Assembly: GCA_013815385.1 (NCBI GenBank)
Contig: JACDGL010000008.1
Coordinates: 1-64,000 of the forward strand
Length of the DNA stretch: 64,000 bases
Source: Taibaiella sp.
Lineage (GTDB): Bacteria; Bacteroidota; Bacteroidia; Chitinophagales; Chitinophagaceae
Direction: 5' to 3'
In this document: piece by piece, positions 1 through 64,000 of the stretch
How positions within the stretch are numbered: the stretch's first letter is position 1
How the letters are laid out: every line of letters starts with the position of its first letter
The notes under the pieces: model-generated
What the model saw: the letters and a program-made list of their open reading frames with translations, nothing else
Databases searched by the model: none
What the model was told of the DNA's origin: nothing
Translations under genes and position numbers: made by a program

Positions 1-84
1 AATAGGTACCCGTTTAGTTTGCTTTCTATTGTCTAAATCTGATTTGCTTTTTTTTGTACGCCCTTTATTTTAGGCGTATTTAAC

Positions 85-113
85 GAAAAAAGCCACTCTT
101 AAAGAGTGGCTTT
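85..113 (-). terminator. Rho-independent terminator of tRNA-Lys
   Basis: A perfect hairpin (arms AGCCACTCTT and AAGAGTGGCT, positions 91-111) is followed on the minus strand by a run of six T residues (85-90). It sits about 25 bases past the 3' end of the tRNA-Lys gene on the same strand, so it most likely ends that transcript. Confidence 0.75.
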
Positions 114-135
114 GTGGAACCGGCGGGTTCCAAAG

Positions 136-208
136 TGATCCCGTTGGGACTCGAACCCAAGACCCATACATTAAAAGTGTATTGCTCTACCAACTGAGCT
201 ACGGAATC
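136..208 (-). tRNA. tRNA-Lys (anticodon TTT)
   Basis: The minus strand folds into a complete cloverleaf: acceptor arms GATTCCG and CGGGATC (one G-U pair), D-arm with AGCTCAGTTGGTAGAGC, anticodon stem ATACA/TGTAT around the loop CTTTTAA (anticodon TTT), and a T-arm with GGTTCGAGTCC. The discriminator base is A at 136. The 3' CCA is not encoded. It is transcribed on its own: a promoter-like element lies just upstream and a terminator just downstream. Confidence 0.95.
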
Positions 209-243
209 ATTAATAAAACGTTATCTCTTTCGATAACGGGACG

Positions 244-273
244 CAAAGATAGGAATATCCCTTTTTCTACAAA
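244..273 (-). promoter_or_regulatory. Bacteroidota-type promoter for tRNA-Lys
   Basis: On the minus strand TTTG (270-273) is followed after 18 bases by TATCTTTG (244-251). This fits the Bacteroidota sigma-A consensus TTTG ... TAnnTTTG, with slightly short spacing. The predicted start lies about 30 bases before the tRNA 5' end at 208. The tRNA-Arg gene at 19175 carries the same TATCTTTG element. Confidence 0.55.
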
Positions 274-348
274 GAATTTCTGCTACTTTTTTTGCTCATC
301 ATCTGAAAGCCTTTCGGGGCAAGCCTTTCAGAAACATAAAAATAAACC

Positions 349-2754
349 TTAGAAGTTAAAGATGATCTTGGCATTGATAAGTCTGTTAGTAAGATAATTA
401 GGCACTGCATAGGTGCGGTTGCTGGTCTGGTCCTGTATCCATGTATAGGATAGTGTGTTCTGTATGGCCAGCAGGTTAAAGACCTCGAGGCTTGCCCATA
501 TACTGTGTATGTTGCGGAAGAAGCTGTGTATGGGTTGCTGTTTCTTAGCGCCATCCAGCAGCAATGCAGAGAAGCCTATATCTACCCGCTTGTAGGCAGG
601 CATGCGTAATGTATCAGCATATGCAGGCGCATTGGGCGGGCCAAATGGCAGCCCTGAGCTATAGATCATATTCAGGTGCACCTTGAAGTTTTTATTGCGG
701 GGTAGGTAATCCTCGAAGTACATACCCAGCATAAAACGCTGGTCATTAGGCAAGGGAGTAGTGCCATTAAAGTTATCACCCGCTATTGTATAGGCACCCT
801 TCAGCAACCCTATGCTTACCCACGATGTAGCATCCTTTACCAGGTCGCCAAACAGGCGCACCTCGCCGCCATATACATATCCGGTGCCGCTATTGTTGCC
901 ATAGTAGCGCACCTGTATATTGTTGTATATATAGGGGTCAAGGTCCCAGAGGCCTTTATAATACAGCTCCGCGGTTATCTTAAAGGGGCGGCCATACATT
1001 TTAAAATTGTAATCGCTGCCCAATACTATGTGGTAAGACTTTTGTGCAAGCAGGTTCTTATTCACATTCCCTTGCAGATCGCGCATCTCTCTGTAGAAAG
1101 GGGGCTGTGCATAGATGCCCGCAGCAAACTTGAATACGATGTCTTTGACCCAGTTTGGTTTTTCTGCAATCTGTATACGCGGGCTCAGGATGAATTCATT
1201 ATTCAGGAAACTGTAACTGTATCGCAAACCCACCGAGGCAGTAAGGCCGGAAGAATCGCGGAACCGAAAATTGTCCTGTATAAAGCCACTGAGGCGCGAG
1301 TAGCTGAAACTGGCGCTGCTATGATAGAGCGATGTAAGATTAAGTGCCGTGCCGCTATACGGTTGGTTAAAGTCAGACGAATCGTGCCGTTCCCATTCGT
1401 GCAGCTTATCATCTATATTTACTACGGTAAGATCAACTCCTGCCTGTATAAAATGTTTTTTTGTATTGTAGGAGGCGCGCAGTGCCGCTGTGCCTACATT
1501 CAGCGTCAGGTAATCGCGTGTATAATCCTGTATCAGGCCGGTACCCAACGCTTCCTTTACCTGCCCGAAGTTCTTCTGCCCAAGATCGGTCTGCAACAAC
1601 CCTAATAAATATTCACCTGTAATATCATACGCTTCCTGCTCATTGGTCTGGAAGCCCGATACAAGTAGCTTCAGCCGCAGGCGCTCATTAGCGCGGTAAG
1701 TAGTAGAGATACCTGCAAAGCGGGAATCGAACTGGTCTATTTCTGCGCCCTGGTAGGTAACATTCAGTTGCAAAGCCTGGTTCACCACACCAAATGTGGT
1801 GGTCTGCGACTGCGGTATAAAGGAGAAACGGTTACGTGCGTAGTTGCCTATTACCTCTACCTCCCAGCGTGTACTTACACGGTAATTGATAAGCGCCTGT
1901 ATATCTGTGAACGACGGGTTGTATACACCCTTCGTTGGTTGCGACTGCAGCAGGTACTGGTTACTCTTCTGCCGCGCGCCTATTAAGTAGGTAAGCTTTT
2001 TGTTTTTAGAAATACCCTCCAGGTGCACCGCACCGCCCAGCAGGCTGCCCGATACTGACCCTGCAAAAGCAGTGGGGCGTTTATAGCCTACATCCAGTAC
2101 GCTCGACATTTTATCGCCATACTTTGACTGGAACCCACCTACCGAAAAATTGACTGTAGATACAAGATCAGGGTTCAGGAAGCTCAGCCCCTCCTGCTGA
2201 CCTGCCCTTACCAGGAAAGGGCGGTATATTTCAAAATCGTTTACATACACCAGGTTCTCATCATAGTTGCCACCACGTACACTGTACTGCGAGGTAAGCT
2301 CATTGTTAGAGCCCACAAATGTCTTTAATATCCCCTCTACCCCACCCTGCCCCGGAATAATGTTTGCCTTCGATACATCAATGGCTATAGTACCGGGCTC
2401 GTACCGGGCATGCTGGTCTGTCACCGTTACGGTATTCAGGTCAGTAGATGGCTTCAGTATTATATCCCAGTTATGTATCTCCCCTTCCTTCAGCGATATT
2501 GTTTTGCTTTGCTTGCTGTACCCTACCAATGAAAAAGACAGGGTAATATTTTTACCCGCCGGTACCTGTAACGAAAAATTCCCTTTAGCATCCGTATTGA
2601 TACCGGTGCTGGTACCTCGCAGTGTTACCGCTACCAGTTCCAGCGGATGGCCGTTCTCATCTTTCACATTACCGGCAAGTGTAGCATGCTGGGCATAGCT
2701 GGCACAACCAAACAATAAGAATAACAATACAAAACTCAGCAGCCGGTGCGCCAT
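349..2754 (-). CDS. TonB-dependent receptor with carboxypeptidase-like N-terminal domain
   Basis: Outer-membrane receptor of about 801 residues. A signal peptide (MAHRLLSFVLLFLLFGCASYAQ) is followed by a CarboxypepD_reg-like beta-sandwich (roughly residues 23-105, with the typical LAGNVKDENGHPL and FSLVGYS segments), a plug-like region with GG.YDENLVYVNDFEIYRP, and a long aromatic beta-barrel ending in the hydrophobic pattern NAKIIFNF. The start at 2754 is preferred over an in-frame ATG at 2796 because it places the signal peptide at the N-terminus and avoids overlapping rpe. It is smaller than SusC proteins and has no SusD partner nearby, so it is more likely an individual transporter or TonB-linked outer-membrane protein; the substrate is unknown. 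Confidence 0.9.
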   Translation of the reverse strand: MAHRLLSFVLLFLLFGCASYAQHATLAGNVKDENGHPLELVAVTLRGTSTGINTDAKGNFSLQVPAGKNITLSFSLVGYSKQSKTISLKEGEIHNWDIILKPSTDLNTVTVTDQHARYEPGTIAIDVSKANIIPGQGGVEGILKTFVGSNNELTSQYSVRGGNYDENLVYVNDFEIYRPFLVRAGQQEGLSFLNPDLVSTVNFSVGGFQSKYGDKMSSVLDVGYKRPTAFAGSVSGSLLGGAVHLEGISKNKKLTYLIGARQKSNQYLLQSQPTKGVYNPSFTDIQALINYRVSTRWEVEVIGNYARNRFSFIPQSQTTTFGVVNQALQLNVTYQGAEIDQFDSRFAGISTTYRANERLRLKLLVSGFQTNEQEAYDITGEYLLGLLQTDLGQKNFGQVKEALGTGLIQDYTRDYLTLNVGTAALRASYNTKKHFIQAGVDLTVVNIDDKLHEWERHDSSDFNQPYSGTALNLTSLYHSSASFSYSRLSGFIQDNFRFRDSSGLTASVGLRYSYSFLNNEFILSPRIQIAEKPNWVKDIVFKFAAGIYAQPPFYREMRDLQGNVNKNLLAQKSYHIVLGSDYNFKMYGRPFKITAELYYKGLWDLDPYIYNNIQVRYYGNNSGTGYVYGGEVRLFGDLVKDATSWVSIGLLKGAYTIAGDNFNGTTPLPNDQRFMLGMYFEDYLPRNKNFKVHLNMIYSSGLPFGPPNAPAYADTLRMPAYKRVDIGFSALLLDGAKKQQPIHSFFRNIHSIWASLEVFNLLAIQNTLSYTWIQDQTSNRTYAVPNYLTNRLINAKIIFNF

Positions 2755-2779
2755 ATGGATATATAAACGGAAAGAAGGG

Positions 2780-3436
2780 TTATTTATTTTCAGCATTTTT
2801 CAATAGCTCTATAGTACCCGCAGGATCAGCAGATGCAAAGACCGTGTTACCGGCAACCAGCGCATCGGCACCTGCCTTTATTAAAGTGGGTGCATTCTCT
2901 ACAGTTACGCCGCCATCTACTTCTATCAGTGTATGGCATCCACGCTCGTGTATCATTTGCCGCAGCATCCTCACTTTTTGTATCGTATGGTCTATGAATT
3001 TCTGCCCGCCAAATCCGGGGTTCACGCTCATCACGCACACATGGTCTATATCGCAAAGCACATCGGCCAGCAGATTTACAGGTGTATGCGGGTTTATGGC
3101 CACGCCTGCCTTCATACCCAATGCCTTTATAGCCTGTAGGTTGCGGTGCAGGTGGGGCGATACTTCATAATGCACGCTGAGCATATTTGCTCCGGCTTTG
3201 GCAAATGCTTCAAAATACTTTTCGGGCTCCACTATCATCAGGTGCACATCAAGCGGTTTTTTAGCTACAGATCTTATAGCAGATATCACAGGGAAACCGT
3301 AGCTGATGTTGGGCACAAACCGGCCATCCATCACATCCAGGTGAAACCAGTCTGCACTGCTGTTGTTTACCATTTCGCAGTCCCTCCCCATATTCAGGAA
3401 ATCGGCTGCAAGCATTGAAGGGGCAATTATGGGCAT
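2780..3436 (-). CDS. rpe: Ribulose-phosphate 3-epimerase
   Basis: Interconverts ribulose 5-phosphate and xylulose 5-phosphate in the pentose phosphate pathway, in the cytoplasm. The 218-residue TIM barrel is the usual family length. Visible active-site segments are HLDVMDG (H32, D34), DVHLMI (H65), the loop MSVNPGFGGQ (137-145) and IEVDGG (D174), which together supply the metal ligands and the two catalytic aspartates. It starts with ATG at 3436, 34 bases after the TPR gene and 25 bases before the TonB receptor on the same strand; shared transcription is possible but nothing suggests a shared function. Confidence 0.96.
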   Translation of the reverse strand: MPIIAPSMLAADFLNMGRDCEMVNNSSADWFHLDVMDGRFVPNISYGFPVISAIRSVAKKPLDVHLMIVEPEKYFEAFAKAGANMLSVHYEVSPHLHRNLQAIKALGMKAGVAINPHTPVNLLADVLCDIDHVCVMSVNPGFGGQKFIDHTIQKVRMLRQMIHERGCHTLIEVDGGVTVENAPTLIKAGADALVAGNTVFASADPAGTIELLKNAENK

Positions 3437-3470
3437 AAAGTATGTTTATAATTTTTTAAAATATCCGTAG

Positions 3471-4478
3471 TTATTTTTTTAGCCGGTGTACCGCATCTAT
3501 GGCATCTTTATATTTATCGTCAAATACCAGCGCCTGCTTGTAATCATTCAGCGCTTCCTGTGGTTTATGCATCAGCTCGTTGCACAGCCCCCTGTTGTAG
3601 TACGCGCCTGCATTGTTTGGCTGTATCTTGGTAACAAGGTCATACTGTCGCCAGGCTTTCTCTAAAGAGTCCTGTTGTAGCAATATCCATCCAATATTAA
3701 AGTAAGCATTCCCGTACTGGGTATTGTGCATGATGCAATTTTTATATTCGGCCTTGGCTTCTTCATATTTACCGGCATCCTGGTAATACATTCCTTTTGC
3801 ATATAGGGGCAATACATCGGTCGTATCTATCTTAAAGGTATTATCAAAATAAGTAAGCGCTGTGGGATCTCTTTTGGCGCTATATATCTGCCCCAATGCC
3901 ATGGCGGCATCCTTGTACTTAGGCTCTGCATTCAGCGCTGCCTGCAGGCTCGATATTGCTTTTGCAGTATCCTTAAGTTCCCGGTATACGATCCCCTTCA
4001 GGAAATATCCTTCCGGGTTGTACACATCCTGGCGCAGCACTATGTTTATTTCGCTTATAGCTTTAGGGTAGTCTGCCACAAACAGGAACATCTTGGCTAT
4101 CTTCAGGTGGGCAGTGCGGTCTTGGGGGTTTAGTAGTATTGCCTTTTGCAGCCATTCTACTGATCCGGTCACATCCCTGTGGTCAAACAATATATTACCG
4201 ATAGCGCTGAAATATTCTGCTTTTGAGGAATCAATGTGTACTGCTTTCTTATAGTCGATCAGCGCCAGCGAGTCTTCATTTAACTTATGCAGCATGTTCC
4301 CCCTGCTATAATACAGTTCAGCGTTCTTTGGGTGGTCATTTATTTTCTCTGTAATCTCTTTTACGGCAGGCTGGTTAAAAACGGGGTTTTTATCTGTCGC
4401 ATTTTGCCCTTGCCTGCATGAAGCTACCCATACACATCCAATTAAGAATATTAATAATTTATAATTTAACCACTTCAT
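3471..4478 (-). CDS. Tetratricopeptide-repeat lipoprotein
   Basis: 335 residues. A lipoprotein signal peptide ends at the lipobox VAS-C (C21), so the mature protein is probably anchored to a membrane on the periplasmic side. From about residue 40 to the C-terminus there are some eight TPR helical pairs, for example LYYSRGNMLHKLNEDSLALI, AEYFSAIGNILF and AYYNRGLCNELMHKPQEALN. TPR proteins act as protein-interaction scaffolds; no catalytic domain is seen and the partner is unknown. A TAAGTTTG element on the minus strand (4483-4490) lies only five bases before the start codon. Confidence 0.85.
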   Translation of the reverse strand: MKWLNYKLLIFLIGCVWVASCRQGQNATDKNPVFNQPAVKEITEKINDHPKNAELYYSRGNMLHKLNEDSLALIDYKKAVHIDSSKAEYFSAIGNILFDHRDVTGSVEWLQKAILLNPQDRTAHLKIAKMFLFVADYPKAISEINIVLRQDVYNPEGYFLKGIVYRELKDTAKAISSLQAALNAEPKYKDAAMALGQIYSAKRDPTALTYFDNTFKIDTTDVLPLYAKGMYYQDAGKYEEAKAEYKNCIMHNTQYGNAYFNIGWILLQQDSLEKAWRQYDLVTKIQPNNAGAYYNRGLCNELMHKPQEALNDYKQALVFDDKYKDAIDAVHRLKK

Positions 4479-4565
4479 TCAGCAAACTTAATAAAGTTAT
4501 CCTGTTTATAAACGGCAGGCATTGCATCATTATCATTTTCAATTTCAAACTATGTTGCAAATACT

Positions 4566-4573
4566 TACCTTTG
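4566..4573 (+). promoter_or_regulatory. Putative -7 element upstream of citrate synthase
   Basis: TACCTTTG matches the Bacteroidota -7 consensus TAnnTTTG and lies about 57 bases before the citrate synthase ATG. No convincing -33 TTTG was found at the ideal 19-21 base distance, so only the -7 box supports it. Confidence 0.4.
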
Positions 4574-4629
4574 TGGTCGTTAAAAAACATTCATACACCT
4601 GTATAAACTGCATTAAGCATTAAATAATC

Positions 4630-5952
4630 ATGGGCTACGTAAAAGACAGCTTTAAGGCAAAGGCTGACGCACAGGCAAAAGAAATAAAAACCATTGTTGA
4701 GCAGCACGGCAACAAAAAACTGGATGAGGTAACTATAGCGCAGGTCTACCAGGGCATGCGTGGCATACCGGGTCTTATTACAGAAACTTCACTGCTCGAT
4801 TCTAATGAGGGTATCCGTTTTCGTGGCTTTTCAATTCCTGAGCTGCGCGAAAAACTGCCTAAGATAGAGGGTGGTGACGAGCCATTGCCTGAGGGGTTAT
4901 TTTACTTGATGTTGATTGGTGACATACCTACGCACGAGGATGTGGATCATGTATCTACTACATGGGCACGCCGTTCGCACGTACCTAACCATGTGTTCGA
5001 TGTTATAGAAGCGCTACCTGTATCAACTCATCCCATGACCCAGTTCTGCGCAGCAGCACTGGCATTGCAGACTGAATCTAAATTTGCAAAGGCATATACC
5101 GAAGGCATCAGCAAAAAAGAACATTGGTCTTATGTATATGAAGATGCAATGACGCTTATTGCCCGCCTGCCTCGCATTGCAGCATATATCTATCGCCGTA
5201 AGTATAAAAATGGCGAGCATATACAGCCTGATGGCATGCTCGACTGGGCTGGTAACTTTGCCCATATGCTGGGTTACGAAGAGCACAGCTTTCAGGAGCT
5301 GATGCGCCTGTACCTTACCATACATGCCGATCATGAAGGTGGTAATGTATCTGCTCATGCCACCCACCTGGTAGGTTCTGCGCTTAGCGATCCCTATCTT
5401 TCTTTTGTAGCCGGTATGACCGGACTTGCAGGCCCGCTGCACGGCCTTGCTAATCAGGAAGTGGTACGCTGGATAGAAGAAATGTGTAAAGAACTGGATA
5501 CCGAACAGCCATCCAAACAGCAGATTGCTGATTACATACACAAGACATTAACTGAAGGAAAGGTAGTGCCTGGTTACGGACATGCCGTACTCCGCAAGAC
5601 CGATCCCCGCTTCACTGCGCAGGTCGAATTTGCAAAACGCCATTGCCCCGATGACCCAATGATACAGACCGTATGGAATATATACGAAGTGGCGCCGCCC
5701 ATACTGGAAGGTACCGGCAAGATCAAGAATCCCTGGCCCAACGTTGATGCACACTCAGGTGCATTGCTGAAGCATTATGGCCTGGTGGAAGAAGAATTCT
5801 ATACTGTACTCTTTGGTGTATCACGTGCGCTGGGCGTACTGGCTAGTCTTTGCTGGGATCGTGCATTGGGCTTCCCGCTGGAAAGGCCAAAGTCTATGAC
5901 CACAGAATGGATAAAATCTTTTGTTGCCAAAGGCGAAGCCGTAGCAGGATAA
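4630..5952 (+). CDS. gltA: Citrate synthase, eukaryote-like type
   Basis: Condenses acetyl-CoA and oxaloacetate to citrate, the entry step of the TCA cycle. At 440 residues it has the length and motifs of the mitochondrial-type enzyme that many Bacteroidota use, rather than the E. coli hexameric type. Catalytic residues are visible: H271 in [10 protein letters not shown]318 in [14 protein letters not shown] and D373 in [15 protein letters not shown] (232-239) and GVSRALGV also match. The start codon follows an A/T-rich leader without a Shine-Dalgarno, as is normal in the phylum. A hairpin terminator follows at 5976, so the gene is probably transcribed alone. Confidence 0.96.
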
Positions 5953-5975
5953 GAAAAGACTGGATCATTTTTTAT

Positions 5976-6008
5976 AAAAAGCATGCAGTATTCCTGCTTG
6001 CTTTTTAG
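5976..6008 (+). terminator. Terminator after citrate synthase
   Basis: A 13-bp stem with one mismatch (AAAAAGCATGCAG / CTGCTTGCTTTTT, loop TATTC) ends in a run of T residues. It lies 24 bases past the citrate synthase stop codon. Confidence 0.7.
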
Positions 6009-6061
6009 TTAAAGGGATATTTTTATTGAATCAATAATAATTCACAAATCATCAATTATAA

Positions 6062-7036
6062 ATGAACAAGGGTCCTATATCGCAATTCATACAGCACCAC
6101 TACCGCCACTTCAATGCTGCTGCACTGGTAGATGCTGCCAAAGGATATGAAACACACCTACTCGAAAATGGCAAAATGCTGGTATCGCTTGCCGGTGCTA
6201 TGAGTACGGCTGAGTTGGGCATATCGCTGGCAGAAATGATACGCCAGGATAAGATACAGATCATCAGTTGCACAGGCGCTAATCTGGAGGAAGATGTAAT
6301 GAACCTGGTAGCACATGCCCACTACAAGCGTGTACCCCACTATCGCGACCTGAGCCCTAAGGACGAATGGGAACTGCTGGAGCAGGGCTTTAATCGCGTT
6401 ACCGATACTTGCATACCGGAGGAAGAGGCATTCCGCCGCATACAGCGCCATATATACAAGATATGGAAGGATGCGGAGACCAGCGGTGAGCGCTATTTTC
6501 CGCACGAGTATATGTACAAGCTGCTGCTGAGCGAAGTGATGAAGGGCGATTATGAAATAGACCCAAAGCATAGCTGGATGATCGCTGCAGCAGAAAAGAA
6601 CCTGCCCATAATAGTACCGGGTTGGGAAGACAGCACTATGGGCAACATCTTCGCATCCTACTGCATAAAAGGAGAACTGAAGTCATCTACAATGAAGAGC
6701 GGAATCGAATATATGATGTGGCTTACCGAATGGTACCGTGCTAATTCAGGTGGCAAAGGCGTAGGCTTTTTCCAGATAGGCGGTGGCATAGCAGGCGATT
6801 TCCCTATATGCGTGGTACCCATGATGTACCAGGACCTGGAATGCCATGATGTACCCTTCTGGAGTTACTTCTGCCAGATAAGCGACAGCACCACATCGTA
6901 CGGCTCCTACAGTGGCGCAGTACCCAACGAAAAAATAACCTGGGGCAAGCTGGATATCAATACCCCAAAATACATAGTAGAAAGTGATGCTACCATTGTT
7001 GCCCCACTTATATTTGCTTACCTGCTGGGTTGGTAG
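6062..7036 (+). CDS. Deoxyhypusine-synthase-family protein lacking the catalytic lysine
   Basis: 324 residues, homologous along its length to deoxyhypusine synthase (DHS), an NAD-dependent enzyme that moves an aminobutyl group from spermidine. Family marks are CTGANLEED (70-78), VPGWEDSTMGN (185-194), the GGGIAGD turn (240-246) and the C-terminal block ITWGKLDINTPKYIVESDAT. In the eukaryotic and archaeal enzymes the glycine turn is followed by the lysine that forms the imine intermediate (GGGVVKHH in human); here that place holds G245 (GGGIAGDF). Bacteria have no eIF5A, so the substrate must differ; bacterial homologues have been linked to homospermidine-like polyamines, but without the lysine that chemistry is uncertain. 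Flanked by terminators, so monocistronic. Confidence 0.85.
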   Translation: MNKGPISQFIQHHYRHFNAAALVDAAKGYETHLLENGKMLVSLAGAMSTAELGISLAEMIRQDKIQIISCTGANLEEDVMNLVAHAHYKRVPHYRDLSPKDEWELLEQGFNRVTDTCIPEEEAFRRIQRHIYKIWKDAETSGERYFPHEYMYKLLLSEVMKGDYEIDPKHSWMIAAAEKNLPIIVPGWEDSTMGNIFASYCIKGELKSSTMKSGIEYMMWLTEWYRANSGGKGVGFFQIGGGIAGDFPICVVPMMYQDLECHDVPFWSYFCQISDSTTSYGSYSGAVPNEKITWGKLDINTPKYIVESDATIVAPLIFAYLLGW

Positions 7037-7058
7037 TTTTTACTCTATTTAAATATAT

Positions 7059-7090
7059 AAGCGAGGATATATTATCCTCGCTTTTTTTTA
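7059..7090 (+). terminator. Terminator after the deoxyhypusine-synthase homologue
   Basis: Perfect 11-bp stem (AAGCGAGGATA / TATCCTCGCTT, loop TAT) followed by a run of eight T residues, 22 bases past the stop codon at 7036. A clear intrinsic terminator. Confidence 0.85.
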
Positions 7091-7117
7091 TCTTAGTGTT
7101 GACCTATCCGCTATACC

Positions 7118-9025
7118 ATGCGAAATACCCTTATTTTATTCCTATTATTTTACTATTCATTTGCTTCAGCGCAAAATTTGGTGAAAAATCAAAGCTTTGA
7201 TTCACTATATGGATGTCCGCAACATCCGGGCGAAATTGGAACGGCACCAAATTTTACCACATTTCCAACTGTCGTATATTGGGTAAACCCCATTCGTACC
7301 ACAGCTGATTGTTTTAATTCCTGCTCGCCTCCAAGTTCACGTTTGCCACCTGGTATGCTTTCATTAAATGTGCCGGCAAATTTTGTAGCAAATTCTACGT
7401 CTTATACTGGTGATGGATATATAGGACTAGAAACAGATCGCATACAAAAGCACGATACCGCTGATCATCAATATTACTATGCAGAATATATAGAGGGTAA
7501 CCTCAACGACTCCTTGCAAGCAGGATATATCTATAAGGTGTATTTCTATGCCGAATATACTAATTACAGAAATACAAATCTTTTTGGTACAGCCTCCACA
7601 AAAAATCTGGGCTTGTATTTTTCTGATACTATGGTTGCGGATACTTCAAGGTTCTACTTGTCTTTTACGCCCAGTATATCTGATACAAGTAAGTTTATAA
7701 GTGGTGGTTGGACAAAAATACAAGGGCGGTATAAGGCAACCGGCCATGAAAAGTGGGTCGTAATAGGAAATTTTTTTGATAGCGGAAAATTGAGATTAAA
7801 CCCTGTTATTCATGGTGATTCTTTAGGTTGGTATCAAAGTTATTACTTCATTGATAATGTAAACGTAAGCCTCGTTGATACAGAAAATATTGATACCATC
7901 ATTTGTCTAAGCAATCTTACTTATCCAATAATCCTATCTGCAGATACCCCTGGCTGGAAAAACAAATGGTCTACAGGAGACACTACATTTAGTATATCAG
8001 TTACCGACACTGGCGTATACACATGTGTGCTTACCGGTAACCCAAACATTTTTTCGCCGGTTGATGTGATTATCAAGCGTTTTAAGATTCAATATTTTTC
8101 GCGTCCTTATCTCGGCCCGGATACAGCTTATTGCTTTGGAGATCCTATCATACTTGCCAGCAACAAGGCATATCCACGTTACAAATGGAATACAGGCGAT
8201 ACCACGTCATCGATAAAAATACATTATCCTGGCAATACTTATATTTTAGACGGTTATAATGGTTGTCATAATTACGATACCGTGAATATTAATTTTTATC
8301 CGCCTACACCATTACCTGTAGTTAGCGACACCTCTACCTGTGCTAACCATCCGATTACAATTTTACCTTGTTCTTGTGTCCATCCTATTTGGTATATCGA
8401 TACTACACAAACAGGGGGCGCGTTCCCTACTCAATTCCTTAAAATAGGCGGTCACAAAACTATTTATGTTACACAAACCCTTTTTAATTGCGAAAGTAAT
8501 AAGGTGCCGGTTAATATAGAGATTACCCCGCTGCCCTCGTTCCATATTGGCAACGATACTACTCTATGTAATTTTTCCAGCCTTATTATTGGCGACCCAA
8601 ACAACAACCTTATTTACAAATGGAATACAGGAGATACAGGTTGCTGTATTCCTATAAAGGGATTTGGAACCTATGTGTTGCAGGGCACCAACAGATGTGG
8701 ATCTTCATATGATAGTATTACCATCAATGAGGGGAAGTGTGATAAATGCGTATGGGTACCTGATGCATTTACTCCAAATGGCGATGGGCGCAATGATGTG
8801 CTGCACGCTAAGACCATTTGTTCCCTCCGCAGTTTTCACATGCAGGTGTTCGACCGTTGGGGCGATATTGTATTTATTTCAGATAATATCAATTACGGCT
8901 GGGATGGCATCTATCTTGGTAAGCCGGCGGCAGAAGGCGCCTACTACTATATTATAGAAGTATACAAAGATGCCGGCTCGTCAAAGAAGCAGGTAGTAAA
9001 GGGCGATGTCATATTGATACGGTAA
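7118..9025 (+). CDS. Secreted multidomain protein with T9SS type B sorting domain
   Basis: 635 residues. A signal peptide (MRNTLILFLLFYYSFASAQ) sends it to the periplasm. The last 92 residues (544-635) are the gliding-motility-associated CHU_C / T9SS type B sorting domain: VPDAFTPNGDGRNDVL, MQVFDRWGDIVF, GWDGIYLGKPAAEGAYYYII. Between them is an N-terminal beta-rich domain with a carbohydrate-binding-like look (about 20-250) and three Ig/PKD-like repeats each containing a W.TGDT segment (about 278, 355 and 500). Such proteins are exported across the outer membrane by the type IX system and shown on the surface, usually as adhesins or adhesin-like proteins. No enzyme motif is visible. Its codon use is more A/T-rich than the genes before it. 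Confidence 0.85.
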   Translation: MRNTLILFLLFYYSFASAQNLVKNQSFDSLYGCPQHPGEIGTAPNFTTFPTVVYWVNPIRTTADCFNSCSPPSSRLPPGMLSLNVPANFVANSTSYTGDGYIGLETDRIQKHDTADHQYYYAEYIEGNLNDSLQAGYIYKVYFYAEYTNYRNTNLFGTASTKNLGLYFSDTMVADTSRFYLSFTPSISDTSKFISGGWTKIQGRYKATGHEKWVVIGNFFDSGKLRLNPVIHGDSLGWYQSYYFIDNVNVSLVDTENIDTIICLSNLTYPIILSADTPGWKNKWSTGDTTFSISVTDTGVYTCVLTGNPNIFSPVDVIIKRFKIQYFSRPYLGPDTAYCFGDPIILASNKAYPRYKWNTGDTTSSIKIHYPGNTYILDGYNGCHNYDTVNINFYPPTPLPVVSDTSTCANHPITILPCSCVHPIWYIDTTQTGGAFPTQFLKIGGHKTIYVTQTLFNCESNKVPVNIEITPLPSFHIGNDTTLCNFSSLIIGDPNNNLIYKWNTGDTGCCIPIKGFGTYVLQGTNRCGSSYDSITINEGKCDKCVWVPDAFTPNGDGRNDVLHAKTICSLRSFHMQVFDRWGDIVFISDNINYGWDGIYLGKPAAEGAYYYIIEVYKDAGSSKKQVVKGDVILIR

Positions 9026-9365
9026 CCGATACAATCATAAGTTTCCCTACTTTAAAAATCGGTTATATTTAGCCCATCCTGGGATACAGTTGGATAATTA
9101 TCAGCAGTTGATTTTCACAACCGGTGAAGGCCAATAGTATAAGAAAAGGAAATACAATATAGTTACGCATAGCTAACTAAATTTCTATATAGATTATTAA
9201 ATCAGTAAAATAATTAATTTAACTCTGCATGGAATTTTTTCTGGAATACGTCATCAACTACTAAAAGTGGATATCTTTTTTTGGAAACCCGATCTTCCGA
9301 ATAGTATCTTGCCAGTTTATCAAATCACCCTAAACCATACTCCCACTACCTATGAAACAACATTT

Positions 9366-9405
9366 CAAACTTCCGTTGATGGAGGGCAACCCCAACGGAA
9401 GTTTG
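9366..9405. repeat. 13-bp inverted repeat with GGAAGTTTG core
   Basis: CAAACTTCCGTTG (9366-9378) and CAACGGAAGTTTG (9393-9405) are perfect reverse complements around a 14-base loop. No T run follows on either side, so it is not an ordinary terminator. The arm ends GGAAGTTTG, the core of the neighbouring 66-base repeats. Confidence 0.65.
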
Positions 9406-9428
9406 CCTCAAAAGCAACACCGACAACC

Positions 9429-9494
9429 ATATTAAATTTCCCTAAATGGAAGTTTGCGGAAGTTTGAATTACAGAACAGAAGTTTGGAGTGGTT
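9429..9494 (+). repeat. 66-bp direct repeat, copy 1
   Basis: Begins ATATTAAATTTCCCTAAATG and contains two GGAAGTTTG units separated by C. It matches copy 2 (9674-9739) at 62 of 66 positions by hand alignment, and a shorter version recurs inverted at 24721-24765. It does not look coding. Confidence 0.75.
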
Positions 9495-9502
9495 CCGCCC
9501 AT

Positions 9503-9520
9503 GTCGGCGTCCTCACCAAC
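9503..9520. other. Short hairpin in the repeat region
   Basis: GTCGGCG and CACCAAC pair (with two G-U pairs on the minus strand) around the loop TCCT. It resembles short GTTGGTG...CACCAAC hairpins recalled from other Bacteroidota intergenic regions, but this comparison is from memory only. Confidence 0.3.
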
Positions 9521-9673
9521 ATGCGCTCGCTAAAAATGTCCAATACAAATAGCGTACGAACACCATATCGGATCTAAAACGCTAATCATGTATCCTGTTT
9601 ATAACATTCAAACCCACCATTCTAACATACAATTACCCGGCAGAAGTTTACCCAAAATCCCATGCTGTAGCGC

Positions 9674-9739
9674 ATATTAAATTTCCCCAAATGGAAGTTT
9701 GCGGAAGTTTGAATTACGGCACAGAACTTTGGAGTGGTT
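9674..9739 (+). repeat. 66-bp direct repeat, copy 2
   Basis: Begins ATATTAAATTTCCCCAAATG. It differs from copy 1 at only four positions and has the same orientation, 179 bases downstream. The region between the copies is not repeated. Confidence 0.75.
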
Positions 9740-9797
9740 AAAAGTGAGTTAAACTGCCCCCAGCCTATTTTATTAACAGACCTACCGCCTATTTTTG

Positions 9798-9805
9798 TAC
9801 CTTTG
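9798..9805 (+). promoter_or_regulatory. Putative -7 element for the uppS-bamA-ompH cluster
   Basis: TACCTTTG, identical to the element before citrate synthase, lies 32 bases before the uppS ATG. A -33 TTTG at ideal spacing is not evident, the upstream region being TATTTTATT. Confidence 0.4.
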
Positions 9806-9837
9806 CACACCTTTTATAAGTTGTATTTACCATTTGT

Positions 9838-10599
9838 ATGGATATTTTAGATTCTGTTGACCGCACTAAGCTGCCAAAACATATAGCCATTATTATGGAT
9901 GGCAATGGTCGCTGGGCTAAAGAGCGTGGGCAGGATCGGGTATATGGCCATCACGAAGGTGTCATCAGTGTTCGCGAGGTTGTGAATAACTGTGGCGAGC
10001 TGGGCATCCAATATCTTACACTTTATGCGTTCTCAGCTGAGAACTGGAACCGCCCCAAAGCCGAAGTAGATGCACTGATGGAACTACTGGTAAACACCAT
10101 ACGCAAGGAGGCCGAGGAATTAAAGAAGAACAATGTGCGCATGCACGTTATCGGCGATTTCCAAAGCCTGCCTGCCATATGCCAAAAAGAACTTACCGAA
10201 GCTATAGAGATGACAGCTTCCAATACAGGGCTTAATTTGATCCTTGCGCTTAGCTATAGCTCCCGCCAGGAGATCATCAATGCGGCAAAAAAGATAGCTA
10301 CCGGTATTGCCGGGGGCACTATTGAGGCGGCAAATATCAACGAATCAACTTTCGCTCAATATCTGGATACTGCTAATTTCCCTGATCCTGAATTAATGAT
10401 CCGCACCAGTGGGGAGTATCGTATCAGCAATTACCTGTTATACCAGCTTGCCTACGCAGAGCTCTATTTCACCGATGTACATTGGCCGGAGTTCCGCAAG
10501 CAGCATTTATACGAAGCGCTGGTAAATTATCAGCAGCGCGAACGCCGTTTTGGCAAAACAAGTGAACAAATACAAACGAATACAGCCCAGCATGCATAA
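9838..10599 (+). CDS. uppS: Isoprenyl transferase (undecaprenyl diphosphate synthase)
   Basis: Cis-prenyltransferase that builds undecaprenyl diphosphate, the lipid carrier for peptidoglycan and surface glycans, at the cytoplasmic face of the inner membrane. 253 residues, the normal length. Motifs: IIMDGNGRWA with catalytic D21, FSAENWNRP, and RTSGEYRISNYLLYQLAYAE. Its last eight bases overlap the bamA start (ATGCATAA), implying translational coupling. It is the first gene of a plus-strand envelope-biogenesis cluster with bamA and two skp-like genes. Confidence 0.96.
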   Translation: MDILDSVDRTKLPKHIAIIMDGNGRWAKERGQDRVYGHHEGVISVREVVNNCGELGIQYLTLYAFSAENWNRPKAEVDALMELLVNTIRKEAEELKKNNVRMHVIGDFQSLPAICQKELTEAIEMTASNTGLNLILALSYSSRQEIINAAKKIATGIAGGTIEAANINESTFAQYLDTANFPDPELMIRTSGEYRISNYLLYQLAYAELYFTDVHWPEFRKQHLYEALVNYQQRERRFGKTSEQIQTNTAQHA

Positions 10600-13249
10600 A
10601 CACAACTTGCGTAATATTTTTTTACTGTTTTGCAGTTTACTTAGTTCCTATATAGCAGTGGCCCAGGTGGGCAGGGGTGGTAGTTCAGGGTTAGGAAGCA
10701 GAATGATGCAATCGGAAGCGGCCAAGCCATCAGAGTATCTGATAGGTGGTATTACGGTTACCGGTATCCGCTATCTCGATCAGGATCTGCTTATAGCGGT
10801 CACTGGTCTTACTATTGGCCAAAAGATCCGTGTACCTAATGATGAAGCGCTTGCCAAGGCTATCCGTAACCTGTGGAAGCAGGAACTGTTTTCTAATGTC
10901 GGCATTACCGTTACTAAGTATATAGGTGATAAGGTTTTTCTTAGTATCAATGTAGAGGAGCGTGCCCGGTTAAATAAGTACAATTTTAAAGGGATCAAGG
11001 CAAGCGAGGCCAAAGAATTGAAAGATAAGTTGCTGATGGTAAAGGGCCGCGTGGTAACAGATGCTACAAAAAAAGAATCAATAGTGCGTATCCAGAAGTT
11101 TTATATGGATAAGGGCTACGGACGTGTGCAGGTAACTGTGCGCGAAAAGGTGGATACGAGCGCCGTAAATTCTGTAATGCTTACGTTTATTATAAACAAG
11201 GGCAATAAAACACACATCAACCAGATAAATGTTAGTGGTAATAAATACGCCGCCGAAGACAGGTTAAAGAAAACACTGAAATCTACTAAGGAAATGGCTC
11301 GTATTTCATTGTATCCGGCCGATGAAAAAAGTGTATACAAGCAAAACGGGCATTCATTCAGCAATTACATGAGTGATTGGGGCTTCCTTTCTCCTTCTAA
11401 GACATTAGAGGCATTAAATCCTTATTTCCGCCCAAATTTCTTTTCCTCATCCAAGTACAATCCTGAAAAATTTGAAGAAGATAAGCAGTCGCTGGTGGCT
11501 TATTATAATACATTGGGTTACCGCGATGCTGCCGTAGTAGCTGATACCGTTTACCCAGTGCAGAATGGGAATATCAATATCGATATCAAGATAAAAGAGG
11601 GTAACCGTTATTACTTTGGTGATATTAGCTGGAAGGGTAATACCAAATATAGTACAGAAGTACTATCACGTATCCTGAATATCAAGAAAGGTGACGTTTA
11701 CAACCAGGAGCTCTTAGAAAAGCGTATGGGCCGTCAGTTAAGCCCGGAAGGTGGTGAAGATATCAGCAGTCTATATATGGATGATGGTTACCTGTTCTTT
11801 AATATAGATCCGGTTGAAGTATCTATTCACAACGATACGATCAATTATGAAATGCGCATTACCGAAGGCGCGCAGGCCACTATAAAAAATATAACCATTG
11901 CCGGTAATGAGCGTACCAATGAGCATGTTATCCGAAGGGAGCTACGCACAGTGCCGGGTAATAAATTCAGCCGTTCAGATCTGATCCGTTCCCAGCGCGA
12001 AATAGCCAGCCTCGGTTTCTTTGACCAGGAAAAAATTGGTATCCAGCCTAAACCGCACCCCGAAGATGGTACAGTGGATATAGAATATACTGTAGTAGAA
12101 AAATCAAGCGACCAGTTGCAGTTATCAGCCGGATTTGGCGGTGGGGTCAATTTCTATGGTAATATAGGGGTGGTATTCAGCAACTTTTCTATCAGGAATA
12201 TTTTCCATCCTAAAACATGGGATCCATTGCCTGTTGGTGATGGGCAGAAATTCTCGCTCAATTATTCGTCCAATGGGGCCTATTATAATGCATTCAGCTC
12301 TTCATTTACAGAGCCATGGCTAGGTGGTCACAAACCCAATGCGCTGACTACCAGTTTCACTTACAGCAAGTATTCCGGTGCCGCTGTGGGTAGCGATCCT
12401 AACTCCTCATTCCTGCGTGTAGTAGGAGGAGGTATTTCGCTTAGTCGCCGTCTCAAATGGCCCGATGATTTCTTTGTGTTGTCTTATGGTTTGTATTACA
12501 ATAATTATCGCCTTAAGAATTATGCGCTGGTATCTAACTTTACAGATGGGTACAGCAATAACCTGTATGCAAAAATAACGCTTGCCCGTTCTTCCATTGA
12601 TCAGCCATTGTATCCGCGTAGTGGTTCCAATATAAGTTTATCGTTCCAGTTCACCCCACCCTACAGTGCATTTAGCAATGAGGATTACAGTTCAGAAACA
12701 TCCAATCAGAAATATAAGTGGATCGAGTATCATAAATATCGGTTCACCGCAGACTGGTATCAGCGTATATCCGGTAATCTGGTGCTAAAACTGAGTACCA
12801 AGTACGGTGTCTTGGGCTATTATAATAATGCCATAGGGTACTCGCCGTTCGAGCGTTTCCAGTTGGGTGGCGATGGCCTTTCCGGTTTCTCCTACTTCAT
12901 AGGCAGGGATATAATTTCACAGCGTGGTTATGATATTTACATACAGGACGCTACTATATTCAATAAATACAGTGCAGAACTAAGGTATCCATTCTCCCTT
13001 AGCCCTACTGCCACTATCTATGGTTTGGTATTTGCAGATGCTGCTAATGCATGGCACACCTTCGATCAGTACAATCCTTTCCAACTAAACAGGGATGCCG
13101 GTGTAGGTGTGCGTATCTTCCTTCCTATGTTCGGCCTTCTGGGGCTCGATTATGGCATAGGGTTTGATAAATATAATCCGCAGGCAGGTGTAACGGGTAT
13201 TAAAGGATTAGCTAAGTTTACATTCATGCTCGGTTTTGAGCCTGAATAA
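10592..13249 (+). CDS. bamA: Outer membrane protein assembly factor BamA
   Basis: Core of the machine that folds beta-barrel proteins into the outer membrane. From the ATG at 10592, chosen because it heads a signal peptide (MHKHNLRNIFLLFC...AVAQ), the protein has 885 residues. Periplasmic POTRA domains fill about residues 45-490 (for example YLIGGITVTGIRYLDQD, INQINVSGNKYAAEDRL, IKNITIAGNERTNEHVIRRE). The C-terminal Omp85 barrel shows FTEPWLGGHKPNAL, the FQLGGDGLSGFSYF strand and an L6-type QRGY (usual (V/I)RG(F/Y)). A low-complexity glycine/serine stretch follows the signal peptide. The start overlaps the uppS end by eight bases; two ompH genes follow. Confidence 0.95.
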   Translation: MHKHNLRNIFLLFCSLLSSYIAVAQVGRGGSSGLGSRMMQSEAAKPSEYLIGGITVTGIRYLDQDLLIAVTGLTIGQKIRVPNDEALAKAIRNLWKQELFSNVGITVTKYIGDKVFLSINVEERARLNKYNFKGIKASEAKELKDKLLMVKGRVVTDATKKESIVRIQKFYMDKGYGRVQVTVREKVDTSAVNSVMLTFIINKGNKTHINQINVSGNKYAAEDRLKKTLKSTKEMARISLYPADEKSVYKQNGHSFSNYMSDWGFLSPSKTLEALNPYFRPNFFSSSKYNPEKFEEDKQSLVAYYNTLGYRDAAVVADTVYPVQNGNINIDIKIKEGNRYYFGDISWKGNTKYSTEVLSRILNIKKGDVYNQELLEKRMGRQLSPEGGEDISSLYMDDGYLFFNIDPVEVSIHNDTINYEMRITEGAQATIKNITIAGNERTNEHVIRRELRTVPGNKFSRSDLIRSQREIASLGFFDQEKIGIQPKPHPEDGTVDIEYTVVEKSSDQLQLSAGFGGGVNFYGNIGVVFSNFSIRNIFHPKTWDPLPVGDGQKFSLNYSSNGAYYNAFSSSFTEPWLGGHKPNALTTSFTYSKYSGAAVGSDPNSSFLRVVGGGISLSRRLKWPDDFFVLSYGLYYNNYRLKNYALVSNFTDGYSNNLYAKITLARSSIDQPLYPRSGSNISLSFQFTPPYSAFSNEDYSSETSNQKYKWIEYHKYRFTADWYQRISGNLVLKLSTKYGVLGYYNNAIGYSPFERFQLGGDGLSGFSYFIGRDIISQRGYDIYIQDATIFNKYSAELRYPFSLSPTATIYGLVFADAANAWHTFDQYNPFQLNRDAGVGVRIFLPMFGLLGLDYGIGFDKYNPQAGVTGIKGLAKFTFMLGFEPE

Positions 13250-13290
13250 TAATATATTGTTTGCAGAAAACTATCTAAAAAGTGATTATT

Positions 13291-13806
13291 ATGAAAAAGA
13301 TACTTCTCAGCATTATGCTTATTGCCTCATTTGCTATTACCGTAAATGCGCAGCATTACTGCATTATCGATTCCAAGTATATACTGGATAAGGTGGTTGA
13401 TTACAAAGATGCACAAACACGGCTCGATGCACAGTCTAAGAGCTGGCAGGAAGAGATAGACAAGCGCATGCAGGAGGTAGACCGTATGTATAAAGCCTAC
13501 CAGGCAGAACGTCCAATGCTTTCTGATGACATGAGAAAAACCCGTGAGGATGAAATAGTGGCCAAGGAAAAAACTGCCAAAGATATGCAGAAGCAACGCT
13601 TTGGCTATGAAGGTGACCTGTTTAAAAAACGCCAGGAACTCGTAAAACCCATACAGGATAAGGTATACAATGCAGTGCAGAAGATGGCATCCAACCGAGG
13701 GTTCGACCTGGTGCTGGATAAAGCAGGAGGGGTAACACTATTTTATGCCGATCCTAAGCTGGACCGTAGCGATGATGTTTTAAAATTACTTGGAATAAAT
13801 AAATAA
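13291..13806 (+). CDS. OmpH/Skp-family periplasmic chaperone (first copy)
   Basis: 171 residues from the ATG at 13291; a GTG nine bases earlier is in frame, but the ATG heads the signal peptide MKKILLSIMLIASFAITVNAQ. The rest is a long charged coiled coil (about 45-120) flanked by the Skp body strands YCIIDSKYILDKV and GFDLVLDKAGGVTLFYADP. Skp proteins hold unfolded outer-membrane proteins on their way to BamA. Placement 41 bases after bamA and before a second homologue is typical of Bacteroidota. Confidence 0.9.
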   Translation: MKKILLSIMLIASFAITVNAQHYCIIDSKYILDKVVDYKDAQTRLDAQSKSWQEEIDKRMQEVDRMYKAYQAERPMLSDDMRKTREDEIVAKEKTAKDMQKQRFGYEGDLFKKRQELVKPIQDKVYNAVQKMASNRGFDLVLDKAGGVTLFYADPKLDRSDDVLKLLGINK

Positions 13807-13852
13807 TGGCATTTACTTTGCAAACTGAAAATTTAAAATTTAAAATACGATA

Positions 13853-14362
13853 ATGAAAAAAATAGTTCTGTTTTTGGCCATAGGATTGTGTAGCACAAGT
13901 GCTCTCTTTGCCCAGGCTACCAAATTTGGTTACATCAATTCTTCTGAGTTGCTGGTGTCTATGCCCGAAAAAGCAAAGGCGGATACGATCATGTCTAAAT
14001 ATGAAAAGTCTTTTCAGTCAGCGCTTGAAGCGATGCAGAAAGAAGGCCAGGCAAAAGTACAGCAGTATACTGCCCAGGAAAAGACGCTCAGCGATGCTAT
14101 GAAGGAAGTAAAGCAAAAAGAAATTCAGGACCTCCAGGGTCGTATAGAAGGCCTGCAGCAGAGCGCCCAGGAAAAAATAGCACAGAAAAAACAGGAAACT
14201 TATGGCCCCATCCTTGAAAAAGCTGATAAAGCCATAAAAGAAGTAGCTAAGGAAAAGAATTATGATTACGTTTTCGACAGCAGCGCAGGAGCGCTCCTGT
14301 ATGCTAAGGAATCAGATAATATACTACCGCTCGTAAAAGCAAAATTGGGTATTATTAAGTAG
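13853..14362 (+). CDS. OmpH/Skp-family periplasmic chaperone (second copy)
   Basis: 169 residues: signal peptide MKKIVLFLAIGLCSTSALFAQ, then TKFGYINSSELLVSMPE, the classic Skp start after the signal peptide, a glutamine/lysine-rich coiled coil (about 50-125) and the closing YDYVFDSSAGALLYAKESDN. It parallels the gene just upstream and probably arose by duplication; the two may form separate or mixed trimers. A strong hairpin at 14382 ends the cluster. Confidence 0.92.
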   Translation: MKKIVLFLAIGLCSTSALFAQATKFGYINSSELLVSMPEKAKADTIMSKYEKSFQSALEAMQKEGQAKVQQYTAQEKTLSDAMKEVKQKEIQDLQGRIEGLQQSAQEKIAQKKQETYGPILEKADKAIKEVAKEKNYDYVFDSSAGALLYAKESDNILPLVKAKLGIIK

Positions 14363-14381
14363 TCTTAATGAATTGCTTTAA

Positions 14382-14414
14382 ATAAAGATGGGTGCTGATA
14401 GCACCCATCTTTAT
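14382..14414. terminator. Bidirectional hairpin between convergent genes
   Basis: Perfect 14-bp stem (ATAAAGATGGGTGC / GCACCCATCTTTAT, loop TGATA) between the second ompH gene (plus) and the DUF1684 gene (minus). The T tracts are short, but position and stability fit a shared terminator. Confidence 0.7.
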
Positions 14415-14435
14415 TGTTATACAGCTTAGGTCAGA

Positions 14436-15047
14436 TCAGTTCTCATTTACTTGTTTACCGTATAGCTTTTCACCTGCGCGTATCGCCACTTTTATATCAT
14501 TCTCGCTTGGCGGTATCGGGCATGAATATCCGTCTTTAAAAGCACAGTAAGGGTTGTAGCATTTATTGAAATCAATCGTTAGCTCATTGCCGTGTACGTC
14601 GCTGATCTTAAGGTCCAGGTATCTGCCGCCACCAAAGGTTTCCCCATAATTACTTTCATCTGTAAATGGAATAAACAGGTCGTCAGCATATTCCGGTTTG
14701 GATACCAACCCTATATTCTGGTATACATGCAGCACCACCATAGTATCATGTACCCTGAAGGTGACAATACCATACTGTCTGAAGGTTTTATACTTGCCAC
14801 TATGCGTAGCCATAAGAAAGTTCGCAGACTCAGGAGTAGGAACAAAAGCACCTTTAAATCTATAGCTGATATCAGGCGCGTAAAAGCGCAGATACGCTGT
14901 ATCATCTGCCTTTAGCGGACTCCTGGCATCTGTAAGAAAATCCTGTTTATAATGTTTCCTGAAGGCGGCAATACTATCCTCGTAAGGCTGCGCATAGCAA
15001 ACAGAAGTAAGAAAAGCAAGCAGGTTGATCAGTAATATTCTCTTCAT
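14436..15047 (-). CDS. DUF1684 family secreted protein
   Basis: 203 residues with a signal peptide ([20 protein letters not shown]). The body carries the DUF1684 signature: FGGGRYLDL, DFNKCYNPYCAF, YSCPIPPSEN and a final IRAGEKLYG. The family has a flavin-reductase-like split-barrel appearance but no established function. Its ATG overlaps the lysS stop by one base (TGATG), so it is translated from the lysS transcript; a functional link to lysyl-tRNA synthetase is not known. Confidence 0.85.
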   Translation of the reverse strand: MKRILLINLLAFLTSVCYAQPYEDSIAAFRKHYKQDFLTDARSPLKADDTAYLRFYAPDISYRFKGAFVPTPESANFLMATHSGKYKTFRQYGIVTFRVHDTMVVLHVYQNIGLVSKPEYADDLFIPFTDESNYGETFGGGRYLDLKISDVHGNELTIDFNKCYNPYCAFKDGYSCPIPPSENDIKVAIRAGEKLYGKQVNEN

Positions 15048-16567
15048 CAGTTAGCATTTCGTTCGGGTCTCATCTGCGGGAATAGCATTACATCCTGTAT
15101 TGATGACTGCCCGGTTAATAACATAGCCAGCCTTTCTATCCCAATACCTATACCGGCTGTAGGAGGCATACCATATTCCAAAGCTCTTAGAAAATCATAA
15201 TCTATGAACATAGCCTCCTCATCGCCACGCTCCATTAATTTAGCCTGCTCTTCAAATCGTTCCCTCTGGTCTATAGGATCGTTTAATTCACTATAGGCAT
15301 TTGCTATCTCTTTACCGTTTATTATCAGCTCAAAACGTTCCACAAGCCCAGGTTTATCCCTGTGTTTTTTAGTAAGAGGGCTCATCTCTATGGGATAGTC
15401 GATTATAAATGTTGGCTGTATATAATTTGCCTCACACTTACCCCCAAATATTTCATCTATCAGTTTCCCTTTACCCATTGAGTTATCAACCTGTATATGT
15501 AACTGCCTACAGATATCTCTCAGCCCAGCTTCATCCATATTGCTGATATCATAGCCTGTGTGTTCCTTTATAGCGTCGTAGATACTTATCCTCTTGTACG
15601 GCGCCTTAAAATCGATCTCCTTGCCATCAATTGTGGATAGTGAGCTGTCATTTGTAGCTATGGCGGTTTGCTCCAGCATCTGCTCTGTGACTTCCATCAT
15701 CCATAAGTAATCCTTGTAGGCTACATAGAACTCAAGTATAGTAAACTCAGGATTATGGGTCCTATCCATTCCTTCATTTCTGAAGTTGCGGCTAAATTCA
15801 TATACCCACTCGAAACCACCTACAATCAGGCGTTTAAGGTATAGCTCATTGGCAATACGCAGGTACAAGGGTATATCAAGCGCGTTATGATGAGTAATAA
15901 AAGGCCTTGCTATAGCCCCTCCAGGTATATTCTGCAATACAGGTGTATCCACCTCCAGCCCACCCCGCTCATTCAGGAAGGCCCTGATAGCATTTTTCAT
16001 TTTGGTTATCCTGATGAAAGTATCACGCACACCGGGGTTTACTATAAGATCTGCATAGCGCTGCCTGTATTTAAACTCGGGGTCTGTAACTGCATCAAAT
16101 ACTTCTCCATCCTTTTCCTTTATTACCGGCATAGGATGCAGTGCTTTAGTGAGCAAAGTAAACTGCTCTACATGTATAGATATTTCACCTGTCTTTGTAG
16201 TAAAAACAAATCCTTTGATACCTATTATGTCACCAAGATCAAGCAGCTTTTTCCAGATAGTATTATATAAGGTTTTGTCTTCTCCAGGGCATATATCGTC
16301 GCGGCGTATATAGATCTGTATGCGACTGGTGCTATCCTGCAATACAGCAAAGTTGGCCTTGCCCATATCACGTACACTCATAATACGCCCAGCAAAGGAT
16401 ACATTTTTATAGTCATCCTTATACTCTTCAGTATAGTTGTCCTTTATTTCCTGTGCAGTATGTGTTATTTCAAAGAGTGGCGCAGGGTACGGATCTATAC
16501 CCATTGCCTGTAATTCTTTAAGTTTTTCACGGCGTACTAATTCCTGTTCGCTAAGTGTTGATTGCAT
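15047..16567 (-). CDS. lysS: Lysine--tRNA ligase, class II
   Basis: Charges tRNA-Lys. 506 residues: N-terminal OB-fold anticodon-binding domain (about 55-165, with [21 protein letters not shown]), then the class II catalytic domain with motif 2 ([17 protein letters not shown], about 268-284) and motif 3 ([15 protein letters not shown] near the C-terminus). Length and motifs match the bacterial family. A TATTTTTG -7-like element on the minus strand (16597-16604) sits about 30 bases before the start. The DUF1684 gene is coupled downstream. Confidence 0.97.
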
Positions 16568-16596
16568 GTATTACCTTTTATGTACTTTGGAGTGTG

Positions 16597-16604
16597 CAAA
16601 AATA
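16597..16604 (-). promoter_or_regulatory. Putative -7 element for lysS
   Basis: Minus-strand TATTTTTG fits TAnnTTTG, about 30 bases before the lysS ATG. No matching -33 box at the ideal spacing. Confidence 0.3.
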
Positions 16605-16659
16605 GCTGATTAACTGCGTAGTAGAAAGACATTAGCCTCAATAGTAAAATAACAGGCAA

Positions 16660-17628
16660 TTAATTTACAGAAAGACGAAATAACGCACCATTTTCCCCGC
16701 ACGTCAGCAGATCTCCATTGGGGCATATGGCTATGCTAAGCAATGCATTGTCTGTAAAATGGTCATATTCCATCCAGTGGTGCCCACCATCATCTGTGTG
16801 TATCACTTTGCCATTTTCACCTACAGCCCAGCCATTTAAGTTATCTTTAAATACAATATCATAAAGATGATAACTGGCAAGGGTAATATCATTTCCATTA
16901 CGTAATCTCTGCCAGCTTACGCCTCCATCAGAAGTGTGTAGTATACTTCCGCCATACCCGCATATCCATACCTCATTTTCATTTAATACCTGCATACCTG
17001 TGTAGTTATCATTCCCAACCGGGGTAAGGTAAGACCAGGTTTGGCCTTCATCAATTGTTTTTAATACCCCTCCATAACCTGAGATATATCCTATGCTTGT
17101 ATTTGCCATAATAATATTGTTAAGGCCAAAAGGATAAGCAGTACTTTTTAATACATTCAGATTGCTATCAGTAACCGAGATACTCCCATCTGTCTGAACA
17201 TTTGTGCTGATAAGCAAACCTTTATTTTTGTCAGGAAAGGAAATTCCTACATAGTAAATAGAGGGATTGACTTGCCTTATCTGCCAGGTTTTACCATAAT
17301 TTAAAGAATAAACCACCTCGCCGTTGATGCCTGATAGGTATATTCTACCATCATTTGTAGTTCCTAACCCATATAAGCCCTTGCCAGCAACTGGAAAAGA
17401 ATCTAACTCCCAAGTATATCCCCTATCAACCGATCGTAAGACCTCAGCTCTTGAGAATTTCTCTCCACCTCCTATAATGCAAACACTGTCATTAATAAAC
17501 TTAATATGGTTTAGCCGGGAAGCTGTAAAACTATTAATTTCTGATACTTTTTGCCAATGCAGCAGATCTTTCTTACAACCAGTAAGTAACAGGCATAGGA
17601 TGATAGTGTATGTTATCTTTTTGATCAT
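16660..17628 (-). CDS. YCF48/BNR-repeat lipoprotein
   Basis: 322 residues. Lipobox LLTG-C gives a lipidated C18. The mature protein is a beta-propeller of BNR/YCF48-like repeats, seen as repeated S.D.G.TW turns: SVDRGYTWELD, SLNYGKTWQIR, TIDEGQTWSYL, TSDGGVSWQRL, TDDGGHHWMEY. YCF48 of cyanobacteria assists photosystem II assembly, but in non-phototrophs the family is generic. Its first four bases overlap the end of the upstream GT39-like gene (ATGA), so the two are co-translated; the pairing hints at a surface glycan or cell-envelope role, which is only an inference. Confidence 0.8.
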   Translation of the reverse strand: MIKKITYTIILCLLLTGCKKDLLHWQKVSEINSFTASRLNHIKFINDSVCIIGGGEKFSRAEVLRSVDRGYTWELDSFPVAGKGLYGLGTTNDGRIYLSGINGEVVYSLNYGKTWQIRQVNPSIYYVGISFPDKNKGLLISTNVQTDGSISVTDSNLNVLKSTAYPFGLNNIIMANTSIGYISGYGGVLKTIDEGQTWSYLTPVGNDNYTGMQVLNENEVWICGYGGSILHTSDGGVSWQRLRNGNDITLASYHLYDIVFKDNLNGWAVGENGKVIHTDDGGHHWMEYDHFTDNALLSIAICPNGDLLTCGENGALFRLSVN

Positions 17629-19091
17629 TTCAAGTCTGCTTGCAACTTATATACGCGTAATGTTTCCTTATCAAATATCTTATCTCCCAGATGTTTTTTA
17701 ATTGAAGGGTCATTATCAATAGGACTATCTGTAAATAAGTAGCAAGCACCTTTTGATATATAGTAAGATAGCCTTTCTTCATTTAAACCATTATTGTCAA
17801 ACGCCCAGCCTTTCCTGTCAATGTAATAAAGGAGTATATAATGAGAATCATCATTGCCTACAATACAATAGGCATTTTGGGGAGTAAGTAGCCGAAGTTG
17901 ATCTTTATATTTATAATAAGTCGCATTAAAGCCCGGATCCTCAGTATTCCACCGTGCATCTGCCCTTAAGAATGCAGTTACTGGCAATAACAGCAAGGCG
18001 AAAAAGGATAGATATTGCAAAAAGCGTTGTTTACCCCTTAGCAAATGATAACAACCGTAAGCAACAAGAATAAATATCAATGGTAAAAAAGGAAACAAGT
18101 AATAGTCATGCACCTTACCAATCATATTCATTTCAAAAAGAAAATAGAATACAATGGCACATCCCCACAGCAGAAATATGGGAAAGTAACTATTATTAAA
18201 AGCTTTTCTTTTTAGTAAAAAATATCCTCCTGCAATGAAAAACAATACTGAACCATAATTAATAAGAAGCTCAGGCAAAGTAGATACAACGGTAAATTGA
18301 AGAATATCGAATAGAGTAGCAAAAGTTTCTTTATTGCCTAATATACCCCTGACAATACCATTCCCTCCCCATCCCGGCACTACCTGGATATACCAAATAA
18401 ATGCGGGCAGGAGTGTAACCAAATACAAACTGTATACTAACAACACTTGTTTATATTTATTGGAATCATTCTTTAATAATATGATCCCAAAGACAAAAAA
18501 TGCCACACTATAAAGAACAAAAGGAAGTTTTGTGAGTGTTGCCAAGCCTAATAATAAAGCACTTAAGAGTATATATACAATCCTCTCATTGTTCTTATAT
18601 TGAAATAAGAACACACCACTCCAAATTCCACAGAACAATGCAAAATTATCGGGTAAAGGATTGACAGTGTAGTAATAAAATACCGGCGAAAAATTGAACG
18701 TCCATGCTGCTATTACTGCTAAAATCCTATTTTTAAAGATAGCATTGCACAGGAAAAACATACCAAATACTGAACCTATGCCAATTAAAAACGTGAGAAT
18801 ACGGCTGATAATGATATAGTTGCCGAATATTTTATAGAAGAGGGCAAAAAGCCACTGCATAACAGGGAACTCCATTTTGAATATGCGGTTGGTATCAGCC
18901 CTATCATTGATGCGGGGATGAAGGATATTATTATCCTCTTTATAAAAGTTATTGATAACCGTTTGCGTCTGTGTTTGCCGCCATACATGGTAACCGATCA
19001 GATCGAGCCTGAAAACATGAAGATGCATAACAAGGCTTAGAAGGGGTATAAGTAAGAGTATTTTTTTATAATGCCTATGTATGAAATTCAC
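17625..19091 (-). CDS. GT39-like membrane glycosyltransferase
   Basis: 488 residues with about 11 hydrophobic spans. The layout is that of the ArnT/PMT (GT39, GT-C) superfamily: an N-terminal helix, then a periplasmic loop with LDLIGYHVWRQTQTQTV, followed by many membrane helices and a short C-terminal soluble tail. Such enzymes move a sugar from a polyprenyl-phosphate donor to lipid or protein on the periplasmic side. The acidic catalytic DE pair typical of GT39 is not evident in the first loop, so donor and acceptor are undefined. Overlaps the YCF48-like gene by four bases. Confidence 0.7.
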   Translation of the reverse strand: MNFIHRHYKKILLLIPLLSLVMHLHVFRLDLIGYHVWRQTQTQTVINNFYKEDNNILHPRINDRADTNRIFKMEFPVMQWLFALFYKIFGNYIIISRILTFLIGIGSVFGMFFLCNAIFKNRILAVIAAWTFNFSPVFYYYTVNPLPDNFALFCGIWSGVFLFQYKNNERIVYILLSALLLGLATLTKLPFVLYSVAFFVFGIILLKNDSNKYKQVLLVYSLYLVTLLPAFIWYIQVVPGWGGNGIVRGILGNKETFATLFDILQFTVVSTLPELLINYGSVLFFIAGGYFLLKRKAFNNSYFPIFLLWGCAIVFYFLFEMNMIGKVHDYYLFPFLPLIFILVAYGCYHLLRGKQRFLQYLSFFALLLLPVTAFLRADARWNTEDPGFNATYYKYKDQLRLLTPQNAYCIVGNDDSHYILLYYIDRKGWAFDNNGLNEERLSYYISKGACYLFTDSPIDNDPSIKKHLGDKIFDKETLRVYKLQADLK

Positions 19092-19121
19092 TACTACTTT
19101 TTTGGAAAATTAAGCAATCAC

Positions 19122-19152
19122 TTTGTAAAATCAATCGGCATACTTATCTTTG
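19122..19152 (+). promoter_or_regulatory. Bacteroidota sigma-A promoter for tRNA-Arg
   Basis: TTTG (19122-19125), 19 bases, TATCTTTG (19145-19152): a full match to the Bacteroidota consensus TTTG-N19-21-TAnnTTTG. The predicted start falls about 17 bases before the tRNA 5' end. Confidence 0.7.
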
Positions 19153-19174
19153 CAGTCCTAATTACAAAAGGGAC

Positions 19175-19248
19175 GGCTTCGTAGCTCAACTGAATAGAGC
19201 ATCTGACTACGGATCAGAAGGTTTCAGGTTTGAATCCTGACGAGGTCA
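19175..19248 (+). tRNA. tRNA-Arg (anticodon ACG)
   Basis: Cloverleaf with acceptor GGCTTCG / CGAGGTC (two G-U pairs), D-arm GTAGCTCAACTGAATAGAGC, anticodon stem TCTGA/TCAGA around CTACGGA (anticodon ACG, read after A34 is deaminated to inosine), T-arm with GGTTTGAATCC, discriminator A. The 3' CCA is not encoded. A promoter precedes and a hairpin terminator follows. Confidence 0.95.
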
Positions 19249-19256
19249 CAATACAG

Positions 19257-19294
19257 TAAAGGGTTTCAGACGATTTAGTTTGAAACCTTTTTTA
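19257..19294 (+). terminator. Terminator of tRNA-Arg
   Basis: Stem AAAGGGTTTCA / TGAAACCTTTT (one G-U pair) ending in a run of T residues, ten bases after the tRNA. Confidence 0.7.
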
Positions 19295-19454
19295 TTGCTC
19301 AAACAATTTGCAAATATTCAAAAATAAAAAACACATTATATATTAATTAATTCAGTATTATGAGCAGATTTTGGTCATTTTTGTACTTGTTAATACTAGA
19401 GTAGAAATGTTCACTAATAGTTTAACCAAACTATTCATCGTCTATATGGATTAC

Positions 19455-20609
19455 TCAAACTGATTTTAGAATGCCCTGTAAAACTTTCTCTAGTTTTAGG
19501 ACGTCGATACTAATATCCTCTACCAGCCCATCAAGGTAATCCACACTTGGGTCAGCCATTCCCTCATAATAGGCAGAATATTCCATTCTGTTTAAGGCGG
19601 CCAGGTAGGCAAAAAAGTCCGGGGCATAATTACAGGAGAATAATTCCATCAAATGTGTGCCGGGTTCACACCAAATGATATTAGAGAACGAAGCACCATG
19701 TGGACCAAGAATAAAGGAGGCGTTATGATATATCGTTATCTGTTCCGTTATAGACCTTGGTATATCTTCAATGATTTTGAAATCAAATTTTTTAAGCATA
19801 GTAATAAGCTCGTGTTCATTTATGATATTACGACGACATGAGCGGCTGATGTAAATCCTGTCATAAGATGATCTGACGGGATTAAATTTCTTTTGTATGT
19901 TGCTTTTTAATGAGGCAATGTCATCTGGATGGGGATACCCAGTTGTAGAATTTGCAGTAATAACTCTTGGCGTAATGTATTTGGTTTTAGTTGTGTCAGT
20001 TAACATTTCAGAACTGATGTCTAACATCCCCATTAACTCACGTTCATATGGTGTATCGAACAGAGGATAGGCTATTAATGCCTTTGAATAAACCTCCAGA
20101 GGTATATGATCACGAATCCTGCTCAATTTTACTGCGACAAGAAAAAGGTAATCCCAATATCCGCCATACCATATCCCATCCTGATATTGGCTAAAAGGTG
20201 CGATAACTACCGATGCATGTTGAACAGGACGTTTATCGGGTGACCAAATGTCCTTCATAAAACTATTTGCATTACTATCTGTAGTTAAAACTTTGCGTCT
20301 TAAGATAACGGACCCATAGCGTGACAATGACGCATTTTGAGATGGATCGTGGTAGTCCCATATAGAAAAAGCATCTGCCTCGCATTGGTTTTCAAAAAAA
20401 ACAATTTTAGTATTGTTTGCGCTGTTTAATGTTTCAGGTATAATCACAGTTTTAATAGGTGAAAAATAAATCTGAAAGCGTTCCATGAACGACATTGTCT
20501 GCGACCTATCAAGGATGTTGTAACCGCGTAATTTTAATATAATATTTTGGGTAAATTCAAATAGTACTTTTAAGCCTATTGCTTTTGCGAATGATTTGAT
20601 CTGTCTCAT
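19455..20609 (-). CDS. Glycosyltransferase family 61 protein
   Basis: 384 residues from the ATG at 20609 (an in-frame GTG 18 bases earlier is less likely). C-terminal GT61 (DUF563) features: RIYISRSCRRNIINEHEL, SITEQITIYHNASFILGPHG, then ASFSNIIWCEPGTHLMEL. N-terminal part contains the donor-side VVIAPFSQYQDGIWYGGYWD stretch. GT61 enzymes transfer xylose or other sugars in surface polysaccharides or glycoproteins. No signal peptide or membrane span is evident, so it is probably cytoplasmic. Isolated by about 145 bases from the sensor gene upstream. Confidence 0.8.
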   Translation of the reverse strand: MRQIKSFAKAIGLKVLFEFTQNIILKLRGYNILDRSQTMSFMERFQIYFSPIKTVIIPETLNSANNTKIVFFENQCEADAFSIWDYHDPSQNASLSRYGSVILRRKVLTTDSNANSFMKDIWSPDKRPVQHASVVIAPFSQYQDGIWYGGYWDYLFLVAVKLSRIRDHIPLEVYSKALIAYPLFDTPYERELMGMLDISSEMLTDTTKTKYITPRVITANSTTGYPHPDDIASLKSNIQKKFNPVRSSYDRIYISRSCRRNIINEHELITMLKKFDFKIIEDIPRSITEQITIYHNASFILGPHGASFSNIIWCEPGTHLMELFSCNYAPDFFAYLAALNRMEYSAYYEGMADPSVDYLDGLVEDISIDVLKLEKVLQGILKSV

Positions 20610-20755
20610 TATAATTATTCCAACCACTAAAATAATTAGATCATTATAAAAAGTTGTATCAAATCTATTATTTTTCGGGAACAGTGGTATTACATCTATT
20701 TATCCTTTGCAAGACTTTATAGGAGGGACTATTTAATAGAAATGTATCAGAATCA

Positions 20756-21430
20756 CTAATCTTCAATAGTATTCTGGTTTATTTCATTTATTACTTTGTC
20801 TAGATTTTCCGCAGCTTCTTTTACCCTTTTTAATATCTCCCAATTGCTACCGTCATCGGGATTGAACAGTTCAATCAAACCCAGAATTGTTGCTACAGGA
20901 GCACGTACCTTGTGCGACTGTATCCACGCTATATCCTGCAACTTTTTATTTTGGGTTTGGATTTTTTCCAGATACCGCCGTTCTTCCGATATATCTCTGG
21001 AAAAACACCCTACACCAATGATATTATTCTGCTTGTCAATTATAGGATTAAAATAAGTTTCTCTGTAAACGGTGTCACCCTCCGAAATAGTTTCTTCGAA
21101 TATTTTGAATCTTATACCTAATAATGCTTTTTGATAATTTTCTTTCCATTCATTTATAATATCTTCAGAAATTTTAGTGTCCATTACATAATCTCCAACG
21201 TCAGGTTGTCTTCCTATTATAGCACATAATGCATCTTTATACGCCTGGTTTGCAGAAATTAGCTTCAGATCTTTATCTACAGACCATATTATATCTGTTG
21301 TATTGTCTATTAATGCACTCAGGTTGTGCTCATGAATAGCTATTTTTTCCTGTAGTTTTTTGCTCTCCGTAATGTCTGTAAAATACACCGTAATGCCCGA
21401 CTGTGCCGGGTAAGCATGTACTGCTACCAT
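20756..21430 (-). CDS. 3' part of a frameshifted multi-PAS sensor protein (PAS + HisKA-like helix, no ATPase domain)
   Basis: Encodes about 224 residues beginning inside a PAS domain: AYPAQSGITVYFTDITESK is the usual end of a PAS fold, not a natural start. A complete PAS/PAC unit follows (about 32-155, with GVGCFSRDISEERR), then a DHp-like helical hairpin with an H-box, IAWIQSHKVRAPVATILGL. The protein then ends at NTIED: there is no HATPase_c domain. PAS proteins ending after the DHp helix are known in this phylum, so this end may be natural. The apparent ATG overlaps the stop of the upstream part by seven bases; see the frameshift finding. Confidence 0.75.
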   Translation of the reverse strand: MVAVHAYPAQSGITVYFTDITESKKLQEKIAIHEHNLSALIDNTTDIIWSVDKDLKLISANQAYKDALCAIIGRQPDVGDYVMDTKISEDIINEWKENYQKALLGIRFKIFEETISEGDTVYRETYFNPIIDKQNNIIGVGCFSRDISEERRYLEKIQTQNKKLQDIAWIQSHKVRAPVATILGLIELFNPDDGSNWEILKRVKEAAENLDKVINEINQNTIED

Positions 21431-22488
21431 TTATTTAATGAATGGGCATATTCTTCAAAATATACATTCTTTTGTTTTTTTACAACCTTATTATATTCAC
21501 TATAAAACTTCTGATTTTTTGCTTTAGGAAACATCTCCCAATAATTCACACCGACGAATTCTTTTCTATTTTGCTGGTATATTTTTTCAAATTCTTTATT
21601 AACATAAGTGAAATTCCAGTTCTCATCCAGGGCAAAAAAACCATCCTGGATGCTTTCCAAAATAGTTGCTACTTCTTCTGTCTTTTTCCTTAATTCCTCT
21701 TCGGTCTGGCGTAAAAGAGTCACATCTACAGCTCTTCCATTTATCATTACTTCCCCTTCAGCAGTAGTGTATTTTGAAGCATGGGTATCAATATACTTTA
21801 AGGTGCCATCTTTATGATAAACGCGGTATTCTATATTTCCTATACCGGTTGCAATTACTCTCTTTATTTCCTGTTGTAGCCGTTCCTTATCATCCGGATG
21901 TACCAGAGTATGTAATACTTCCTCACCACCAAGTAACTCTTCTGGAGTATAACCATATATATCAATTGATGCGTTGTTAATGTAAACAAGTTTAAGATCA
22001 TGTGCCCTGCGCGACCATATTACCTCATCAACAGATGAAAGAATATTTTCCAGTTGTTCTTTATGTTTTTTTATTATTTCATTCAGTTCATTGTTTTTTA
22101 TTTCTGATAATGCTCTGGAGTTATCGGTGATTAGTAGCCCCAGGCTGGCTTTTCCCCCCTTGTATTCTATGGTTTGTGCACATACATGCATATAGAATGT
22201 ATCGCCATTTTTGTTTTGATGGAGAGAGCTACCAACATCAGAAAACGTATTTTGGTTGCGTGATTGTACAATATCTATTATATTCTTTTCATGAAATAGC
22301 GCTCCGTGAACACGGATATCCTCGAGACGTCTCTCTAAAAATTCTTCCCGACTAAAACCATATTGTGAAACTGCTGCTGAATTAACATCCAAGAAATTTA
22401 ATGTAGCCGGATCAACGATCCACATCGGGCAGGAGCTTGAATGAAAAAACTTATTAAAATCGGTATCTAACTCATGTGTGTTATCCAA
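21424..22488 (-). CDS. 5' part of a frameshifted multi-PAS sensor protein
   Basis: 354 residues, cytoplasmic, without signal peptide or membrane span. Three PAS units in a row: about 10-130 (MWIVDPATLNFLDVNSAAV, start of PAS), 145-265 (PAS/PAC with VIWSRRAHDLKLVYINNAS and NIEYRVYHKDGTLKYIDT) and 275-354 (SIQDGFFALDENWNFTYVN), the third cut off at YFEEYAHSLNKW. The missing end of that third PAS is found in another frame immediately downstream, so the two reading frames were one gene of about 580 codons. Signals sensed are unknown. Confidence 0.8.
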   Translation of the reverse strand: MDNTHELDTDFNKFFHSSSCPMWIVDPATLNFLDVNSAAVSQYGFSREEFLERRLEDIRVHGALFHEKNIIDIVQSRNQNTFSDVGSSLHQNKNGDTFYMHVCAQTIEYKGGKASLGLLITDNSRALSEIKNNELNEIIKKHKEQLENILSSVDEVIWSRRAHDLKLVYINNASIDIYGYTPEELLGGEEVLHTLVHPDDKERLQQEIKRVIATGIGNIEYRVYHKDGTLKYIDTHASKYTTAEGEVMINGRAVDVTLLRQTEEELRKKTEEVATILESIQDGFFALDENWNFTYVNKEFEKIYQQNRKEFVGVNYWEMFPKAKNQKFYSEYNKVVKKQKNVYFEEYAHSLNKW

Positions 22489-22699
22489 ATGATTATATCG
22501 TTTTTCAATAAACTATAGAACGTTTAATGAGTTATAATAATCGACCCACCAATTATAAACATACTAATTGTTTCATAAACTTAAAAGCTTTTTAAAATAG
22601 CTGTACTGAATTATTATTTTTCTCCATTAAACTCCACTTATAAAAATGATTTTTTGATTGAAACAGGTCATTGTATCTTGCAGATACATTTGTCATTAT

Positions 22700-23113
22700 A
22701 TGCAATACTGGCTCGTAAAATCAGAACCTTTTAAATATAGCTGGGAACAGTTTGTAAAAGATAAGAAAACAACTTGGGATGGTGTGCGTAACTACACTGC
22801 GCGCAATAACCTGCGTGCTATGGAAAAAGGCGACCAGGTATTCTTTTATCATAGCAACGAGGGCCTGGAAATAGTTGGGATAGCAGAGGTTGCTAAAACA
22901 GCTTACCAAGACCCAACTACTGAGGATACAAACTGGGTGGTAGTAGACCTGAAACCACTTAAGAAACTACCTAATGCTGTATCACTTGCTACCTTAAAAG
23001 CAGATCCTTTCTTTGCTGAGATGGCATTGATAAAACTATCCCGACTGTCTGTGGGACCTGTTACTGAAGTTGAGTATAAGCGCATAATAGAGATGAGCAA
23101 AAAACCTGCATAA
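22700..23113 (+). CDS. EVE domain-containing protein
   Basis: 138 residues from the ATG at 22700; upstream in-frame TTG is unlikely. It opens with MQYWLVKSEPFKYSWEQ and continues WDGVRNYTARNNLRAMEKGD.VFFYHS, the hallmark of EVE domains of the PUA-like fold (thymocyte nuclear protein 1 type). These are thought to bind modified bases in DNA or RNA. A TACATTTG sequence (22685-22692) lies seven bases before the ATG and could drive a nearly leaderless transcript. Stops three bases short of a convergent gene. Confidence 0.92.
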   Translation: MQYWLVKSEPFKYSWEQFVKDKKTTWDGVRNYTARNNLRAMEKGDQVFFYHSNEGLEIVGIAEVAKTAYQDPTTEDTNWVVVDLKPLKKLPNAVSLATLKADPFFAEMALIKLSRLSVGPVTEVEYKRIIEMSKKPA

Positions 23114-23115
23114 CT

Positions 23116-24009
23116 TTATTTGTTTTCTGCACTCCAGGTGTGTTGTAATTCCTTGGTAGTTTTGGTAGTACCATCATGGCTCCAACCGGGAGGACTGAAC
23201 AGATAACGAAGCTTGGTTGTAAACGGTATCTTCTTCTTCAAGTCTTTCCCAATTGCTTTCCATTCGTGAAAAATGATACTGACGGGATGATTTGGTTTTT
23301 CTAATGGCTTTGTAAGCCCGTATCGCGGTACTTCCTGGGGTATTTCTTCTGTAAAGGTGCCAAACATCCTGTCCCATATTATCAGCACCATGCCCATATT
23401 CCTATCCAGGTATGGGATATTGCTGGCATGGTGTACGCGATGATGACTAGGGGTTACCAATATGTATTCTATCCAACGGGGTAAGCGCTTTATTTTTTGG
23501 GTATGTACCAGAATGCCATATGTTTGCGTAATAGCATACATAAAGAAAATATCTAACGGACGGAAGCCACAAAGTGCCAGCGGTACAAAATACAGATACC
23601 TGTAAAATGGCATAAATACGGACGACCGGAACCCTGTACTAAGATTAAACTCACCGGAGGAGTGATGGGTAACATGCACCGCCCAGAATAACCTGCAATT
23701 ATGGTCTATATAATGCTCCAGCCAAAACAGCGCATCCTCGCAAAGAAACAATACCAACCAGTAAGCTACCGGGTGCAATGTATTGCTGAAATGATAGTTG
23801 TAAAAGAATATTAAAACGGCGGCAGCCACTCCCCTCAACAATAAGTCCACCCCTATATTTACTATATTCAGGTAAATATTTACCAGCGTTTCCTTCATGC
23901 TATAGAATCTCCAGTGGTTCAGGTGGCTCAGCACTATCTCCAGCGGTATCAGTATAGCATATATGGGAATGGATAACAGCAGCAATATATGCCTGTGCAG
24001 TTGGTCCAT
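23116..24009 (-). CDS. Sterol desaturase / fatty acid hydroxylase family membrane protein
   Basis: 297 residues with about four hydrophobic spans and the di-iron histidine clusters of the fatty acid hydroxylase superfamily: HYIDH (99-103), HVTHH (112-116) and HHRVHH (189-194). Such enzymes hydroxylate or desaturate sterol, carotenoid or lipid chains with oxygen. In Bacteroidota likely substrates are ornithine or sphingo-type lipids, but the sequence does not say which. Convergent with the EVE gene, two bases apart. Confidence 0.88.
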   Translation of the reverse strand: MDQLHRHILLLLSIPIYAILIPLEIVLSHLNHWRFYSMKETLVNIYLNIVNIGVDLLLRGVAAAVLIFFYNYHFSNTLHPVAYWLVLFLCEDALFWLEHYIDHNCRLFWAVHVTHHSSGEFNLSTGFRSSVFMPFYRYLYFVPLALCGFRPLDIFFMYAITQTYGILVHTQKIKRLPRWIEYILVTPSHHRVHHASNIPYLDRNMGMVLIIWDRMFGTFTEEIPQEVPRYGLTKPLEKPNHPVSIIFHEWKAIGKDLKKKIPFTTKLRYLFSPPGWSHDGTTKTTKELQHTWSAENK

Positions 24010-24071
24010 GATCGTGTAAAATTAATGTATATAATGGCTCTGCTATTGTTAAAAAATAGCTCCAGCCACGG

Positions 24072-24635
24072 TTATACAGTCATTATTTCCTTTTCTTTTT
24101 CTTTACAATGATGATCTACCAGCAGTATGTGCTTATCAGTTATACCTTGTATAGCACCTTCAGCATCTTTAGCTTCATCTTCACTGGTACCCTCTTTCTG
24201 TAATTTCTTTATATGTTCAATGCTTTCCCTACGTATGCTGCGTATAGCTACTTTCGATTGCTCACCCTCGCCAAATACCCTTTTTACCAGATCGCGGCGG
24301 CGCTCCTCAGTAAGCGGAGGAAGGAACAGACGTATAGTATTACCATCATTCTGTGGTGTAAGGCCAATATTAGATGCCATTATTGCCTTTTCTATAGGCG
24401 CTATCATATTCTTTTCCCAGGGTTGTATGGTTAGGGTACGCGCATCAGATACCGTTACATTGGCTACCTGATTTATAGGGGTAGGATTACCATAATATTC
24501 TATATATATGCTATCCACTATCATGGGTGTAGCTTTGCCTGCCCTTATCTTACTAATCTCCACCTCCAGGTGTTCTATTGCCTTTTTCATTTGTTCAGAC
24601 GTATCGCTGGTAATATGGTCTAGTGCCTCGCTCAT
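24072..24635 (-). CDS. frr: Ribosome recycling factor
   Basis: Splits post-termination ribosomes together with EF-G. 187 residues from the ATG at 24635 (the family is about 185); a longer in-frame start adds an unlikely N-terminal tail. Motifs: VEISKIRAGKATPMIVDSI, PINQVANVTVSDARTLTIQPWE, NDGNTIRLFLPPLTEERR, and the C-terminal KEKEIMTV. A minus-strand TACATTTG -7-like element lies at 24659-24666. Confidence 0.96.
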   Translation of the reverse strand: MSEALDHITSDTSEQMKKAIEHLEVEISKIRAGKATPMIVDSIYIEYYGNPTPINQVANVTVSDARTLTIQPWEKNMIAPIEKAIMASNIGLTPQNDGNTIRLFLPPLTEERRRDLVKRVFGEGEQSKVAIRSIRRESIEHIKKLQKEGTSEDEAKDAEGAIQGITDKHILLVDHHCKEKEKEIMTV

Positions 24636-24720
24636 GTTGTTGGGATTTTTGCAGGTAGCAAATGTAAAAAATGTTCGTAACATAAGTACAGTAGTGGTAC
24701 TTAATTTAGATCGGCGCGAA

Positions 24721-24829
24721 TGTTCTGAAACTTCCGCAAACTTCCATTTCGATAAACTTAATATAGCCTACAATACTATGTTATTTGGCAAATTTCTGCT
24801 TGTCTCGGTATATATAAAATGGAAGTTTG
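24721..24829. repeat. Inverted copies of the GGAAGTTTG repeat
   Basis: Minus-strand 24721-24765 matches the first 50 bases of the 9.4/9.7-kb repeats (GGAAGTTTGCGGAAGTTT with upstream TATTAA). A second partial copy lies on the plus strand at 24817-24829. The two share a perfect 13-bp inverted repeat: CAAACTTCCATTT (24737-24749) and AAATGGAAGTTTG. Located between frr and a small gene, in non-coding DNA. Confidence 0.65.
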
Positions 24830-25022
24830 AATTTCTTATTAATGATTTACTATCTTGTAAGATACGATACAGCTAAGGGTGTTTCCAAAAGAAGATATCC
24901 ACACTTAGCGCATGGTACGATTATACTACATGAACAGTATCACAGAATATTTTATAATAAGTATGTTTTCTTTAATGTATTTTCAATTTACCTAGTATCT
25001 TTATATCAACAAAAACCAGCGC

Positions 25023-25235
25023 ATGAAAAATTTTATTATCATAGGAATTCTACTGATTGTTATCTTTTTCTTTTGGGACTCCACACATCCGCACACAAAG
25101 CATTCCGGCCACGACCTTGTACTATATTGTTTTGTTGCCTTTGTAGCCCTTTGTGTTATTTACAGAATCAATGGCCGAAGAAAGTCAAAAAGAAACGAGG
25201 AAGAAGGAGAAGATTTTCGCGGGCATGAACAATAA
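25023..25235 (+). CDS. Small two-span membrane protein, hypothetical
   Basis: 70 residues, ATG start, two predicted membrane helices (about 4-18, 31-46) and a charged C-terminal tail (NGRRKSKRNEEEGED). No family recognised. The open frame on the same strand (24827-25228) in another phase is less convincing because it lacks any such architecture. Could be spurious; no close neighbour suggests an operon. Confidence 0.4.
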   Translation: MKNFIIIGILLIVIFFFWDSTHPHTKHSGHDLVLYCFVAFVALCVIYRINGRRKSKRNEEEGEDFRGHEQ

Positions 25236-25343
25236 GAGGCGGAGCAAAACGGTTACAAAACCATTATTTGCTGTGTAAAGGAATAAAATAGGACTGTATC
25301 CACCTGAACTTCGTAAAAAAGTGTAAAATTAGCAATAAAATAA

Positions 25344-25838
25344 TTAATGCATAGTGAGATCTGAATGTGTGCCATGGGCATTTAGCACCTCGCTGGCGTG
25401 AAGCACCTGCTGATCATCGCCCTGTGCTACCACAAGAAATTTACCTGATTCCAGTTCAGTATGGTATTTTTTTACTGCATCCTCGTGTACCCCCACTGTG
25501 GTAAGCACAGATGCAATACCACCACCAATAAGACCAAAATCGAACCCAGCAATGGCACCAACCAGTGCGCCGGCACCGTATAAGAACCCTAAGCCGGGTA
25601 TAGCAAACAGGCCTACGCCTGTAAGGATACCTAAAGTAGCCCCCAGCACTGTACCGGTACTAACACCTGCTATGTTTACAGAGCTTTTAGGCATCACGTG
25701 CAACTCATTATCCATTACTTCTGTCTCGCCCTTGCCTATAATGGATAGCTGCTTAACAGGGTATCCCTGGTCTTTTAATTTTATTATTGCTTCTACCGCT
25801 TTATCGTGGTCATCGTAAACTCCAATTGTTGCTTTCAT
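25344..25838 (-). CDS. General-stress protein 17M/YflT-like membrane protein
   Basis: 164 residues. The N-terminal half (MKATIGVYDDHDKAVEAIIKL) is the YflT/heat-induced-stress domain, the middle is a glycine-rich hydrophobic hairpin (about 56-113, with repeated GxxxG patterns), and the C-terminal part repeats a ferredoxin-like strand (LESGKFLVVAQGDDQQV). Proteins of this kind are induced by heat, salt or oxidative stress; no mechanism is established. Not co-directional close to another gene, so probably monocistronic. Confidence 0.75.
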   Translation of the reverse strand: MKATIGVYDDHDKAVEAIIKLKDQGYPVKQLSIIGKGETEVMDNELHVMPKSSVNIAGVSTGTVLGATLGILTGVGLFAIPGLGFLYGAGALVGAIAGFDFGLIGGGIASVLTTVGVHEDAVKKYHTELESGKFLVVAQGDDQQVLHASEVLNAHGTHSDLTMH

Positions 25839-25917
25839 TTTTTCAGGGCGTGTTTTTGGTTATATAGATGTATTTGATGTAAATGACATAAAAATTGTAC
25901 CAATATAAAATAAGAAT

Positions 25918-26760
25918 TTACAATACGCGTACTTCTACCCGCCTGTTTTTATTTTCATCTTCAGAAGTCCGCTCGGGATCTACCAATGGATGACTTTTTC
26001 CAAAACCTTTGTATTTAAGCCGATTGGCAGGAATGCCCCGCTGTATCAGGAAATCATAGATAGCTTTTGCCCTGTAGGTAGATAAACCCCAATCTCCGTT
26101 ATCATAATCGAAGCCATCAGGATGCCCATCGTTTTGGCAACAAATGTGACCTTCTATCTGTACACTAATAGCCGGATGATCGGCCAAAAGCTTACAGAGC
26201 CTGTCTACTTCCGGCAGTGACTCTTCACGTACCGTATGCCTGCCAGGGAGGAAGTAAATATTTTCGAGCACCAGGGTCTCATTCTTCTTCAGCTCTGTAA
26301 TATCCACTTTATGCGAAGCGGCAACAGGTAGCCGCAGCGCCTTAACAGGTGGAACGGGTGGTATTTCTTTATCAATTGCTATCTGTACTTTTCTATCAGG
26401 GGCATAACCTGCCTTTCCGTTCACATGTGAGCGCTCTATTTTCCCCTTCCCGATGCAATAACGGATGTTATCATTCTTGAAACCGGAGCGGACAAGATAT
26501 TCCTTTACGCGCTCTGCCCGATCTTTTGACAACTGAAGATTGTAGTCAGCCCCTGCCAGATAATCAGCATAGCCAAGTATCACCAGCCGCTGAGCCGTGT
26601 TGATGAGATCTTCATAAATAAGCGAGTCTATGGTTTGCTGTGCGGATGGAGTAAGGGTACGCACATTTAAAGGGAAGTAAACATTAAAGCTATCTGCCCG
26701 ATGTGAGTAGCTAAAAAATGCAATCATTAAGAGATAAAGCGTACAAATTATTTTTTTCAT
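25918..26760 (-). CDS. Double OmpA-domain protein, second paralogue
   Basis: 280 residues with a signal peptide-like start (MKKIICTLYLLMIAFFSYSH). Two OmpA/MotB-like domains in tandem: about 22-130, with the peptidoglycan-binding D66 in GYADYLAG and R123 in PDRKVQI; and about 162-280, with the catalogued NRRVEVRVL ending (R273-R274). In the second domain the usual GHTD is replaced by EGHICC (C207, C208). It is the second of two neighbouring paralogues in one strand and likely shares the acyltransferase operon. Role: probable cell-wall anchoring or stress-envelope protein. Confidence 0.82.
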   Translation of the reverse strand: MKKIICTLYLLMIAFFSYSHRADSFNVYFPLNVRTLTPSAQQTIDSLIYEDLINTAQRLVILGYADYLAGADYNLQLSKDRAERVKEYLVRSGFKNDNIRYCIGKGKIERSHVNGKAGYAPDRKVQIAIDKEIPPVPPVKALRLPVAASHKVDITELKKNETLVLENIYFLPGRHTVREESLPEVDRLCKLLADHPAISVQIEGHICCQNDGHPDGFDYDNGDWGLSTYRAKAIYDFLIQRGIPANRLKYKGFGKSHPLVDPERTSEDENKNRRVEVRVL

Positions 26761-26765
26761 ACCAT

Positions 26766-27614
26766 TTATTTTTCGAGTATCCTTATTTCTACACGCCTGT
26801 TCTTTGCGGCATCTTCTTCACTGTGCTCTATAGCTACTACCGGCCGCTGCTTACCAAACCCCGCATAGCTTAGGCGATCTGCATTAATGCCCCTGTTTAC
26901 AAGATAGTCATAAATTGCTTTTGCCCTATTGATGGACAACATATTTTCATGTGTATCCATGTCATAAGCATCCGTGTAGCCTGTAATGCAGCAAACGTGC
27001 CCTTCTACCTGTATCCTGAGGCGGGGATGTGTATAGAGTACATTGTATAGTTTATCGAGCTCCCGCAGCGAAGCTTTTATATCGTGACTTTGGGCAGGGA
27101 AATAGATGTTGCGCAGCAACATTGTTTCTCCCGGACTGTAGTTTGCCAAGTCCGTAATGGCGTAGCCTTTATGTACAGCCGGTAAATGAGATACTGAGGC
27201 AGATGGGTTAGAGACATTTACCGGGGTCTTTAAGATCACTATATCCACCTTGCGATCAGTGGGGTAACCATCGGGCGTATGCACCTTTCTTTTTATGGCT
27301 CCCCTGCCTATACAAAGCTTTATATGACCGGTATCTATACCAAACTGCTGCAATTGCCTCTGTACATTAGCAGCCCGTGCATACGATAAACCTTTGTTAG
27401 CAGTTTCTGTACCAAGAAAATCAGCATAGCCAATAATGAGTACGGATGCCCCCGTATAAAGCCTATCATTATAAAACAAGGTATCAATAGTAGCGGTGGC
27501 CTTACTATTGAGCGTGGGGATGCCGAGATCGAAATAAATACTCACAGTATCCCTGCTGCCGGCAAATGACACAGAACACAGGAAAGATGAAAATAGGAGT
27601 ATCAGTAATCTCAT
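26766..27614 (-). CDS. Double OmpA-domain protein, first paralogue
   Basis: 282 residues from the ATG at 27614 (signal peptide MRLLILLFSSFLCSVSFAG), which overlaps the acyltransferase stop by four bases (ATGA). Same layout as the following paralogue: domain 1 about 22-128 (GYADFLG with D65, TDRKVDI) and domain 2 about 165-282 (EGHVCC with C208 and C209; INRAKAIYDYLV; NRRVEIRIL). Downstream copy starts five bases after this stop. Duplication is obvious from residue-by-residue similarity. Both keep the di-cysteine where OmpA has GHTD. Confidence 0.82.
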   Translation of the reverse strand: MRLLILLFSSFLCSVSFAGSRDTVSIYFDLGIPTLNSKATATIDTLFYNDRLYTGASVLIIGYADFLGTETANKGLSYARAANVQRQLQQFGIDTGHIKLCIGRGAIKRKVHTPDGYPTDRKVDIVILKTPVNVSNPSASVSHLPAVHKGYAITDLANYSPGETMLLRNIYFPAQSHDIKASLRELDKLYNVLYTHPRLRIQVEGHVCCITGYTDAYDMDTHENMLSINRAKAIYDYLVNRGINADRLSYAGFGKQRPVVAIEHSEEDAAKNRRVEIRILEK

Positions 27615-28645
27615 GGGAAATACCGCTTTAATGCTAAAGCCCGTTTTTCTATAAAATGCCACGATGCCGCACCTAATATAAAAGTAATGGCAACAGATAA
27701 AACCATTAACCGAAATGCATATAAATTAAAATAGTGCATTAGTGTTTGCTGAACAAGGAAACCATAGATATAAATACCATAAGAAAAATCGCCCATTCTG
27801 CTACTGATAAGGGAAATACCCCGTGTAGTGTAGGTGCCAATACAAATGATAGAAACAGGCAATAAAATGAATTGCGTAAAATAAAATTGCTTTATTGCTA
27901 TAAAAAATACGATCAACGCAAGTGCTGAAAAAAGAATGTATGCTTTATACCTGCTCTGCGCAATGGAAATAATATAGAGGCAAGCCCCACCCAAAAAACA
28001 TAATCCAAAATGAGCGAGCATGTGCAACTCTATACTGTTGTTTATTATATACCGGGCTGGTGTATCCTCGTGCCGCCAAATCCATATCCATATAAGGAGC
28101 AAAGCAATAAACACAGTCGCCTTAATAAATCGGGGAAAACGCTGGATGAATAACAAAAAGGAAAAAAGTATGTAAAACAGGAATTCATAGGGAATGGTCC
28201 ATAATGATCCATTGACTGAATTTTTATAATGATTAGCAATGAATACACCGGGTAACTGGTCGGGCTGGGGAAAAAACATTCCTAAATTGACAGGTACATA
28301 GAGCCATGTGGAATGTGATGCAAAGTACTGCGTTGCATTAAAATCCGAAACCATAGCGCCTAATAGTACAGTAAGAATAAGTACTACTATTAATGCAGGA
28401 TAAATACGGAGCAGGCGACGAATCATAAAATCGCCCCAGCTATGACTGCGCAATGCACTCTGAAAAATCAGATAGCCGCTTATGATGAAAAATCCTTTAA
28501 CTCCTAAAGAGGAAAAATTTATTTGTCCTTGCGTTATATCAGACAACCAATCGGCTTTTCCCGAACCACTTAAAACATAGGAATGCGTTACTATAACCAG
28601 TATAGCGAATATCAGCCGTAAAAAATCAAAGTTGTTCTTATGCAT
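27611..28645 (-). CDS. Acyltransferase family 3 (OafA-like) membrane protein
   Basis: 344 residues with about ten membrane helices. The family signature is at the N-terminus: NNFDFLRLIFAILVIVTHSY with the catalytic histidine, followed by LGVKGFFIISGYLIFQS and RRLLRIYPALIVV. These enzymes add acetyl or other acyl groups to sugars of lipopolysaccharide, peptidoglycan or polysaccharides. It heads an apparent three-gene operon with two OmpA-like proteins. Confidence 0.88.
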   Translation of the reverse strand: MHKNNFDFLRLIFAILVIVTHSYVLSGSGKADWLSDITQGQINFSSLGVKGFFIISGYLIFQSALRSHSWGDFMIRRLLRIYPALIVVLILTVLLGAMVSDFNATQYFASHSTWLYVPVNLGMFFPQPDQLPGVFIANHYKNSVNGSLWTIPYEFLFYILFSFLLFIQRFPRFIKATVFIALLLIWIWIWRHEDTPARYIINNSIELHMLAHFGLCFLGGACLYIISIAQSRYKAYILFSALALIVFFIAIKQFYFTQFILLPVSIICIGTYTTRGISLISSRMGDFSYGIYIYGFLVQQTLMHYFNLYAFRLMVLSVAITFILGAASWHFIEKRALALKRYFP

Positions 28646-28778
28646 CCCTATGCTACAAAATAAGCAAAATAGGCGCGATATTTTCTGATAATTAATACAG
28701 GAAACCTATAAGGTGAAACAGGATCAAACAATAAAACCTGATTGTATGATGAGGGCAGAAAAGCTGGATATGGTTAAT

Positions 28779-29561
28779 TTATACCGCTTCAACCGGAATT
28801 GAGAAGCTTATATTGAAGTACTGCTTAAGGGAAAGTATCCGAATATCTTCTTTAAGCAACATGCCGCGCTTTATATCGTCCTGTGTAATTATAAGCTTAT
28901 TGTTTATAATACTTACCCTGCCATTGTGTGTGGGCAGCGTACAAACCAAATTGCGTACAAAATGAGACTCACTAGCGGATTGCTGATAGTAGTGCCGTTC
29001 TATAAATGCTGATACTTCAGCAGGTTCTAAAGTAAACAGATATTCGGTTTTAAAAGCATTTAACCCCTTGTTCCACTTATCTACACCATAATAATTAATA
29101 CCTGCTATAGTTACCTCTGATATCCTGTAATTGCAACGCGTATCATTTTGCACAAGCGCCGATGAAATACAAAGCGGCCTGATAGCAAAATCTCCATATC
29201 CTGCATCTAGCAACCACAACTGATCCTTTAAGGCCACCACTATAGCCATATGGTCATTTTGAGGCGATATTTTATTGCCATTTACAAGCTGCGCAGAGAT
29301 AGTCCATGCATGGAAATTACAATACTTTAAAAGTTCACAGAAAAGTGTATTCAGTTCATAGCAATAGCCACCGCGGTTATTATTAACCACCTTATTGTAT
29401 ATATCCCGCTTATCCAATGAAACAGGAATACCATAATAAATATCTAAATCTTCAAAAGGAACTGCAAATAGATGTTTGTGATAGAGATCAGTAAGCGTTT
29501 GGAAATCCTCCTGTAGCGGACCGTCGTATTGTATTCTTTTCAGGTAGGTCTTAAAATCCAT
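28779..29561 (-). CDS. Arylamine N-acetyltransferase
   Basis: 260 residues, the usual NAT length. The cysteine-histidine-aspartate triad is complete: C67 in RGGYCYELN, H104 in NDHMAIVV and D119 in LLDAGYGD. NATs transfer acetyl from acetyl-CoA to arylamines or related amines; in vivo substrates vary. Lies 134 bases from lipA on the same strand, with no obvious functional link. Confidence 0.93.
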   Translation of the reverse strand: MDFKTYLKRIQYDGPLQEDFQTLTDLYHKHLFAVPFEDLDIYYGIPVSLDKRDIYNKVVNNNRGGYCYELNTLFCELLKYCNFHAWTISAQLVNGNKISPQNDHMAIVVALKDQLWLLDAGYGDFAIRPLCISSALVQNDTRCNYRISEVTIAGINYYGVDKWNKGLNAFKTEYLFTLEPAEVSAFIERHYYQQSASESHFVRNLVCTLPTHNGRVSIINNKLIITQDDIKRGMLLKEDIRILSLKQYFNISFSIPVEAV

Positions 29562-29695
29562 GGGCCAATACTTTACTAAAATCGCACCAGTTACAACTCG
29601 TAACCGTACAGGATTTTAAAGTATAAAAACCATGCCATTTTTTTTCTAACCTCTTAGTAGATAGGTTGTTATAAAACATATGGAGGTCCGGAGAA

Positions 29696-30595
29696 TTATT
29701 TTCTGCCCTGACCGGCAAAAACATGACGCTCACTATGGTACGAAGAGCGAACAAGCGGGCCGCTTTCTACATAATCAATACCCATGTCATACCCCTTTTC
29801 GCGATAGAATGCGAATTCATCAGGATGAACAAAACGAACTACAGGAAGATGTTTTTGGGTAGGCTGAAGATACTGGCCTAAAGTGACTACATCGCATCCA
29901 TTATCTGCAAGATCCTGAAGGCTTTGCAATACTTCATCCTGGCTTTCGCCCAACCCGAGCATAATACCACTTTTAGTACGCATTCCCCCATCCTTGAGGC
30001 GACGGATAACCTCCAGGCTGCGGTGATATTTTGCCTGTATACGTACCTTGCGCGTCATGCGCTCTACGGTTTCCAGGTTATGCGATACTACTTCAGGAGC
30101 TACATCTATAATGCGTTGAAGATTTTCCCACTGGCCCCGGAAATCGGGTATAAGTGTTTCCAATGTAGTATCCGGATTCAGCGCGCGAACTGCTTTTATT
30201 GTATTGGACCAAACGATAGAGCCGCCATCCTTTAGTTCATCCCTATCTACAGAAGTGATAACCGCATGCTTTACTTTCATGAGGTGTATTGCCTCTGCCA
30301 CACGCTGGGGTTCATCCCAATCAACCGGCTCTGGCCTGCCAGTGGCCACAGCGCAGAAACCGCATGAACGGGTACATATATTACCCAATATCATAAAGGT
30401 AGCAGTACCAGCGCCCCAGCACTCTCCCATATTAGGACAGTTGCCACTTTCACAAATGGTATGCAACTTGTGGGTATCGACCAGGTTACGTACATGACGG
30501 TAACCTTCCCCTGTCGGTAATTTTACCCTAAGCCAGTTTGGCTTTTTAACGCGGGCATCTGTATCTACGGTACTGACTACTGGCAATTCCTGCAT
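29696..30595 (-). CDS. lipA: Lipoyl synthase
   Basis: Radical-SAM enzyme that inserts two sulfurs into octanoyl chains on lipoate-dependent enzymes. 299 residues. The auxiliary cluster motif [12 protein letters not shown] (C48, C53, C59) and the radical-SAM motif CTRSCGFC (C74, C78, C81) are both complete. The C-terminal RSSYHSE supplies the serine ligand of the auxiliary cluster. A minus-strand TATTTTTG (30606-30613) lies just before the start. Confidence 0.97.
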
Positions 30596-30619
30596 AAGAG
30601 AGGTACAAAAATACGATGC

Positions 30620-31453
30620 TCACCAACGTTTGCCAAATTGGAATGCGGCAAACAGATCGAAAAAGTAAGGTTTCGCATCCTGGTTGATCATAAGGGGAAT
30701 GCTCTGGCTGTAAAGCTCTACATTCATCCCTGTTTCTATCGCCAAAGCAGTTTTGCGATTGGCTGCAAAATCGAAATGCAATGCGGTCTTTGCATGGAAC
30801 CCGGGTATAAAAGTAATTTCGCTTAGTCCCTGGGTAAAGCCTGCAGATCCAATAATATTAGATTCCGTTAAAAACTTACTACGTGTGGCATCACTATATT
30901 TAATAGGATTGGCTTCATTATCTGTTTTAATGTAATAAGGCTTCAGCATACCTACTGAAAGACCTACCAGGTAAACCCAGTGAATAGAAACTGAACCAGG
31001 ATCGGGCTTACCAGCGATCATAACCCTACGACCTATACCCAGCTTGAATGTGTAGAAATTATTGATCTTGCCAAAAATAAAAGGAGTTGGCTTAACACCG
31101 GCAAAGGGATCAAGGTTGCTATTGGTGCTTTTATATTCTTTAGGATTTTTACGCTCTCCCAATTCTGCCTGCCACAGGCCTATATTGTAGAACATATCGC
31201 TGCGCTTTTCATCGTCACTCTTTACCCTGCCCCTATCCACATACAAGCTCCAGCCATCTGTTTGCAGCCTAAACCCCACACTCAATTCTGTATGTATCGG
31301 TTTTATTTTCTTAACTACAGGCCTGTGGGCAGTATTGCCAGTAACGGTACGAAAACGTGTGCTATCAGAATAGTGAAGGCTCTGTGAAAAACCACAGACA
31401 CCGGATAATATTGATAAGAGTGTAAAAACAGAAACTTTTATAGGGCTTCTCAT
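30620..31453 (-). CDS. Hypothetical outer-membrane-type secreted protein
   Basis: 277 residues: signal peptide MRSPIKVSVFTLLSILSGVCGFSQ, then a beta-rich, aromatic-alternating sequence ending FDLFAAFQFGKRW, consistent with a small outer-membrane beta-barrel. No family recognised and no catalytic motif. Same strand as lipA, 24 bases upstream, possibly transcribed with it. Confidence 0.6.
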   Translation of the reverse strand: MRSPIKVSVFTLLSILSGVCGFSQSLHYSDSTRFRTVTGNTAHRPVVKKIKPIHTELSVGFRLQTDGWSLYVDRGRVKSDDEKRSDMFYNIGLWQAELGERKNPKEYKSTNSNLDPFAGVKPTPFIFGKINNFYTFKLGIGRRVMIAGKPDPGSVSIHWVYLVGLSVGMLKPYYIKTDNEANPIKYSDATRSKFLTESNIIGSAGFTQGLSEITFIPGFHAKTALHFDFAANRKTALAIETGMNVELYSQSIPLMINQDAKPYFFDLFAAFQFGKRW

Positions 31454-31556
31454 ACTATAGACATATGGTATGATAGTGTATTATCATTACCTAAATAAAA
31501 TTACAAATTATTGTTGATAGAACAATGCTTCGTAAATTTAAATATAATCCACTGAA

Positions 31557-31964
31557 ATGACCGCAAAAGTAATATACAAGGGAGACTTAAGAACCGAAGC
31601 AACACACCTGCAATCCGGTACCAGGATAGAAACCGATGCGCCAACAGATAACAAGGGTAAGGGTGAACGGTTTTCGCCTACGGACCTGGTAGCAACCGCG
31701 CTGGCTGCCTGTATGGCCACTACAATGGCTATAGCTGCACAGACCCATGAAATAAATATAGATGGCCTGGAATGCAATGTACAAAAGGTAATGGCTCCTA
31801 ACCCAAGACGAATAGCGGAGATACAAATAGAGCTAAACTTTCCGGCAAGTAAAAACTATACTGATAAACAGAAAAAGATACTGGAGCATGCCGCGCTCAC
31901 CTGCCCTGTGCATGTAAGCCTGCACCCGGATATGAAGAAAGACCCCTCATTCAAGTGGGGCTAA
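31557..31964 (+). CDS. OsmC family peroxide-resistance protein
   Basis: 135 residues of the OsmC/Ohr fold: FSPTDLVATALAACMATTM carries the first redox cysteine and LTCPVHVSL the second. These thiol peroxidases reduce organic hydroperoxides. Its last 18 bases overlap the convergent DUF2851 gene, so both stop codons lie inside the other gene. Confidence 0.92.
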   Translation: MTAKVIYKGDLRTEATHLQSGTRIETDAPTDNKGKGERFSPTDLVATALAACMATTMAIAAQTHEINIDGLECNVQKVMAPNPRRIAEIQIELNFPASKNYTDKQKKILEHAALTCPVHVSLHPDMKKDPSFKWG

Positions 31965-33224
31965 CCTGAGTATTGAGTGCCCTACTGCGCATTGAAGGCA
32001 TTTGCCGGAGGTGCAATACTTATTGTATAGCTGTATCATAGCCTGCGATTGCGCTGCACTGACAGGCTTCCACCCTGCTGTAATCCAGATATCCATTATC
32101 TTATTTTTTTCACTTGGAATATCTTCCAGTAATTGCAGGGCCGCCTCGCGCAGGTGTCCGTTTCCCTGGTGCTGTGCATACAGGAATTTAATAGGAGCAA
32201 CCGTATTAATGATAATGTTATTAACGGAGCCCTGACCAAGATACTTTACAGATGGCGCTTCCTGCGCATCATCAAAACGATAATGCATATCCCAATACCC
32301 ACTGGCCTTTACCTGTAGCAGTTCTTTTATTTTCTTAACCGGATCGGCCTCAATGATAGAAGAAAATAAATGAACCGACCTATGCACTAATGCGGCAAAC
32401 TGTGCAATGCGTATAGTTGGGAAATTAGCTGGCCGCATACGCATGAATTTCCATAAGTGTAGGGGTACAGGCGTAAGGCTGTACTTCTGGCTGAGGTATT
32501 GATATTCTTTTTGAAGCTGCTGCGGATACTCATCATTAAATGACCCGGTAAGCATACCTGCCTGACCAAATAATAATGCCTCTATCTGCAACAGGTTTTC
32601 ATGGTGCTTTGCCAATATATTTAATGGCAGGGAGCGGGCCAGCATTAAAAAAGCATCAGCGTTTACCTTGAACCCAAAGTTGGCTGCCATGCGCCAATAA
32701 AGCAGGTTGCGCCAATCACCTGCAGAACTATTAAGCAGATCGTCCCAATCGGCCAGTTTTTCTTCCCAACGCTCCGCAAGCAGGCGTGTGAGCCAACTAC
32801 TGCGTGTTATATCCTTTACAGTATGCAACTGGCTATGGCAGGGAAGTATAGCGCCCGAAAGCTGTAAAGAATGGTACTGGGCTAATACATGCGGCTTTAT
32901 GTGTGGGGCCAGCACCAAGGTAGGTACCTGTTGGCTTAGCGGGGCTGAATCATTTTCGTAAACAACATGCAACACCAAATTGCGATAAGCAGGGTCATGC
33001 TCATGCCGGTGTTTGTACCAATCACTTGCTTTGATATGCAGCTCCACATTGCCTACCAGTATTGTGTTACCAATACGTATGCGTGCAGCAGAAAAATCAG
33101 GGCCTGAATTGGTATTAATTGCACCCGGAAATATAACAGTAACCTCTTCGCCTGTAACAGCCCGCATCCCTGCGGAATCGAAAAGACTGTGTTGCCATAT
33201 GTGCTGTAGCAGGGCTTCGGTCAT
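31947..33224 (-). CDS. DUF2851 family protein
   Basis: 425 residues matching the Bacteroidota family DUF2851: N-terminal LLQHIWQHSLFD, then INTNSGPDFSAARIRIGNT and the VELHIKASDWYKHRHEHDPA block. The function is unknown; the acidic/histidine-rich block looks like a metal site, but that is inference. It begins 10 bases after pyrF on the same strand, suggesting one transcript. Confidence 0.9.
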   Translation of the reverse strand: MTEALLQHIWQHSLFDSAGMRAVTGEEVTVIFPGAINTNSGPDFSAARIRIGNTILVGNVELHIKASDWYKHRHEHDPAYRNLVLHVVYENDSAPLSQQVPTLVLAPHIKPHVLAQYHSLQLSGAILPCHSQLHTVKDITRSSWLTRLLAERWEEKLADWDDLLNSSAGDWRNLLYWRMAANFGFKVNADAFLMLARSLPLNILAKHHENLLQIEALLFGQAGMLTGSFNDEYPQQLQKEYQYLSQKYSLTPVPLHLWKFMRMRPANFPTIRIAQFAALVHRSVHLFSSIIEADPVKKIKELLQVKASGYWDMHYRFDDAQEAPSVKYLGQGSVNNIIINTVAPIKFLYAQHQGNGHLREAALQLLEDIPSEKNKIMDIWITAGWKPVSAAQSQAMIQLYNKYCTSGKCLQCAVGHSILRLAPLE

Positions 33225-33234
33225 ACGATAAACA

Positions 33235-34035
33235 TTATAAGTAGGCAGACATCTGTTGCTGATATTGTTTAGCTGCTTTACCCGCTAGTGCTGTAAAGTC
33301 TTCTCCGGCGCCGGCATAAATAATACCACGCGATACATTAATAAGTATTCCGGCATCTTTATTCATTGCATTGGCACAGACGGTATCTACATCACCGCCC
33401 TGAGTCCCTACACCGGGAACAAGAAAGAAATGATCGGGCAATAAAGAACGTACATGCCTTAGCTCCTCCTGCCGGGTAGCCCCTATCACAAACATAAGGT
33501 TATGGGCATTACCCCACTCTGCAACCGTTCTCAATACCTTTTCATACAGCAATTCGTCACCACAATCCTGTAATTGAAAGTCAGCGCTGCCGGCATTTGA
33601 GGTAAGCCCAAGCACTATAGCCCATTTACCCGTGAACTGGAGGAAGGGCTGTACGCTATCGCTACCCATGTAGGGCGCTACAGTAACACTATCGAACGGA
33701 TAAGTATAGAAGAACGTACGGGCATACTGCTCCGCAGTGTTCCCGATATCTCCACGCTTTGCATCGGCAATGGTAAAAATATCTTTAGGTATATAGTCAA
33801 GCGTTTTAGATAGGCTTACCCAACCCGGTATGCCCTGTGCTTCATAAAAAGCTGTATTGATCTTATAGGCTACAGTATAATCTTTTGTAGCATCAATGAT
33901 GGCTTTATTGAAAGCAAAAACAGGGTCTTCTACATTAAGCAGATGCCTGGGTATCTTACTTATATCTGTATCGAGCCCTACACAAAGCACTGATCGTTTG
34001 TGACGTATATTGGCAACAAGCTGTGAATGATCCAT
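33235..34035 (-). CDS. pyrF: Orotidine 5'-phosphate decarboxylase, type 2
   Basis: Final step of UMP synthesis. 266 residues, the longer type 2 form. The catalytic DAKRGDIGNT block carries D91, K93 and D96; VLCVGLDTD and the C-terminal LVPGVGTQGGD phosphate loop also match. It precedes the DUF2851 gene by ten bases. Confidence 0.96.
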   Translation of the reverse strand: MDHSQLVANIRHKRSVLCVGLDTDISKIPRHLLNVEDPVFAFNKAIIDATKDYTVAYKINTAFYEAQGIPGWVSLSKTLDYIPKDIFTIADAKRGDIGNTAEQYARTFFYTYPFDSVTVAPYMGSDSVQPFLQFTGKWAIVLGLTSNAGSADFQLQDCGDELLYEKVLRTVAEWGNAHNLMFVIGATRQEELRHVRSLLPDHFFLVPGVGTQGGDVDTVCANAMNKDAGILINVSRGIIYAGAGEDFTALAGKAAKQYQQQMSAYL

Positions 34036-34097
34036 GTAAATAGCAGTATTAATGCGAAGATAATACGTAGAGACATGTATTTATCACACCAACTTTG

Positions 34098-35285
34098 CTA
34101 ATACTTATAGGCCCTGTAAAAATTTTCTCCCGATTGCAGTTCCAGCAATTTATCACCTGTACGATAATTGACCTCCAATACGTAGTTAGCGGTGCCGCCA
34201 CCAATGAAATAAGTATCGCCACGCTTCTGCACAGAACCCATGTATTGTGTAAATGGCTCCGGTATATTGAATGACGAAAAACTAACTACTGATCTATTGA
34301 TCTCATTCACATTAAACTCCAGGATACGGGAATACGGCCTTTGAAGAGCCAGCCCATCATCAAAAAGGAGCAATGTCTGGTTACTATCGGTAAGTGTAGC
34401 ATGGTGCTGGCGCAAAAATACCTGGTCATCATTTAGTGGGAAATCACCGTTGGTACCACCTAACCTCCAGAGGATCTTACCGGTTCCGCGCTGGATCTTC
34501 ACTACCTGGTCAAGATTACGGAAGGAGCATATCAGGTTATTATCCCGCGGATCGATAAACATGGAATTGAGGTGCAGGTAATCAAATATGGTAGTAGTAT
34601 CGTTGAATTTATTTTCCTCAAGGCTTGCGAGGTAAAAGGTAGTGTCATTTGTTCCTTCCCATTGCCACACTACCCTGTCGTTCTGCACTTCCTGTATCAC
34701 ATCTGATATAACCTTTACTCCTCCGGCCACAGGATTAAGGCTGGCCGGTATATTGGTAACTGTTTTTTCATAAAACGATTCCAATATATAATGGTTATCA
34801 TCGATCAATATAAAATCATGGCCATCAATATTGGGTTGCTGCGTTGTATTCACATCGTTATAAGCAGAAAGCCATACCCTGCGAATCTCATTAAAATTCG
34901 AATCTGTGATAAGCTCGTACCCAGGCCAATATCCTATTCCAGGCATTACTGAAGCATTCACATTATATACTTCGTAGCTGTACCTTGTTTTTCCATTTAT
35001 TTTCCAGCATTCGAAATTGGTAATGGTACCATTCATTGTCTTTTGCTGTATTACATGGCCTTTCTCATCTACTATCATTATTTGCCCGTCCACATGATTA
35101 CCAGGAAAGGATGGCGAAAGGTATATCCTGCCTGGCTCGGGATTACTAAGAACGTTTATTTTATAAATATTCTGAGCTGTATCTACTATAGTGGAAGTAA
35201 GAGTGGTTACTTCCTTTTTACAACTTTGTACAGTAAGCGCTAATATTGAAATGAATACAAATATCTTACGCTTTTTGAAAAACAT
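34098..35285 (-). CDS. Arylsulfotransferase-like lipoprotein
   Basis: 395 residues from the ATG at 35285 (another in-frame ATG at 35297 is possible). A lipobox LTVQSC gives a lipidated C22. The body is a six-bladed-propeller-like domain of the arylsulfate sulfotransferase (ASST) superfamily: GHDFILIDDNHYILESF, YLHLNSMFIDPRDNN, CSFRNLDQVVKIQRGTGKILW, LGGTNGDFPLNDDQ and FLRQHHATLTD. The histidine acting as the sulfo acceptor in E. coli AssT could be one of the histidines here, not assigned. Donor and acceptor substrates are unknown. Confidence 0.75.
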   Translation of the reverse strand: MFFKKRKIFVFISILALTVQSCKKEVTTLTSTIVDTAQNIYKINVLSNPEPGRIYLSPSFPGNHVDGQIMIVDEKGHVIQQKTMNGTITNFECWKINGKTRYSYEVYNVNASVMPGIGYWPGYELITDSNFNEIRRVWLSAYNDVNTTQQPNIDGHDFILIDDNHYILESFYEKTVTNIPASLNPVAGGVKVISDVIQEVQNDRVVWQWEGTNDTTFYLASLEENKFNDTTTIFDYLHLNSMFIDPRDNNLICSFRNLDQVVKIQRGTGKILWRLGGTNGDFPLNDDQVFLRQHHATLTDSNQTLLLFDDGLALQRPYSRILEFNVNEINRSVVSFSSFNIPEPFTQYMGSVQKRGDTYFIGGGTANYVLEVNYRTGDKLLELQSGENFYRAYKY

Positions 35286-35492
35286 AATACTTGCCATGGC
35301 TGGTTTTTGACGGGTTCAAGATGTCTATAAGACATACAAAAACACGCAAGGTTAAATTTGCGTAACTTTAATATTACTACTATGATTTCCTGGGGCTCTA
35401 TTCTTATATAATTTATACCCGTTTGAATATGTTGTTGCCGTTATTAATGCGTTTGCCCCACTTCATTGCTAGTACTTTAATATGAAAATGTT

Positions 35493-37949
35493 ATGAAATC
35501 ATCTATCACCGTATTATGTTTTCTTTTGTATCTTATCGCTAACGCAGATACACAGGCAAAGGGCAATTCACAATCTACTGTTCACAATCATCTTTACTTC
35601 ATAGAAAATAAAGGCCAGATAAAAGATCAGTTCCTTAATCCTCGCAACGATATACAATATGAAGTGCAGGCGCCGGATATGAATATTTTTATAAGTAATG
35701 GAGAATTGCATTATCAATTTTTACATTCTCAGGTACCAGACGTTCATTTGCCCTATCAGGACTTACCATTTCTAAATGCAGGAATAGCAAATGTTCAATC
35801 ATCCAGTGTTATAACTTACCGGGTAGATGTTGCATTAATGGGCGCAAGAAAAAACAGATCAGTATTAGCAGAAGAGCCATTGTCTTATTCAGAGCGATTT
35901 TATTTACCTGGCTTTTCTATCGCGGGAATGCAGGCACACACTTATAAAAAGATCACTTATAAGGATGTGTATCCAGATATAGATTGGGTTATTAAAATTG
36001 TAGATGATAAGTTGGAGTATGAATTTATAGTAGGCCTTAATGGGAAAGTTTCAGATATACAACTTCAATACAATGGGCAGACCTCCCTTATCATAGGTAA
36101 AGATAAAAGTATTACAGCTAGTACTCCTCTAGGTTCCATACGCGAACAAGCACCTATTTGCTATGATACTCACGGGGGAAAAATACGATCAGCTTATAAG
36201 TTGAGTAATAATAACATTGTAACTTATGATGTGAATGATTATATGGGGAAACTGGTAATTGACCCTGTGTTGCAATGGGGTTCTTACTATGGTGATTCAG
36301 GGATTACCAGCATTGCATATTCCGCAATATGTGATAGTCTTGCAAATGTATATACCTGTGGTCTCACCTGGTCTGCAAATTTTATTGCTACTACAGGAAC
36401 CTACCAATCTACTTATCAAGGGAATGCAGATGCGTTTTTAGTTAAGTTCGATTCCTTAGGGAATAGATTGTGGGGGACTTATTATGGTGGTACAGGAAGC
36501 GACTGGGCTAGCGCCATGACTTTAGATCCTTCAGGCAATATATACATGGGTGGGTCAACAAATAGCACAACGGATATAACAACTCCAGGCAGCCAGGAGC
36601 CATATTATCTTGCTGCGGGTAGCTTGTGGAGTGGGTATCTGGTAAAATTTAATAACGCAGGGGTAAGGCAATGGGCTACATACGTTGGAGGATCACCTGG
36701 TTCTGGTTTTGATCTTGAAATACTAGGGGTAGCTACTGATAAGTTAGGACATGTTTATATTTCAGGTACTACAGATGATACAAGTAATATTGCAACCCTG
36801 AGTGGTTTTAAGTCGTATAAAAAAGAAGGTGTTGATACTACCGACTGTTACCTGATTCAATATGATAGTACAGGAGTACGCAAATGGGGGACTTATTATG
36901 GCGGGTCTAAATCTGAATTTTCAGGGGCAATAAGTATCGATTTATACAATAATGTATATCTAATTGGCAATACCAATAGCAATTCAGGAATAGCAACCTC
37001 GGGTTGTTATCAGCCAACATTAGCAAGTTCGGACGCCTTTCTGGTAAAATTTGATTCTTTAGGGAATAGACTTTGGGGTACCTATTATGGAGGTGAGGGA
37101 GACGAACAACCCGGTGGTGTGATTTGCGATAAGTTAGGATATATATATCTTCTTGGGCAAACAACCAGCCATACAAAAATGGCTTCTTCCGGCTGTTTTC
37201 AGCCTATATCAGGTGGAGGAACAGATGCCTTTCTGGCCAAATTTGAGCCTGTATCAGGTTTTAGGCTGTGGGGTACTTATTATGGCGGTCCGGGTGAAGA
37301 GCATGTTGACTTTAGCAGGATGGCTATGGATGATACCGGCAATATTTTTATAACTGGCATTACTACAAGTGATACTGGAATTGCTTCTCCCTGTGCATGG
37401 CAAAAAAGGTATGGTGGTGGTTCTTCTGATGCATTTCTGGCTAAATACAATAGCGAGGGAGGTAAACAATTGTGGAGCACATACTATGGCGGAAAAGGGG
37501 AAGATAAAGGGATAGGATGTGCCTCTGATGGGAAAAACGTGTATTTATGCGGTCAGACTAATAGCGCTAATGGCATTGCAACAACAGGGAGCTTTCAATC
37601 TTCAGGTGGTAGTATTAGCCCTTACGGACAAGCATTTTTAGCTAAGTTTGATAATTCCTGTCCTATTCCTACTTCCATTAACCCAATAGTTTCGAATAGT
37701 AGCATTCACATCTACCCAAATCCCAATAATGGGTCTTTTATTATACATGGCAGAATGAATGTTGATGGCAGCGCGCAAATATTTGTAAGTAATATGCTTG
37801 GTAGTATAGTATATACGGATGAAGCCAGAATCACCAATGGGATCATTAACAAAGAAATTAATATTACTAATCTTGCAAGTGGTGAATATTTTATAAAAAT
37901 AGCATCCTATGGCACGGTATATCTGCTAAAATTTATAAAAAAAATCTAG
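35493..37949 (+). CDS. SBBP-repeat surface protein with T9SS type A sorting domain
   Basis: 818 residues. Signal peptide (MKSSITVLCFLLYLIANADTQA), then an N-terminal beta-rich DUF7948-type domain (about 30-255, with YFIENKGQIKDQFL and YKDVYPDIDWVIK), then about seven SBBP beta-propeller repeats, each with a version of DAFLVKFDSLGNRLWGTYYGG (residues about 262-720). The C-terminal 75 residues (HIYPNPNNGSFIIHG ... GEYFIKI) are a T9SS type A sorting signal that exports the protein to the cell surface. Probably a surface structural or adhesin protein. A TAAATTTG lies at 35353-35360. Confidence 0.87.
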   Translation: MKSSITVLCFLLYLIANADTQAKGNSQSTVHNHLYFIENKGQIKDQFLNPRNDIQYEVQAPDMNIFISNGELHYQFLHSQVPDVHLPYQDLPFLNAGIANVQSSSVITYRVDVALMGARKNRSVLAEEPLSYSERFYLPGFSIAGMQAHTYKKITYKDVYPDIDWVIKIVDDKLEYEFIVGLNGKVSDIQLQYNGQTSLIIGKDKSITASTPLGSIREQAPICYDTHGGKIRSAYKLSNNNIVTYDVNDYMGKLVIDPVLQWGSYYGDSGITSIAYSAICDSLANVYTCGLTWSANFIATTGTYQSTYQGNADAFLVKFDSLGNRLWGTYYGGTGSDWASAMTLDPSGNIYMGGSTNSTTDITTPGSQEPYYLAAGSLWSGYLVKFNNAGVRQWATYVGGSPGSGFDLEILGVATDKLGHVYISGTTDDTSNIATLSGFKSYKKEGVDTTDCYLIQYDSTGVRKWGTYYGGSKSEFSGAISIDLYNNVYLIGNTNSNSGIATSGCYQPTLASSDAFLVKFDSLGNRLWGTYYGGEGDEQPGGVICDKLGYIYLLGQTTSHTKMASSGCFQPISGGGTDAFLAKFEPVSGFRLWGTYYGGPGEEHVDFSRMAMDDTGNIFITGITTSDTGIASPCAWQKRYGGGSSDAFLAKYNSEGGKQLWSTYYGGKGEDKGIGCASDGKNVYLCGQTNSANGIATTGSFQSSGGSISPYGQAFLAKFDNSCPIPTSINPIVSNSSIHIYPNPNNGSFIIHGRMNVDGSAQIFVSNMLGSIVYTDEARITNGIINKEINITNLASGEYFIKIASYGTVYLLKFIKKI

Positions 37950-38048
37950 AACACTTATCTGTTAACTTGTTCCGTTTATTTTGAATACATGTTAATTGTT
38001 GTCATAAAGATTGTCCATCTTTTTTCTCTATAGCAATGGAGAGTACCT

Positions 38049-41000
38049 TTATGCAATACGAGGATTTTCATTTACATTACCGGTACGTTTCAGCACCCCC
38101 CAACTTTGTAGCTCCCCCTTGATGGCGCGGCGTATGGACTTGAATAAAACAAATAACATAAGCCATCTGTATACGAGGCGTTGCGGAATGATCCATACCA
38201 GCTTCAGCATATTTTCCCGCTCAAACAGGAAGGCCATGAAAGCAACCAATACATCAACCAGCATAAAAACAGCATAGTACTGGAATATCTCCATTGCATT
38301 GCCAGTAAGCAATCCTACGATCATAAAAAAATCTGCAAGTGGGGCTATCAATGGTATCAATATCTGAAATATAAGGATGTTAGGTAAAGCAATCCAGCCT
38401 AATGTTTTGTATTTGTTATTGAATAAAACATTCCGATTCTTATAAAAAGACTGCATCACACCAAAACTCCAACGAAAACGTTGCTTCAGGAACATTTTTA
38501 TTGTTTCAGGAGCTTCTGTATAAGCTATTGCATTATTCTCATTCTTTACAACATATCCCATACGAAGTATCCGTATCGTAATATCACAGTCTTCCGCAAA
38601 TGTATCGCTGGTAAAACCGCCCGCAACTTCAATAGCCAATTTTCGGAAGGCACCAATTGCACCGGGTACCACAGTTATAGCATTAATGTATGAAAATGCC
38701 TTTCGGTCGAAATTCTGACTTGTGATATATTCTATACTCTGCCACCGTGTAAGCAGGTTTACTTCATTACCTACTTTTACGTTACCTGCCACAGCACCAA
38801 CCTTAGCATCGGCAAAATGCCTTATCATTAATGATACAGCATCTGGTGCCAGGCTGGTATCTGCATCTATACACAATAAATACTCCGCTTCAGTATTAGC
38901 TATACCATAATTGAGTGCAGACGCCTTGCCACCATTAGCCTTCGTAAGTACTTTTACGCGATCATCACCCTGAAATGCTGCAGATACTCTCCGGTATGTA
39001 TCGTCTTTACTGCCATCATCCACAAACACAATATTAAAGTTGGCGTAGTTACTTTGAAGTAGGTTACGAATGGATTTTACTGCATTCAACTCTTCATTAT
39101 ACGCCGGGATAATGATACTGACCAGGGGATTACCTGCCAGCACAGGCAATGCCTCGCGCTTCTCCTTACGATGCCCTTTAAAAGCCAGCCAGGCAATAAA
39201 TAATATCCTTGCCAGCGAAAGAACAATGCAAACTATAAATAAAGTAAAAAGTACATGACCTCCCCAAAAGCCAAATTCTGCCGTATAGTAATTAAGCTGA
39301 ACCAGGTAGTAACCGCTGCTTTTAGGCACTGCAGGCATCAGGTGCTCCTTTTTTTCATTAATAAGATCTGCAATTGTGGTGAATGTATAGCCCTTATTTT
39401 TAAAGAATTTTATAATGCGCGGTAGCGCAGCTACAGTAGCCTCCCGGTTACCGCCGGCATCATGCAGCAGAATAATGCTGCCCCTGTCATACGTGCGTAC
39501 TACCCTATTGTATATTGAATCTGCGTTAATATCCGGCTCCCAATCGCTAGGATCTATATTTTCCCCTACTGTCAGGTAGTTATACTGTTTGGAAAGAGCA
39601 ACAGGTATCAATTCCTGCATTGTTTCAGGTTCAGAATCCGCATTAAAAGGAGCTCGGAAGAGGATAGTTGAGTGCCCTGTAATACATTCCAGCAATAATC
39701 TCGTGGCACTTAATTCAAGACGGGCCCGCCCAGTGCTTACTTCTGCCATGTTGGGATGTGTGAATGTATGGCTGCCTATTTCAAAACCTTCGTTGTATAC
39801 TCTTTTTACCAATGGAATATTATACTCCGCATTGATGCCTATCATAAAAAAAACTGCGGGTACATGCTCGTGCTCTAGTATGGCCAGTATCTCGCGTGTG
39901 TATTTAGGATCAGGGCCGTCATCGAATGACAGCACCATTTTCCCGTCTTTCTTACCATATTTTTTCACAACAAAGGAAGATGGCATAGAGACATATGTCT
40001 CTTCACTAATGAGGAGTTCGGTACTGTCTAGTTCAGTTTTTATATGCCCTGCTTTTGGAGTACTTAGTACATCCAGTATTTCTCCCTCACCAATATAATC
40101 CACATTGTTGCTACCAGGCACGTTATCCAGCTTGGTAAAATTAAAGCTATCCAGCAGTCCCTGTGCACTTATGTCCTTGTTATAAAAAGTCCATATCCTG
40201 CTATCCTCAGAGCCAAGTCGCCAAAGTGCAACACCCGCAAGATTATCCTCAGCCGCAAAGCGCATTGTATTGAAATTGGTTGCTGCATCAGTGAAAAATA
40301 CGGTGTGTTTTATATTGCCATCTGTATAGTTATAAGTAAGATTGTAAGAGTTGTTATCGAAATCAACGGTAGATTTTGTTTCTGATGCTACGCTTAATGC
40401 CTCCTGATAAGAGCGGTTCTCACCGACTGCCCCCTCAGGCCAGTCATAGCCATACCCAGCCAACGCTAGTATCAACTTTTCTTTAGGAACATATTTTACA
40501 GCGTCATCCACCGCCTTTTCTATCCATTTATCGCCACTAACAAACCCAGGCATACCATCGCTATTATGCTGATCATAGGCCATCAGGAATATATAATCAT
40601 TGTAGAGCGAAAGTGCCTTAAGATCATAGTCCATGTTATCAGGTGAAACATCCTGTGTAACCAGAAGATGGGCTGCATGAAATTTTTTACTCATGCTTTT
40701 CACAAACGCAAGAAAATATTCATCTGACTCTTCTTTTAATTCTTCAAAATCTATATTTACACCTGCGAAATGATTGGTCTGAACGATGCGCAATACCTGG
40801 GCTATAAGCCGCTCCCGCTTCACTGAATCATGAAGGATACGGCCCAATACCCTGCCATTAAAATCATTGCCCATAAAGTTAGACAGCATAGGTACTACCC
40901 TGATACCCGACGCTTTTATTAGACCGGCATTGCGCGAATCAATATGGATAATGGCTGTATCTGCTGTGGAATCAATGAATATCCACTCAGGCAATAGCAT

Positions 41001-41405
41001 ATTTATCTTGGAGATGTTGGCCTTCAAAGAGAGATAAGACTGAAGATCCCACTGTACAAAGAATGCTGCACGTACAGGACATGCTATATGGTGCAGGCTA
41101 TCGGCCTTGCTAACATACCTGATATGCTTACCCCTACCCGGTTTTGAATTAATAAATTTGCTGAAGCCGGCATATTTTTTATTTAATTCATCTGCGGCAG
41201 CCCGCTTGCCCGGTGCGAGGGCCTTATATTGTTCCGAATCATTTTTCAGTTGTGGCAGCCCAGGCGTATACAATTTCCATAAGGATATGCCTATTATAGC
41301 TACCAAAGCAAGCAGTAAGAAAATAAGTATCCGCATAGACCACTTAAAGCGTTGCCAGCGCGTAGGTGATTTTGCTAAAAAAATTTGTCTGAGATCGGCA
41401 GGCAT
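38049..41405 (-). CDS. Fused GH18-like / NodB polysaccharide deacetylase / GT2 synthase
   Basis: 1118 residues that join three enzyme types. N-terminal membrane helix (about 23-43); a GH18-like TIM barrel (about 105-425) with catalytic-type GVNIDFEEL (D219, E221); a NodB deacetylase domain (about 485-680) with SFDDGPD (D495, D496) and HTFTH (H546, H550); then further membrane helices and a processive GT2 domain (about 760-1000) with FVDDG, DAD (847-849), AEDCD and QRFRW (975-979), ending in several membrane helices. This corresponds to PgaB (deacetylase + hydrolase) plus PgaC (synthase) of poly-N-acetylglucosamine systems, fused into one chain. So it likely makes, deacetylates and trims an exopolysaccharide; the product is inference. 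Confidence 0.9.
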   Translation of the reverse strand: MPADLRQIFLAKSPTRWQRFKWSMRILIFLLLALVAIIGISLWKLYTPGLPQLKNDSEQYKALAPGKRAAADELNKKYAGFSKFINSKPGRGKHIRYVSKADSLHHIACPVRAAFFVQWDLQSYLSLKANISKINMLLPEWIFIDSTADTAIIHIDSRNAGLIKASGIRVVPMLSNFMGNDFNGRVLGRILHDSVKRERLIAQVLRIVQTNHFAGVNIDFEELKEESDEYFLAFVKSMSKKFHAAHLLVTQDVSPDNMDYDLKALSLYNDYIFLMAYDQHNSDGMPGFVSGDKWIEKAVDDAVKYVPKEKLILALAGYGYDWPEGAVGENRSYQEALSVASETKSTVDFDNNSYNLTYNYTDGNIKHTVFFTDAATNFNTMRFAAEDNLAGVALWRLGSEDSRIWTFYNKDISAQGLLDSFNFTKLDNVPGSNNVDYIGEGEILDVLSTPKAGHIKTELDSTELLISEETYVSMPSSFVVKKYGKKDGKMVLSFDDGPDPKYTREILAILEHEHVPAVFFMIGINAEYNIPLVKRVYNEGFEIGSHTFTHPNMAEVSTGRARLELSATRLLLECITGHSTILFRAPFNADSEPETMQELIPVALSKQYNYLTVGENIDPSDWEPDINADSIYNRVVRTYDRGSIILLHDAGGNREATVAALPRIIKFFKNKGYTFTTIADLINEKKEHLMPAVPKSSGYYLVQLNYYTAEFGFWGGHVLFTLFIVCIVLSLARILFIAWLAFKGHRKEKREALPVLAGNPLVSIIIPAYNEELNAVKSIRNLLQSNYANFNIVFVDDGSKDDTYRRVSAAFQGDDRVKVLTKANGGKASALNYGIANTEAEYLLCIDADTSLAPDAVSLMIRHFADAKVGAVAGNVKVGNEVNLLTRWQSIEYITSQNFDRKAFSYINAITVVPGAIGAFRKLAIEVAGGFTSDTFAEDCDITIRILRMGYVVKNENNAIAYTEAPETIKMFLKQRFRWSFGVMQSFYKNRNVLFNNKYKTLGWIALPNILIFQILIPLIAPLADFFMIVGLLTGNAMEIFQYYAVFMLVDVLVAFMAFLFERENMLKLVWIIPQRLVYRWLMLFVLFKSIRRAIKGELQSWGVLKRTGNVNENPRIA

Positions 41406-41477
41406 TAAAGATTATAAATTATTAGTGTTGAAAATAGTTAACTATCACATAAAGATAGTACCCACAAGGTATATTAA

Positions 41478-41507
41478 TAAAAAAACCGGCTAAACAATTA
41501 GCCGGTT
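41478..41507 (-). terminator. Terminator of the redoxin gene
   Basis: Perfect stem AACCGGCTAA / TTAGCCGGTT (41484-41493 and 41498-41507) followed on the minus strand by seven T residues. It is 20 bases past the redoxin stop. Confidence 0.8.
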
Positions 41508-41526
41508 GAATAAACAACAAGACATA

Positions 41527-42252
41527 TCAACTTTTAATTCTTTTAATAGAACAGCCAATAGATCTATTCATAGGAGGTGCACTGAATTTATTAACAAGCA
41601 AGCTATCAATAGCTTCCTTTACGTAAAACCTCTGTGACTGAGAAGGGTCGGATGGATTATCTTCTATAGCGCCCTGATAAACAAGGTTACCAGCTTTATT
41701 AAATAAAAAAACTTCAGGTGTATGTGTGGCCCCAAGCATATCAGCGAAATGGGAACCTGGATCTATAACATATGGTACCGTGTATTTGTGTTCTTTCATA
41801 TAATGGACCATTTGCTCAGGCGAATCGTCTCCGCTGCGCGTTGCTTCGTTCGAATTAACGATGATCATGCCTACGCCCTTTGCCTGTGCATAGCTGATAA
41901 TATCAGATGTATGCGCCTCTGCTTTTCTCACAAACGGACAGGTATTGCAGGAAAACATTATTAAAAGACCATTGGCACCGATCATATCTCCTATGCGAAC
42001 ATCAGCCCCACCTGGATTTGGAAGCTTCATATCAACAGTTGGCAAATGCCCCATGATACCCATTGGCATAATAACACGTTCTGCTGTAGCAGAAGATTGT
42101 GTGTTATTAATCGTTGGATCAACTTTTGTTTTTACTATAGTTTTTGTCTTCGTCTTAACAACAGTCTTAGGTTTTGGAACCTGTTGAGCTATTGTGGTGA
42201 GGGTACATGCACATAATGCTATGGCAGCCACGCTACGAACAATTTTCCTCAT
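41527..42252 (-). CDS. Thioredoxin-fold redoxin (AhpC/TSA-type), secreted
   Basis: 241 residues from the ATG at 42252, chosen because it heads the signal peptide MRKIVRSVAAIALCACTLTT. A lysine/threonine/valine-rich linker (about 28-44) precedes a thioredoxin-like fold with FSCNTCPFVRKAEAHT (C102, C105; a CxxC pair) and VPYVIDPGSHFADMLGATHTPEVFLF, ending with the redoxin-type PPMNRSIGCSIK. Resembles secreted PRX-like1 proteins. Downstream of the cytochrome/monooxygenase gene with 63 bases between them; it may supply reducing power or copper-site thiols, which is only an idea. Confidence 0.82.
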   Translation of the reverse strand: MRKIVRSVAAIALCACTLTTIAQQVPKPKTVVKTKTKTIVKTKVDPTINNTQSSATAERVIMPMGIMGHLPTVDMKLPNPGGADVRIGDMIGANGLLIMFSCNTCPFVRKAEAHTSDIISYAQAKGVGMIIVNSNEATRSGDDSPEQMVHYMKEHKYTVPYVIDPGSHFADMLGATHTPEVFLFNKAGNLVYQGAIEDNPSDPSQSQRFYVKEAIDSLLVNKFSAPPMNRSIGCSIKRIKS

Positions 42253-42315
42253 AAATTTTATTTTAAAATTACGCATTACGATATTACTAAAATGATAAAG
42301 TTTATATAAAACACC

Positions 42316-43689
42316 CTATTTATGTGTTTCAAGACTTATATTTTCATCGCCATCCTTATAGGGTAAATAGGTAACAATGAATTGGAACATCTCGTCTGTA
42401 GCTTTCATACTTCCATTACGCTCGCGGACTAATTGTGGTGGATGAAACGGATTTTGAGGATTATTTGTTGTGTTATCATAATCGCCCTCTGCAACAATTG
42501 TACTTCCGGAGGGTATCTTTACCATCTTCCTGTAGGTATAAAAATACTGCCAGTTAAAATCCCAGCGAGGTATGTATATGAGGCGGATAGTATCCTTATC
42601 TGGCTTTAGTGCATACGCTTTAAATGCCTTACCTAGCAGATGCATATGGGGGTTGACTGTAAGTATTGAGATATCCGTTGGCACCGTAAAGCGGCTGGTA
42701 ACGTGCTTGGTAGTATTGGGCTGTATCACCAGTTCCGGCTCTACGGGAGCGATACCCAATGTTCCTAACTGAAACTCCTGTACAGGCCGATCCGGAGGAA
42801 ATCTGGTGAAAAAAATATTTATATAAGAGCTATCCCATACATCGTTACCTGATGTATAACCATAGTGTAAGTCATTCAGCAAAAACGCACCTTTCCGAGG
42901 AAGCATAAATCCACCTATTCCATCAGGATAGCGCTGGGCAAAAACCCCAGGAAGATAATTGACCACTGACTTTTGTAATACCGGATAGGAACCATCATCA
43001 TTAGGTAAGCCCATACGCCTGTATGCCTGTAAAATGGTAGTATCCTCTACCATATCAGCAACATTTTCACCTGTAAATACATTTGTTTTCTTATCAAACT
43101 GGTATTTGACCATATCGCCGTTAACATGATGTACCACATTGTGCCGGCCAGGCATAAACTCTATAACAGCTGCAAAAGTATCGTGCGGCAGCTCGTAAGG
43201 AACCTTTATCAGGAGGAAGCGATCGCTGCTATTGGCTTTTAAAAAATAGGGCTGCACCGGAATGCGCATATCTGGCGTGCCAATTGTTGAGCCAACGGGA
43301 TATGCAGGAAGTGTGGGCAATCTATCTGTAGGGCCTTGCTGAGCACCTTGCTTTACCCAGGATTGGATTAGTTGTATATCGTGCTCAGATAGCAAGCGCT
43401 CCCCCACAAAATGGGTATAGGAAGGATCCGCGGGCCATGGCGGCATAAGGTGTTGGGAAACTACATATGCAATTGAAGATGCATAAGCCCTTGCATCGGC
43501 ATAGGTAACCAAAGCAAAGTGTGCATTACCGCCATGGCGATGGCATATGGTACAGTTGCTATACAGCACCGGCGCTATATGCTCTGTAAAGGTTATTTTA
43601 TCAGGAATACGATCCTTTGTATGGCATGCTGAAAATATTGCCACAATACCTATCAGGATATAACGATCACACTTTTTTCCTGACAACAT
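42316..43689 (-). CDS. Cytochrome c-linked copper monooxygenase lipoprotein
   Basis: 457 residues from the ATG at 43689. Lipobox FSA-C (C22). A cytochrome c domain (about 32-118) has CTICH (C46, C49, H50). The larger part resembles peptidylglycine/dopamine-type Cu monooxygenases: HH at 187-188, H275 (NDLHYGY), HMH at 348-350, and DEMF (M434), which together reproduce the CuH and CuM ligand sets of that family. Such enzymes hydroxylate a C-H bond with O2 and two electrons; here the heme domain could be the donor. Substrate unknown. Its start lies 23 bases inside the end of the yihY gene. Confidence 0.82.
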   Translation of the reverse strand: MLSGKKCDRYILIGIVAIFSACHTKDRIPDKITFTEHIAPVLYSNCTICHRHGGNAHFALVTYADARAYASSIAYVVSQHLMPPWPADPSYTHFVGERLLSEHDIQLIQSWVKQGAQQGPTDRLPTLPAYPVGSTIGTPDMRIPVQPYFLKANSSDRFLLIKVPYELPHDTFAAVIEFMPGRHNVVHHVNGDMVKYQFDKKTNVFTGENVADMVEDTTILQAYRRMGLPNDDGSYPVLQKSVVNYLPGVFAQRYPDGIGGFMLPRKGAFLLNDLHYGYTSGNDVWDSSYINIFFTRFPPDRPVQEFQLGTLGIAPVEPELVIQPNTTKHVTSRFTVPTDISILTVNPHMHLLGKAFKAYALKPDKDTIRLIYIPRWDFNWQYFYTYRKMVKIPSGSTIVAEGDYDNTTNNPQNPFHPPQLVRERNGSMKATDEMFQFIVTYLPYKDGDENISLETHK

Positions 43690-44605
43690 CTTTACTAGTT
43701 GAAATTTTTCCGAGCAGGATACTAACATTCAGCTCATAGCCAATAAGAATCACAAGCGTATTGAGCCATACCCAAACCATGAATGCTATAAGTGAACCAA
43801 TAGAGCCATATATCTTATTGTAATTGATAATATTATTGACCACAAAGAAAAAAGCAGATGTTGCTAATATGCTTAACCCTGTTGCCAATACTGCACCCGG
43901 AGAGATGAACTTAAACCTGTTGGACAGACGGGGGCCATATATATAAATGATGGAAATAGCACAGTATGATATAACCACTAAAATAATGGCACTCAACAAT
44001 TTAACTGCTGTTATATTATGAAATACACTAAGTACTATCACATTCAATTCCTTGTTTTGTATTACCAATACAGCCAATGAGGCAACAGCTACTCCCATCA
44101 TTACAAAAGTGAGTTTTATTGCCGTCCACCGGCGGGAAAGGCCGGAGCGCTTTTTCTCAACAGCCAGGCTCCGGTCAAAGCTCCGCATGAGGCCCATTAT
44201 GCCATTGGAGGAGAAAAACAGGACCAGAAGCACACCAAAGGATAGCACATCGCGCCTACGGGTATGCATAAAATCAACAATAAAGCTGCTGATACCCTTG
44301 TAAGCGTGCTCGTTAGGTGTCACATAATGCAATGTCTGCAGGATAGTATGCTCCACATTGCTGAGGGGCAAATACGGCACCAATGAAAATAGGAACAGGA
44401 ACGAAGGAGGCATTGCCATCAGGAAATTGTAAGTAACCGCTGCAGCGCACTCTATCAGCTTAGTATTCTTAGCCTCTTTTACAAAAAACTTTGTAACATT
44501 ATACAATGACAAACCCTGAAAACCCGGCAATACAGTATGTTTACTGCCCATAATAATGGACTGCACCAGCTTGTTCCTCAATATAGCCGCCTCAAATTTT
44601 GTCAT
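43667..44605 (-). CDS. YihY/virulence factor BrkB family membrane protein
   Basis: 312 residues with six membrane helices. Family marks: NTKLIECAAAVTYNFLMAMPPSFLFLF, the loop with KGISSFIVDFMHTRRRD, FFSSNGIMGLMRSFDRSL and a C-terminal hydrophobic region ending LNTLVILIGYELNVSIL. The family has been annotated as ribonuclease BN in error, and its true function is unclear (possible transport). The stop codon lies 23 bases inside the next gene, and the S9 peptidase stop lies only eight bases before this start on the same strand... so the three genes may be one transcript. Confidence 0.88.
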   Translation of the reverse strand: MTKFEAAILRNKLVQSIIMGSKHTVLPGFQGLSLYNVTKFFVKEAKNTKLIECAAAVTYNFLMAMPPSFLFLFSLVPYLPLSNVEHTILQTLHYVTPNEHAYKGISSFIVDFMHTRRRDVLSFGVLLVLFFSSNGIMGLMRSFDRSLAVEKKRSGLSRRWTAIKLTFVMMGVAVASLAVLVIQNKELNVIVLSVFHNITAVKLLSAIILVVISYCAISIIYIYGPRLSNRFKFISPGAVLATGLSILATSAFFFVVNNIINYNKIYGSIGSLIAFMVWVWLNTLVILIGYELNVSILLGKISTSKDVVRKKV

Positions 44606-44612
44606 TAATGGT

Positions 44613-46784
44613 CTATAAGTTCTTTAAAATAAAGTCCGTCATGCGGCGGTAGAGGTGCAGGCGGGTATTGCCACCGGATATGCCATGCGTTTTATTAGGG
44701 TAATATTCACTATCGTAATCCTTATTAGCCTTTATCAAAGCATCAGCCATGGAGACAGAATTCTGAAAATGCACATTGTCATCAGCAGTGCCATGTATGA
44801 ACAGAAATTTGCCTTTCAGCTTATCCACCATCTTTTCGGGGGCATTATCATCATAGCCTTTCTGGTTTTCCTGCGGGGTGCGCATATAGCGTTCGGTATA
44901 TATATTATCGTAGTATCGCCAGTTGGTGACCGGCGCTACGGCTATAGCCATCTTAAATATATCATTGCCTTTGTAAATACAGGTGCTGCTCATAAATCCG
45001 CCATAGCTCCAGCCCCATATACCTATTCGTTCTTTATCAACATAAGAAAAGTGCGCAAGGTGTTTGGCCACTGCTACCTGGTCATCGCTTTCGTATTTGC
45101 CTAACTGCAGATAGGTTTTCTTCCTGAATTCTTCTCCGCGGAAACCTGTACCGGTACCATCTGCACATACTACTATGTATCCTTTCTCAGCCAGCATCTG
45201 ATGCCAGAAAAAATCGGCTATCGGGAAGCGGTTGGCAACCTGCTGCGAGCCCGGGCCGCTGTACTGGAACATTAATACCGGGTATTTTTTAGTACTGTCG
45301 AAGTTGGGTGGAGTAATTATCCACGCGTTCAGTTTTTCGCTAACGCCTTTTATTTTCATCAGGTGAATATTGCCAAGCTCATATTCAGCCATTTTCTTTT
45401 CCAGGTCCTTATTATCCTCGAGTGTACGCACTATTTTACCGTCAGCATCGCGCAGGTAATAAACAGGTACTGCGTTAAGTGTCGAATACCTGTCGAGGAA
45501 GTAATGAAACCCTTCTATAGGGGTAATGTTGTGGGTACCTTTTTCTGCCGTAAGGCAACGGGTATCATCACCATTCCACCGAACCTCGTATAGCTTACGT
45601 TCCACCGGCGACGGGGCAGCGGTGTAAAAAACTGTTTTGTGTTCCTTGTCCACACCTACCAGTGTTTCTACATCAAAATTACCATCGGTAAGGGAGGTCA
45701 GTTTCTTATCCTGCCAGTCCCACCGGTAAAGGTGGTTGTAACCATCCTGCTCGCTTTCAAATATCATAGAATGCCCATCAGGAAGAAATTGCAGGTTGTC
45801 ATTAACAGAAATGAAATACTTATTATGTTCCTCATAAATAGTGTGGGAATGGCCATCTTTTGCATCCGCCATCAGCAGCTCCAGCCTGTTCTGCAATCTG
45901 TTCATACGGTAAATGCATAATTTATTCGCATCAAGCGACCATTTTATACGCGGTATATACTGATCAGTTTCCTTACCCACATTCGCTGTAATGGTACTTT
46001 TAGCAGCCAGGTCGTATATCTTCACCTGTACTACAGAGTTACGCTCCCCGGCTTTGGGATATTTGTAGGTATACTGCTCAGGATACAGCCCATTGTAAAG
46101 AGCTATTGTATATTCCGGCACCAGGCTTTCATCAAAACGGTACCAGGCTATGTATTTTCCATCAGGTGCCCAATCGTAGGCTTTTGTAAATTCAAACTCT
46201 TCTTCATATACCCAGTCGCAGTTGCCATTAATTATACGGTTCTTCTGGCCATCAGTCGTTATTGCAATTGTCTGGTCCGCTTCAAGATTTTTTACATACA
46301 GGTTGTTATTTTTTACAAACGCGACTTTAGTCCCGTCAGGCGAAAATGAGGCATGCAACACCTTATCGTAGTCGAGCAGGCGTATAGTGCCAGTAGCTAT
46401 ATCGTACACATACGTACGGTACAGTACGGAACGGCGGTAGATATGCTGGCTCTCGGTATAGAGCAGCATTTTTTGCTCATCGGCGCTAAATGCATATTCC
46501 TCTACTGATAGCTGATTGCCGCTGAATGTCTGTGTATTGCCATCAAAGAGTGTTTTTTCCTGCTTACCGGTAGCCAGGTTATAGATGCGGATGTATTGCT
46601 TCTTATCCTGCTGGTCTAGCTGGGTATAGTGCCTGCCATCCTTCATTGCATTGAAGCCGGGAACATTCTTTACCCGGAAAGTACTATTCTGCCACAGGTC
46701 TTCTAATGTAATTTGTTTGCCCCCTTGCCGGGCTTGTACCATTTGTACAGATAGCAGGGCAATGAACAACCATAAAAAGCGCAT
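44613..46784 (-). CDS. S9 family peptidase (DPP IV type)
   Basis: 723 residues from the ATG at 46784; a TTG two codons earlier is unlikely. Signal peptide MRFLWLFIALLSVQMVQA. An N-terminal eight-bladed propeller-type DPPIV_N domain (about 80-430) carries the DWVYEEEFEF motif (190-199), whose glutamates hold the substrate N-terminus in dipeptidyl peptidases. The C-terminal alpha/beta-hydrolase has GWSYGG (S593), the acid D668 in HGTADDN and H700 in NKTHG. It probably removes X-Pro/Ala dipeptides in the periplasm. Precedes yihY by seven bases; a TACTTTTG -7-like element lies at 46805-46812. Confidence 0.92.
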   Translation of the reverse strand: MRFLWLFIALLSVQMVQARQGGKQITLEDLWQNSTFRVKNVPGFNAMKDGRHYTQLDQQDKKQYIRIYNLATGKQEKTLFDGNTQTFSGNQLSVEEYAFSADEQKMLLYTESQHIYRRSVLYRTYVYDIATGTIRLLDYDKVLHASFSPDGTKVAFVKNNNLYVKNLEADQTIAITTDGQKNRIINGNCDWVYEEEFEFTKAYDWAPDGKYIAWYRFDESLVPEYTIALYNGLYPEQYTYKYPKAGERNSVVQVKIYDLAAKSTITANVGKETDQYIPRIKWSLDANKLCIYRMNRLQNRLELLMADAKDGHSHTIYEEHNKYFISVNDNLQFLPDGHSMIFESEQDGYNHLYRWDWQDKKLTSLTDGNFDVETLVGVDKEHKTVFYTAAPSPVERKLYEVRWNGDDTRCLTAEKGTHNITPIEGFHYFLDRYSTLNAVPVYYLRDADGKIVRTLEDNKDLEKKMAEYELGNIHLMKIKGVSEKLNAWIITPPNFDSTKKYPVLMFQYSGPGSQQVANRFPIADFFWHQMLAEKGYIVVCADGTGTGFRGEEFRKKTYLQLGKYESDDQVAVAKHLAHFSYVDKERIGIWGWSYGGFMSSTCIYKGNDIFKMAIAVAPVTNWRYYDNIYTERYMRTPQENQKGYDDNAPEKMVDKLKGKFLFIHGTADDNVHFQNSVSMADALIKANKDYDSEYYPNKTHGISGGNTRLHLYRRMTDFILKNL

Positions 46785-46933
46785 ATACAAACGGTTTGTG
46801 CGTTCAAAAGTAATATGTAAAGTGCAGAGCGGGAAATATATATAACGTGAAAATTAACGTTAAATTAAAGACAGCAAATAATAAATGCTTATATTGTAAC
46901 GTTCTGTGGTATGATATTTATTAAATATAAAGA

Positions 46934-47422
46934 ATGAAAGTAACGGGATTGAGAACTTGGCTGGCATTATTACTTTTATTGATAGGTGGAAATGCTTTTT
47001 GTAAAGAGGGTGATGATTACCTGGAGAAAATAACCCAATATTCGGGCATTAAGGATGGCGCTGCTACCCCTGATAATATCTCCTCTATATTCGGGAGCCC
47101 AACCCTTATAGAGGGCAGCAGGAAGGAAGTTTGGTATTACCATGATGACGCTATGAAGATGCGTGTATACTGGAACAAGGCTTCACAGATGGAGAAGCTC
47201 GTCTTTTCATCTACCGGTACAGAAAAACCTGTTTGGAATAACGACAAAGGTAAATGCCTGAAAGAAGGCAAATCACAGATAGCACAGGTAATAAAGACAT
47301 TAGGCACCCCAATGGATATGACCATAAAAGGCGCTAACCAGCAAATGCACTACGCGTTTAAAGAATACACGCTCAACCTGTTCTTCAGGCATGGTACGCT
47401 GGTCAATTATTCTTTCTTCTAA
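46934..47422 (+). CDS. Secreted protein with two OmlA/SmpA-like repeats, hypothetical
   Basis: 162 residues, signal peptide MKVTGLRTWLALLLLLIGGNAF. Two similar halves: ISSIFGSPTLIEGSRKEVWY followed by RVYWN, and VIKTLGTPMDMTIKGANQQM followed by LNLFFRHGTL. Each has the helix-G-x-P then beta-hairpin look of BamE/SmpA/BLIP-like domains. Function unknown; outer-membrane or periplasmic binding protein is a plausible guess. Convergent with clpS, six bases apart. Confidence 0.55.
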   Translation: MKVTGLRTWLALLLLLIGGNAFCKEGDDYLEKITQYSGIKDGAATPDNISSIFGSPTLIEGSRKEVWYYHDDAMKMRVYWNKASQMEKLVFSSTGTEKPVWNNDKGKCLKEGKSQIAQVIKTLGTPMDMTIKGANQQMHYAFKEYTLNLFFRHGTLVNYSFF

Positions 47423-47428
47423 TATATT

Positions 47429-47731
47429 CTAACAATCTATGGTGGCTTGGATACCACGGCCTATAAGCGCTTCTGCGCGGGGACGAAGAAAATCAAAGCT
47501 GCCCCTCTTTACCCCATACTTGCCTTTGTGATGTATCAGCATGGCGCACTGCTCCGCCTGCTCGGGTGAGTGTTCGCAAACAGTCACCAATGCTTCTATT
47601 ACCCAGTCAAAGGTATTTATCTCATCGTTCCATACTATAAGGCTATGCACCTGCTCTACCAGCAGTGCTATATCCTCATCCTCCTGCGTTTCCCATTGTA
47701 TACCCGGCTGGGCCTCGCGCTCCGAAATCAT
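47429..47731 (-). CDS. clpS: ATP-dependent Clp protease adaptor ClpS
   Basis: 100 residues from the ATG at 47731. The ClpS core is clear: HSLIVWNDEINTFDWVIEAL, then AEQCAMLIHHKGKYGVKRG and a final RAEALIGRGIQATI. ClpS delivers N-degron proteins to ClpAP/ClpCP. A longer in-frame extension toward 47974 would run through the neighbouring methyltransferase and is unrelated. Its -7-like TATTTTTG lies at 47781-47788. Confidence 0.9.
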   Translation of the reverse strand: MISEREAQPGIQWETQEDEDIALLVEQVHSLIVWNDEINTFDWVIEALVTVCEHSPEQAEQCAMLIHHKGKYGVKRGSFDFLRPRAEALIGRGIQATIDC

Positions 47732-47801
47732 TGTAATAAATAAAGGTTTGAGCAAAGTTAAGGATGAAGCATTATTATTGCAAAAATATTTAATAGCAGA
47801 G

Positions 47802-48335
47802 ATGGCGGAGCAGGTTTTTACAAAAAAGACGATGGAGGAACTGGGGCGGACATCACCCGCCGAGGCCATGAAAGTAGCCAGGCATCCTATCATAGTGATA
47901 CTGGACGATGTGCGCAGCATGCACAATGTAGGCAGCGCCTTCCGCACCTGCGATGCCTTTGCTGCCGCAGCCATATACCTTTGTGGTTACACCCCCACCC
48001 CTCCACACCGCGATATACACAAGACCGCACTCGGCGCTACAGAAACGGTAGTATGGAAACATTATCCTACTATAGCAGAAGCCATAACGTCTGCAAAACA
48101 GGATGGCTATACCATACTGGTTGCCGAGCAAACGCATAACAGCATACCGCTAAACGCCTACAAATGGGATGGCAATAAAATAGCCATTGTATTTGGCAAC
48201 GAAGTAACTGGCGTAAGCAATGAAATACTAAAAGCAGCAGACGCCTGCCTCGAAATACCCCAATGGGGCGCCAAGCATTCGCTGAATATATCGGTTAGTG
48301 TGGGAGTAGTGTTGTGGGAGTTGGTGCGGCAGTAA
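47802..48335 (+). CDS. TrmH/SpoU family RNA methyltransferase
   Basis: 177 residues from the ATG at 47802 (MAEQVFTKKTMEELG). SPOUT motif 1 SMHNVGSAFRTCDAF, motif 2 IAIVFGNEVTGVS and motif 3 IPQWGAKHSLNISVSVGVVLW. SpoU enzymes methylate ribose 2'-OH in tRNA or rRNA. No N-terminal RNA-binding extension, so a short TrmH-like form. Divergent from clpS. Confidence 0.93.
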   Translation: MAEQVFTKKTMEELGRTSPAEAMKVARHPIIVILDDVRSMHNVGSAFRTCDAFAAAAIYLCGYTPTPPHRDIHKTALGATETVVWKHYPTIAEAITSAKQDGYTILVAEQTHNSIPLNAYKWDGNKIAIVFGNEVTGVSNEILKAADACLEIPQWGAKHSLNISVSVGVVLWELVRQ

Positions 48336-48406
48336 TATTGCACAAATGCCGGGGGTAAGAAATCAATCCGTTTTAACTTGCTTAACCACTAACCAACAGT
48401 AGAACC

Positions 48407-48913
48407 ATGAGCAATATCAACAACACCATCTCCGGACTAGAACTTGCACAGATCGGATGGGTAGTCCCTGACATTCACGCTGCCGTAAAATTCCTGGAAA
48501 GTGCTTTGGGCATTGCTGGTTTCCCCAAACCCGAACTTGTCCGGGCGCAGGATCTGGCTATGACCTACTATGGCAAAGTCGTGGACTGCGAGTGGCTCAC
48601 GACCCAAACTTATAACGGTGGTACTTTCATTGAACTCATTCAGCCTCTTTCCGGCCAAAGTATGTTCCATGACTACCTCGCCCGGTATCCTGCAGGCGGC
48701 ATACAGCACCTTGCGTTCCGTTTACCGGTCAGCGATTTCGATCGGGTCACCGGCGATTTGCGCGAACAAGGTTATACGATAATGAGCGAAGTAGACCATC
48801 CAATTGCACGCATGGCTTTCTTCGATACCTACAAAACTATGGGCGTTGCCACCGAAATTATGGGCATCACGCCCGAAGGATGGATCGCAATCGGAAAAAT
48901 GCAGAAAACTTAA
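48407..48913 (+). CDS. VOC (glyoxalase-fold) family protein
   Basis: 168 residues with the betaalphabetabetabeta repeat of the vicinal oxygen chelate superfamily: AQIGWVVPDIHAAVKFLESALG, GGIQHLAFRLPVSDFDRV and RMAFFDTYKTMGVATEIMG, the last with E at the metal position. Metal ligands around H (GGIQHLAF) and E are visible. Possible roles include glyoxalase, epimerase or dioxygenase. Codon use has more GTC, CTC and CGG than its neighbours, possibly a recent acquisition. Confidence 0.8.
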   Translation: MSNINNTISGLELAQIGWVVPDIHAAVKFLESALGIAGFPKPELVRAQDLAMTYYGKVVDCEWLTTQTYNGGTFIELIQPLSGQSMFHDYLARYPAGGIQHLAFRLPVSDFDRVTGDLREQGYTIMSEVDHPIARMAFFDTYKTMGVATEIMGITPEGWIAIGKMQKT

Positions 48914-49107
48914 AAAATACAAAAATTGGTTTAATGCTATAGCTAGTTAGAGGTGCTACTGTGCACCTTGCTAGTGAGAACAAATGTGAAATTTTTAGGA
49001 TCGATTCAAGAGAAGACACTTCGGCTAGGAGTATATGAATGTGGAAAGAGAGCGACTATACAATACACTCAGTTTACTCATCCAATTGAATTGAAAAAAA
49101 TCATTTT

Positions 49108-50367
49108 ATGACAGAAAAAATAAACTCAAACGAAAAAGGCGAAATGGGAGAGAAGTTCGTCAACCATATTTCTTTTATTAATTTTATGCGGTACTGGTGT
49201 TATACAGGACCGTTAGATATTACAGGCGATCGTAAAGAGATATGTGATCTACTTGTTGTTTTTAACACCATTTGTATTATTGTTTCAGTAAAGAATTATA
49301 GCTTTAAGAACGATTACGAAAAATACTTTAAACGGACTACAGATAAAGCCATAAGACAAATAAGTGGAGCAGAAAAAAAACTTTTTGGAGACCGGCCAAT
49401 ACTATTAAAACATCCGGATAAAAAAGACTTAATTTTCGAAAAAGATAAAATAAAAGAGGTTTACAGGATCATAGTCAATCTAAATACGTCTATTAAATAT
49501 TTCCAAACTTCCTATTTTTTAGATAATCATCACTACATCGTTATGGACGCTGACGCTTGGTCGTGGGCAATGTCCGAGCTAAATTCGTTGCCAGACTTTA
49601 TTGACTACTTAAGGGCAAGATGTCAACTATTTGCAGAATGTCCCGCTGTCATTTTTCCGCGATCTGAATATGACTTTGATGAACTTGCAGCTCAAAGTGC
49701 TTCTGCAAAAATTTCTACAATTGCAAATCAAAGAGACCGGCTTATTCTGATTTTGGGGTCAGAAATGGATCTTATAGCACATTATATTATACATGGTTTT
49801 CGCTTCCCAAATGACATGCTTAGGGAAGGTTATCAAAGTTTCCTTTTTCGGTTAGACGGTACTTTCGAAACTTACTCAAAATCAGAAGCCGCCAATTTAA
49901 AAGAAGATCAAGAAAGAGAAAGCTATTTTTTAGATCATTTGATGATGAAAGCATTATCGGGCAATACCGATGGATACTTATTGGCAGAAATGCTATTAAA
50001 ATTGGGCCGTATAGAACGCGCTGCTTTCGCTAGAACATTTTTAAATTTCCATGATAAATACTGCAATCGCGATCCTGAATTAACTATAAATGCGCAGAGC
50101 GTTATAGTCAATGAGATTCGAATGTTATTTGTCTACTATCGAAATGATATTGATAAAGAACTACTAGACTCATTCTTGTATTGGAGAGCACACCATTATA
50201 AATATCTAAGAAATTTTGAGGAGTTCGATTTGGGAATTCTTGGAATGTCTGATACCGGCGACGATTTCACTTTTGGATTTTCAAAAGTAATAAGGCCATA
50301 TGATCATGAAGAAATAAGTGATTTGGAACAGAAGTTCATAGCCTTAGGTTGGAAACTGAGGAATTAG
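49108..50367 (+). CDS. Unknown 419-residue protein with PD-(D/E)XK-like N-terminus
   Basis: 419 residues, no signal peptide. The N-terminal region (about 8-95) resembles restriction-endonuclease-like folds found in unnamed bacterial families: GEMGEKFVNHISF (E15), KEICDLLVVFNTICIIVSVKN with D47 and K62, then KAIRQISGAEKKLFGD. The motif order fits E...D...(E/S)xK, but the usual acidic residue before K is serine (S60), so activity may be lost. The remainder (about 100-419) is mostly helical and not recognised. Sequence around it is AT-rich and lacks neighbours of the same direction nearby. Confidence 0.55.
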   Translation: MTEKINSNEKGEMGEKFVNHISFINFMRYWCYTGPLDITGDRKEICDLLVVFNTICIIVSVKNYSFKNDYEKYFKRTTDKAIRQISGAEKKLFGDRPILLKHPDKKDLIFEKDKIKEVYRIIVNLNTSIKYFQTSYFLDNHHYIVMDADAWSWAMSELNSLPDFIDYLRARCQLFAECPAVIFPRSEYDFDELAAQSASAKISTIANQRDRLILILGSEMDLIAHYIIHGFRFPNDMLREGYQSFLFRLDGTFETYSKSEAANLKEDQERESYFLDHLMMKALSGNTDGYLLAEMLLKLGRIERAAFARTFLNFHDKYCNRDPELTINAQSVIVNEIRMLFVYYRNDIDKELLDSFLYWRAHHYKYLRNFEEFDLGILGMSDTGDDFTFGFSKVIRPYDHEEISDLEQKFIALGWKLRN

Positions 50368-50409
50368 CCTATCTTAACAATTGAGCTTGTATTTTTACTC
50401 ACATTGTTC

Positions 50410-50566
50410 TCATTTATAATAAGGGCAATTGATAGCTTCTTCGACCTTGCCTCCAAACATCAGGAACGTTGGAATACTCTTTGCCCTAATATCTGTTTTA
50501 GGTTTGTGAAACTAATCAGCACCTTAACTATAGAAATTCCCGACAATAAGAGTTGCACCTTCCAAT
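50410..50566 (-). pseudogene. Degenerate thioredoxin remnant
   Basis: The minus strand encodes, in one frame, LEGATLIVGNFYS, then two stop codons, then KTDIRAKSIPTFLMFGG followed by KVEEAINC. The last stretch matches the cis-proline end of thioredoxin (…SIPT…F..GK), and the first matches the beta strand before the CxxC site, but the CxxC segment and about 40 residues between are missing. So a thioredoxin-like gene decayed here. Confidence 0.6.
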
Positions 50567-50633
50567 CAAACACAACCTTATTCTTTATATTTTTATTAAA
50601 TTTGTTTATATAGAGTCATAAAATAATATAGGT

Positions 50634-52064
50634 ATGAAAACAACAGTGCATTTCTTAATGGTAATGGTGTTTAAATGCCTGGCACCTGCCCTGGTAAATG
50701 CGCAATGGGCTCCAAAAGTAAAGATCTCCCCCAATTCAGTCGCTGCTACTATGAATGAAAACATGGCCTCATGCCTTGCAGTCAGCAACGATACGGTACA
50801 TGTGGTTTGGTGCGACCGCCATGCTGCCGGATCGGCTGTTTACTACAGGCGCTCTGCAGATACCGGGCTGACCTGGAACACAGCCAAGCCTATAACGGAT
50901 ACTATGGGCAGCGCCAGTTTTCCTGCTATAGCGGTATCGGGTGCTACCGTGCATGTGGTTTGGATGGATACTTCGCTGCACCGCAAAGCCTCATTCTACA
51001 AGCGCTCGCTGGATGGGGGTAATACCTGGGGAGCTACTTATGTACTCGACAGTGACACGAAATTCTGGCCCGGCCTTGCGGCATCAGGGCCTCTTGTAGT
51101 GGTTTCGCTGAATAAAGAAATAATATCCGGCAATACAGAAGTATACTTCAGGCGCTCACTTAATAACGGCACTACCTGGGATACCCTGCAACGCATATCT
51201 AACGCCAATGGCCGCTCAGAAGACCCTGCTATAGCAGCGCTCGGCAAGAATGTATACTTGTCGTGGAACGATAACCGCAACAGCGCCAATATGCAAACGT
51301 ATTATCGCCATTCTGCAAACTCAGGACTTACATGGGGGCCGGAAACGCAATTGGTAGTAGCAGCAGGTGGCGCGCCTAATAATTGCTACACTACTATGGT
51401 ATCCGTGAACGGCCCTTATGTGGACGTGCCTTGCGGCGAATCTATTGGCGGCGAATTTGATGTACACATGAAACAGTCACCTGATACTGGCAATACATTT
51501 GGTACCGACAAACAGCTTACCAGTACACCCAGCCCTGTAAATGAAGCATATCCATACCTGGTACGCGATAGTATGAACCTGCATATGGTGTATCTGCAAT
51601 TCAACACAGGCCCCACATATCTGCACTCCGCAAACGGTGGAGTTACCTGGGATACCGCTGTGAACCTTGGCCATGGCGGGCAGCCTTTTATAGCTTATAC
51701 CTGCTCTATATTGCATGCTATATGGACCGATAGTGGTGCAGTATATTATCGCCGCAACCCAACCGGCAATGCATCGGGCCATGCTAACTGCAATGTAGTT
51801 CGTACTGGTATTGCCCAACCTTTTTATTCCAATAGTATCTTTTCTGTTTACCCTAATCCGGTTGTGAACAATGTAACAATTGCATTTAATAAGGAAGGGA
51901 TGTACCGCATAGCATTGTATGATATAACAGGCAGGACTGTAAATGAATTTAAATCTTCCGGTAAAGAATTTTCTTTCTCCACTACCACCCTATCTTCCGG
52001 TATTTATTTTTTAAAGGTAGCTGGCGCAGACGGCATGCAAATGGAGAAGTTGGTAAAGGAATAA
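50634..52064 (+). CDS. BNR/sialidase-fold secreted protein with T9SS type A sorting domain
   Basis: 476 residues. Signal peptide (MKTTVHFLMVMVFKCLAPALVNAQ). The middle (about 40-385) is a beta-propeller of the exo-alpha-sialidase superfamily with repeated S.D.G.TW boxes (SADTGLTWN, SLDGGNTWGA, SLNNGTTWDT, HSANSGLTWG, SANGGVTWDT). The C-terminal 74 residues (SVYPNPVVNNVTIAFN ... LSSGIYFLKV) are a T9SS type A signal. Catalytic residues of true sialidases are not evident, so it may bind rather than cleave glycans. The GH30-like gene follows 62 bases later. Confidence 0.8.
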   Translation: MKTTVHFLMVMVFKCLAPALVNAQWAPKVKISPNSVAATMNENMASCLAVSNDTVHVVWCDRHAAGSAVYYRRSADTGLTWNTAKPITDTMGSASFPAIAVSGATVHVVWMDTSLHRKASFYKRSLDGGNTWGATYVLDSDTKFWPGLAASGPLVVVSLNKEIISGNTEVYFRRSLNNGTTWDTLQRISNANGRSEDPAIAALGKNVYLSWNDNRNSANMQTYYRHSANSGLTWGPETQLVVAAGGAPNNCYTTMVSVNGPYVDVPCGESIGGEFDVHMKQSPDTGNTFGTDKQLTSTPSPVNEAYPYLVRDSMNLHMVYLQFNTGPTYLHSANGGVTWDTAVNLGHGGQPFIAYTCSILHAIWTDSGAVYYRRNPTGNASGHANCNVVRTGIAQPFYSNSIFSVYPNPVVNNVTIAFNKEGMYRIALYDITGRTVNEFKSSGKEFSFSTTTLSSGIYFLKVAGADGMQMEKLVKE

Positions 52065-52126
52065 TTATTTGGTTGTATTGAACGCACTCAAATTATATTA
52101 ATTCATATAACTGTCAAAACCCTATT

Positions 52127-54628
52127 ATGAAAAAAACTTTCCTCTTTATTACTCTGTTTGGCATTACCACTGGTAGCGTTATTGCCCAGGACAGTGTTTC
52201 CGTTAATTCCTCAATCTCGTACCAGACCATTGAGGGCTGGGGGCATGGCGGGGGCATCTTAGGCTTTACCGGAGGCGCCTGGAGCATGCTGGATTCTTCC
52301 ATTGCTAATCCTGTTAACTACCAGATACTCGATTTTGTAACCGATGACCTGGGTCTTACAGGCTCCCGTACATGGGAAGTAGGGCCACGGGTAGATGGTA
52401 CAGGCATGGACGACGGCGATTGCGATGTGATCAACTGGTCTAAATTCCAGGCCAATACACTTCCGGTCACCTTTGCTAACTACCTCATATATTTTAAAAA
52501 CCGTGTCCTGGCTCAGGGTATCCAGCCTTCATTTTATTCAAGCCCCGGCTACCCTACCCACGCTACAGACCAGAAGCCCTGGATCATGTACCACCCGGGA
52601 GAGCGTGCCCAGCAACTATGGGCAAACGCGCTGTATATGAAGAACACCTATGGCATCAACATCAATTACGCAGTTATTTATAATGAGCCGGGAGGGCTTA
52701 TTACATCTACCATACTGGCCGATGATATAAAAGCTCTAGGGCCACGATTTATCAGCAATGGCCTATCCACCAAAAGCCAGTTTGCAGAAGCAGTGGCTCC
52801 GCTAACTGACTGGAATTTCATCACCCCTGTTCAAAATGATACTGCCATGTGGAGCTACGTAGGCCGTATCTCCTACCATAATTATGGCACTGCCGACCCT
52901 TACCGCAGCTACATCAGGGACCTGGGGCTCACCAAAAGCATCCGCACAGCGCAGACAGAAATGGGCAACCCTACATTCGATGATCTGTATAGTGATCTTA
53001 CACTGGGTGGGGTATCCTATTGGGAGGTTGCTTACAGCGCCAGCAGTACCCTTGTCCCATCAAGCGGGCTTACTTCCTTTACCCCATCCGCAACCTACAT
53101 CAGGCTGCGGGAGTTGATGCATTATGTACGCCCGGGCGCTACACGCATAGCTGCTGCTCCTAATGATACGATGCTTAATGTACTTTCATTCATTAAGAGT
53201 GGTGCCGTGACCACGGTACTTGAAAATAAGAACGCCGCTGCTAAAACAGTAATACTCACCGGCCTGCCAGCCGGAATGTATGGTGTATCGAAAGCCACAG
53301 CAGGGGCAACCTTCTTCACTGAGGCGGGAACACAAACGGTTACCGCAGGCGGCACACTTACCGTATCTGCCAACGGTGGATCGGCTATTACTACGGTGTA
53401 CCCACGTACTGCTGTTAACCAGCCCCCTACCATTATGACCTGGGGAACAAACCCAGGCTATGTAGTGGCCCCTGCTACCAGCGCTACATTATCAGTGACG
53501 GCCAGCGACCCGGAATTAAACACACTTACCTACCAATGGACTGTAAGCAGCAAACCTGCAGGCAGCAGCCCGGTAATCGTTTCACCTACTGCTACTACCA
53601 CTTCTGTAACCGGGCTTAGCATACCCGGAACCTATGTTTTTAATATAAGCGTAAGTGACGGTGTAAATATATCTTCGAAGAAAGCCTACCTGACCGTATA
53701 TAGCACCAATCCGCCACCGGTATTGGGCGGCGCAGGCTTCAGGATCAATACCCCTTACGGCCTTGTATTTGGTAATCCAGGCGATACCACACATGCCATC
53801 ATAGAACTCCCTACTACCGCTGTTACCCTGCAGGTAGGTATTTCCGACCTTGCCAACAGCGACTTTACCGGCCGTGGCACCTGGAGCCTGGTAAGCCAGC
53901 CGGCTGGTGCCAGCGTATCGATTAGCGCCACCACTTATATATATGTAAGCATCCGTGCAAATGTAACCGGGATGACGATACCCGGCGATTACGTGTTTCA
54001 GGTGAATGTTACCAATCCCGGCCATCCTGATCTGGTAACAAGGATCATCTGCACAGTGAACCCTGCCAGCTTGCCGCCCATGATTACGTCCATCACTCCT
54101 GCCCAGGATACAATGACCTTACCGGTAAGCGCTACGTTGCTCACAGCAGTTACAAGCGATCCGGGAGGATTATTATTAAGGCATTGGTGGGCTATTAAAT
54201 CTACCCCTGTTGGCGCTAAGCCATTATTTAATCATCAGGGCTTATCGGTGAGCAATGTTTCGGGATTAACGGTACCGGGCACCTATACCTTCACGCTCCG
54301 TGCTTTTGATGATCTGCACATGACCACAAAAGATATAACGTTAACAGTAAAACCCGGCATAGCGGGAATAGCTAATACACAGCCGAACAATGGATTTGAT
54401 GTATATCCAAACCCTGCCACAGATATATTGAACATACAGTTGCATGATAGTAAAGAGCAGCTTTCAGCTATCAGCCTGTACAATGTATTGGGACAACTGG
54501 CTATGGGGCAGCAAGTAAAGGGCGGTAATAGCATAGCAATAAGCATCAGGTCGTTACCTGCGGGCACATATTTCCTGAATTTGAAGACACAGACAAAAAC
54601 ATATAGCCAGAAGATCATTAAAGAGTAA
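52127..54628 (+). CDS. GH30-like glycoside hydrolase with PKD-like domains and T9SS sorting domain
   Basis: 833 residues. Signal peptide MKKTFLFITLFGITTGSVIA. A TIM barrel (about 25-345) of clan GH-A: acid/base E187 in AVIYNEPGG and nucleophile E278 in TAQTEMGNP, with WGHGGGILG and SYHNYGTADPYRS. This resembles GH30 or GH59 enzymes. A small beta domain (about 350-410) and three PKD/Ig-like domains (about 420-750) follow, then a T9SS type A signal (DVYPNPATDILNIQLHD ... LPAGTYFLNL). Likely secreted to cleave extracellular glycans; the substrate is unknown. A strong terminator follows. Confidence 0.87.
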   Translation: MKKTFLFITLFGITTGSVIAQDSVSVNSSISYQTIEGWGHGGGILGFTGGAWSMLDSSIANPVNYQILDFVTDDLGLTGSRTWEVGPRVDGTGMDDGDCDVINWSKFQANTLPVTFANYLIYFKNRVLAQGIQPSFYSSPGYPTHATDQKPWIMYHPGERAQQLWANALYMKNTYGININYAVIYNEPGGLITSTILADDIKALGPRFISNGLSTKSQFAEAVAPLTDWNFITPVQNDTAMWSYVGRISYHNYGTADPYRSYIRDLGLTKSIRTAQTEMGNPTFDDLYSDLTLGGVSYWEVAYSASSTLVPSSGLTSFTPSATYIRLRELMHYVRPGATRIAAAPNDTMLNVLSFIKSGAVTTVLENKNAAAKTVILTGLPAGMYGVSKATAGATFFTEAGTQTVTAGGTLTVSANGGSAITTVYPRTAVNQPPTIMTWGTNPGYVVAPATSATLSVTASDPELNTLTYQWTVSSKPAGSSPVIVSPTATTTSVTGLSIPGTYVFNISVSDGVNISSKKAYLTVYSTNPPPVLGGAGFRINTPYGLVFGNPGDTTHAIIELPTTAVTLQVGISDLANSDFTGRGTWSLVSQPAGASVSISATTYIYVSIRANVTGMTIPGDYVFQVNVTNPGHPDLVTRIICTVNPASLPPMITSITPAQDTMTLPVSATLLTAVTSDPGGLLLRHWWAIKSTPVGAKPLFNHQGLSVSNVSGLTVPGTYTFTLRAFDDLHMTTKDITLTVKPGIAGIANTQPNNGFDVYPNPATDILNIQLHDSKEQLSAISLYNVLGQLAMGQQVKGGNSIAISIRSLPAGTYFLNLKTQTKTYSQKIIKE

Positions 54629-54651
54629 TGCCTGACCCGGACTTCTGGTTA

Positions 54652-54687
54652 AAAAAAATCCCGCTAGTAAATAGCGGGATTTTTTTA
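54652..54687. terminator. Bidirectional terminator between GH30-like gene and ilvE
   Basis: Stem AAAAAAATCCCGCTA / TAGCGGGATTTTTTT around a short loop, flanked by A and T runs on both sides, serving both the plus-strand GH30-like gene and minus-strand ilvE. Confidence 0.85.
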
Positions 54688-54704
54688 TCAAAGGTTTGAG
54701 TGAA

Positions 54705-55775
54705 TTATACTTTATATATCCAGCCATGCGTATCAGCCTTGCGGCCATAGCGGATGTTGGCGAGTTCTTCCTTCAGCCAGTTGGTAATTTCCCACTGCTC
54801 CACAGGTGGTAGCTCCATCTTATCATCATGATAAGTAAGTGTGGATATGGGCGCAATAGATGCTGCTGTACCGGTACCAAATGCCTCTTTTAGCTGGCCT
54901 GCTTTAGCGGCAACTTCTATTTCTTCAATGCTGATCAGCCGCTCCTCTACAATGATCCCTTTTTCTCTCAGTAGGGTTATCACACTGTCGCGGGTTACAC
55001 CTTCCAGTATCACATCCTGCTTTAGGTCGGGGGTTATCACTTTGTCTCCTATTACAAAGAAGACATTCATGGTGCCTATTTCCTGCACATACTTATGTTC
55101 AAAACCATCTGTCCATAGTATCTGGTCGTACCCCATCTTCCTTATTTGCTGGGTCGGGTACATGCTCATTCCATAGTTACCTGCAGCTTTTGTAAAGCCA
55201 ATGCCACCAGGGAAAGCACGCACAAATTCATCCTGGACATATATTGATACCGGTTTGCTGTAATAAGGGCCTGCCGGGCTTGTAATAATGATAAACAAGA
55301 ATTTTTCTGCCGGGCGCACACCAATAAATTCATCTGTCGCTATCATAAATGGGCGAATGTATAAGGAAGTGCCATCCTGGTCAGGTATCCAGTCGCGGTC
55401 TATATCTATAAGCCGGGCTATACCATCTATAAAAAGTTCTTCAGGTACTTCGGGCATGGCCATACGCACCGCAGAGCGGTTCATTCGTTTCCAGTTATCG
55501 CGCGGGCGAAAAACTATTGGATTGCCCTGGGGGTCTTTATATGCTTTTACGCCTTCAAATATAGCCTGGCCATAATGCATAAAGGTGGTAGCGGGGCTAA
55601 GGCTCAGATTATCAAAAGGAACTATTTCTGCCTGGTGCCACTCACCATCTTCATATCTGGCAACAAGCATATGATCAGAGTACTGTTTTCCGAAATGTAT
55701 ATTATCCGGGTGTAGTTCACTTATCCTGCTATTCTCTGTTTTCTGCACACGAATATCTAACGCGGAAACACTCAT
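54705..55775 (-). CDS. ilvE: Branched-chain amino acid aminotransferase
   Basis: Moves the amino group between glutamate and the branched-chain keto acids (PLP enzyme). 356 residues of the eukaryote-like type. PLP lysine K196 in FTKAAGNYG; conserved RPFMIATDEFIGVRPA and EIGTMNVFFV. Divergent from the next gene. Its downstream terminator is shared with the GH30-like gene. Confidence 0.95.
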   Translation of the reverse strand: MSVSALDIRVQKTENSRISELHPDNIHFGKQYSDHMLVARYEDGEWHQAEIVPFDNLSLSPATTFMHYGQAIFEGVKAYKDPQGNPIVFRPRDNWKRMNRSAVRMAMPEVPEELFIDGIARLIDIDRDWIPDQDGTSLYIRPFMIATDEFIGVRPAEKFLFIIITSPAGPYYSKPVSIYVQDEFVRAFPGGIGFTKAAGNYGMSMYPTQQIRKMGYDQILWTDGFEHKYVQEIGTMNVFFVIGDKVITPDLKQDVILEGVTRDSVITLLREKGIIVEERLISIEEIEVAAKAGQLKEAFGTGTAASIAPISTLTYHDDKMELPPVEQWEITNWLKEELANIRYGRKADTHGWIYKV

Positions 55776-55865
55776 AAGCTGCTGTTTGGGTGCTAAAGAT
55801 TAATTTCGTGCAAAGAAACGAAAAATCCGGGTTATATGTTAAATAACCCGATCAACTGAAACAGG

Positions 55866-56333
55866 ATGGATGCAACACCCGATATTATCAGCACTTTACT
55901 GATACCTGCTGCCTGCGATGACTATTGGGAAACCATATCAGAAACCGCAGCTATGACACCAAAAAGCATATTGGTCCTTACAGCTCCGTTAGTTGAAAAC
56001 AGCGCAGAGCAAAAGCAGGTTCAGAATATCATTAATGCCTGCAAACTGAATGCCGATGAGTATAATATATTATACCTCTCCGAAGGATGGCAGATAGCCT
56101 GGCACAAGATCAGAGATACCCTGGGTATAAAGATAGTGCTGCTGATAGGTATATTGCCTGCACAGCTGGGTGTTACGGTTTTGCTGAAGCTGAATGAATA
56201 CAACCACTATAACGGCTGCCTCTGGATCCCCGCCCTCTCCGCAACAGAAATGGAAAAGAAACCGGAAATGAAAGCCCAGTTATGGAATAATGCGCTGAAG
56301 CCTGTATTTGCTGATAAAAGTGTAGCTGTATAA
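55866..56333 (+). CDS. Unknown protein coupled to recQ
   Basis: 155 residues, alpha/beta, no signal. Short conserved-looking stretches LLIPAACDDYWETI, IVLLIGILPAQLGV and GCLWIPALSATEMEK suggest a nucleotide-metabolism or replication protein, perhaps related to DNA polymerase III psi-like proteins, but this is a guess from fold appearance only. The stop is four bases before the recQ TTG start, so they are probably co-translated; the context hints at DNA repair or replication. Confidence 0.5.
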   Translation: MDATPDIISTLLIPAACDDYWETISETAAMTPKSILVLTAPLVENSAEQKQVQNIINACKLNADEYNILYLSEGWQIAWHKIRDTLGIKIVLLIGILPAQLGVTVLLKLNEYNHYNGCLWIPALSATEMEKKPEMKAQLWNNALKPVFADKSVAV

Positions 56334-56337
56334 TCTA

Positions 56338-58227
56338 TTGGCAACACCTGAAGAAATATTAAAGAAGTATTGGGGGCACCGGAGCTTCCGTCCCTTCCAG
56401 CGGGAAATAATAGAATGTGTACTCTCTAAAAAGGATACTCTTGCTTTGTTGCCTACAGGCGGTGGAAAATCGCTCTGCTACCAGATACCTGCATTAGGTA
56501 ACGATGGTTTTGCGCTGGTCATCTCCCCACTTATAGCATTAATGCACGACCAGGTAATGCAGCTAAAGGAGCTGGGCATACAAGCAGTGTACCTGCATGC
56601 AGGCATGCACTATAATGATGTAAAAAGAACACTTGAGAATATGCTGCATGGGCCATACAAGCTATTGTATGTATCTCCCGAAAGGTTGCAGACAGACCTG
56701 TTCAGGGAATATCTTCCGGAGTTTGATCTGAACCTGATTGCCGTTGACGAGGCGCATTGCATATCACAATGGGGTTACGATTTCAGGCCCGATTACCTCA
56801 AAATTGCTGATCTGAGAAGTGTGTTCCCTCATATACCGGTGCTGGCCCTTACCGCCTCGGCAACAACACCGGTGCAGGCAGATATTATTAAACACTTGCA
56901 ACTGGCAAAGCCACAGATATTTAAAGAATCATTTGCACGAAACAATCTTACTTACCAGGTCAGATACAGTGAAAATAAACCGGCAGATGCTGCAAAGGCT
57001 ATAGACCTGAACCAAAGCAGCATTATATACTGCCGGAGCCGCAGGCAAACCGAGAGCACTACCAGAATGCTGGGCCAGCACGGCATATTAGCCACTACTT
57101 ACCACGCTGGCATGCCCCGTGAAAAGCGTGAAGAAGCACAAACCGCATGGATGGAAGGTATTATAAAAGTTATTTGTGCTACCACCGCTTTCGGGATGGG
57201 AATAAACAAAGCAGATGTACGGATAGTATTGCACTACGATGCTCCTGAACATCTGGAGGCCTACTATCAGGAAGCAGGCCGCGCAGGCCGTGACGGTGCC
57301 CCGGCTAAGGCACTAACGCTCTATAATGCAACCGATATTAAGCGATTGCACGAAAGTACCGCACTCCAATACCCGGGAGAGGAATACCTGAAGCAGGTAT
57401 ACCAGGCAGTAGCGGAATACCTTCAGGTACCTGTTGGCAATACACCGGATAGATATTACGATTTTGACCTTACTGAATTTGCAGTAAGGTTCGGACTGAA
57501 AGCTACCAACGCCTCTTACGCATTGCGGTTGCTTCAGCAGGAAGGATTATGGACACTTACAGAATCTGTATTGCACCCGACTACTGTTCATTTTAATACC
57601 AGCAGGGATGTGCTGGACGGTCTGAAACGCTCTCACCCCGACCTTTCCTATACCGCCACATGGTTATTGAGATTATACAGCACTATCTTTCACTACCCCA
57701 CTCCGGTCAACCTGAAGGTTATCTCTAAACAAATGCGTTGCAAAGTACAAGAAGCAGAGGCATGGATAGAGCAACTGCATCGGTTGGAAGTATTGGAGTA
57801 CAATAAGCCGGGAGAAGGCCCGCAGTTATTCTTCCATCACCGCCGGGCAGACAGCAGGCACCTGCTGCTTGATATGGACCGTATAAGGATATTGCGTGAC
57901 CAGCATATAGCACGCACAGAAGCAATGATAAAATACCTGCAAAACACTACTATATGCCGTGAGCGTTTGCTGCTGGAATATTTTGGAGAGCAACCTGAAA
58001 CAGAATGTGGAAAGTGTGATGTATGTATCAGGCACAATGCAAAGCCATTAAGGACAGCAGACCTTAAAGCCCAATTATTTGCCGGAATTACAGAAAAAGG
58101 TATAGCATTGCAGGATATACTTAATAGCTTTCCGGATGTAATACACAAACAGGTATTGGCGTTGTTATCAGAATTGACGGATGAGGGTATCCTGGTACAC
58201 ACCAACCGACTGATCAGAAAGAAATAA
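56338..58227 (+). CDS. recQ: RecQ family ATP-dependent DNA helicase
   Basis: 629 residues. Start is TTG at 56338, since no ATG or GTG occurs before the conserved region and the frame is closed by a TAG just upstream. Walker A TGGGKSLCYQIPAL (K44), DEAH box at 137-140 (IAVDEAHCISQWGYDFRPDYL without the longer run), GFGMGINKADVRIVLHYD and QEAGRAGRDG arginine finger. Zinc cysteines C...C.KC..C in the RQC region (ICRERLL and ETECGKCDVC). No HRDC domain. Unwinds DNA in recombination repair. Confidence 0.93.
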   Translation: MATPEEILKKYWGHRSFRPFQREIIECVLSKKDTLALLPTGGGKSLCYQIPALGNDGFALVISPLIALMHDQVMQLKELGIQAVYLHAGMHYNDVKRTLENMLHGPYKLLYVSPERLQTDLFREYLPEFDLNLIAVDEAHCISQWGYDFRPDYLKIADLRSVFPHIPVLALTASATTPVQADIIKHLQLAKPQIFKESFARNNLTYQVRYSENKPADAAKAIDLNQSSIIYCRSRRQTESTTRMLGQHGILATTYHAGMPREKREEAQTAWMEGIIKVICATTAFGMGINKADVRIVLHYDAPEHLEAYYQEAGRAGRDGAPAKALTLYNATDIKRLHESTALQYPGEEYLKQVYQAVAEYLQVPVGNTPDRYYDFDLTEFAVRFGLKATNASYALRLLQQEGLWTLTESVLHPTTVHFNTSRDVLDGLKRSHPDLSYTATWLLRLYSTIFHYPTPVNLKVISKQMRCKVQEAEAWIEQLHRLEVLEYNKPGEGPQLFFHHRRADSRHLLLDMDRIRILRDQHIARTEAMIKYLQNTTICRERLLLEYFGEQPETECGKCDVCIRHNAKPLRTADLKAQLFAGITEKGIALQDILNSFPDVIHKQVLALLSELTDEGILVHTNRLIRKK

Positions 58228-58248
58228 TACTCACCTATTTATTACCGA

Positions 58249-59262
58249 ATGAATAATAAGATCCGCTTCGCCATCATAGGATATGGCAATATAGGCCGCA
58301 GGCATGCAGAGCACATTATCAACAATGCTGACACTGAGTTGGTAGCCGTGTGTGATATCAATAATGGTGTACAAGAAGCACTCCCTGGCTATGTCACCTT
58401 TTATGAAGATGTGGATAATATGCTTGCCCATGTAGTAGCTGATGTAGTATGTATCTGTACGCCTAATTATCTTCATGCGTTGCATACAGTGGCTGCACTA
58501 CAGCAGGGAATGCATGCAGTTGTTGAAAAACCAATGGCGCTGAGTGTGGCGGAATGTAACCACATGATAGCTGCTGCAGAAAAGACTGGTAAAACCATAT
58601 TTGCGGTAAAGCAAAACCGGTATAATCCACCGGTACAGGAAGTAAAGAAGTTAATCGACAATAAAGAGATCGGTAATATATATATGCTGCAGGTAAACTG
58701 CTTCTGGAACCGTGGCGATGCTTACTATGCAGAGAGTAGCTGGCGGGGCAAAAAAGATAAAGATGGTGGCTGCCTTTTTACCCAGTTCAGCCATTTTGTG
58801 GATATTATGTATTACCTGAATGGTAAAATAGCCAATGCCACAGGCAGCATACATAATTATGCACACCGGCATAATACCGAAGTAGAGGATAGCGGCAGCT
58901 TTATATTGATCGCTGAGAATGGGAGCACAATCAGCTTCAACTTTACAACTTGCGCCTACGAATGCAATATGGAAGGCTCTATAACCATACTAGCCGAAAA
59001 GGGAACTTTAAAGATAGGCGGGCAATACCTGAATACAATAGAATACCAGCACCTTGATGGTAAGTACCTGCCACAGATAAATATATCGGCAAGGGCTAAC
59101 GATTATGGGCTATATCAGGGTTCTATGAGCAACCACGATATGGTAATACAAAATGTTGTGGATGTACTCCATCATGGCCATCCAGTAATGACAAGCGCCG
59201 AAGAAGGACGTGAAGTAGTGCGCATCATAGAGCAGATGTATGCAGGTGCAAAGAAATTATAA
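58249..59262 (+). CDS. Gfo/Idh/MocA family oxidoreductase (WbpB/WlbA-like)
   Basis: 337 residues. NAD-binding Rossmann fold FAIIGYGNIGRRHAEHI at the N-terminus, EKPMALSVAEC (catalytic K), KQNRYNPPVQEVKKL and DGGCLFTQFSHFVD, the last characteristic of UDP-N-acetylglucosamine-uronate 3-dehydrogenases such as WlbA. Those make precursors of diacetylated uronic acids in surface polysaccharides; the usual partner genes (aminotransferase, acetyltransferase) are absent nearby, so the assignment is tentative. Starts 21 bases after recQ. Confidence 0.8.
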   Translation: MNNKIRFAIIGYGNIGRRHAEHIINNADTELVAVCDINNGVQEALPGYVTFYEDVDNMLAHVVADVVCICTPNYLHALHTVAALQQGMHAVVEKPMALSVAECNHMIAAAEKTGKTIFAVKQNRYNPPVQEVKKLIDNKEIGNIYMLQVNCFWNRGDAYYAESSWRGKKDKDGGCLFTQFSHFVDIMYYLNGKIANATGSIHNYAHRHNTEVEDSGSFILIAENGSTISFNFTTCAYECNMEGSITILAEKGTLKIGGQYLNTIEYQHLDGKYLPQINISARANDYGLYQGSMSNHDMVIQNVVDVLHHGHPVMTSAEEGREVVRIIEQMYAGAKKL

Positions 59263-59496
59263 AATAAACAACAGCCTGAATGTGATAAGGATACCATTAT
59301 CGTCTGTTATATATCCGGCGTTATCCATTTCTTTTAGTACTTCTTCAAGCTGTTCTGTAGTAACATTAGGTATGTTTAATATCAGTTCTTTTCTATCCGT
59401 CATTACCAATCGGTCTATACTCTTCGCTTTTATAAAAGGCATATATTGCTTTTGCAAAAAAGCGCGTATAGCTTTAACAACCTCTTCATTTGGCAT
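59257..59496 (-). CDS. Short conserved-looking hypothetical protein
   Basis: 79 residues, mostly helical and acidic (MPNEEVVKAIRAFLQKQ, TTEQLEEVLKEMDNAGYI), ATG start at 59496. Its last six bases overlap the end of the Gfo/Idh gene on the other strand. A minus-strand TAAATTTG lies at 59558-59565. No family recognised. It could be spurious. Confidence 0.4.
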   Translation of the reverse strand: MPNEEVVKAIRAFLQKQYMPFIKAKSIDRLVMTDRKELILNIPNVTTEQLEEVLKEMDNAGYITDDNGILITFRLLFIL

Positions 59497-59590
59497 ATTC
59501 TGTATTTTAGCATCTGTACTAATAGGTGTAATATAAGTTGTACTCTGTATAGCGGCACAAATTTATTAGCATGATCAGATCAACCTCTGC

Positions 59591-60553
59591 ATGATGGAAA
59601 AAAGACAAATAGGCCATTCCTCACTTCGAATTGCCCCTTGGGTATTGGGTGGTAATGTATTTGGCTGGACGGCAGACGAAAAGACATCTCATGCTATATT
59701 GGATGAGTTTGTAGCCGCTGAATTCAATTGTATTGATACGGCAAATGTCTATTCTCGCTGGAAAGCAGGAAATAAAGGTGGCGAATCAGAAACTATAATC
59801 GGTAACTGGCTGAAGAAAACCGGCAAAAGAAGCGATGTAATTATTGCCACAAAAGTGGGTATGGAAATGGGGGCTGACAAAAAAGGATTGAAAAGAAACT
59901 ACATAATACAGGAAGTGGAAGCCTCATTAAAAAGATTGCAAACAGACTATATAGACCTTTATTTCAGTCATCAGGATGATTTCGATACTCCTCTTCTGGA
60001 AACATTGGATACATATGCTACGCTTATTAAAGAAGGTAAGGTAAGGGCCATAGGCGCCTCTAACTTTAGCCCAGATCGGCTAACAGAGTCATTAATACTC
60101 TCTATGAAATATGATTATCCGCGCTACGAATGCCTTCAGCCGGAGTATAATCTATACGAACGTTCAGGATTTGAAAAAGAGCTTCAGGAAATTTGCATTG
60201 ATAAGCAGATAGGTGTAGTTCCCTATTATTCACTGGCAAGTGGTTTCCTGACAGGCAAATACCGCACAGAAAAAGACTTTGAAAAAAGTGCTCGCAGCGG
60301 TGGTGTGAAAAGATTCATGAATGATAAGGGCAACAGGATACTTGCCACTCTTGACGAAGTTGCGGTGCTGCATAATGCCACTCCGGCACAAATAGCGCTG
60401 GCCTGGCTATTGGTGCAGCCAGGTATTACCGCGCCTATTGCAAGCGTATCTAAGCCCGAACAAGTACAGGAACTGGCAAAGGCAGCCACATTAATACTGG
60501 ATATAACTACTATAGCAAAACTAAATGCCGCCGGCAAACCTGTTCATGCGTAA
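59591..60553 (+). CDS. Aldo/keto reductase
   Basis: 320 residues (ATG at 59591; another ATG at 59594). TIM barrel with the tetrad D49 and Y54 (IDTANVYS), K88 (IATKVG) and H127 (FSHQDD). NADPH-linked reductase of aldehydes or ketones; it lacks the substrate-specific tail of characterised enzymes. The next gene starts eight bases inside its end. Confidence 0.92.
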   Translation: MMEKRQIGHSSLRIAPWVLGGNVFGWTADEKTSHAILDEFVAAEFNCIDTANVYSRWKAGNKGGESETIIGNWLKKTGKRSDVIIATKVGMEMGADKKGLKRNYIIQEVEASLKRLQTDYIDLYFSHQDDFDTPLLETLDTYATLIKEGKVRAIGASNFSPDRLTESLILSMKYDYPRYECLQPEYNLYERSGFEKELQEICIDKQIGVVPYYSLASGFLTGKYRTEKDFEKSARSGGVKRFMNDKGNRILATLDEVAVLHNATPAQIALAWLLVQPGITAPIASVSKPEQVQELAKAATLILDITTIAKLNAAGKPVHA

Positions 60554-60986
60554 CACAAAACACATTATTATCGTTTTATTACTTCTTTCTATTCTGGCTA
60601 TTAATGCAAAGGCACAGTCAATTGATGCTATTGACCAGGATTATAATAAATGTAAGATCGAACATAATACAGCACCTGGGATGTCCCAATGCGCTTATGT
60701 TGCATATGGCAAATGGGACAGCGAGATGAACAGGAACTATCAGAGGATACTTAAATTATTAAAAAAACCTGCTGATAAATCGTTATTTACTACAGCGCAG
60801 AATTCCTGGAAAACTTTTAGGGATGCGGAGTTTGCCGCTTACAACAGTATGTTCAATCGTCCTGGTGATAAATGGACCATACTTCGATTAGAAAGCAGGA
60901 TAAATATCGTGCGTGTTCGCACCCTGCAACTTTACCAGTATTATGATTCCCTGAAAAATATAAGTAAGGAGTTAAGTAAGAAGTAG
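60546..60986 (+). CDS. LprI-like lysozyme-inhibitor family protein (DUF1311)
   Basis: 146 residues from the ATG at 60546, chosen because it heads the signal peptide MRNTKHIIIVLLLLSILAINA. It shows the LprI/DUF1311 pattern: CKIEHNTAPGMSQCAYVAY, DSEMNRNYQRILKLL, QNSWKTFRDAEFAAYNSMF. Some members inhibit lysozyme; others are unstudied. Cysteines in MSQC and KCKIE are conserved in the family. Start overlaps the aldo/keto reductase end (ATGCGTAA). Confidence 0.82.
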   Translation: MRNTKHIIIVLLLLSILAINAKAQSIDAIDQDYNKCKIEHNTAPGMSQCAYVAYGKWDSEMNRNYQRILKLLKKPADKSLFTTAQNSWKTFRDAEFAAYNSMFNRPGDKWTILRLESRINIVRVRTLQLYQYYDSLKNISKELSKK

Positions 60987-61054
60987 AGCGATTCAATTTT
61001 ATTTGAATATAGGCTGTTCGCAAGGCTATTGATAAAAAATACAGGCAATATCAA

Positions 61055-61062
61055 TAACTTTG
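61055..61062 (+). promoter_or_regulatory. Putative -7 element for dgkA
   Basis: TAACTTTG matches TAnnTTTG and lies 15 bases before the ATG at 61078. A TTG is present upstream (61029-61031) but at 23 bases, slightly wide. Confidence 0.35.
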
Positions 61063-61077
61063 CATCCTACTATAGTT

Positions 61078-61449
61078 ATGCCGGGATTTATAAAAAATGT
61101 ACAATTCGCTTCACATGGCATTCGCGTATTCTTTAAAACAGAAAAGAATGGCAAAATCCAGGGCATTATCGCTGTTCTGGTAATAATAAGTGGTATTTTC
61201 CTTAAGATTTCCCGTACCGAATGGCTTTTTATTCTCGGTTTTATTGCAATGATCATCAGCCTCGAGATGCTCAATTCTGCTATAGAAAAAATATGCAACA
61301 TGATAAGTGCTGAGTATCATCCGCAGATCAAGATCATCAAAGACATAAGCGCAGCGGCAGTTTTATTTGCAGCGGTCATTGCAGCGGTAGCAGGACTCAT
61401 CATTTTTATACCATACCTATTGCCTCTTATTAATGGTAGAACCATTTAA
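61078..61449 (+). CDS. dgkA: Diacylglycerol/undecaprenol kinase family membrane protein
   Basis: 123 residues from the ATG at 61078; an in-frame TTG at 61060 is unlikely. Three membrane helices (about 32-50, 53-71 and 95-115) and the active-site EMLNSAIEKICN motif of the DgkA family (E residues at the glutamate pair) in the second helix. These kinases phosphorylate diacylglycerol or undecaprenol. Next gene, 26 bases downstream, is a phosphatase-like membrane protein; together they could control a lipid phosphate level. Confidence 0.9.
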   Translation: MPGFIKNVQFASHGIRVFFKTEKNGKIQGIIAVLVIISGIFLKISRTEWLFILGFIAMIISLEMLNSAIEKICNMISAEYHPQIKIIKDISAAAVLFAAVIAAVAGLIIFIPYLLPLINGRTI

Positions 61450-61475
61450 TTGCAAACAAATATTATCTTAGGGCA

Positions 61476-62546
61476 ATGAAGAAGCTCATCGTCTTTGCGA
61501 TGTTATGGATATGCTGGGGATATGCATTAGGAACGCTTATTCTACTCGGGCCGCTTAGGCAATTAATAGATTTTGTACGTACCAAATCATGGACTTATGA
61601 GCAGGAGCGCATTGTGGCGCTAAGTACCATAGGTGTACTAATAGTTATATCCTTTCTGTTTGCATTATTGTTTACACGCATCTTCATGTCCAGTTTTAGC
61701 TTTGTGGTTAAGACTTTGATAGTTGCCATTCCACTTGCATGCACAGCAATGTCAATTTTCTTGTTCCTTCACCCCGCTTATATAGATAGGAATACCCCCA
61801 TAACTAAGGTGAATTACCAGTTCACTATCGGCCCCTATCCTGATCTGGAAAAGATGGAGCAATTAAAAAAAGAGGGCTATACAGCTATCATTTCACTGCT
61901 GCACCCTGCTATTATACCATTTGAACCCAAGCTGATTAGTGAAGAGACCGAAAATGCCCAGTCTGCGGGTATACAAATGATAAATATACCCTTACTACCA
62001 TGGATAGCTGAAAATGAAGATGCTATAGAACGCATACGCGAATTGGTAAGGACAGGAAAGGGTAAGTACTATATACATTGCTATCTGGGAAGGGATAGGG
62101 CAAACGTCGTAAAGCGCATAATATTGCAGGAAAGCAAAGCTCCTATATATGTAGATAAGGAGATAATACTGCCTTCTATTAATAATCTGACTGATTTTGA
62201 ACGGGGACCTATTTACCGCTTAGATCTGCAGTACGACTATCTTACCCCTATGCCTACAAAAGAGGAATATATCACTTATATAGTAGCGGCCAACTTCCAG
62301 GAGATAGTAGCCCTTTGCGATACCAGCGATGACCAGATAAGTGAACAGTATAAGAACGAGAAAAAATGGCTTGCCACTTATAAGATCCCTTACAAGCAAT
62401 TTTTTATTAATGAAAGAACAAGTGAAAACACACTCAAAACAATAGCGCATTCCATTAAAGGTCTGTCAAAGCCTTTTCTGGTGCATGTATACAATACAAA
62501 AGATCCTATTACCAGGTCTTTCATGAAGGCTTATATGGAAAATTGA
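61476..62546 (+). CDS. Membrane protein with tandem protein-tyrosine-phosphatase-like domains
   Basis: 356 residues. Two or three membrane helices in the first 100 residues. Then a PTP/dual-specificity fold (about 110-230): the P-loop IHCYLGRDRANVV has HC(x)5R with C202 and R208. A second unit (about 260-356) has a similar arrangement but the P-loop reads LVHVYNTKDPITR, where the catalytic cysteine is valine. So one active and one degenerate phosphatase-like domain. Such proteins may act on phosphoinositide or phosphatidylglycerophosphate-like lipids, or on tyrosine. Adjacent to dgkA, supporting a lipid role (inference). Confidence 0.7.
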   Translation: MKKLIVFAMLWICWGYALGTLILLGPLRQLIDFVRTKSWTYEQERIVALSTIGVLIVISFLFALLFTRIFMSSFSFVVKTLIVAIPLACTAMSIFLFLHPAYIDRNTPITKVNYQFTIGPYPDLEKMEQLKKEGYTAIISLLHPAIIPFEPKLISEETENAQSAGIQMINIPLLPWIAENEDAIERIRELVRTGKGKYYIHCYLGRDRANVVKRIILQESKAPIYVDKEIILPSINNLTDFERGPIYRLDLQYDYLTPMPTKEEYITYIVAANFQEIVALCDTSDDQISEQYKNEKKWLATYKIPYKQFFINERTSENTLKTIAHSIKGLSKPFLVHVYNTKDPITRSFMKAYMEN

Positions 62547-62584
62547 TCTATCGTATAAGACCTGCTTAAAATTTAGCAATTAAA

Positions 62585-62613
62585 AAAGCCGCGTGGATGT
62601 ACCACGCGGCTTT
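62585..62613. terminator. Terminator between the phosphatase-like gene and rpoD
   Basis: Perfect 12-bp stem AAAGCCGCGTGG / CCACGCGGCTTT (loop ATGTA) with an A run before and T run after, serving both convergent genes. Confidence 0.85.
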
Positions 62614-62631
62614 ATATTTAATTATATTTAT

Positions 62632-63489
62632 TTAACCCAGATAAACTTTTAAGGCATTGCTGTAGCGGGCTTTCTGTAGCCGTTTTATAGCACGCTCCTT
62701 TATCTGGCGTATGCGTTCTTTGGTAAGGTCATATTTATCACCTATTTCTTCTATGCTCGGTCCGTTATCGCCTTCCAGCCCAAAGTATGCGGCCAGTATT
62801 TCAGCTTCGCGGGTGCTTAAAGATTTCAGTATCCTGCGTATTTCTGCACGTAGTGAATCTTTCATTACATCCTCATCTGTATCAGCGCTACCCTGTAGCA
62901 GGTCGCCCATGGCTACATCTTCTGCCTCGTGTACGGGTGCATCAAGTGAAGTATGACGTGAGTTACTGGTAAATATATTAGTTACCTCAGTTTCACTCAT
63001 TTCCAGTATTTCAGCCAGTTCCTCGGTCGATGGTTCGCGTTCATGGGCCTGTTCAAAGGCTATGAATGCTTTGTTGGCTTTATTATAGGTCCCTATCTTG
63101 TTTTGTGGCAGGCGTACCAAACGGCCCTGTTCTGCCAGAGCCTGCAATATTGACTGGCGTATCCACCATACTGCATAAGAGATAAATTTAAACCCCTTTG
63201 TTTCATCAAAGCGCTGGGCAGCTTTTATAAGACCAAGGTTACCTTCATTGATAAGGTCACTAAGGGAAAGTCCCTGGTGTTGGTACTGCTTTGCTACTGA
63301 TACTACGAAACGAAGATTGGCCTTTACCAGTTTTTCTAATGCACGCTGGTCACCCATGTGTATCTTCTGTGCCAGAGTAGTTTCTTCCTCAGGAGATATC
63401 ATGGAAATTTTACTGATCTCCTGAAGGTATTTTTCTACCGCCTGGGAATCGCGATTGGTAATTTGGGTGGCAATTTTCAGCTGCCTCAT
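62632..63489 (-). CDS. rpoD: Primary RNA polymerase sigma factor
   Basis: 285 residues, the short Bacteroidota form of RpoD/SigA without region 1.1 and most non-conserved insertions. Region 1.2/2 with NLRFVVSVAKQYQHQGLSL and the region 2.4 FKFISYAVWWIRQSI; region 3 RLVRLPQNKIGTYNKANKAF; region 4.2 helix-turn-helix DLTKERIRQIKERAIKRLQ near the C-terminus. It recognises the TTTG/TAnnTTTG promoters seen elsewhere in this window (inference from the phylum). The stop codon is about 20 bases from the terminator. Confidence 0.95.
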   Translation of the reverse strand: MRQLKIATQITNRDSQAVEKYLQEISKISMISPEEETTLAQKIHMGDQRALEKLVKANLRFVVSVAKQYQHQGLSLSDLINEGNLGLIKAAQRFDETKGFKFISYAVWWIRQSILQALAEQGRLVRLPQNKIGTYNKANKAFIAFEQAHEREPSTEELAEILEMSETEVTNIFTSNSRHTSLDAPVHEAEDVAMGDLLQGSADTDEDVMKDSLRAEIRRILKSLSTREAEILAAYFGLEGDNGPSIEEIGDKYDLTKERIRQIKERAIKRLQKARYSNALKVYLG

Positions 63490-63792
63490 AATGGAAAATA
63501 TTTAATTTATTAATTACACAAATAATAGACGGCTAAAATCCAAAAAAGGTTAGTGCCGGGGTATCCTACCATATATAACACAAAATACGTTCCACAAAAG
63601 TGGGGAAATAGCAGATATTGACTGATAAACGGGCATCTGCGCTATTATATTGCATTCTATGGTTATGGATAGAACTTATAGTGGTATAAACAGTATTAAT
63701 TTACGGGTATAATCCTGAAAGAGCTTGCAAAATTAATCCAACTATGTCAAAATTGCTACCTTTGTGGCATCAATTCTCTCTATTTTAACATT
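63490..63792. other. Divergent intergenic region between rpoD and the acyl-CoA dehydrogenase
   Basis: About 300 bases with no gene. It must hold promoters for both directions. The only clear box is TACCTTTG at 63757-63764 on the plus strand, about 28 bases before the next start codon. Nothing structured or repeated was seen otherwise. Confidence 0.5.
63757..63764 (+). promoter_or_regulatory. Putative -7 element for the acyl-CoA dehydrogenase
   Basis: TACCTTTG, the same sequence as before citrate synthase and uppS. No -33 box at ideal spacing. Confidence 0.4.
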
Positions 63793-64000
63793 ATGTATAA
63801 AGATCTATACCAGCATCCTGATTACTTCCTTGTAGATGAGCTGTTAACGGATGAACAAAAATTAATACGCGACACTATACGCGCATATGTAAAAAAAGAT
63901 ATTTCTCCTATAATTGAAGATTACGCTCAACGGGCTGAATTTCCTAAGCAGGTAATAATGCAGCTGGGCGACCTGGGATGTTTTGGGCCATTTATACCTC
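63793..64000 (+). CDS. Acyl-CoA dehydrogenase, N-terminal part (cut by window end)
   Basis: Only 69 codons are visible, from the ATG at 63793 to the edge. The sequence (FLVDELLTDEQKLIRDTIR, then EFPKQVIMQLGDLGCFGP) is the N-terminal helical domain of acyl-CoA dehydrogenases, closest in look to glutaryl-CoA dehydrogenase. The FAD-binding and catalytic parts lie outside the window, so the substrate cannot be judged. Confidence 0.75.
   Translation, partial: MYKDLYQHPDYFLVDELLTDEQKLIRDTIRAYVKKDISPIIEDYAQRAEFPKQVIMQLGDLGCFGPFIP

Follow-up and report, generated by a model that had tools for sequence, protein, structure and literature searches.

The end of the 64-kb stretch of DNA analysed here (the window) carries two genes on the same strand, one for a small DgkA-type kinase and, 26 bp downstream, one for a membrane protein with two phosphatase-like domains (Table 1). 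The question raised by this pair is whether both products act on the same lipid, and if so, on which side of the membrane. The original prediction, made from the sequence, had proposed a kinase and an opposing phosphatase acting as a compact lipid phosphate switch.

The kinase gene and its transcription unit

Judged from its profile matches, the product of the upstream gene is an enzyme for phosphorylating lipid. It matches DAGK_prokar (PF01219) at E 4.3e-32 (110.4 bits; cut-off 22.3) over positions 2-102 of the 102 in the profile, and a PDB search aligned its sequence with E. coli DgkA structures at E of about 2e-10, which agrees with its initial assignment as a DgkA lipid kinase. It is the sole DgkA gene of the window genome. 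A longer reading frame starting with TTG at 61060 is available, but the ATG at 61078 was preferred because the TTG overlaps the motif TAACTTTG, which conforms perfectly to TAnnTTTG, the Bacteroidota -7 promoter consensus. This pattern has 23 matches on the plus strand of the window, of which TAACTTTG is the only one within 60901-61500. No terminator was seen between the kinase and phosphatase genes, a strong hairpin lying 3′ of the latter, from which a two-gene transcript appears likely; the two genes probably form one small transcription unit. Directly 5′ of the kinase gene, an ORF for a small LprI-like (PF07007) secreted protein (60525-60986) overlaps the end of an aldo/keto reductase gene.

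Table 1. Features of the kinase-phosphatase locus (window positions)
Feature	Position	Strand	Basis or remark
Putative Bacteroidota -7 promoter-like motif TAACTTTG	61055..61062	+	perfect TAnnTTTG match, just 5′ of kinase start
DgkA-type lipid kinase, 123 aa	61078..61449	+	PF01219 match, PDB DgkA match
Membrane-anchored protein with tandem PTP-fold domains, 356 aa	61476..62546	+	
N-terminal region, residues 1-107, three TM segments (about 4-22, 46-64, 80-98)	61476..61796	+	hydropathy and charge count; helices in model
D1, residues 108-228, phosphatase domain, intact P-loop HCYLGRDR	61797..62159	+	
D2, residues 241-356, degenerate phosphatase domain, V338 for Cys, P344 for Arg	62196..62543	+	
Bidirectional intrinsic-terminator-like hairpin	62585..62613	+	3′ of phosphatase gene; 12-pair stem, 8 G-C

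A membrane-anchored protein with an intact and a degenerate phosphatase domain

No Pfam or NCBIfam model matched the phosphatase above its cut-off. An AlphaFold model computed from a 15-row alignment (pLDDT 83, pTM 0.52) has two PTP folds following the three N-terminal TM segments, and profile-profile comparison of the two domains (hhalign; probability 94.6%, E 7e-8) indicates that D1 and D2 are homologous. The predicted combination of an active and a degenerate phosphatase domain in a membrane protein was thus borne out, the second half being PTP-like as well. With VIA-align, D1 was matched best by the DUF442 phosphatase 3gxg (Z 11.3, 115 residues, 2.9 Å) and D2 (model residues 232-356) by Siw14 (Z 10.2, 109 residues, 2.5 Å), D2 also matching TpbA (Z 9.8); PTPMT1 was among the fold matches of the phosphatase (Z 8.9). 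Several of the alignments cover residues 113-305, which suggests that a helix of D2 may complete D1. When its profile was searched against PDB sequences, the phosphatase gave weak matches only (2f46 at E 0.025 over D2). A match to a "Tc-R-P polymorphic toxin phosphatase" (E 0.053) was below cut-off and without toxin context, and was taken as generic DSP similarity.

The member set used for comparison consists of 15 full-length proteins, among which the relatives are 26-43% identical to the window phosphatase, and three short ones. The HC(x)5R signature noted earlier for the window protein, with C202 and R208, is present in D1 as H201-C202-Y-L-G-R-D207-R208 (C202, D207 and R208 at 62079-62099), and 14 of the 15 full-length members carry H-C-Y-L-G-x-D-R there. 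The loop reads HCYLGKDR in 11 of the 15, HCYLGRDR in the window protein and L003, and HCYLGVDR in L033. A conserved WPD Asp was not found in the family. In atypical lipid phosphatases, the P-loop is HCXXGKDR, with Asp as the general acid and Lys binding the substrate, and there is no WPD loop (PMC3091653). The D1 P-loop resembles the active site of MptpB and LipA of this type, a likeness of the predicted active site and not one of membership: the extended signature HCXXGKDR[TA]G (PMC3091653) is absent, AN or VN following the P-loop in nearly all members, and PF13350 matches the phosphatase only at E 0.044 (14.2 bits), below its cut-off of 22.2.

For D2, the valine in place of cysteine within HVYNTKDPITR was located as predicted (V338). 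The arginine of this motif is R347, however, and C+6 is occupied by P344. D2 has therefore lost the catalytic Arg along with the Cys; a second active site using R347 was rejected as being out of register. The Cys of D2 is missing in all 15 full-length members, where V, H, S, G, F, R or A stands in its place, and the His before the lost position is invariant among the same 15. Despite this loss, 11 residues in D2 are invariant among the 14 members, compared with 27 in D1, which argues that D2 is still under constraint. To our knowledge, such a built-in pseudophosphatase is unusual in bacteria. In the short, single-domain member L038 (187 aa), a D2-type start (FERG and PxPTDxEY) is combined with the intact loop HCFLGRDR, suggesting a catalytic past for the D2 type. 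Loss of the nucleophile is not confined to D2. In L036 (L036:268-1734; 488 aa), the D1 P-loop reads HSYLDNNR and D1 is probably dead too; with its apparent third repeat start (VVVGPKPTVKEYQKY), this relative is possibly an all-dead phosphatase array. Another member, L039 (L039:6471-7154), has three TM segments and a single domain with no Cys P-loop (YLFGPDKFD), that is, it appears as a free-standing pseudophosphatase.

By charge count, all 18 members (15 full-length, three short) have a net positive N-terminus. Among those with three TM segments, a neutral to positive charge is likewise seen in the TM2-TM3 loop; that between TM1 and TM2 is mostly near neutral or acidic. L037 and L038 have one TM segment each. 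An uneven number of TM segments (three, or one in L037 and L038) combined with this charge bias places the phosphatase domains, by prediction, in the periplasm, consistently across the 18 members. DgkA acts at the cytoplasmic face. The two enzymes would thus work on opposite faces, and could share a lipid only if that lipid crosses the membrane. A kinase-phosphatase switch on one and the same face was rejected on this predicted topology.

Distribution of the phosphatase and its neighbours

The phosphatase family is rare. It was found in 14 of 394 genomes of the same taxonomic family at E 0.001 (nine being strong full-length matches) and in 7 of 395 genomes across the phylum; one more member is located on a Wallbacteria contig (L003). 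A plasmid search with the phosphatase gave no match. DgkA is the neighbour in two of the 15 full-length members and another probable lipid kinase in four. The remaining nine (the L003 locus being cut by the contig end) have no lipid kinase neighbour, at least three of them carrying DgkA at another site in the genome. No additional kinase-paired member came to light when sampling was widened within genus, order and class.

The second DgkA-paired locus belongs to another genus (genome G386) and has kinase and phosphatase in the same order and on the same strand, 41 bp apart. When 82 kb around the window locus (73 ORFs) were compared with 45 kb around that of G386 (43 ORFs), exactly two matches were obtained, namely the pair itself, with 44% identity between the phosphatases and 57% between the kinases. 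Trees of both proteins place window and G386 as sisters (99/98 and 94/91), which points to probably one ancestral kinase-phosphatase pair that was kept while the surroundings changed. The expected linkage of the two genes therefore extends to a second genus with unrelated flanks, but to a minority of the family only. Each of the two kinase pairings may go back to a single ancestral event. A second DgkA of G386 adjoins DUF1361, which is a common DgkA neighbour in many other relatives of the same taxonomic family; DgkA is accompanied by a DUF1361-like membrane protein in L044-L046, L048, L050, L051 and L053-L055 (confirmed by Pfam for L048 and L055).

In L001, L026, L027 and L028, the phosphatase gene is followed by that of a membrane protein of 243-249 aa. 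The ORFs overlap by about 17-29 bases (L001:6088-6104, L026:7862-7890, L027:8523-8542, L028:4165-4184), which suggests translational coupling. These neighbours contain the motifs RKxxH, GDAxGEPxG and TRSxEGS (CTP_transf/polyprenol-kinase-like). They matched no Pfam or NCBIfam model directly, CTP_transf_1 (PF01148) giving nothing up to E 5. A profile of them finds L082-L084, of which L082 matches PF01148 at E 9e-5 (22.9 bits; cut-off 24); the hhalign probability was 98.8% against this bridging set and 26% against CdsA. In the structural model (pLDDT 67), the top Foldseek match is CdsA, weak at E 0.22, and all VIA-align matches are under Z 8; a PDB sequence search returned nothing useful. With moderate confidence, the protein is a probable CTP-type polyprenol or DAG kinase, its link to PF01148 passing through one intermediate. 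Of 284 family genomes, just three (G016, G083 and G162) have a strong match to this protein, in each case adjoining the phosphatase, and DgkA is absent in these three, which were the ones checked of the four relatives concerned. A kinase-like family unrelated to DgkA takes the place of DgkA at the phosphatase in other genera.

A further set of loci (L002, L026, L033, L034, L035 and that of the short L038) encodes, in varying subsets, a PgaC-like glycosyltransferase, a YaiO barrel, a response regulator, a HEAT protein and a membrane-anchored family of 380-420 aa (L026:9021-10256, L033:8224-9375, L034:9578-10747, L035:5048-6217, L038:2007-3155). This last family, without a Pfam or NCBIfam match above cut-off and travelling with YaiO and PgaC-like genes, is likely a new exopolysaccharide component; it is absent from the window genome and from G386. 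The loci of L033-L035 also encode an LtaS/MdoB-like sulfatase-fold protein. At L003, L030-L032 and L036, no partner adjoins the phosphatase.

Candidate functions and relation to known systems

Because two kinase families associate with the phosphatase, a shared lipid is the best explanation of the pair, and a probability of roughly 0.4 is given to DgkA and the phosphatase acting on one membrane lipid pool by recycling a lipid phosphate across the leaflets. On the cytoplasmic side, DgkA would phosphorylate diacylglycerol or undecaprenol as its lipid alcohol, and the periplasm-facing D1 would take the phosphate off the lipid, with C202 as the nucleophile, R208 as the phosphate cradle and, by analogy with MptpB-type enzymes, D207 as the probable general acid. 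Candidate substrates would be undecaprenyl phosphate or diphosphate, and PA. D2 would be a pseudophosphatase packed on D1, most likely binding substrate or keeping D1 in shape; the pseudophosphatase domain of PTPRK is described as recruiting substrate (PMC9640194), and D2 may act in an analogous manner. The cross-leaflet step would be tied to exopolysaccharide export in some relatives. In favor of recycling across the membrane are the retention of the pair, and of no other gene, in two genera, the second kinase-like family at the phosphatase in four further loci, the likeness of the D1 loop to the lipid-active HCXXGKDR (PMC3091653), the charge bias of all 18 members, and the position of the terminator. 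Against it stand the nine full-length members lacking a lipid kinase neighbour, the possibly single origin of each kinase pairing, the one intermediate and the weak CdsA match by which the second kinase family was assigned, the Arg instead of Lys in the window P-loop, and the opposite predicted faces of the two enzymes. A more specific version, according to which the phosphatase is a periplasmic undecaprenyl-phosphate phosphatase, the free polyprenol is re-phosphorylated inside by DgkA or the CTP-type kinase, and the pseudophosphatase domain serves as control in a two-enzyme cycle setting the lipid carrier level, is improbable as it stands.

Alternatively, the phosphatase would be a TpbA-like periplasmic enzyme for protein (pTyr or pSer/Thr), or a phosphoglycan phosphatase, regulating surface polysaccharide, the lipid kinases recycling DAG or carrier for the same envelope process with another substrate. 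TpbA, itself periplasmic, controls Pel polysaccharide (PMC2691606), D2 matches it in fold, six members lie in PgaC/YaiO-type loci with response regulators, and three of these encode LtaS/MdoB-like proteins, the DAG released by E. coli MdoB being recycled by DgkA (PMC8027125). Yet the marker protein of these loci is missing from both genomes with the DgkA pair, and the P-loop Asp and lack of WPD are closer to lipid phosphatases than to pTyr enzymes, which leaves this a somewhat unlikely explanation. That there is no functional link, two envelope genes having been inherited side by side and the phosphatase acting on an unrelated substrate, would agree with most members having no kinase neighbour and with a DgkA pairing that may have arisen once; it is rather doubtful, given that these two genes alone stay together where all surroundings differ, and that another kinase-like family replaces DgkA in other genera. 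A PTPMT1-type phosphatidylglycerophosphate phosphatase replacing PgpA is very improbable: PgpA is absent from G000, G016, G083, G162, G084 and G160, and PTPMT1 is among the fold matches, but across the 23 genomes compared nine other members have PgpA and six of eight non-members lack it. The presence of PgpA thus does not track with the phosphatase, and a core step would call for a far commoner family.

The analysis defines an unannotated phosphatase family, from Bacteroidota and one Wallbacteria contig, and links it to two lipid-kinase-like families that are unrelated to each other. Should the lipid assignment hold, a role expected of PAP2 or BacA enzymes would be filled by a Cys-based PTP-fold enzyme, and the origin of free undecaprenol would become testable with one gene pair. 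In Staphylococcus, undecaprenyl-phosphate phosphatase activity was reported without an assigned protein, and the source of undecaprenol is likewise noted as unassigned (PMC5723303); if the undecaprenyl-phosphate phosphatase reading is true, the family would supply a protein for this type of activity, though in other bacteria. A literature search for a DSP/DAG-kinase gene pair returned nothing relevant. The idea of pairing a lipid kinase with a phosphatase is itself not new, because the mcr genes for lipid A modification are accompanied by dgkA and by genes for PAP2-type lipid phosphatases (PMC7559476) and undecaprenol kinase and UPP phosphatases work in one cycle (PMC5723303). As far as the searches show, the novelty lies in finding, beside a lipid kinase, a Cys-based enzyme of PTP fold that carries a pseudophosphatase repeat and falls outside any curated family.

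Compared with known systems, the protein shares with the MptpB/LipA type (Y_phosphatase3, PF13350) the Cys-based PTP fold, the loop HCYLG[K/R]DR with Asp right before Arg, and the lack of a conserved WPD Asp, but differs in the sub-threshold family match, the missing [TA]G, the membrane anchor, the second, dead domain and the predicted periplasmic side. The DUF442/Blh phosphatase-like domain (3gxg; NF040641) is the best fold match of D1 and gives a weak sequence match (E 1.3e-5, residues 111-207), which amounts to 24 of 625 bits, far under the curated cut-off; unlike Blh, the present protein has no dioxygenase domain, and it is duplicated and TM-anchored. With TpbA of Pseudomonas aeruginosa, a dual-specificity phosphatase, it has in common the PTP fold, the predicted periplasmic side and, in some loci, the exopolysaccharide link, whereas TpbA is a secreted, single-domain enzyme with pTyr activity, for which no lipid kinase neighbour is described in PMC2691606. 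Receptor PTPs such as PTPRK likewise have an active membrane-proximal D1 followed by a dead distal D2 described as able to recruit substrate (PMC9640194), but they are eukaryotic classical PTPs with cytosolic domains, and their duplication is independent. A parallel to the predicted arrangement, a lipid kinase and a periplasmic lipid phosphatase in linked lipid cycles, is offered by hpap2 and dgkA linked to mcr (PMC7559476) and by the undecaprenol kinase DgkA with UPP phosphatases (PMC5723303); the phosphatases there are of the PAP2/BacA type and not Cys-based, and hpap2 and dgkA accompany different mcr genes.
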